Positions 1 through 29,926 of a stretch of 29,926 nt of DNA are shown piece after piece. The notes beneath the pieces are model-generated. The model saw only the letters and a list, made by a program, of their open reading frames with translations. It made no database searches and was not told the origin of the DNA. The stretch's first letter is position 1. Each line of letters begins with the position of its first letter. The translations under genes and the position numbers were made by a program. This DNA comes from Myxococcota bacterium (lineage in GTDB: Bacteria > Myxococcota_C > UBA6777): contig JAKLKB010000081.1 of assembly GCA_023150835.1 (NCBI GenBank), positions 1-29,926 of the forward strand, given 5' to 3'.

Positions 1-14
1 GTGAACAGGGGAGG

Positions 15-200
15 GAGCGAAAGTCGGAAGCAGCGGGGATTTTGTTTTTTCATGACACACGCTGTATGCACGACGCGCAGACGCTGCCCGTTCCAACTTC
101 CCCCCGTTCACGGGGGGATTGAGGGGGGGAGAAAAAAAAAAGGCGATCAAGACCGACTCTACGAGGTTTCCACCTTAACAAGGCGCGTATGGGGCAGCGC
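15..200 (+). repeat. Intergenic repeat family A, copy 1
   Basis: This segment matches the reverse complement of the last 194 bases of the window (29733-29926). The first ~130 bp are almost identical, followed by a diverged A-rich stretch and then a conserved end containing TTAACAAGGCGCGTATGGGG. At its centre is a near-perfect hairpin, CCCCCCGT-TC-ACGGGGGG. A third, more diverged copy lies at 1541-1672. No credible gene is seen in 1-347 apart from this repeat and the 13-bp tandem that follows. Confidence 0.85.
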
Positions 201-202
201 CC

Positions 203-241
203 CACAAAACAAGCGCACAAAACAAGCGCACAAAACAAGCG
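203..241 (+). repeat. 13-bp tandem repeat, three copies
   Basis: The unit CACAAAACAAGCG occurs three times head to tail directly after repeat A copy 1 and about 100 bp before the acyl-CoA dehydrogenase start. It looks like slippage expansion at the edge of the repeat; no function is apparent. Confidence 0.9.
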
Positions 242-347
242 CGCTCTTGATCTGAGAGGGCGCTTTGGAGATGGTGTGGGGTGGATGCGTTTGCGATGGT
301 TGTCGGCGCGTTGCGAGTGTTGCGGTTGTCGTTTGGTGGAGGGTGCG

Positions 348-1508
348 ATGTTTGAAGACCCCTTGGTTCGGCCTTTTTTGGATGATTCTCATGCGCAGTT
401 TTATCAAAACTGTTTGCGCTTTACACGCGAAGAGATCACGCCGCATGCGTACGCATGGGAAGAGGCAGAGATCTTTCCGCGTGAACTGTACGAAAAAGCG
501 GCAGATGCGGGGCTTTTAGGGGCTTCGATGCCTGAAGCTTATGGCGGCGGCGGGGGTGATATCTTCCATCTGATCCTGTTTTGTGAAGCAGGGCTTTGGG
601 CGGGAACCACAGGCGTTTTGGTGGGACTTGGGAGTATGGAGATCGCACTCCCGCCGATCTTGGCCTTGGGAACGGAGGAACAGAAGAGGCGTTGGGTTCC
701 TCCTGTGTTGCGTGGAAAACAGATCGCTGCATTGGGCGTGACGGAGCCCAACACAGGCTCGGATGTCGCAAGCGTCCAGACGCGGGCGATCCGTGACGGA
801 GAAAGCTACGTCCTCAACGGCTCCAAGATGTTTATTACCAGCGGTGTTCGTGCAGATATCGTGACGGTCTTGGCTCGAACCAGCGAGGATCCACACGGCG
901 GGTTGTCGTTCTTTGTGGTGGAGAAAGGTACGCCGGGTTTTTCCACTTCCCAAGGACTCAAAAAAATGGGGTGGCGTGCGAGTGATACGGCGATCTTGAC
1001 GTTTGAAGATTGTCGTATTCCGATCGAAAATCGCCTTGGTGACGAAGGGATGGGGTTCTTGGCCTTGATGCAGAACTTCGAGCGAGAGCGCTTGTTGTTG
1101 GCGGTGTATGGACACGCCTCTGCCGAAGTGGCGCTTGCGGAGGCCGAGCGTTATGCACGCGAGCGTGCGGCTTTTGGTCGCTCGATCATGGGTTTTCAGG
1201 TGACGCGGCACAAACTCGCCCGTATGGCAACCCTCGCCCGCGCTTGCAAAGCCCTGAATTATCAAGTCGCCGACGCCATGCGGCGCGGTGAGTCGGTTTT
1301 GGAGCAGGTCTGCGCGGCCAAAAACTTTGCGTGCGATGTTGCGCTTGAAGTGTGTGATCATGCGGTGCAGATCTTCGGAGGGATGGGCTATATGCGCGAA
1401 AGCATCGTCGAGCGTTTGTATCGCGATGTTCGTTTGTTGCCGATCGGCGGCGGAACTTCGGAGATCATGAACGAGATCATCGCAAAGCTCCGAGGGTACG
1501 GGCGTTAA
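348..1508 (+). CDS. Acyl-CoA dehydrogenase (LCAD/isovaleryl type active site)
   Basis: This is a 386-residue FAD flavoenzyme of the acyl-CoA dehydrogenase family, which introduces a trans-2,3 double bond into acyl-CoA and passes electrons to ETF. Visible are the N-terminal helical domain, the FAD/substrate signature VTEPNTGSD in the middle beta domain, and a C-terminal domain with YARERAAFGRSI and the ending IGGGTSEIMNEII. The catalytic Glu of short/medium-chain enzymes (YEGT motif) is Gly here. A Glu is kept instead at residue 247 in FERERLLLA, the position used by LCAD and isovaleryl-CoA dehydrogenase. The ATG at 348 is chosen because GGAGG precedes it at 338-342 and it gives the usual family length; the reading frame also stays open upstream. 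No beta-oxidation partner lies nearby, so the chain-length substrate is unknown. Confidence 0.93.
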   Translation: MFEDPLVRPFLDDSHAQFYQNCLRFTREEITPHAYAWEEAEIFPRELYEKAADAGLLGASMPEAYGGGGGDIFHLILFCEAGLWAGTTGVLVGLGSMEIALPPILALGTEEQKRRWVPPVLRGKQIAALGVTEPNTGSDVASVQTRAIRDGESYVLNGSKMFITSGVRADIVTVLARTSEDPHGGLSFFVVEKGTPGFSTSQGLKKMGWRASDTAILTFEDCRIPIENRLGDEGMGFLALMQNFERERLLLAVYGHASAEVALAEAERYARERAAFGRSIMGFQVTRHKLARMATLARACKALNYQVADAMRRGESVLEQVCAAKNFACDVALEVCDHAVQIFGGMGYMRESIVERLYRDVRLLPIGGGTSEIMNEIIAKLRGYGR

Positions 1509-1540
1509 TCTTTTACAGGATGTATGCGGCTGTAGGGTGT

Positions 1541-1672
1541 TTGTGGGGTTTCACCCCATACGCGCCTTGTTAATGCGGAAATACCGGAGAGTCGAAGATG
1601 ATCGCTCTTTCTTTTGTCGGCCCCCCTCATTCCCCCCGGCCAACGGGGGGAAGTTGGAGAATGGCATGAGTT
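1541..1672 (-). repeat. Intergenic repeat family A, copy 2 (diverged)
   Basis: This runs in the same orientation as the copy at the window's right end. It keeps CGCGCCTTGTTAA, a run of CTTTCTTTT, the GC hairpin (CCCCCCG-GCCAA-CGGGGGG) and AAGTTGG. The hairpin loop differs from copy 1 while the stem is retained, so selection or copying appears to preserve the fold. Confidence 0.7.
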
Positions 1673-1880
1673 GGTCCAAGTGTTCGCGAACCGCCCGTGT
1701 ATCGGGACATCGAGCAGCGGACGGACACGCTCACACAATAACAGAAGTTTGTATGAGCAGTTGTTCGAGCAAGCAACATCCGCTTTTTTGCGTTTTGTTT
1801 GCCTTTTTACGTACAAACGTGCTGTCTTTCCGACAGCACAGACGAAGTGTCCGAGTGTTCGGGGTGGGGGGCCAACCATC
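1673..1880. other. Gene-free spacer with a perfect hairpin
   Basis: This unique-looking sequence lies between repeat A copy 2 and repeat B copy 1. The only structure seen is a perfect 8-bp hairpin at 1819-1839 (GTGCTGTC, loop TTTCC, GACAGCAC). It has no following T-run on either strand, so it is not a convincing terminator. No coding potential with a ribosome binding site was found. Confidence 0.5.
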
Positions 1881-2023
1881 GCTTAACAAGCCGCGTATGG
1901 GGGTTCACCCCACACCCCACAAGGGAGCTTTGCCCCCTTGACCCTGTATCGGCGGAGCGATCAGACGTTTTTCAAACCGACGACGGCTCCGCTTGAAGTC
2001 GCTCGAACACGGGGGATTTCAAG
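1881..2023 (+). repeat. Intergenic repeat family B, copy 1
   Basis: It shares with 10109-10250 and 16721-16858 the block order GGGG...CCCC hairpin, CCCCACAAGGGA, CCCTTGACCC, a GTTTTTCA-like stretch, ACGGCTC..GCTTGAAG, and GAACACGGG followed by a T-rich or GATTT end. Its left edge carries TTAACAAGCCGCGTATGGGG, which is also the right edge of repeat A, so the families share modules. It lies between the convergent acyl-CoA dehydrogenase and lipoprotein genes. Confidence 0.75.
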
Positions 2024-2051
2024 TCTTCTGTCCTTCGCGCAAAAAAAAGCC

Positions 2052-3866
2052 CTAGTCTTTCATATCCTCACGCAGAAAGAATTTGTGGCGGTAGATCCGC
2101 GCTAACTCCGAGGTGAGCACCGAAAGCGAGCAGTCACCGTCATAATCGGTGTGCGTGGTCAACAAGATCAATCGCGATGCCCAACCTTGCGCATCAGTGC
2201 GATCTCGCCCCGTTTCGCTGTAGCGGTAGGGAGGGCGGTTGGGAAATCCCGCAGAGCGCAGAGTGCATTCCTTGATCCAACGGTAGCCTCGACGAGGGAG
2301 GCGGGTTTGGACATGCACCACCACCGCGACCTGACGGGCTTTTGGGGTGCGCTTGTACCAACGCGAAAAGAAACGGATGTGGTTGCGCTGGCCGTCCCCG
2401 TCTTCGCGTGGAAAATGGATCCTCTTTTCTTGACGCACCATGCCGATCTGTACCGCAAAACTGCACACACCTTTTTCGTCTGGGCGGCTGTAAGCCACGG
2501 TCGTTCGGCCATACCAGCCATAACCCGCCATCTGCTTGCTTTTGTCGTGCGTCGTCAGCCGTTGCTTGCCGCCGCGTGTGAATGTGCATTGACGACTCCA
2601 ACGGATCTTTTGATACGGCTCACCAAACGCATGGAAACTCATGATGTAGCGGTGATCTCCGTCCCACCATCCATCAAAAAAAGCCGTCGGGCGGGTGATG
2701 ATATCGGAGGACCATTGGCTCGGATGGCCGGGCGGGACTTTCGAAGGCTCGGTTGCGCTCCCTTGGTTATCTCGATCTCCGATGGGGGGCGGCTGCGTGG
2801 GCGGAACTTGTGCAATACGCGGATCGGTGGGCGCAATACGCGGATCGGTGGGCGCAATACGCGGATCGGCGGGTGGAGCGGAGGGGGGATGCGAAGAGTG
2901 CGGAGAATGGGCGTCTTGCGCCATAGGCGAAAGCGCGAGTGTTTGAGGCGGGAGGCCAAGTGTTTTTCGTGCGTGTTGGCAGTACTTTATTGTTTGCGAA
3001 GTAAAGGGGGCATGTGCGAGTCGCAAAGCGCCTTGAATCGGCGCTTTGTGAAGCACCTGCGCCAGTAGGTACGGTTTCTCCAGAAGGAGATGCCGCGACG
3101 GGCGCGCAGAACAGGTGTTTTCGCAGCGTTGGTAAGGCGTGCAGATGCCTTCTCGGGGTGTCGGCGATTGGCTCTCTCCAGCGCCTCGCCCTTCGCAACG
3201 TTGGCGTTGTTGGAGGTAGAGATGGCCGTCTTGGATCGTCCATTGTCCGTAAGCCGTCTGGGCGCAGCAGCTTCCGTCGGGTGAGCCTGTCTTTGTCGAA
3301 AGCGCGTAAAGTCGATCTTGGCAAAAGCTGTAGGTGCGGTGATCTTCGATCAGTTGGTAAGACAACAGGCCGACCCATGCGCGTTCTAAGGCGCGATCGA
3401 GGTGTTGTGTGATCCGCCCTTGATTGGCTTTCTCTTGCGCGGATAGACGGGAGGTTGCGTCTTTTTCAGTTCCTTTGTACCACGCAAACCGCGAAAAATG
3501 CTGTTGTAACCAAGGCTCCAAAAAACGCTGTTGGTGGTGAGCAAGATAACTCTGTTGGGCAAGATAGAGCGTGCGGGCATCCAACCCCGCAAGCTGCGTT
3601 TCTGAGACAAGCGATCGAAGGGCTGAAAGCTCGCCTTGTTCGATCGCTTGAGCGAACTGTTGCGCTGCATTTGTGGGGCGCGGCGTATCGATCGGCGTTT
3701 GGAATAGATCTGTTGGTGGGACGAGCGGTTGTTGCGCTTGCGGCGGAGGTGTCGGAGGCTGTGTCGATCTTTGGCATCCCCAAAGCCCCATCCCTCCCCA
3801 CCATCCGCAACATACCAAAAGCGCGTACGCACAACGCATTGCTGTTTTTCTGCTTTTTCTCTTCAT
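2052..3866 (-). CDS. Putative lipoprotein with degenerate YARHG-like segment
   Basis: This 604-residue exported protein has no firm function. It has a basic N-terminus, a hydrophobic stretch and a Cys in GLWGC near residue 31 (a weak lipobox), then a Pro-rich linker. Residues of about 95-140 (LYLAQQSYLAHHQQRF, then WLQQHFSRFAWYKG) resemble the extracellular YARHG domain, but the hallmark ARHG is degenerate (AHHQ). A Pro-rich centre contains TDPRIAP repeats. The C-terminal ~200 residues are Trp/Tyr/Arg-rich with scattered Cys and begin AFFDGWWDGDHRYIMSF; I do not recognise this part. AAGGAG lies about 10 nt before the ATG on the minus strand. The gene is monocistronic and convergent with the acyl-CoA dehydrogenase. 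The YARHG reading is inference. Confidence 0.75.
   Translation of the reverse strand: MKRKSRKTAMRCAYALLVCCGWWGGMGLWGCQRSTQPPTPPPQAQQPLVPPTDLFQTPIDTPRPTNAAQQFAQAIEQGELSALRSLVSETQLAGLDARTLYLAQQSYLAHHQQRFLEPWLQQHFSRFAWYKGTEKDATSRLSAQEKANQGRITQHLDRALERAWVGLLSYQLIEDHRTYSFCQDRLYALSTKTGSPDGSCCAQTAYGQWTIQDGHLYLQQRQRCEGRGAGESQSPTPREGICTPYQRCENTCSARPSRHLLLEKPYLLAQVLHKAPIQGALRLAHAPFTSQTIKYCQHARKTLGLPPQTLALSPMAQDAHSPHSSHPPSAPPADPRIAPTDPRIAPTDPRIAQVPPTQPPPIGDRDNQGSATEPSKVPPGHPSQWSSDIITRPTAFFDGWWDGDHRYIMSFHAFGEPYQKIRWSRQCTFTRGGKQRLTTHDKSKQMAGYGWYGRTTVAYSRPDEKGVCSFAVQIGMVRQEKRIHFPREDGDGQRNHIRFFSRWYKRTPKARQVAVVVHVQTRLPRRGYRWIKECTLRSAGFPNRPPYRYSETGRDRTDAQGWASRLILLTTHTDYDGDCSLSVLTSELARIYRHKFFLREDMKD
2812..2874 (-). 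repeat. 21-bp in-frame tandem repeat (three units)
   Basis: The unit GCAATACGCGGATCGGTGGGC is repeated three times with few changes. It encodes TDPRIAP repeats in the Pro-rich middle of the lipoprotein. This is a typical site of copy-number variation in an exposed linker. Confidence 0.9.
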
Positions 3867-4034
3867 CGTTTCGATGGCTCCTTGTTGTCGAGCAGTCTGC
3901 TGGTTTGGATGCTTTTAGCACAAACGATCGACAAACCCAAAGGCCCTACCGTTGTTTTCGTGATCGATCGAGGTTTGCCTTGATCGATGATCTTTTTGCG
4001 GATCATCGCTTTGGGCTGGCTTGATCCAGTAATG

Positions 4035-4060
4035 TGCATATTATGGTTTTATGCAATATG
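4035..4060. promoter_or_regulatory. Candidate ArgR operator, distal
   Basis: The sequence contains opposed TGCATA and TATGCA half-sites (4035-4040 and 4050-4055), with CATATT and AATATG arms overlapping them. The same half-site vocabulary recurs just before argR at 4162-4183. AT-rich paired operators are typical of ArgR-controlled promoters; assignment to ArgR is inference from position and symmetry. Confidence 0.5.
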
Positions 4061-4108
4061 TATAATGGCTTGATTTCTTTGAAAAATCAAAAAAAGAAAG
4101 AATAAGTG

Positions 4109-4138
4109 TTTGACAGAAAGCGTCTTGTCCTCTAGTTT
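4109..4138 (+). promoter_or_regulatory. Candidate promoter of the arg cluster
   Basis: TTGACA at 4109-4114 is a perfect -35 element, followed after 18 bp by TAGTTT (4133-4138), a weak -10. It sits between the two candidate operators, so repressor bound at both could bridge it. Confidence 0.4.
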
Positions 4139-4161
4139 GGGCCAACCAAACAGGGAAACGC

Positions 4162-4183
4162 GCATATTTTGCATAATATGCAA
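4162..4183. promoter_or_regulatory. Candidate ArgR operator, proximal
   Basis: This is a perfect 15-bp palindrome, TTGCATA-A-TATGCAA (4169-4183), overlapped by a second palindrome, GCATATT-6-AATATGC (4162-4181). It ends just before the argR ribosome binding site (AAAGGA), so a bound regulator would also block transcription through the leader. Autoregulation of argR is likely. Confidence 0.55.
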
Positions 4184-4191
4184 AGGAAACC

Positions 4192-4620
4192 ATGAAAAAG
4201 AAAGATCGGCAAGCCAAGATCATGGAATTGATTCGGACCGAACGGATCACCAGTCAGCATCAGTTGTTGGAGCGTTTACAGGCGATCGGCGTGGATGCCA
4301 ATCAGTCGAGTATCTCGCGTGATCTGACGGAGATGATGATCGAGAAAGCCGACGGTATGTATCAATTGCCTGTGCGCAATCGGACTTCTTCGGTCGCCTT
4401 GATCGAGGTTTCGAGCATTGAGCCTGTCGGCGATCATCTGATCGTGATGAAAACGCCCGTAGGCCAAGCGCAGCTTGCAGGAGTCCACATCGATCGGCTG
4501 AAACTGGCAGATCTTGTTGGAACAGTCGCAGGAGACGACACGATCTTTATCGCGGTGCGCGATCGCACAGGCCAACAGCGCGTCATCCGCCAAGTGCTGG
4601 CGCTGTTTCGTGGTGACTGA
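4192..4620 (+). CDS. argR: Arginine repressor ArgR
   Basis: This 142-residue transcriptional regulator senses arginine as a hexamer and binds paired operators at arginine genes. The N-terminal winged helix (about residues 1-65) contains QSSISRDL, matching the recognition-helix motif of ArgR (QATVSRDI in others). The C-terminal oligomerisation/arginine-binding domain carries GTVAGDDTIFIAVRD, which fits the family GT(I/V)AGDDTI signature with the Asp pair that contacts arginine. AAAGGA precedes the ATG. It heads a run of same-strand genes ending in argB, and palindromes just upstream suggest it controls itself and the cluster. Confidence 0.95.
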   Translation: MKKKDRQAKIMELIRTERITSQHQLLERLQAIGVDANQSSISRDLTEMMIEKADGMYQLPVRNRTSSVALIEVSSIEPVGDHLIVMKTPVGQAQLAGVHIDRLKLADLVGTVAGDDTIFIAVRDRTGQQRVIRQVLALFRGD

Positions 4621-4724
4621 AACAAAAACGACAAACAAGACCAGACAGAGAGAAAAAGACGCAAGGTAAGAAGCGTCTGATCTTTGAGAGAGCGCAAGAA
4701 AGCGCAGGAAAAGGGAGAATGGTG

Positions 4725-5819
4725 ATGGATATCGGTGTTCAAACAGAAGCAGTGCAAGGGATGACTTCTTCACTCTTTGGGCAAGAAGTAGAGGTGCGTT
4801 GGTTGGCCTCTGCGACCAAAAATCTGGGTGTGGATCGTCGTTTGCGTGTGATGGCACCGATTCATCCGCAGGTGGGCGATGTGGTGGTGGTACGGACGTT
4901 GACGGAGAGCGAAGTGTACAACCGTTTGGAACTTCGCAACGGGGAGACGGTGCGGTTGGGTCGGGGAGATATCTTTGCGGGGGTGTTGGGGCGACGCAAA
5001 GCGCTCAAGGGTTTTGTGGGCGATGTTCCGTCGTCTTTGGCGATCGGAGATCGGCTGCACATGCTGAATCAAGGCGGATTGATCGGCTTGTGTACAGGGC
5101 ATTATCACGAACTCGGCGAGCCGATCGAGGTTGAAGTGCTGGGCGTGGTGGTGCATGGAGAGCGGGTGTTGAATCTACGCGACTATGCGCTGCGTCCGAT
5201 GGCTTCGTTGCCGACGTGCGCGCCGATCGTGATCATCGCAGGAGCTTGTATGCACTCGGGCAAGACGCAAGTGGCGGCCTCGCTGATCCAAGGGTTGACG
5301 GGCAAAGGATACCGCGTGGCGGGTGCGAAGCTTTCGGGTGTGGCGTGTTTGCGCGATACGCTCAAGATGGAGGCCCAAGGGGCGTTTCAGACGCTGAGCT
5401 TTTTGGATTGTGGGCATCCTTCGACGGTGGGTGTGGAGGATCTGACTTCTGTGGCACGCGATATCGTGGGTCATCTGAGCTTGCAAAACCCCGATCTGAT
5501 CGTGATGGAGTTGGGGGATGGTTTGTTGGGTGGGTATCGCGTCGATACCGTCTTTGAGGATGCCGAACTGATGAAGCATTGCGCAGCGGTGGTGTTTTGT
5601 GCAAACGACTTTGTCGGAGCATGGGGCGGAATCCATCTTTTGCAAAAAAAAGGCGTGGGCATCGACGTGATCGCGGGTTCAGCAACGGATAGCCCGATGG
5701 GTGTAGAGTATATCGAGCGCGAGTTGGGCGTTTCCGCCGCCAACGCATTGACTCAAGCCGAGATGTTGGTCCAGAAAGTCGAAGACAAGATCAAGCAAAC
5801 GATGCCACAGGCCGCGTGA
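4725..5819 (+). CDS. P-loop NTPase-like protein of the arginine cluster, function unknown
   Basis: This is a 364-residue protein. The N-terminal ~150 residues look beta-rich (VGDVVVVRT, VLGVVVHGERVLNLRD). A P-loop domain follows, with Walker A GACMHSGKT (residues 173-181) and a downstream acidic motif LIVMELGDGLLGGY. The fold order resembles the dethiobiotin synthetase/MobB/DUF1611 group, some of which are ATP-dependent ligases and at least one of which (DgcN) is reported as a D-glutamate N-acetyltransferase. It sits between argR and argC, with only 25 bp to argC. No argA or argJ is seen, so a role in making N-acetylglutamate is possible but unproven. ATG 4725 is preferred over 4719 because AAGGGAG (4711-4717) is correctly spaced only for 4725. 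Confidence 0.8.
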   Translation: MDIGVQTEAVQGMTSSLFGQEVEVRWLASATKNLGVDRRLRVMAPIHPQVGDVVVVRTLTESEVYNRLELRNGETVRLGRGDIFAGVLGRRKALKGFVGDVPSSLAIGDRLHMLNQGGLIGLCTGHYHELGEPIEVEVLGVVVHGERVLNLRDYALRPMASLPTCAPIVIIAGACMHSGKTQVAASLIQGLTGKGYRVAGAKLSGVACLRDTLKMEAQGAFQTLSFLDCGHPSTVGVEDLTSVARDIVGHLSLQNPDLIVMELGDGLLGGYRVDTVFEDAELMKHCAAVVFCANDFVGAWGGIHLLQKKGVGIDVIAGSATDSPMGVEYIERELGVSAANALTQAEMLVQKVEDKIKQTMPQAA

Positions 5820-5844
5820 TCAGACAAAAACATGGTAGAAGGCA

Positions 5845-6879
5845 ATGAGCGAAAAGCGGAAGATCGGGATCGCAGGAGCTTCGGGGTACGGTGGGGGCGA
5901 GTTGTTGCGGTTGTTGTATGGGCATCCCTTTGTGGAGGTTGTGTGGGTGACTGCGCACCAGCAGGCAGGGCAGCGTGTTGATGCGATTCATCCGCATCTG
6001 CGGGGGTTTTGTGATCTGGTTTGTGTGGACACCTCGGCGAATCCAGCGTGGGACTCGTTGGATCTGTTGTTTATGGCTTTGCCGCATGGTGAGAGTCCGC
6101 GTCTGGTGTCGAAGCTACCGGCTTCTTTGCGTGTGGTGGACTTGGCGGGTGATTTTCGGCTGCGGGATGCCGCCTTGTATCGGAAGTTTTATGGTGGCGA
6201 GCACGCTTGCTTTGCGTCGCAAAAAGACTTTGTGTACGGCCTGACAGAACTCCAACGCGAAGCGGTGCAAAAGGCTCATCGGATCGCCAACCCGGGCTGT
6301 TTTGCGACGGCGATCTTGTTGGGATTGGGTCCATTGATCGCAGAAGATATCACCACAGGGACGATCATCGTGGACGCAAAGACGGGATCTTCGGGATCGG
6401 GCGCGCAAGCCAAAGCTGGAACACATCACCCCACACGAGATGCTTCGTTTCATGCGTACAAATCTTTTGAACACCAACACGTCCCCGAGATCAAACAACT
6501 GCTGTATGACTTGAATCCACGATGGGACGGGGGATTTGTGTTTCAGCCTCATTCGGCTCCGATGGTGCGGGGGATCTTTGCATCTTGTTATGTGACGTTG
6601 CGTGAGGCATGGTCATCTTCGGCCATCCAAAACCTTTACAACAAAGCCTACGGGACAAGTCCTTTTGTGCGGCTGGTTCAAGGTTCGCCGAACGTCTTGT
6701 GGGTGCGCGGAAGCAATTTTGCGGATCTTGGATTCGTCGTCGAAGATCGCCAATTGATCGTGTTTGTGGCCATCGACAACCTTGTCAAAGGCGCGTCGGG
6801 ACAAGCCATTCAAAATATGAATCTGCTTTTCGGTTGGCCCGAACAGACGGGGCTTTTGATCCCGGGAGCGTGCCCCTAA
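5845..6879 (+). CDS. argC: N-acetyl-gamma-glutamyl-phosphate reductase
   Basis: This 344-residue enzyme carries out the NADPH-dependent reduction of N-acetylglutamyl phosphate to the semialdehyde, the third step of arginine synthesis. The Rossmann motif GIAGASGYGGGELLRLL is at the N-terminus. The catalytic Cys is C152 in ANPGCFAT, and KTGSSGSGAQAK and a His-rich loop (AGTHHPTRD) follow in the catalytic domain. The length is normal for the family. It follows the P-loop protein by 25 bp and is 109 bp upstream of argD, so probably co-transcribed. Confidence 0.95.
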   Translation: MSEKRKIGIAGASGYGGGELLRLLYGHPFVEVVWVTAHQQAGQRVDAIHPHLRGFCDLVCVDTSANPAWDSLDLLFMALPHGESPRLVSKLPASLRVVDLAGDFRLRDAALYRKFYGGEHACFASQKDFVYGLTELQREAVQKAHRIANPGCFATAILLGLGPLIAEDITTGTIIVDAKTGSSGSGAQAKAGTHHPTRDASFHAYKSFEHQHVPEIKQLLYDLNPRWDGGFVFQPHSAPMVRGIFASCYVTLREAWSSSAIQNLYNKAYGTSPFVRLVQGSPNVLWVRGSNFADLGFVVEDRQLIVFVAIDNLVKGASGQAIQNMNLLFGWPEQTGLLIPGACP

Positions 6880-6988
6880 CAAGATGGGTCGTTGGCTCTT
6901 TTGGGGGTGTCCCGCGTGAAAGAGCCGAAGAGACGGTTCTTTTGCGGCGCGGTGCGTTTGGATATGCGCATCGTTGCGGAGAATTGAG

Positions 6989-8155
6989 ATGTACGATATC
7001 GTCGCCCAAGAAGAGCGTTATCAGCTCAAAACATACAAAAAATTTCCTTTTGCGATCGCCAAAGGCGAAGGATCGTGGGTGATCACCACAGAGGGGGAAC
7101 GTTACCTCGATCTTTATGGCGGACACGCTGTGGTTTCGACAGGGCATTGCCACCCACACGTCGTCAAAGCCATCCAAGATCAAGCCGCAACGCTGTTGTT
7201 TTACTCCAACCTCGTGTACCACGAAACCCGCGCAAAAGCCGCCGAGATGCTTGCAAAAGCCGCCCCCGAAGGGATGGATCACGTCTTCTTTATCAATTCG
7301 GGGGCAGAAGCCAACGACAACGCACTCAAGATCGCACGGCAGCTCACCAAGAAAAGCATGATCTTGAGCTTTGAAGGTGGCTTTCATGGCCGAACCATCG
7401 CGACCTTGAGCGCGACAGGGGTTCCCAAGTACCGCGATGCGATCGTGCCGCGCATGATGGAACATCTGTTTGCGCCTTTTGGCGATATCGAGGCCGTCGC
7501 AGCGTTGTTCGCCAAACATCCGATCGCAGGGGTGATGTTGGAGCCGATCCAGAGCATGGCGGGTGTGCGGATGGCCGAACCCTCTTTTTATCAAGGTCTG
7601 CGGGCGTTGTGCGATCAACACGATGCGCTGTTGATCTACGATGAAGTACAGACGGGCTTTGGGCGAACAGGCGGGCAGATGTTCTTTGCGCCGCGTGCGG
7701 GGGTGGTTCCTGATCTGATCACGTTGGCGAAATCGATCGGAAGCGGCGTTCCGATGGGGGCTTTGCTGGTTCGTGATCGTTGTGCGGCGCAGATCCATTA
7801 CGGCGATCTTGGAACGACTTTTGGTGGGGGGCCGCTGGCCTCGGCAGCGCTCAAAGCCACGCTCGAAGTGATCGAACAAGAAAACTTGCTCGATCATGTG
7901 GCCCGCGAAAGCGCTTATCTCACAGAACAATTGATCGGAATGGATGGCGTTGAAAAAGTCCTTGGGTTGGGCTTTTTGATGGGCGTCCGTTTTACAAAGC
8001 CCGCTGCACAGATCCAAAAACAATTGCTCGAACACAAGATCATCACAGGGCTGTCCGAAGATCCCCATGTGATGCGGCTTTTGCCTCCCTTGGTTCTGAA
8101 ACGCGAAGAGATCGATCTGTTTCTTTCCGTGTTGATCCGTTGTCTTTCTGTTTGA
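6989..8155 (+). CDS. argD: Acetylornithine aminotransferase
   Basis: This 388-residue class-III PLP aminotransferase transfers an amino group to N-acetylglutamate semialdehyde; family members may also act on succinyl-diaminopimelate precursors. Seen are the N-terminal [13 protein letters not shown], the PLP phosphate-binding [22 protein letters not shown], the cofactor-contacting [12 protein letters not shown], and the Schiff-base lysine K248 in LITLAKSIG, then [13 protein letters not shown] 6989 has CGGAG 6-7 nt upstream and is preferred to an in-frame TTG at 6974. argB follows after 19 bp. Confidence 0.94.
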
Positions 8156-8174
8156 AGTGCGGAGCCGATAAGCC

Positions 8175-9059
8175 TTGCAAGAACGTCTCGATCAAATCAA
8201 GCGGATCGCCCCGTTGGTGGCGCGTTTTCGTGGAAAAGTGTTTGTGGTTAAACTGAGCGGTCGAGTGACCGAAGAGCCTGCGATCTGGTCGGCTCTGGCC
8301 GAAGATATCTGTGTCTGTGTCCAGATGGGCATACGCATCGTGATCTTGCACGGGGGCGGAAAGCAGATGGAGCAGATGGCTGCGGAACTTGGGATACCGC
8401 AACAAGTGATCAATGGTCGCCGCGTGACGGATGATGCGACGTTGCGGCTTGCGATGATGACTTTTGCAGGGAGCATCAACACGCAGATCTTGGGGACATT
8501 ACAAGGCTTGGGCCTCTCAGCGGTCGGATTGTCGGGGGTGGACGCAGGGTTGGTGTTGGCAAGCAAGCGGCCTGTGCAACGCTTGGTGGATCGCGAAACA
8601 GGCGAAGAACGCGATGTAGACTTCGGTCATGTGGGCGATATCGAGTCGATTCAGCCCGCGCTGTTGCTGCATCTTTTAGAACGCGGTTATCTTCCTGTGA
8701 TCGCCTCGTTGGGAGTCAGCCGAAAAGGCGAGATCCTCAACATCAACGCGGACACGATCGCTTCGGAGATCGCGATCGCCTTGCAAGCGGACAAGCTGAT
8801 CTTGTTGAGCAACACCGACGGCATCTATCGCGATCTCCACGATCCCCAAACTCGCATCCCTCGCCTCTCTCGCCAAGAAGCCGAAACCCTCTATTCCTCC
8901 CAAAGCATCGGCGCAGGCATGTTGCCCAAACTCAAATCCATCCTGTCCTTGTTGGAGCGAGGCGTGCAAAGCGCCCATCTGATCAATGGTTTGCGACCCA
9001 ACGCGCTCTTGCAAGAGATCTTTACCGAAGAAGGTTCAGGCACTACGATTCATCGCTAA
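8175..9059 (+). CDS. argB: Acetylglutamate kinase
   Basis: This 294-residue amino-acid kinase phosphorylates N-acetylglutamate, usually the committed and often arginine-inhibited step. Visible are VVKLSG (the family usually has KYGG), ILHGGGKQM, NGRRVTD, EILNINADTIASEIA, LLSNTDGIYRD, and the C-terminal INGLRPNALLQEIFTEEG with GTTI. A TTG start is used with GGAG about 10 nt upstream (8161-8164). The order argC-argD-argB is intact, but no N-acetylglutamate synthase, argJ or argF follows; the cluster ends here at repeat B copy 4. Confidence 0.94.
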   Translation: MQERLDQIKRIAPLVARFRGKVFVVKLSGRVTEEPAIWSALAEDICVCVQMGIRIVILHGGGKQMEQMAAELGIPQQVINGRRVTDDATLRLAMMTFAGSINTQILGTLQGLGLSAVGLSGVDAGLVLASKRPVQRLVDRETGEERDVDFGHVGDIESIQPALLLHLLERGYLPVIASLGVSRKGEILNINADTIASEIAIALQADKLILLSNTDGIYRDLHDPQTRIPRLSRQEAETLYSSQSIGAGMLPKLKSILSLLERGVQSAHLINGLRPNALLQEIFTEEGSGTTIHR

Positions 9060-9164
9060 CGACAAAAACCCCCGCGTTCGCATCCGCTCAAGCGAGAGAG
9101 TCGTTGGTATGAAAAACGGTGTTCTGTTCGCCCCTCACGGGGTCAAGGGGCGACAGTCCCTTGC

Positions 9165-9470
9165 CTTACAAGGGTACAAATTGCGTGGCACTCACCCCGT
9201 CGCTTCGCGCCACCCCTCTCCCTGCGACGCTCGCAAAGCCTCGCTGCTGCCGTGAGGGGAAAGCACAGGGCCATCCAAGCGTCGGCGCACGAATCGGAGT
9301 CTTCGGCGAAGCGAAAGCAGACTGCTGCCGTGAGGGGAAAGCACAGGGCCATCCAAGCGACCGCAGCAACCACAGGCGCGATACAAACATGGCAAGCGGG
9401 GAGGGCAGGGGACCGAGGGGTAAGAACACCGCGAATCCTCTGCCTATTTCGCGTTTTGTACCCCTGTAAG
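9165..9470. mobile_element. 306-bp MITE-like element with terminal inverted repeats and target duplication
   Basis: The ends are 16-bp inverted repeats with one mismatch: CTTACAAGGGTACAAA at 9165-9180, and TTTGTACCCCTGTAAG at 9455-9470. The element is flanked by an 11-bp direct repeat, CAGTCCCTTGC, at 9154-9164 and 9471-9481. Uninterrupted family B repeats carry a single related CAAGGGAC sequence at this place, so the direct repeat is best read as a target-site duplication. No transposase is encoded; mobility would have to be supplied in trans. The interior holds a 38-bp duplicated sequence. Confidence 0.75.
9244..9359 (+). repeat. 38-bp direct repeat, two copies 78 bp apart
   Basis: An identical 38-bp sequence occurs at 9244-9281 and 9322-9359; it begins CTGCTGCCGTGAGGGGAAAG and ends ATCCAAGCG. 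Both copies lie inside the miniature element. Two copies with a 40-bp spacer are not enough for a CRISPR, and no cas gene is near. Confidence 0.92.
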
Positions 9471-9561
9471 CAGTCCCTTGCGGGGTCTGGGGTGACACCC
9501 CACAAAAACCATGTACCAAGGGCAAAAAAAACGATGCTGCGTTGCGCGTCTTGTACGGGGG

Positions 9562-9589
9562 GTGACAGGGCAGGGGCGCTTGGTGTAAT
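9562..9589 (+). promoter_or_regulatory. Candidate promoter for the DUF6941-like gene
   Basis: GTGACA (9562-9567) is followed after 16 bp by TGTAAT (9584-9589), 57 bp before the start codon. This is a moderate match to the sigma-70 consensus only. Confidence 0.3.
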
Positions 9590-9645
9590 GTGGGCCGTTC
9601 GTGCCATCGCGCACGTTGGAATCAACTTGTAGGAGCAAATGCCCG

Positions 9646-10071
9646 ATGATCAGCCATGTGTGGACGGTCATCTGTTCGCGCAGTGTGATCGACGAAGCCT
9701 CCAAAAATATCAGCTTGATGGATATCGTTGAGCAGGTCACGATCAGCGCGGAGAGTGCGAAACAAAAAGAAACGTTGTTGCCCATGCCCTTTGAGGTGGT
9801 GACGCTTTGGGCAAAAGAAGCCGAGACGGGAAAAAGCGAAACCGAAGCTCGCTTGCGCCTGTTGTCTCCCGAAGGAAAAGAGATCCACCACCAGACCTAT
9901 CGCGTCGATCTCCATGAACATCCTCGAATGCGCACACGAATCCGCGTTCCCGGCCTGCCGTTTGTAGGCGCGGGGACGTACAAGTTTTGTGTCGATCTCC
10001 GCCGCCAAGACGGCGAAACATGGCGTGAGGTCGCCCACATCCCCTTACAGATCCAGATCGACGCTCCCTGA
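9646..10071 (+). CDS. Small DUF6941-like protein, function unknown
   Basis: This 141-residue soluble protein begins MISHVWTVICSRSVIDEASK and continues with NISLMDIVEQVTI. It resembles short proteins annotated DUF6941, which start with a hydrophobic strand, an acidic ...ID motif and SLIDIIE. The rest is predicted beta-sandwich-like, with a central strand LPMPFEVVTLWAKE and a C-terminal GAGTYKFCVDLR. ATG 9646 has AGGAG at 9631-9635. An upstream GTG at 9601 and an ATG at 9639 (other frame) are less likely. No signal peptide is seen. Function is not known to me. Confidence 0.75.
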   Translation: MISHVWTVICSRSVIDEASKNISLMDIVEQVTISAESAKQKETLLPMPFEVVTLWAKEAETGKSETEARLRLLSPEGKEIHHQTYRVDLHEHPRMRTRIRVPGLPFVGAGTYKFCVDLRRQDGETWREVAHIPLQIQIDAP

Positions 10072-10108
10072 TATCGTTCCATATCGATTCTTTCCATAGG
10101 AGTGGCTT

Positions 10109-10250
10109 GTTCGATCGATCTTGTGGGACTTTGCCCCACGCCCCACAACGGAGCGCGGCTCCCTTGACCCCGTATCGGCGGAACGAACAAGTGTTTTTCA
10201 AACAAACGGCTCTACCGCGTGAGACACCGCGAACACGGGTTTTTTGAAGA
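10109..10250 (+). repeat. Intergenic repeat family B, copy 2
   Basis: It starts GTTCGATCGATC and carries GTGGGGC/GCCCCAC-type pairing, GGAGCGCGGCTCC, CCTTGACCCCGTATCGGCGG, ACGGCTCTACC and GCGAACACGGGTTTTTTG. It closely parallels 16721-16858 and ends about 100 bp before the next start codon. The T-run after a GC-rich stretch suggests a possible terminator, but no perfect stem abuts it. Confidence 0.8.
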
Positions 10251-10348
10251 GCTACGTCCCTCCTGTTCCGACAGAATTGTTTTTCGAGGCTTTTTAGATT
10301 TTTTATCCAGAGCTTTTCAGATTGTTTCATCCAGACAAGGAGTCGAAC

Positions 10349-11587
10349 ATGCCCATCCAAGGCCCCGCTTCTCGCCCTACACAATCCATCCATACCACTG
10401 CGCCGACCGCACCGACCGCACCCGCGACACCCACTGCACAACCCCAACCCGCTTCACCAAGCCTGCACGCCAACAGCTTTGAGGCCGGACGTAGCGAGGC
10501 TGTGGCCTTACCACCTGCTGTCCAAGAACGCACCAACGCTGCGCTCGCTCGCTTTGAATCCACCTTGCGCCAAACCCTGCATCACGACGCAATGTCCCTT
10601 GCTGCCGGGCATACGCCCATTCGCGCAGGAGATCCGCTCTCCGACGCCCAAACCAGCGCGCTCAAAGACGCTACCAAAGACCTGTTTTTGGCGATGCCGA
10701 TCGGTGCGCTCTCTCCAAGCGCAAGCGCCGAACTCAAGAGCTTTTTGGGACGCCAAGGTCTTTCCACCGAAGGGATCGAAACCAAAACGCTCGGTGATCT
10801 CGGACAGATCGGTGGCGATCTTGCCAAAAAATGGGCCGATGATCTCAAAGACAACTCTCCCGGGGTTTATTATGGGGCGCTTGCTGCTGGAGCCGCAGCC
10901 ATCGGAGCTTACGGTTATCTCGAAGGCTCTGATGCACTCAAAAAGCTTGGTATCAAGCCTGAATTCAAAAAAGACTTCTTTGACAAAAACCTCAGCATCA
11001 AAGCCGAAGGGATGTGGGGCAAACGCTTTTCAGACCCGAACATCCGAGCCGATATCAACGGTCGTGTGCAGATCAATCCGTTGACGCTGCGGATCAGCTC
11101 TAGCATCGACGCCCGCAAACTCGAAGACACCAAGCTCGGTCTTGGAGCGCGGCTCGGCGATGAGCAACGCCACCTTGATGTCCAAGCCAACGGCGATATC
11201 CGCAACGGTCTCCAAGACTTGACCGTCTCGGGACGCTGGAGCAATGATCGCTTAACTGCCCGAGGTACAGCGACTTTGGATGATCGACTTGCGTTGCGCG
11301 AGGGAGAAGTCGGTTTGACTACGCGCATCAACGACAGCTTGACCACCGATCTCGATGTGAAGTTTGGACCCGATTGGAAACCTGCTTCGGCAGGGGGTTC
11401 TGTGTCTTACCAGCGCGACAACTTCCGCCTCAACGCAGGGGTACGCCACGAATTTGGCGAAGATCGCACCTCTGCCCATGTCTCTGCGTCTTACACGCCC
11501 ACCCGCGACTTGGAACTCGGGCTTCAAGGTGGGTATGATTCCGATCGGGGCGGTCGCATCGGCGTTGGCCTGACGTGGCGTTTCTAA
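10349..11587 (+). CDS. Beta-strand-rich (barrel-like) protein without a signal peptide
   Basis: This 412-residue protein has no recognised family. The first ~55 residues are Pro/Thr/Ala-rich (TAPTAPTAPATP). Residues 60-170 look helical and include PLSDAQTSALKDATKDLF. A short Gly/Ala-rich hydrophobic segment (ALAAGAAAIGAYGYL) follows. The last ~220 residues are regular alternating strands with repeated GxxxRxxxD..L features, ending GGRIGVGLTWRF with the terminal Phe typical of outer-membrane barrels. Unlike such barrels it has no Sec signal peptide, so its location is unclear. ATG 10349 has AAGGAG at 10337-10342. A contact-secreted or cytoplasmic beta-structure is possible. Confidence 0.78.
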   Translation: MPIQGPASRPTQSIHTTAPTAPTAPATPTAQPQPASPSLHANSFEAGRSEAVALPPAVQERTNAALARFESTLRQTLHHDAMSLAAGHTPIRAGDPLSDAQTSALKDATKDLFLAMPIGALSPSASAELKSFLGRQGLSTEGIETKTLGDLGQIGGDLAKKWADDLKDNSPGVYYGALAAGAAAIGAYGYLEGSDALKKLGIKPEFKKDFFDKNLSIKAEGMWGKRFSDPNIRADINGRVQINPLTLRISSSIDARKLEDTKLGLGARLGDEQRHLDVQANGDIRNGLQDLTVSGRWSNDRLTARGTATLDDRLALREGEVGLTTRINDSLTTDLDVKFGPDWKPASAGGSVSYQRDNFRLNAGVRHEFGEDRTSAHVSASYTPTRDLELGLQGGYDSDRGGRIGVGLTWRF

Positions 11588-11741
11588 ACACAAGCACCTT
11601 CCGAACTTCGCCGCAACGTACCGCCGTATCGGGGTGGATGGTGCGCTGTTTCTTGGTGTCAGCCCTCCTTTCAATCTGCCCTCGTCTTCCGCCCGATGTC
11701 CCGTCTTTTTCGAGTTCTTGAGAAGCATGGAGGCATTTTTG

Positions 11742-14279
11742 ATGAAGACGCAAGATATCTTGCAGTCACTCAAGCAGCTTGGCGAATTGCGCGCCCAAGG
11801 CGTGCTTTCCGATGAAGAGTTTACACGCGAAAAAGCCGCACTAATGGGGATGTTGCAACAAGCACGCAGCTTGGCGGGAGCCTATCCCGCAGCCAAGGCC
11901 GCAGACACCTTTGCGACAGGGTTTGTTGGAACGCCACCCACCCGCGCCCCCGCCTCTTCGGACGATTCGATGGCTTCTGTCCAACGGCCCCCCCTCCACG
12001 CCCCCGCCTCTTCGGATGCTTCGAGGCTGCTTGTTGAACAGTCCTCCTCTAAGGCATCGTCCTTCCCCGAGTCCACGATCCACCCCGTTGGACGGCCTGT
12101 TGTGTTGGCGGCTGATCTCTTCGCCACAGGCTACGCAGCCCCACCGAAGCCACAAGCCTCACAGAGCCAAACCTCCGAAGAGACGCAGCTTTCTTCCTCG
12201 ACGCAGACGCAAAGCACCGAACAGGCGTTGCCTTTTCCTTTCGATGTCTCGGCTTCTTCGCGACAGGCTGCGAAGGCGGCGGATCTTTTCTCTACAGGCG
12301 GAGGGATGCCCGAAGATACGGGCGCAGAGAGGATGCGTGGGCAAGAGGGCGTTGCGCCTGTTCAAGGGCTGATCGGTGGGCGTTATCAACGGATCGCTGC
12401 GCTTGGTCGCGGTGGGATGGGAGAGATCTGGCACGTTCGCGACATCCAAAGCGGCCAAGAATACGCGCTGAAGGCGCTCCACGACGGACTGCCGCAGATG
12501 CGCGAGATGTTTGTGCGTGAATTCCAATCCCTACAACGTCTGCGCCATCCGCATATCGTGCGACTGGACGAGCTTGGACGCGATCCTGCGCTTGGGTTCT
12601 TTTTCACGATGGAACTGCTGCGCGGCGAAGATCTCCAAACGTTTCTGGATCGTGCGAAGACCGAACAACGGCATCCTTTGATCGCGCCATCTGTGCTGAT
12701 CGAATGGGTGGAGCAGATCGCACAAGCCCTTGATTCAGCCCATGCTCAGGGGATCTTGCACCTCGATCTCAAGCCTGCCAACATCTTTCTTTGCCAAGAA
12801 GGGGTGCGGCTGATCGACTTTGGGATCGCACAGATGCGGGCCTTGGCGTCGGGCCGTCCGACGATGGGGACGGTGTACTACATGGCTCCCGAACAATTGA
12901 GCGGAGATGCCGCTCTTTCTGCTGCTGCGGATGTGTATGCGCTCGGTGTTGTGGTCTACCAGATGCTGACTGGGAAGATCTTTCAAGGTGGGATGCCCGG
13001 GCCTGCGCAGATCGAGCGCTCTTTGCCGCGTGCTTTGGACGCTGTACACGAAAAAGCCACTTGTTGGCCGCCCACCGAACGCTTTCAAAAACCTTCTGCC
13101 TTGGCCGAAGCCTTGCGACGTGCGTTACAAAGCGCGCCGATCACGCCCAGCAAAGAGCTTCCTCAACCCGCGCCCACCCAAGAGCCTTCTCCACGCCAAG
13201 AGTCCGTGCGTCCTGTTTCCCCCGATCCATCGGCTGTTTCACAGGTTGTACAACTTCCGAACGCTGCGAAAGACAAACTCGCGACGTGGCCCGCAACCCA
13301 TTGGACCGAGATCCGCAAAGGCATGGATCGCAAACGCCCGCGTTGGTTGCAGACACCTTTTTTGCGCAAACCTCCACAACTTGCCCTTGCCTCGGCGCTT
13401 TCGGATGAAGAGCGCTCGACTCTCCCGATCGCTCCGTTAGCAGGATCTGTTGTGCTGTTGGATCGCTCAGGAAAACCGTTGTTGGAGCTTTGTGCGATCT
13501 CGGGCGGCACATACATCGTCGGAGCCGAAAAGCGGGACAAACAAGCGCGGCGCTCGGAAAAACCTTATCAAAAAGTCGAGATGACGGGCTTTTGGATGGC
13601 GCGCACGCTGATCACGTGTGGTCTCTGGCGGCGCTTTCTCGAAGAAAGCGGCTACGAGCCTGAGCGCGCTGATCGTCATCCAGAATATCTGTACGGCTGG
13701 ACGGGGACGAACCCACCCTCCCAAAGGTCGGGTCATCCGCCCGACCACCCGACTTCTACAGCATCCGCTCTGTTGAACATCCCTGTGACGCATCTTTCTG
13801 CGCTGCATGCGTGGGCCTTTTGTGATTTTTACGGGGTGGCTCTGCCCTCCGAGGCCCAATGGGAAGCGGCTGCACGAGGACCGCAAGCCCCGTTGTATCC
13901 GTGGGGAGACACCCCGCCACCCTCACGCGAACATGGCCCCACCAACCAAGCCAATCTCGGGCGAAACACCCATCGGCCTTCTTTTGTGTGGGCCTGTCCA
14001 GAGGGGGCTTCTGCCTTTGGTTTGCTCGATGCCGTCGGCAACGTGCGGCAGTGGGTGGCCGATGCGTTCGATGCAACGTGGCTTCAAAAACTCCATGACC
14101 GCGATCCCGTGATCCCAAGCCTCGATCGCGCTCACTTCATCTCCACCCGTGGCTCCGAGTCTTCCACCGCTCCTGATCTTGCTCAAACCTACCGACGCAG
14201 CCACGAACCCCCCGATGTCTGCCTTGCCACCGTCGGTTTCCGCCCTTGTCTCGATATCGATCCGCTGGTGTTGTTGTGA
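11742..14279 (+). CDS. Ser/Thr protein kinase fused to an FGE/sulfatase-modifying-type domain
   Basis: This 845-residue cytoplasmic signalling protein begins with a short SHOCT-like helix pair (LKQLGELRAQGVLSDEEF). A Pro/Ser-rich linker holds three related motifs of the form KAADLFATG. The kinase domain spans about 217-480: Gly loop LGRGGMGEIW, K244, catalytic loop HLDLKPAN with D342, DFG with D359, and GTVYYMAPEQ. After a second Pro-rich linker the C-terminal ~260 residues form a formylglycine-generating-enzyme-like fold (GGTYIVGAE, LPSEAQWEAAARG, YPWGD, FGLLDAVGNVRQW, TVGFRPC). Such fusions are known in myxobacteria, where the FGE part is usually a binding module. GGAGG at 11729-11733 selects ATG 11742. 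The final 36 bp recur downstream. Confidence 0.9.
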   Translation: MKTQDILQSLKQLGELRAQGVLSDEEFTREKAALMGMLQQARSLAGAYPAAKAADTFATGFVGTPPTRAPASSDDSMASVQRPPLHAPASSDASRLLVEQSSSKASSFPESTIHPVGRPVVLAADLFATGYAAPPKPQASQSQTSEETQLSSSTQTQSTEQALPFPFDVSASSRQAAKAADLFSTGGGMPEDTGAERMRGQEGVAPVQGLIGGRYQRIAALGRGGMGEIWHVRDIQSGQEYALKALHDGLPQMREMFVREFQSLQRLRHPHIVRLDELGRDPALGFFFTMELLRGEDLQTFLDRAKTEQRHPLIAPSVLIEWVEQIAQALDSAHAQGILHLDLKPANIFLCQEGVRLIDFGIAQMRALASGRPTMGTVYYMAPEQLSGDAALSAAADVYALGVVVYQMLTGKIFQGGMPGPAQIERSLPRALDAVHEKATCWPPTERFQKPSALAEALRRALQSAPITPSKELPQPAPTQEPSPRQESVRPVSPDPSAVSQVVQLPNAAKDKLATWPATHWTEIRKGMDRKRPRWLQTPFLRKPPQLALASALSDEERSTLPIAPLAGSVVLLDRSGKPLLELCAISGGTYIVGAEKRDKQARRSEKPYQKVEMTGFWMARTLITCGLWRRFLEESGYEPERADRHPEYLYGWTGTNPPSQRSGHPPDHPTSTASALLNIPVTHLSALHAWAFCDFYGVALPSEAQWEAAARGPQAPLYPWGDTPPPSREHGPTNQANLGRNTHRPSFVWACPEGASAFGLLDAVGNVRQWVADAFDATWLQKLHDRDPVIPSLDRAHFISTRGSESSTAPDLAQTYRRSHEPPDVCLATVGFRPCLDIDPLVLL

Positions 14280-14350
14280 CAAGTCTCTGTGGATACGCTC
14301 TTGTTTTTCCACAGCTTGTCTCGATATCGATCCGCTGGTGTTGTTGTGAC
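14245..14350 (+). repeat. 36-bp duplication of the kinase gene 3' end flanking a hairpin
   Basis: A 36-bp sequence covering the last codons and stop of the kinase/FGE gene (14245-14280) is repeated exactly at 14315-14350. Between them lies a 7-bp perfect hairpin, CTGTGGA (14287-14293) with TCCACAG (14308-14314), abutting the second copy. Both copies can encode the same C-terminal LDIDPLVLL. Confidence 0.92.
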
Positions 14351-14476
14351 GCCTTTTTGTTCTGGGCTTGTGCTGTTTCGTTTTTGGGGCGTGGGGGCTT
14401 GATCTTTTTTTGAACTTGTGCTGTTGTTTCTGCGTTTGTGTCCAACAACTTCGCTTGGGTGCGTGTATCCCCATCC

Positions 14477-14566
14477 GTAGAGTGTACAAATAGCCAAATT
14501 GGTTAGGCATCAGTCGGTTAAACTGAAGAATGCAGGTTCGATCCCTGCTTTGTAAATCCACTCTAC
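14477..14566 (+). ncRNA. tRNA-like RNA 1 (candidate Y RNA-like; tRNA-Asn(GTT)-like core)
   Basis: The core 14484-14556 folds as a 73-nt tRNA. It has acceptor GTACAAA/TTTGTAA with a G-A mismatch at 1:72, linker TA, a 3-bp D stem GCC/GGC with GG loop, anticodon stem TCAGT/ACTGA, a 5-nt variable loop, and T arm GCAGG-TTCGATC-CCTGC. The anticodon loop CGGTTAA would read Asn but has G instead of the near-invariant U33. The acceptor helix continues outward as GTAGAGTG (14477-14484) paired with CACTCTAC (14559-14566), leaving a 3' bulge AATC. No CCA is encoded and the 3' end is buried. It is called tRNA-like rather than tRNA for these reasons. Confidence 0.65.
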
Positions 14567-14584
14567 AAACTTGTATATGCACCC

Positions 14585-14594
14585 TTTTTTTTTT
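14585..14594 (+). terminator. T-run after tRNA-like RNA 1
   Basis: Ten consecutive T residues lie 18 nt after the outer stem of RNA 1. The RNA's own terminal helix could serve as the upstream stem, although the distance is long for a classical intrinsic terminator. Confidence 0.35.
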
Positions 14595-14623
14595 CGTGTT
14601 GTGGCGTGTGTTCTCACCCGTCA

Positions 14624-14707
14624 GCGTGTACAAATAGCTCACTTGGTAGAGCGACAGACTGATTCTCTGTAGGCAGCAGGTTCGATCCCTGTTTTGTAAA
14701 CACACGC
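14624..14707 (+). ncRNA. tRNA-like RNA 2 (candidate Y RNA-like; tRNA-Ile(GAT)-like core)
   Basis: The core 14628-14700 is again 73 nt. It has the same acceptor GTACAAA/TTTGTAA, D arm GCTC-ACTTGGTA-GAGC, anticodon stem ACAGA/TCTGT, variable AGGCA, and T arm GCAGG-TTCGATC-CCTGT. The anticodon loop CTGATTC would read GAT but has U at position 37, where a purine is expected. The acceptor helix again extends outward, here as GCGTG (14624-14628) with CACGC (14703-14707) and a 4-nt 3' bulge AACA. The outer stem sequence differs from RNA 1 but pairing and bulge position are preserved. A strong terminator follows. Confidence 0.65.
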
Positions 14708-14738
14708 CGCGAACTCGCACACTCCCTCCTTTTCTCAA

Positions 14739-14774
14739 CCCCTTCTGTTCGATGGAATAGAAGGGGTTTTTTTT
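14739..14774 (+). terminator. Strong intrinsic terminator
   Basis: CCCCTTCT (14739-14746) pairs with AGAAGGGG (14759-14766) across a 12-nt loop, followed at once by eight T residues. It ends the tRNA-like RNA unit and isolates it from the exported-protein gene at 14934. Confidence 0.9.
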
Positions 14775-14933
14775 GCTGTTGGCATCTTTGCGTTGTATCT
14801 GCTACAAAGGCGCGACACAAAAGTACAAAGCCTTTCTCGCGCAAGCATCTTTTGTGGATGAATTCGGATAGATGGGCATCGCAGCGTTGCGATGATACTA
14901 CGGGAGAGGTGAAAACAAAGGAGAGGTGGAAGC

Positions 14934-16706
14934 ATGAGAGTGCGTGCAAAAAAAAGCGCGATGCTGTCGGTGGTATGGCGATCTTGTGGATGGCTGTGGG
15001 CCGTGTGGATGTTGTGCTGTGGGCCGTTGGTCTCGCTCGGTTGGGCGCAAGACGGCGGAGATGACGGAAACAAAGACACCAAGAAAGAAGATGAAAAGAA
15101 AGAAGACACCAAGAAAGAAGATGAAAAGAAGGAAGAAAAAAAGACAGAGCCTGAGAGAAAGTATGTTGGTGCAAGCTACAAAAAGCCGCTGATTACCTTT
15201 TTGGGTTCAAGCGGGATCTATGACAGCGGGCGCGAACGTGGCCTGCGGATCGAAGAGTTGGTGCGCAAGATTGTAGAAGGCAAGCGATTCGTGGGGATCA
15301 AGATCCCGATTAGCCAAGACAACCAAGATCAATTTGTGCAAAAGATGGTGCGTGTGGTTTCGCAGCGTGCCAAGGGCCTTGCGCAGATGCAGGCAGAGTG
15401 GGACTCGTCGTTTCGGGGATTCAACATCACCAGCGGCTTGCTCAACGCGATCCAGAATCTGTCCTTTTTCTACCGCCTCGACTTCGTTCAATTCCAGCCT
15501 AACTCCAAAGATCCCCAACAGTTCGACTTCCAAGTCAATATGATCGTGCATCGGCTGGAGGTGTTCGATTGTCGCGCCTCCAACCAACAGCGCGGCCCCG
15601 ACTACAAAGCCGCCTGCGAAGGAAAACAAGAAAGCGATTACGCGGGAGTCGCCAAGCCCTACAAAACGTTTAAGGCCAATTCCTCGGCAGGAGAGCAAGT
15701 TTTTCGTGCGGGAGCGCGCATGGTCTCGCAGCTTGCGACACGCGGCTTGATGAAAGATGACGCGATGTCGATGGCCGAAGGCCAGAATCTACGGCCTTTT
15801 GAACGCGCTGCGCTGCGGATCGGCTCGCTGTTGCAAGGCGATATGTCGCTCGATGAACACTTCGGTTTGTACAATCCCGTCGAGTTTGCCTCGTGGTCGC
15901 GGATCAAGTTTGGCCTCGGAAAAGCCGAAGGATTGAAGCTCAATCGCGGCTTTGATGTGTACGTGCGCACAACCTCGGGAAAGCTCCAGTATCGGGGGCA
16001 TGTGCGCGTGCGTTCGATCGGCGACAACCGCATGAAGATGGAAGGCAACGAACGTGTGCGTGTCAGCCCGAATGCTCCGCTGTTTAGCGAAGCTGATCAG
16101 CTAATCGTGCAAGGGCAGGGCGGGATTATGAAAGGGATGTTGTTGTATGAACACCCGTATCGCCCGTGGACGGCCTACTTTGGATTGGGTCTGTTGGGGG
16201 CGGGTTCTTCGGGCGTTCCTTATAAGAATGGCGTTGGAGGGGCGGTTCCGTTTCCTGTGGTGCAGGGTAGCTTGATGGCTGCAGGGCTTCAGCTTGGCGG
16301 ATCGTACGATATCTCCGATCAGATCGGGTGGGATGAGATGTATGTTTCATTGGTGATCGATGCGGGCTTTTCGATGGCGGGGAATCCTGAGCAGCCCCAA
16401 CAGGTGATTATTCCTGTGTTTATTCATGCGGGGCTGATGAAGCGCTTTTATTTCCGACAATTGGCCTTTGTGATGGCGGTTCGCCTTGGTTTGGGCATGT
16501 ACTTGGGCGGCGATTTTTTGGCGACTTTGGGCGGTGAAGTCATGATCGGCTTGGAATATCTGATCTCACCGCAGCTTTCGATCTTTTTGCATCTGGGTGG
16601 GCGCGCCCACTGGGTCGGATGGGATCGTCTGATCGGGGGAGACATCGCAGGGCAAGGGGCCTTCTTTGCTCCGAATGCTTTGCTTGGAGCGCATTATTCA
16701 TTCTAA
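14934..16706 (+). CDS. Exported beta-barrel-like protein with Lys/Glu repeats, function unknown
   Basis: This 590-residue protein has a basic N-terminus and a long hydrophobic segment with a likely signal-peptidase I site near LGWAQDGG (about residue 38). A highly charged linker follows, DTKKEDEKKE repeated, then a mixed domain (about 75-400; includes EVFDCRASNQQ and a second Cys in YKAACEG). The C-terminal ~190 residues have Gly-rich amphipathic strands (YFGLGLLGAGSSG, FVMAVRLGLGMYLGG, FLHLGGRAHW) ending HYSF, as in outer-membrane barrels. GGAGAGG precedes the ATG. The 14775-14933 leader shows no clear promoter. I do not recognise the family. Confidence 0.8.
   Translation: MRVRAKKSAMLSVVWRSCGWLWAVWMLCCGPLVSLGWAQDGGDDGNKDTKKEDEKKEDTKKEDEKKEEKKTEPERKYVGASYKKPLITFLGSSGIYDSGRERGLRIEELVRKIVEGKRFVGIKIPISQDNQDQFVQKMVRVVSQRAKGLAQMQAEWDSSFRGFNITSGLLNAIQNLSFFYRLDFVQFQPNSKDPQQFDFQVNMIVHRLEVFDCRASNQQRGPDYKAACEGKQESDYAGVAKPYKTFKANSSAGEQVFRAGARMVSQLATRGLMKDDAMSMAEGQNLRPFERAALRIGSLLQGDMSLDEHFGLYNPVEFASWSRIKFGLGKAEGLKLNRGFDVYVRTTSGKLQYRGHVRVRSIGDNRMKMEGNERVRVSPNAPLFSEADQLIVQGQGGIMKGMLLYEHPYRPWTAYFGLGLLGAGSSGVPYKNGVGGAVPFPVVQGSLMAAGLQLGGSYDISDQIGWDEMYVSLVIDAGFSMAGNPEQPQQVIIPVFIHAGLMKRFYFRQLAFVMAVRLGLGMYLGGDFLATLGGEVMIGLEYLISPQLSIFLHLGGRAHWVGWDRLIGGDIAGQGAFFAPNALLGAHYSF
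15075..15134 (+). repeat. 30-bp in-frame tandem repeat, two units
   Basis: GACACCAAGAAAGAAGATGA plus ten more bases is repeated twice with one change, encoding two DTKKEDEKKE units in the linker just after the signal peptide. Confidence 0.92.
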
Positions 16707-16720
16707 ATAGGACCTGTGCA

Positions 16721-16858
16721 GTTCGATGGTTTGTGTGGGACTCTGCCCCACGCCCCGCAAGGGACCTGTGGCCCCTTGACCCCGGTGTAGGCGAAGAGAT
16801 CACCGTGTTTTACACAGACGGCTCTGTCGCTTGAAGTGTTGCGAACACGGCTTTTTTG
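16721..16858 (+). repeat. Intergenic repeat family B, copy 3
   Basis: It shows the same block order as copy 2: GTTCGATGG, GTGGGACTCTGCCCCACGCC, CCCCGCAAGGGACC, CCCCTTGACCCCG, GTTTTACACAGACGGCTC, CGCTTGAAG, GCGAACACGGCTTTTTTG. It stops 14 bp before the sirtuin start codon, so it forms most of that operon's 5' leader or carries the preceding gene's terminator. Confidence 0.8.
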
Positions 16859-16872
16859 TCAGGGAGTTAGAG

Positions 16873-17619
16873 ATGCAGCCGATGGATTTTTCAGTGTATC
16901 GCCGGATCGTGATCTTGACAGGGGCGGGTATCTCGGTGGCTTCGGGGCTTCGGCCTTATCGCGGGGCAGGCGGTGTGTGGGGAGATATCGATCCACAAAA
17001 GGCCGCTACACGGGCGATCTTGGAACAAGATCCACAAAAAGTCTGGGAGCTTTGCAACGAACAACGCCGCCAAGTCCTGCAAAGTTCGCCCAACCCTGCG
17101 CATCTTGCGCTGGCTTCGCTCGAAGCGTCCTTGCATCCAACACAGCAGTTTTTGTTGGTGACGCAAAATGTGGATGGCTTACACCATCGGGCAGGTTCGC
17201 AGCGTGTGGTCGCGCTGCATGGCGATATCTGCCGAACACGTTGCACTTCGGCAGATTGTTCGTTGGCTGCGTTTGTGGATACCGCTGCATACACCGAACT
17301 CCCGAGGTGCTCGCGGTGTGGGTCGCCGTTGCGCCCTGATATCGTTCTGTTTGACGAGCCGTTGCCTGTGGATGCGGAATGGGCCGTCAAACGGGCATTA
17401 CGGGACTGCGATCTGTTTTTGGCGGTGGGGACTTCAGGGACGGTTGCACCTGCCTCTAACTTTGTTCGTAGTGCCGATTATGTGGGCGCTCGGACGATCT
17501 TTGTGAACTTGGAGCCGATGGATCCGCCCAATCCTTATTTTCACGAGAGTCTCTTGGGGCGGGCCGAAGAGATCTTGCCCGTCCTTTGTGGTGTTTCTCT
17601 GTCGTCCGATCCGGGGTGA
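16873..17619 (+). CDS. Sir2-family NAD-dependent protein deacylase
   Basis: This 248-residue sirtuin removes acyl groups from lysine using NAD. Motifs seen are GAGISVASGLRPYRG (NAD binding), TQNVDGLHHRAGS, catalytic H116 in ALHGD, zinc cysteines CTSADC and CSRCG, RPDIVLFDEPLP, VGTSGTVAPAS and FVNLEPMDPP. The Tyr-xx-Arg pair that marks desuccinylase-type sirtuins (WEFYxxRR) is not kept; the region reads VWELCNEQRRQ, so acyl preference may differ from CobB/SIRT5. ATG 16873 has AGGGAG at 16861-16866. It is the first gene of an apparent operon with the phosphoesterase, Ro60-like and YkgJ-like genes. Confidence 0.92.
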   Translation: MQPMDFSVYRRIVILTGAGISVASGLRPYRGAGGVWGDIDPQKAATRAILEQDPQKVWELCNEQRRQVLQSSPNPAHLALASLEASLHPTQQFLLVTQNVDGLHHRAGSQRVVALHGDICRTRCTSADCSLAAFVDTAAYTELPRCSRCGSPLRPDIVLFDEPLPVDAEWAVKRALRDCDLFLAVGTSGTVAPASNFVRSADYVGARTIFVNLEPMDPPNPYFHESLLGRAEEILPVLCGVSLSSDPG

Positions 17620-17659
17620 ACTTTGGTGGGCTTCTCTGCGTAGCGGGTTGCGAACTGTA

Positions 17660-17710
17660 CCCGCCACCCGAAGGCTTGCAATATCTTGCGGTCTTGTTCC
17701 TTCGGGCGGG
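17660..17710 (+). promoter_or_regulatory. Long hairpin between sirtuin and phosphoesterase genes
   Basis: CCCGCCACCCGAAGG (17660-17674) pairs with CCTTCGGGCGGG (17699-17710): 8 perfect bp, then GC pairs past a small bulge, with a 24-nt loop. A second, partial copy of GCGAAC..CCGCCACCCGAA(G) follows at about 17713-17737, which could form an alternative pairing. There is no T-run, so RNA processing or attenuation within the operon is more likely than termination. Confidence 0.5.
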
Positions 17711-17746
17711 CAGCGAACGATGTCCGCCACCCGAAAGAAGAAGACG

Positions 17747-18556
17747 ATGCGCATCCTCGATATCTCTGCCGAACCCATCGACGCGATCCCTTACCAGCTT
17801 GTCGCTTCCCAAGAGATGCGTGCAAAAGGCGCGGCTTCCGTGGTGTCTGCGCGATTTCCGATCTTTGAAGGGCGGGTTGATGCTTTGCCCGAAGAACTCG
17901 ATGCTTTGGTGCTTGCCTCCGATCTGCAAGGCCAGATCGATGGCGCACTGATGGGGCTATCCGTTCCCGCTTGGTTAGAATTGTTTTTGGGATTGTATTT
18001 TGAGGCGTGTTTGGCAGCGCGTGTGGGTGTGATCTTGGGCGGTGATCTGTTTTCTTTGCCGACAAAACGCGGTGGCTTGGGCGATGTGCGCGAGGTTTGG
18101 TCGGCCTTCCAACACCGTTTTCGATGGGTGGCCGGCGTATTGGGAAACCACGATCAGATCGGTTCTCGCCGCACAGAGATGCAAGCATTTCAGCACAAGC
18201 GCGGGATCTTCCTTTTCGACGGCCATTCTTCCAAAGTGGATGGCTTGCATCTTGCGGGCATCTCGGGTGTAATCGGGCGTGCAGAGAAGCCCAATTGCCG
18301 CGAAGCCACCGATTATCTGGCTTGCTTGACGCGACTTTTGCCCCAACGCCCCGATATCTTGATCTTGCACGAGCCTCCCGACTTTCCGTCCGAAGGCTTC
18401 CCGGGGCGTGTCGCTGTGCGTGAGGCGCTGGAATGTGGAGCCGCTACGTTGGTGTGCTGTGGACATCGCCATTGGCCCGAGCCTTTGCGCGAACTAACCA
18501 ACGGCACGCAAGTACTCAACTGCGAAGGCCGCATCGTGATCTTGCGCTCTGCGTAA
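17747..18556 (+). CDS. Calcineurin-like metallophosphoesterase
   Basis: This 269-residue predicted dinuclear-metal phosphoesterase shows the ordered motifs ASDLQGQ, GGDLF, GNHDQ (133-136), LHEPPD and CCGHRHWPE. The first motif is normally DxH; here the His position is Gln (SDLQ), which could alter one metal site. The substrate (nucleotide, protein or RNA end) cannot be told from sequence. ATG 17747 is chosen because the protein then starts on the first beta strand; an ATG at 17720 is in frame. The Ro60-like gene starts 36 bp downstream, so co-transcription is likely. Confidence 0.85.
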   Translation: MRILDISAEPIDAIPYQLVASQEMRAKGAASVVSARFPIFEGRVDALPEELDALVLASDLQGQIDGALMGLSVPAWLELFLGLYFEACLAARVGVILGGDLFSLPTKRGGLGDVREVWSAFQHRFRWVAGVLGNHDQIGSRRTEMQAFQHKRGIFLFDGHSSKVDGLHLAGISGVIGRAEKPNCREATDYLACLTRLLPQRPDILILHEPPDFPSEGFPGRVAVREALECGAATLVCCGHRHWPEPLRELTNGTQVLNCEGRIVILRSA

Positions 18557-21219
<2,663 letters not shown>

Positions 21220-21389
21220 TGTGCGAAATCTTGTGTTTGCTGGAGTTCCTTGGTGGTTCGAAGAATCGTACGGTATCCGAGAGGTGTGTGATCAAGGGCG
21301 ACACGGTTTGTTGTTTCAGCCCTTTTCTTGGGCAGCCCCCTACGTTTTGCGCACATCATGGGCGGGTTTCGTCTTGGTAGGAGTTGGAC

Positions 21390-21866
21390 ATGCAAGAGGT
21401 TGTCTTTGCAATAGAGCCCGATCTCAGTCTCGAAGCGTTTGTGGATATCCTCCATCGATCGACGCTTGCGTTGCGTCGCCCTGTAGCGGATCGCGAATTG
21501 ATCGCTGGAATGCTCCGACACGCCGATTTGATCGTGACGGCGCGTTTGGACGGGCAATTGATCGGGGTATCGCGTGCGATATCGGACTTTAGCTATTGTA
21601 CGTATCTGTCGGATCTTGCGGTGGATCAAGCCCACCAAGGAAAAGGCATCGGTCGCGTGTTGATCCGCAAAACCCACGAAGCAGCGGGGCTTCACACTTC
21701 GCTGATCTTGATCGCGGCCCCAAAAGCCGAGACCTACTACCCACACATCGGTATGCGGCCCCACCCCTCTTGCTGGGTCGCCGATCGTCAACCACGCCTG
21801 CCTGTGGGGGTTGGAGACTCTGAGGTAGGAAGCGATGGGGTGGAAGGCCGTAAGGCAGAGCGTTGA
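21390..21866 (+). CDS. GNAT-family N-acetyltransferase
   Basis: This 158-residue enzyme transfers acetyl from acetyl-CoA to an amine. Motif A is present as [17 protein letters not shown] (the Q/RxxGxG/A pyrophosphate loop), preceded by strands [19 protein letters not shown] and followed by [18 protein letters not shown], the typical end of small GNATs. The substrate is unknown. ATG 21390 has AGGAG at 21379-21383 with 6-nt spacing, better than an in-frame TTG at 21384. It stands alone between two gaps. Confidence 0.88.
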
Positions 21867-21995
21867 GGGGGATCTTTTGGTTGTGTTGCCATCCAGAACG
21901 GCGTAGGATACAACGGCTTTTCGTTGGAATCCTAGGATCTCCGAGAGAGCTGTGATCGAAGAGTATGTGCGATCTACTGTAGACGCCCGATTATA

Positions 21996-22016
21996 GGGCA
22001 GCACAGGGGGCTGCCC
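21996..22016. repeat. REP-like palindrome
   Basis: GGGCAGC-ACAGGGG-GCTGCCC is a perfect 7-bp stem in the 210-bp gap before the SUKH-like gene. It resembles short GC-rich extragenic palindromes dispersed in many genomes. It is the only copy seen in this window. No T-run follows. Confidence 0.55.
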
Positions 22017-22076
22017 CTACATATCGCGATCACACGATGGGCGAATTTCGTATCACACCCGAAACAAGGAGGGGCG

Positions 22077-22844
22077 ATGCACCCGCAACGTCGTTTGATG
22101 CCCGCGATCCTCGCTATCGCATCGCAATCAGAAAATGGCTTACAATGTCGCGAACTGAAAGAACTACCCGAAGATTGCCCGTGGCACTGGGCGCAAGGCT
22201 ACACCCCGCAACAAGTGATCGAACAAAACTTTGCTGCTGTCGGGTCGGAGATGGGCGGATTTGTGCAATATCTGCTGGGGGCTTGTGTAGATATCTTGGT
22301 GGTGTCTTTCAGCGGGCGTTGGTGGTTGGTGTACGATCTAGGCGATCCCACGCGCTGTTTTGTCGGTGCGGAACCTGAGCCCGAGCCACATCTATCCGAG
22401 TCGGCTCTTGCGGCAGGTTGGACACTTCCGCCTGAGATGGCCGTTTTCGCACAGATACACAACGGTTTTGGTGTTGCAGATATCGAAGAGTTCGCCCTTG
22501 AGATGCAGTTCTTTGGTGGACACGATATGCTTTTTCCCGCCGAACAATGGATGCTTCCCGAAACCTTTTGGCCCGAAGGCTATCTCGAAGAGCTTTACAA
22601 AGCCCAAGAAGACGCATGGAGCGCACAGCCCGATCTTGCCACGCAAGAGGCGCGGCTTGCGGACCTGCTCTTTTTGATGACTTACGCCGATGGAAACGGT
22701 GTCGCTTTGATCCGTGGAAGAATGGACGCTGATGGAGCGCAAGTCGTCGAGTGGAGATTTGAAGAACCCCAATCGTCGACGTGTGGATTTTTTACCTTTT
22801 TGCAGAAAAAGTTTGATGGTTATTTTCTGCCTTCTGCGGGATGA
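22077..22844 (+). CDS. SUKH (SMI1/KNR4)-like protein
   Basis: This 255-residue soluble protein contains WTLPPEMAVFAQIHNGFGV with a following FALEMQFFGGHDMLFPAEQWM, which fits the SUKH pattern (LP..y..f...hNG.g, then a late strand and W/P region). SUKH proteins are common immunity proteins against contact-delivered or polymorphic toxins, but many are orphans. No toxin gene is adjacent. A strong AGGAGGGG ribosome binding site precedes ATG 22077. The stop codon directly abuts the stop codon of the convergent kinase gene. Family assignment is moderate. Confidence 0.7.
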   Translation: MHPQRRLMPAILAIASQSENGLQCRELKELPEDCPWHWAQGYTPQQVIEQNFAAVGSEMGGFVQYLLGACVDILVVSFSGRWWLVYDLGDPTRCFVGAEPEPEPHLSESALAAGWTLPPEMAVFAQIHNGFGVADIEEFALEMQFFGGHDMLFPAEQWMLPETFWPEGYLEELYKAQEDAWSAQPDLATQEARLADLLFLMTYADGNGVALIRGRMDADGAQVVEWRFEEPQSSTCGFFTFLQKKFDGYFLPSAG

Positions 22845-25289
22845 TTATTTGTCTTTGTAGCGGCGAAAAGCGTAGGTGTTTTGGTATTTTGCAAGTTTTA
22901 GCGCGATATCGCCTTTGGAGCGGCCTTTGAGAGTGTCGGTGTAGATGATGTACACGACTGCGCGGGGATAAAAGGAGTATTTATATTTGCGGCCTTTGGT
23001 GAACTTGTTTTTGACAAAGGCTTGCCAAGGTTTGGTCACGCCCGAGATATCGTACTTTTTCCCAAGTAAGCGTGCGGCTTCGCGCTCGATCTTTCGGCAC
23101 AAGGTGGGGTGAGCGGAGGTGTATTGGCGCTCGCCATCGTTGCGCTGGTACACGTTGATTTGGGTTTTGCGTTCGATGCGCACACTCGACCAAGGCAGAG
23201 GCTTTCCGCTGGCGCGTCGGGGGCGTGGGCGAGGCCGTGCCTTGGCGACGATGGGCCGATCGATGGGGGCGATGGGGGGTTGGGGTCGATGGGTCGGGAC
23301 GGTGGGCGGCTGGGTCCGATGGGTCGGGACGGTGGGTGGTTGGGGCCGATCGGTGAGGATGATCGTGTCGGGCCGTTGTGTGGGTGGTGTGGGCGGTGTA
23401 TCGGAGGGTTGGAGCCCTGCCTGTGTTGGGTTTGTGGGTGGTGTGGGGGAAGTGGGAGCCTCGTCAGGAGCTTGGATCTGGATGGGTGAAGGATCGGCTG
23501 CGTCAGTTTCGGTGGGTTCGGTTTGGGCGAGGGCAGGGCCTTGTGTTTGTGGGGGAGAAAGGAACAGTTTCCATACCAAAAAGCTACCTGCGACGACACC
23601 GAAGATCAGAAAGAGAAGAAAGATCGGAAAAGAACTGCGTTTGCGTTTGGGTGGTTCTTCTTGGAAGGTGACAGCAAGAACAGGGCTGGCGTGTGCTTCA
23701 TAAGAGGATGTCTCGTGCGAAAAGTCTTCTTGTACTTCGATGGATTCGAAGCTTTCGCGTTCAAGGGGCTTGGAGGTTGGTTTGGAGACGGTGGGTCGTG
23801 CCCCATACGAGCTGGTTTGCGCGCCGCGAGGTTTGTTTAGGTCGGGTGCGGCGAAGTCTTTGGGGTTTTTGGTGGGGGGTGTAGAGATCGAGGTGGGATC
23901 TTCGTAGCCGAGGTCGGCTTGTGTGTTTGGAGCGGCCTCAAGGCGTTCGTGAGAGGGGGGGGCGACGATGGTGGCGTCTTCTTGTGGAGCGGGGGCTTTG
24001 GGGGTGGGGACGGGCTGGTGGAATTGTTCGATCTGTTCGGCGTAAGGGAGATCTTCTTCGGGAGGGCGGGTACTGCGTCGTACACCGGAGTAAGTTCCTG
24101 AGGGGGCTTGGTGGGACGAAGGTGGTGGAGTTCCCGGGTTGTACAGGATTTGCGATGGGTGGCCTTGCCATGCGCCCGTTTGATGGGAGGCGGCATCAGG
24201 AGGGGTGATCTGGATGGAGGCCATGCTGTGATCATGGCTGCGGATCACGCGGTAGCTTCCGCGAGAAAGATTGAGCAGATCTTGTTGATTGACATAATGG
24301 TCGTAGCGACCGGCTTTTTCTTTTTGGAGTTCGTCTGGGAAAAGTTCTTCGAGCATGGAAGCGGCTTGCCGCCCGCCGTACATCCGCCCTGTGGAGGCGA
24401 TGTATTCTTCGAGAGCGTGGCGCATCTCTGCGGCGTCTTGATAGCGCTCTTCAGGCTTTCGTCGAAGAGTGCGTAAGACGATATCTTCAAGAGCTTTGGG
24501 ATAGCCTTCGATGATGCGGGTGGGTGGGGGGATGGGATTGGTGAGCAGGGCTTGGATGGTTTCGGCTTCGCTGCGTCGGCGAAAAAGGCGCTTGTGGGTT
24601 GTCACTTCGTAAAGGACGATGCCAAGGGCGAACAGATCAGAGCGGCCATCGATCGGCTGTGCGGAGAGCTGTTCGGGAGACATATAACTGAGGCGACCTT
24701 TGAGGACACCGACTTCGGTTTCGTATTCTTGGGAACGGGCTTTGGCGACACCGAAGTCCACAATTTTGAGAACGCCATCGTAAGAAAGCAGCAGGTTGTT
24801 GGGGCTGATATCGCGGTGAACAAGGTGAAGGGGTTGATTGTATTGATCTTTGCTGTTGTGGACGTGGTCAAGTCCTGCGCAGGCTTGGGCAAAGACGGAG
24901 GCAACCAACTCGTAAGGGGGGCGGGTTTTGTATTGGGGGTGGGTGTAGAGTTTTTTATGGACTTCTTTGATATTTTGACCGGGAATATACTCCATCGCCA
25001 TATAATACACGCCATTGACTTCGCCGATATCGAGGATTTGAACGACGTTGGGATGGTTGAGGTGCGCGGCGATGCGAGCTTCATCGAGAAACATGGTGAT
25101 GAAGTCTTCTTTTTGCGCAAAATGCGGGAGGATACACTTGATGGCGACTTTTTTACTGAATCCAGCGAGGCCCTCTTGTTGGGCCAAGAAGAGTTCCGCC
25201 ATCCCGCCTTGGGCCAACTTGGCGAGCAATCGGTATTTTCCAAACAGGATGCCTTGTGAACGGATGTGTTGCTCAAGTGAATCGTTCAT
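22845..25289 (-). CDS. Membrane-anchored Ser/Thr protein kinase with Pro-rich extracytoplasmic region
   Basis: This is an 814-residue protein. The kinase domain spans residues 18-295: LAQGGMAELF, K51, catalytic HRDISPNNLLL (D160), DFG 178-180, SYMSPEQL. HRDISP is the form common in myxobacterial kinases. A long low-complexity cytoplasmic linker follows, then one transmembrane helix (about 548-577, FPIFLLFLIFGVVAGSFLVW), then Pro/Thr repeats (HRPQPPTVPT). A C-terminal ~110-residue basic domain (YQRNDGERQYTSAHPTLCRKIEREAARLL) may sense a ligand outside. The ATG has only a weak purine-rich site upstream. It likely transmits an envelope signal; targets are unknown. Confidence 0.9.
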   Translation of the reverse strand: MNDSLEQHIRSQGILFGKYRLLAKLAQGGMAELFLAQQEGLAGFSKKVAIKCILPHFAQKEDFITMFLDEARIAAHLNHPNVVQILDIGEVNGVYYMAMEYIPGQNIKEVHKKLYTHPQYKTRPPYELVASVFAQACAGLDHVHNSKDQYNQPLHLVHRDISPNNLLLSYDGVLKIVDFGVAKARSQEYETEVGVLKGRLSYMSPEQLSAQPIDGRSDLFALGIVLYEVTTHKRLFRRRSEAETIQALLTNPIPPPTRIIEGYPKALEDIVLRTLRRKPEERYQDAAEMRHALEEYIASTGRMYGGRQAASMLEELFPDELQKEKAGRYDHYVNQQDLLNLSRGSYRVIRSHDHSMASIQITPPDAASHQTGAWQGHPSQILYNPGTPPPSSHQAPSGTYSGVRRSTRPPEEDLPYAEQIEQFHQPVPTPKAPAPQEDATIVAPPSHERLEAAPNTQADLGYEDPTSISTPPTKNPKDFAAPDLNKPRGAQTSSYGARPTVSKPTSKPLERESFESIEVQEDFSHETSSYEAHASPVLAVTFQEEPPKRKRSSFPIFLLFLIFGVVAGSFLVWKLFLSPPQTQGPALAQTEPTETDAADPSPIQIQAPDEAPTSPTPPTNPTQAGLQPSDTPPTPPTQRPDTIILTDRPQPPTVPTHRTQPPTVPTHRPQPPIAPIDRPIVAKARPRPRPRRASGKPLPWSSVRIERKTQINVYQRNDGERQYTSAHPTLCRKIEREAARLLGKKYDISGVTKPWQAFVKNKFTKGRKYKYSFYPRAVVYIIYTDTLKGRSKGDIALKLAKYQNTYAFRRYKDK
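23257..23376 (-). repeat. 30-bp in-frame tandem repeat, four units
   Basis: Units begin CGATGGGTCGGGACGGTGGG or variants at 23257, 23287, 23317 and 23347. They encode four decapeptides of the form HRPQPPTVPT just after the membrane helix of the kinase; the outer units are more diverged. Confidence 0.85.
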
Positions 25290-25916
25290 ACACGCGCACT
25301 TTCTCGGTCGGGGAGAGGCAAGGGTGGATAGCAGGGGGCGATTGTCGTTTGACGAAAAGAATAGATAGAACAGCTAGATAGAATAGCATACGCCCAACTC
25401 CAGCGCTACGCTAACAGATGCCGCTTGGTGCGTCAAGATGAAGTCCCCAGCGTTTCGCGGCGAGTCTACAACAACAGGCGGGCGCGGACATCCACAAGAG
25501 CCTAAGAATGCGACGGCGTTTGCCAGTCCCTTTCTTTCAACATACCTTGCTCGGCACGTTCGAGGGGTTCCCCTTGCCAACCACCCAGCACCCGTTTGAA
25601 ATAATCTTGCGGCCAATCTCGCTCGAACTCTTTGCACACCAGCTTTGAAAGGTATTTTCTTTGGCGTCGTTGTCAACGGTGTGTGCAAAAGCAAGCGCCG
25701 AAGTGATGGGTGGGGTGTGTTGGAGCGTTGTGTGCTGGAATCATGCGAGAAGCTTGGATTGGACATCGAGATGAAGTGCGGCTTGTTCGTTGCGAAGAGG
25801 GTTGCGAGGCGAGGGAGTGCTTGTTTGGTTTGACGGTGTGGGCTATCTAGAAAGGGCACAGAGCGCTGTGTGCGAGAGGCTTGTCGCAGTGATGTGGTGA
25901 GGCTTGCCGAGGTGAC
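25290..25916. other. Gene-poor spacer between divergent kinase and ERG2-like genes
   Basis: This spacer separates the kinase (leftward) from the ERG2-like gene (rightward). A 9-bp direct repeat TAGATAGAA occurs at 25362-25370 and 25375-25383 (13-bp period), about 75-95 bp upstream of the kinase start, and could be a regulator site. A short remnant open frame lies at 25502-25672. No confident intact gene or RNA was seen. Confidence 0.5.
25502..25672 (-). pseudogene. C-terminal remnant of a small protein (antitoxin-like ending)
   Basis: After an upstream TGA this frame reads about 56 codons with no plausible start, including KEFERDWPQDYF, then LGGWQGEPLERAEQG and KERDW before TAG. The W-P-x-x-YF...GxWxGEPLER pattern recalls the C-terminus of small antitoxin-type proteins, but I cannot name the family. 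The N-terminal part is missing, so it is probably a decayed gene. Confidence 0.35.
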
Positions 25917-26684
25917 GTGGCGGGATTCGTATCGGCGATGTGGCTGTTTGTGTGGTGGCTCGTGAGGCTGTATGTGTGGCTGCTTCTCCTCAGAAAACGC
26001 CCGATGTGTCGGCGTGTTTGCGAAAAGAGAGGGAGGATCGAGAGGATGGCGGATGAGGTGTTTGATCCTGCGCGCTTGTATGCGTTAGCGCTAGAGGCGT
26101 TGGAGGAGACACGCGGAAGTGTCGGATTAGAGGGAGCCTTGGCAACGGAACGTGTGCAGTTGGGCTACGACGACGATTATTATCGGCGGCTGTTTCGGCG
26201 GTTGTTGGACAAGATCGACACGGCCTACCCAAAGCAGATCAAAACCAAGATGGAGTGGTTGTTTCGGTACAACGCAGGGATGCAGGTGCAGATCTGCCCG
26301 TTGTATGCGTCACCTACGGAACATTTGATGTTGTGGGGGACAGCGATCGGGTCGCGGGGGTCGGTGGGATGGCGTCCTTCGCATTCGTATGAAACGGTGT
26401 TGGATGGGGAGTTGTGGTATGCCCACGCGGATCACTTTGTGCGCGAGCGGTATCGCAGCCGAGAGATGGCGTCGATGAAAGCCTATACAACGGCTTTGGT
26501 CGAAGTTCCCGATCATGTCTGGGTGCTTGAGTATCGGCGCGGTTGGCGGCCTTTGGAGTTGTCGAATGCGTTGTTAAATGCGTTGTTGACTTCGTTGGAT
26601 GTGCGCACTGTGGCGGAGACGTTGTGGCTGTATGGCCGTTTGAATGCTTGGTCGACGTGGTCTTCATTGCGGCGCTTTTGGTAG
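25917..26684 (+). CDS. ERG2/sigma-1 receptor family protein (putative sterol C8-isomerase-like)
   Basis: This 255-residue protein has one N-terminal transmembrane helix ([17 protein letters not shown]) and a cupin-like body. The body aligns with yeast ERG2 and human sigma-1 receptor: [20 protein letters not shown] (129 on) matches [28 protein letters not shown] carries E159 at the position of sigma-1 D126. WVLEYRRG carries E205 at the position of sigma-1 E172. WLFRYNAG matches WVFVNAGG. The two acids are the ligand/catalytic pair of the family, so isomerase or ligand-binding activity is plausible. The GTG at 25917 (GAGG 4 nt away) keeps the membrane helix; ATG 25938 is an alternative. No other sterol gene is in the window. 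Confidence 0.82.
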   Translation: [255 protein letters not shown]

Positions 26685-26785
26685 GCGGAGCGATGCGTGG
26701 TGCGTGTTTGGGGTAGAGAGTGCGGTGTCGGCTGTTCTTTTTGCGCTTTTGGCTTGGTGCATTGGGATGGATCGGGAGGTGTTGT

Positions 26786-29701
26786 GTGAGAAAGCAGCGA
26801 TCGGGTCGAGGTGTTGTGTGGGGGAGCGCGAGGTTGGCGTGGATGGTTTTGGGGATCGTATGGGTGCATCTGTTGATGGCGGGAAACTGCGGCAAAGTGG
26901 TGTCCAAACAAGGCGGCCCATGCGGATTTGACAGCGAATGCGAGGTGGGTCTGCGTTGCTTGGAGCGCGTGTGTTCGAGCGGAAACGGCGAAGGCAAGCC
27001 CTGCCAAGATCAAAAAGATTGCCCATCGCCGTTGCGATGCACCTTGGGGCGTTGCGTCAACGATACGGGCCAAGCCTGCGCTTCTTCGACGGATTGTGCG
27101 AACGGCCAAGTCTGCGCCGAAGCGCGCTGTGTTACACCGATCAACGAAGGTGGCGAATGTGGCGCGACGATCTATTGCAAAGCGCCGCTGGTTTGTAGCG
27201 CAAAAAATCGATGCGTCACCAAAGGCGGCGCAGGAACGCAAGATACCGACCAGCCCTGCAAAGGCGCAGAGGATTGTCAGGCAGGGTTATCTTGTCATCC
27301 AATAGAAGCACTTTGTAAGAAAAAAGGTCAAGAAGGACTCGGTTGTGCGAAGTTTGAGGACTGCGAAAAAGGTCTGCGCTGTGCATCAAGCGGTCTGTGC
27401 GCCAAAACAGGCACTCCGGGAACGGCTGCCAGAGGAGAAGCTTGTACCCGCCCAGAGGATTGTATGTTTGGTCTAACTTGCGGAAAGACGGGCGTTTGCG
27501 CAGAAGGTGGGAGCAATGAGGTGGGCGGTGCTTGTGCAGGCCACAACGATTGCAAGGCGGGGTTGTTGTGTGCAGCCCGCCAAGATGGGGCAGGGACGGC
27601 TTGTGCGAAAAAAGGCGATCCCGGGACGGCGATGTTGGGGGATGCTTGTCAAGCTGCATTGGATTGTTCGGTGGGCCTGTTGTGTGGTCTGCGTGGAAAG
27701 TGTGAGATTTTTTCTGCTTTTTCGGGAGTTTCCTGCGAAAATCCGAGCGATGTCAAAGGACCGTTTCGGATCTTTTTTGAAGTCCCGCGCAGTGGAAAGC
27801 CCGTTTCGGAGTTTTATCGTTTGCCATTCCCCAACGATATCCGCCGTCGTGACGATGGAACCGTCGATCTCAGCGGTCATGCCGCACCTGACAAAGACGA
27901 CCCCGAAGGCTTGGTGCAACGGCACTTTCGGGCGATCGAGTCGGAGATCAAAGGGTTTGGTGTGAACCAAGTGGTCTTGATGCGTTTGAGCAAGCCTTTG
28001 TTGTTCGACTCGCTGACTTTGGGCGGCAACGCTTCGACGGTGATCTATGTCGATCTCGAAGATGGCGCACAACAGGGCGTCGATATCACTTCTTCGCCCG
28101 GGCGTGGAAAGTATATCTGCGATAACTTTCTTGCGATCCGCCCCTTCAATGGGACACTTGCGCACGGGAAGACTTTTGCTGTTTTGATCATGCGCGGACT
28201 CAAAAGCCAAGACAACCAAGCGATCGAAGCCGACGAAGATTTCAAAGCGATGCTTCAAGGTGAAGTCCCTGTCGATCCCGACCTCGCCAAAGCGCATCCC
28301 CGTTATCAAAAACTCCGTGATTATCTAAAGAAAAATGAAAGCGACAAGAGATACCCCACGCGTGCGGATATCGTGGGGGCCGCTGTTTTTACCACGCAAG
28401 ATCCTGACGAACACCTCGGCAAGTTCCGAGAGGTTGCCCGCAAGCAACCCGCTCCTGCGCTCAAGGACGTGACGTTGTGCGATGGCAAGAAGACTTCGCC
28501 TTGTGCAGACGCCGAAGATCCTTCGCGGGCTTGCGGGACGCCGTCGCCGCTTTATCACGAGATCCATGCGCGGTTGACGCTGCCGATCTTTCAACAAGGC
28601 CAAGCCCCGTACGAAAAGACAGGCGGGCAGATCTCTTATGAGGCCGATGGTACGCCAAAGATCGCACGAACAGAGGATGTTTGCCTCTCTCTTACGATCC
28701 CCAAGCAACCGATGCCTGCGGGTGGATGGCCTGTGATCCTTTATGCGCATGGGACGGGCGGTAATTTTCGCTCCCATCTTACGGACAAAAGCGTAGAACA
28801 TCTTTCTAAAGTCGATGTGATCTTGCGCGGAGAAAAGTTGATCGAAAAGACGGTGCATTTTGCGACTCTTGGTATCGATCAAGTGCTGCATGGTGGGCGG
28901 CGAGGTGGCTCCAAGATCGAGTCGCAGTTGTTGTTTTTTAATATCGAAAACCCCCAAGCTTCGCGTGAAAACCCTGTCCAAGCGGCGGCGGATCATTTTA
29001 CGTTGGTGCGTTTGCTCGAAACGCTCAAATGGGAAAAGGCGGCCTCTCCCACAGCAGAAGAAGTGTCTTTCGCGTCCGAACAGATCGGCTATTTGGGCCA
29101 CTCTCAAGGAGGGGTGATCGCTCCGCTGTTTTTGGCGTACGAACCGAACGTGAAGATCGCAGCATTGAGCGGGGCAGGTGGTTATCTTGTGCAGTCGCTC
29201 TTAAACAAGACCAAGCCCGTGAATGTCGCAGGAGCGATGCGGCTTGTCTTGAAGGACAATGAACTCAATCGCCATCATCCGATCTTGAATCTCTTACAGA
29301 TGTATTATGAAAGGGCGGACGGACTGAATACCGCGCATCTGATTACCAAACGCGCCGCCAAAGAAAGCGCCAAACATCTCCTTCAAATCTACGGCATCCG
29401 CGACACTTTTACGCCTCCGCCCACAATGGACGCACTCGCGTTCGTCATGGGTGTGGCCCACGTCAATCCCGTCCTCGAAAAGATCCCACGCGGCGTCTCG
29501 GATGCTTCGGTGGATGCGCCTGTACGTGGCAATCTCGATATCGCGGGGCGTAAGCTCACAGGTATTGTTGTTCAATACAAAAATGACAAGGGGGACGGTC
29601 ACTTCGCTTTGTTTGAGCATCCCACAGCGGCCAACGAGATGGCGCGCTTTTTCGGGTCGTGGCTCGTCGATGCAGAGGGGATACCTACTTTTTCTCGATG
29701 A
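26786..29701 (+). CDS. Secreted Cys-rich repeat protein with C-terminal lipase-like alpha/beta hydrolase
   Basis: This is a 971-residue exported protein. An N-terminal signal (hydrophobic MVLGIVWVHLLMAG) runs into NCG, a poor lipobox. Residues of about 40-315 hold nine Cys-rich units (C-x5-C-x5-C-x4-8-C, as in ACASSTDCANGQVCAEARC) like the Dickkopf-type repeats of myxobacterial surface proteins. Then comes FYRLPFPNDIRRRDDGTVDLSG, resembling the bacterial virulence-factor lipase N-terminal region, and an alpha/beta hydrolase with VILYAHGTGG, nucleophile S773 in GHSQGG and a likely His939 in GDGHF. Extracellular esterase or lipase activity is expected. GGGAGG at 26774-26779 selects GTG 26786 over upstream in-frame starts. 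A non-canonical open frame extends to 26720. Confidence 0.87.
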   Translation: MRKQRSGRGVVWGSARLAWMVLGIVWVHLLMAGNCGKVVSKQGGPCGFDSECEVGLRCLERVCSSGNGEGKPCQDQKDCPSPLRCTLGRCVNDTGQACASSTDCANGQVCAEARCVTPINEGGECGATIYCKAPLVCSAKNRCVTKGGAGTQDTDQPCKGAEDCQAGLSCHPIEALCKKKGQEGLGCAKFEDCEKGLRCASSGLCAKTGTPGTAARGEACTRPEDCMFGLTCGKTGVCAEGGSNEVGGACAGHNDCKAGLLCAARQDGAGTACAKKGDPGTAMLGDACQAALDCSVGLLCGLRGKCEIFSAFSGVSCENPSDVKGPFRIFFEVPRSGKPVSEFYRLPFPNDIRRRDDGTVDLSGHAAPDKDDPEGLVQRHFRAIESEIKGFGVNQVVLMRLSKPLLFDSLTLGGNASTVIYVDLEDGAQQGVDITSSPGRGKYICDNFLAIRPFNGTLAHGKTFAVLIMRGLKSQDNQAIEADEDFKAMLQGEVPVDPDLAKAHPRYQKLRDYLKKNESDKRYPTRADIVGAAVFTTQDPDEHLGKFREVARKQPAPALKDVTLCDGKKTSPCADAEDPSRACGTPSPLYHEIHARLTLPIFQQGQAPYEKTGGQISYEADGTPKIARTEDVCLSLTIPKQPMPAGGWPVILYAHGTGGNFRSHLTDKSVEHLSKVDVILRGEKLIEKTVHFATLGIDQVLHGGRRGGSKIESQLLFFNIENPQASRENPVQAAADHFTLVRLLETLKWEKAASPTAEEVSFASEQIGYLGHSQGGVIAPLFLAYEPNVKIAALSGAGGYLVQSLLNKTKPVNVAGAMRLVLKDNELNRHHPILNLLQMYYERADGLNTAHLITKRAAKESAKHLLQIYGIRDTFTPPPTMDALAFVMGVAHVNPVLEKIPRGVSDASVDAPVRGNLDIAGRKLTGIVVQYKNDKGDGHFALFEHPTAANEMARFFGSWLVDAEGIPTFSR

Positions 29702-29732
29702 TTTTTCGGTAGAGTAGGATTTACGCATGGTT

Positions 29733-29926
29733 GTTGGGGCGCGGCCCCATACGCGCCTTGTTAAGGTGGAAACACCGGATAGTCTAGCCTGATCGCCGTT
29801 TCTTTTTCTACCCCCCCTCAATCCCCCCGTGAACGGGGGGAAGTTGGAACGGGCAGCGTCTGCGTCTCGTGCAAACAGCGTGCGTCATGAAAAAACAAAA
29901 TCCCCGCTGCTTCCGACTTTCGCTCC
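29733..29926 (-). repeat. Intergenic repeat family A, copy 3 (runs to the window edge)
   Basis: This is the reverse complement of 15-200. Conserved blocks from the edge inwards are GGAGCGAAAGTCGGAAGCAG, the ATTTTGTTTTTTCATGAC stretch, the ACTTCCCCCCGTTCACGGGG hairpin block and TTAACAAGGCGCGTATGGGG. It follows the lipase-like gene by about 30 bp. The element may continue outside the window. Confidence 0.85.

Follow-up and report, generated by a model that had tools for sequence, protein, structure and literature searches.

Organization of the locus

The window (the whole stretch of DNA analyzed, 29,926 nucleotides) corresponds to contig C14 in draft genome G000 (7.56 Mb); the MAGs closest to this genome are myxococcotal or deltaproteobacterial (KLAP109, NP119). 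It contains two tRNA-like elements and, about 4 kb downstream of them with other genes between, a gene for a Ro60-like protein. The positions of these features are presented in Table 1. The phosphoesterase ORF ends 10 nt before the Ro60-like ORF, and the Sir2, phosphoesterase, Ro60-EF-Tu and CxxCxxCC genes (16831-21219), which overlap or abut one another, probably constitute one operon. With respect to the intrinsic terminator directly 3' of the second element, a scan of the region returned 2 such sites where 1.3 were expected in shuffles. A direct repeat of at least 35 bases (14245-14279 and 14315-14349) was also observed, involving the end of a kinase/FGE-sulfatase gene and the spacer after it.

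Table 1. Features of the window, with positions, strand and the evidence for each (R1, covariance model, scores in bits).
Feature	Position	Strand	Detail or evidence
Candidate Y RNA copy 1, whole predicted RNA	14457..14594	+	R1 101.0 bits; fold z -5.2; covariation in 22 sequences
Copy 1 terminal helix	14457-14468/14573-14584	+	GGGTGCGTGTAT/GTATATGCACCC, 12 pairs including G-U, then T10
Copy 1 internal loop	between terminal helix and helix 2	+	CCCCATCC / AAACTT
Copy 1 helix 2 (outer helix of the initial annotation)	14477-14484/14559-14566	+	GTAGAGTG / CACTCTAC
Copy 1 tRNA-like module	14484..14556	+	arms in the usual tRNA order (D, anticodon, T); anticodon loop CGGTTAA
Candidate Y RNA copy 2	14606..14722	+	R1 93.7 bits; minimum-energy structure
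Copy 2 terminal helix	14606-14611/14717-14722	+	GTGTGT/GCACAC, 6 bp
Copy 2 internal loop	between terminal helix and helix 2	+	contains TCTCACC / CGCGAACTC
Copy 2 helix 2	14624-14628/14703-14707	+	GCGTG / CACGC
Copy 2 tRNA-like module	14628..14700	+	anticodon loop CTGATTC
Intrinsic terminator directly 3' of copy 2	14737-14774	+	14-bp stem then T tract
Sir2-family protein	16831..17619	+	overlaps next ORF
Calcineurin-like phosphoesterase ORF	17588..18556	+	Metallophos E 4.5e-4, just under Pfam cut-off; start codon uncertain
Ro60-like protein, 646 aa	18566..20506	+	Pfam/NCBIfam, PDB profile search, AlphaFold, VIA-align
Ro60 ring (TROVE-like repeats + vWA, DKSAS MIDAS)	residues 20-514		alignment to 1YVP
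EF-Tu domain III	residues 550-641		Pfam/NCBIfam; Z 13.4, rmsd 2.0, 28% identity

Predicted structure of the two RNAs

The initial annotation had described two tRNA folds with a shared acceptor, a 1:72 mismatch, no CCA and 4-nt 3' bulges, together with outer helices that differ between the copies (GTAGAGTG/CACTCTAC and GCGTG/CACGC) and pair in each, and all of this was borne out when the sequence was checked letter by letter. The acceptor GTACAAA/TTTGTAA and the G1/A72 mismatch are common to both copies, CCA is encoded at positions 74-76 in neither, and the bulges read AATC in copy 1 and AACA in copy 2. The odd loop positions it had pointed out, G33 in the first anticodon loop and U37 in the second, are likewise present. 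Its extent of 14477-14707 captured a real element but stopped about 15-20 nt short on each side, missing an internal loop and a terminal helix. Each tRNA fold caps a two-part stem made up of helix 2, an internal loop with 5' CCYYA opposite 3' AACTY, and the terminal helix.

The fold of copy 1 has an energy of -44.3 kcal/mol (z -5.2), which was equaled by none of 200 shuffles. The structure predicted for copy 2 is its minimum-energy fold, but with a z of only -0.6 against shuffles this copy is unconvincing alone, and the comparative evidence decides. On the sequence evidence, the RNA is most likely a non-coding molecule of about 115-130 nt in which a complete, unpermuted tRNA cloverleaf sits on a two-part stem formed by its own 5' and 3' ends.

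Comparison with tRNA genes

Both copies were called by ARAGORN, as tRNA-Asn(GTT) at 14483-14560 and tRNA-Ile(GAT) at 14628-14701, and both were matched by the Rfam tRNA model RF00005 with 52.7 and 53.2 bits, which is above the cut-off and near the bottom of the 60 tRNA matches of the genome. An Rfam scan of the window at gathering score and at E up to 10 returned only tRNA and chance matches. Of the features of a translational tRNA, a paired 1:72 is missing from both copies, U33 from copy 1 and a purine at position 37 from copy 2. A normal tRNA-Asn(GTT) is present elsewhere in the same genome. No other tRNA-Ile(GAT) was seen among the tRNA loci of the draft assembly, from which ribosomal operons, its usual place, may be missing. 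Across the wider family, U33 is kept in 66 of 87 scored copies and the anticodon triplets are highly varied, these being rough counts from a crude stem finder. Also present in the same genome are a tRNA array and several tRNA genes that are degenerate and have unusual anticodon arms (G000:C34:14046-15573, C200, C201).

The Ro60-like protein

The initial annotation had placed a TROVE/VWA gene 4 kb downstream, and structure comparison agreed with that assignment. The AlphaFold model of the 646-residue protein (pLDDT 84.7) contains a ring and vWA fold that aligns to Xenopus Ro60 (1YVP) with Z 21.0 and an rmsd of 3.9 over 445 residues, and it also aligns with human Ro60, D. radiodurans Rsr and the Ro60 of phage phiLo. 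A profile built from 29 family members retrieved human RO60 from the PDB at E 2.2e-7. The vWA_Ro60 profile scored 26.2 bits against a cut-off of 27.7, and the TROVE profile gave no match. While the entire ring and vWA fold is thus shared with known Ro60/Rsr proteins (1YVP, 2NVO, phage phiLo 9L5Y; Z 17-21), identity to them is only about 15%, the window protein lacks a Pfam TROVE match, and in two genera EF-Tu domain III is appended. The GTPase domain I and domain II of EF-Tu are absent, leaving domain III alone. This fusion was observed only in G000, G001 and G003, which represent two myxococcotal genera; the other homologues inspected end before domain III.

Covariation of the stem

The outer helix had been proposed to carry compensatory changes, and in 22 sequences it proved to covary across phyla and to be kept in relatives. 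In the 22-sequence alignment (A3), whose members were picked partly for looking alike, RNAalifold returned 29 pairs, 24 of them with compensatory changes. Paired cells made up 97.5% in these sequences, compared with 75.7% when columns were shuffled and 33-50% with the 3' partners slid, and 153 double-change cells were observed versus 44 in the control. Outside the tRNA, double changes were found in 7 of 8 terminal-helix pairs and in all 8 helix 2 pairs (15/16 together). The internal loop reads roughly CCYUAAC / (R)ACUUG across phyla. A motif scan found the stem at family loci, with almost no matches in shuffled sequence. Under covariance model R1, family members score at least 78 bits and ordinary tRNAs no more than 52 bits in the genomes of the relatives. 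This score gap was used in place of a flank-duplex energy test against array tRNAs, because that energy is uninformative where neighboring tRNAs pair with one another.

Distribution of the RNA family

Contig C77 of G000 carries a third, unlinked copy, which has an outer helix of its own (CCAAAGTG/CACTTTGG) and a perfect 14-bp terminal helix (GTTGGGGTCTGTAC/GTACAGACCCCAAC). The search of sister genomes suggested at the outset was productive: relatives carry the RNA with a conserved outer stem. G003, which belongs to another genus, has three tandem copies directly upstream of its Ro60-like gene, with the triplets TGG, GTC and CTT, and G004 has a single copy with a degenerate acceptor. When genome contigs were scanned with the protein, 80 loci were retrieved, among them loci of Cyanobacteria, Planctomycetota and an acidobacterium. 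Members of the RNA family are present in these three sources, in Myxococcota and on phage contigs, usually with the Ro60-like gene a short way downstream on the same strand. At most cyanobacterial loci ARAGORN reports isolated "tRNAs", for example of Pyl(CTA) or A34 types, up to five in tandem, at distances upstream of the gene that range from a few hundred bases to about 2 kb; those examined share the two-part stem. Locus L136 carries several tandem copies with differing anticodons. The same Y stem occurs without the tRNA module at many loci, as around the Nostoc gene in L138, which points to the stem as the common part and the distal module as the part that varies. Y-stem RNAs with other distal modules, some shorter than 90 nt, were observed at L138:7886-7943, L165:7118-7255 and L102:8935-9053.

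Co-occurrence of the RNA and the Ro60-like gene

Among 60 relatives, RNA scores of at least 78 bits were obtained only in G000, G001, G003 and G004, which are exactly the carriers of the protein, and in all the others no score exceeded 52 bits. Among 98 cyanobacteria, RNA (E<1e-11) and protein (E<1e-20) were both found in the identical six genomes (G109, G125, G141, G156, G177, G191), an agreement with a probability of about 1e-9 under random placement if shared ancestry is ignored. Seven viral contigs were found to encode the protein, and the RNA is present on every one of them, with at least 59.7 bits; RNA and protein also occur together in a 595-kb uncultured phage record and on a cyanobacterial (Kovacikia) plasmid. 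Some of the RNAs lie on contigs separate from the protein gene (C77, and contigs of G141 and G177). Of 20 other protein-bearing genomes, 15 had an RNA match at E 1e-7 or better and 5 had no strong match, so the partnership is not universal at the sensitivity of R1.

Arrays of 10 to 40 tRNA genes were seen within 8 kb of the Ro60-like gene, and upstream of it, at 12 of the 80 loci (L120, L125, L128, L131, L136, L142, L154, L156, L160, L165, L166 and L173). Viral contigs L225 and L226 likewise contain clusters of tRNA genes. Two of the array loci include complete EF-Tu genes (L166:6615-7865, a cyanobacterium; L131:2859-4058, Phycisphaerae), and apart from the fusion it is on these two loci that the EF-Tu linkage rests. 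RtcB is encoded in three of the four myxococcotal genomes, elsewhere than beside the RNAs.

Comparison with known RNAs

A search with the Rfam YrlA model, as the initial annotation had suggested, gave no match, and it is the Rfam tRNA model that matches both copies. YrlA (RF02553) was not detected in the window or in the loci of relatives at the gathering score of 69 bits, nor in the window element at E up to 10, and across 21 genomes only sub-threshold matches were returned, several of them on tRNA genes. The YrlA consensus runs stem, T arm (GCGGGuUCGAgaCCCGC), closed hairpin, D arm (GUAGCUCAauuuGGUAGAGC), stem, and structure 6CU1 of YrlA shows the tRNA arms in circularly permuted order (PMC11472068). 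In YrlA of Salmonella and Mycobacterium, whose partner is Rsr, a stem built from the paired 5' and 3' ends faces Ro60 and lies below a distal tRNA-like module, the gene adjoins that of the Ro60 homologue, and AACUUG lies on the 3' strand of the stem internal loop, all as in the RNAs described here. However, the YrlA module follows the permuted order just given and lacks a free anticodon arm, whereas the window RNAs have the order D, anticodon, T, with the acceptor stem as the junction and an anticodon loop that is free and varied. By anatomy and partnership, therefore, the window RNAs look like Y RNAs, and by their unpermuted arms, acceptor junction and lack of a YrlA match they are not YrlA. 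Of the initial proposal that these are Y RNAs and not translational tRNAs, the core has held, given the covariation and the same-genome occurrence; the parallel with YrlA as such has not.

The Ro60 site of vertebrate Y RNAs is a 7-bp helix with one bulged C and a 3-nt bulge on the other strand (PMC4726728). The window RNAs resemble it in having a helix interrupted by a C-containing bulge or loop on the 5' strand and a bulge of a few nt on the 3' strand, and in occurring beside a Ro60 protein; they differ in sequence, loop module and tRNA fold, and the likeness is one of anatomy. Like tmRNA, they have a long stem that closes off a tRNA-like module, and they are connected with EF-Tu; unlike it, they lack an aminoacylation end, a coding part and an SmpB link, and their genomic partner is a Ro60. 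Burroughs and Aravind in 2016 reportedly described a tRNA-like RNA with SPFH/Band-7 proteins.

Interpretation

Judged from sequence and predicted structure, the window elements very probably represent a subclass of Y RNA partnered by Ro60. This subclass of bacterial Y RNA looks new, and earlier bacterial Y RNA surveys may already mention members. The Ro60-like ring would bind at the CCYYA/AACUY internal loop of the lower stem, and the closed 5' and 3' ends would block CCA addition and aminoacylation, so that the RNA would not be used in translation. The tRNA-like module would project from the ring and engage tRNA-binding partners as a docking or gating element. In the fusion lineage EF-Tu domain III may help, and by analogy with EF-Tu it could grip the T stem, a tentative and somewhat doubtful suggestion. 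The RNP may handle damaged tRNA, serving as a tether or gate or possibly as a decoy. Such a role in tRNA damage is the most likely function, although we regard it as evenly balanced; it is suggested by loci that gather tRNA arrays and EF-Tu copies and by phages that carry the same pair. The tether or gate and decoy versions are inseparable on present evidence. In D. radiodurans a Y RNA is the tether between Rsr and PNPase.

Acceptance of both copies by ARAGORN and Rfam, and the want of another tRNA-Ile(GAT) in a draft that perhaps misses ribosomal operons, would fit translational tRNAs for Asn and Ile whose leader and trailer pair fortuitously before maturation by RNase P and the CCA-adding enzyme. 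This is extremely improbable, as the leader-trailer pairing is kept by compensatory changes across phyla, the copies have a 1:72 mismatch, G33 or U37 and no CCA, a normal tRNA-Asn(GTT) lies elsewhere, G003 has other triplets (TGG, GTC, CTT), and presence follows the Ro60-like gene rather than codon need. tRNA pseudogenes left by an integrating element were also considered and rejected; their stem would not covary and their copies would not track the Ro60-like gene. It is highly improbable that the elements are cis-acting leaders or attenuators, T-box-like or terminator-like, controlling the downstream gene: although copy 1 ends in a stem followed by T10 and the usual place of a copy is on the strand of the Ro60-like gene and upstream of it, there are unlinked copies in other settings (C77 and the separate contigs in G141 and G177), the window Ro60-like gene is 4 kb away behind other genes, and tandem copies with different anticodons occur at one locus (L136).

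A functional variant compatible with the Y RNA reading is that the tRNA-like modules have diversified as bait for anticodon nucleases and are not tethers or gates. The many triplets, the several copies per locus and the nearby tRNA arrays and phages speak for it, as does the competitive-inhibitor role against an anticodon nuclease suggested for YrlA in Salmonella (PMC7790460). With positions 33 and 37 relaxed, the triplet variety could equally have come about by drift in a loop that is not used, and we consider the bait variant unlikely. A broader picture, which we regard as distinctly unlikely, would have panels of anticodon-diversified tRNA mimics on Ro60 rings in bacteria and large phages, EF-Tu-clamped in one lineage; such non-translating bait would absorb or sense anticodon nucleases, and adjacent arrays would replace the tRNAs that are lost.

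As Ro60-partnered Y RNAs, the elements would offer a second, topologically different route by which Y RNAs mimic tRNA. This suggests that tRNA mimicry with Ro60 had more than one origin or was rewired, and hence that it is functionally important. They would also account for many odd "tRNA" calls (Pyl, Sec and A34 anticodons) beside Ro60-like genes in cyanobacteria. The gene fusion ties Ro60 to EF-Tu, and the partner, a bacterial protein related to the human autoantigen Ro60, travels with the RNA through several bacterial phyla and large phages. Culturable carriers (Nostoc punctiforme NIES-2108, Nostoc carneum NIES-2107, Kovacikia minuta) would make the function of the tRNA-like module in Y RNAs directly accessible.

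Genes downstream of Ro60-like genes

Varied combinations of a vWA protein, an uncharacterized protein of 280-310 aa and a ThiF/E1-like adenylyltransferase were observed 3' of the Ro60-like gene (L165:9525-12027, L102:5817-9912 and L130:11325-12831). These neighbors hint at a link to ubiquitin-like conjugation.
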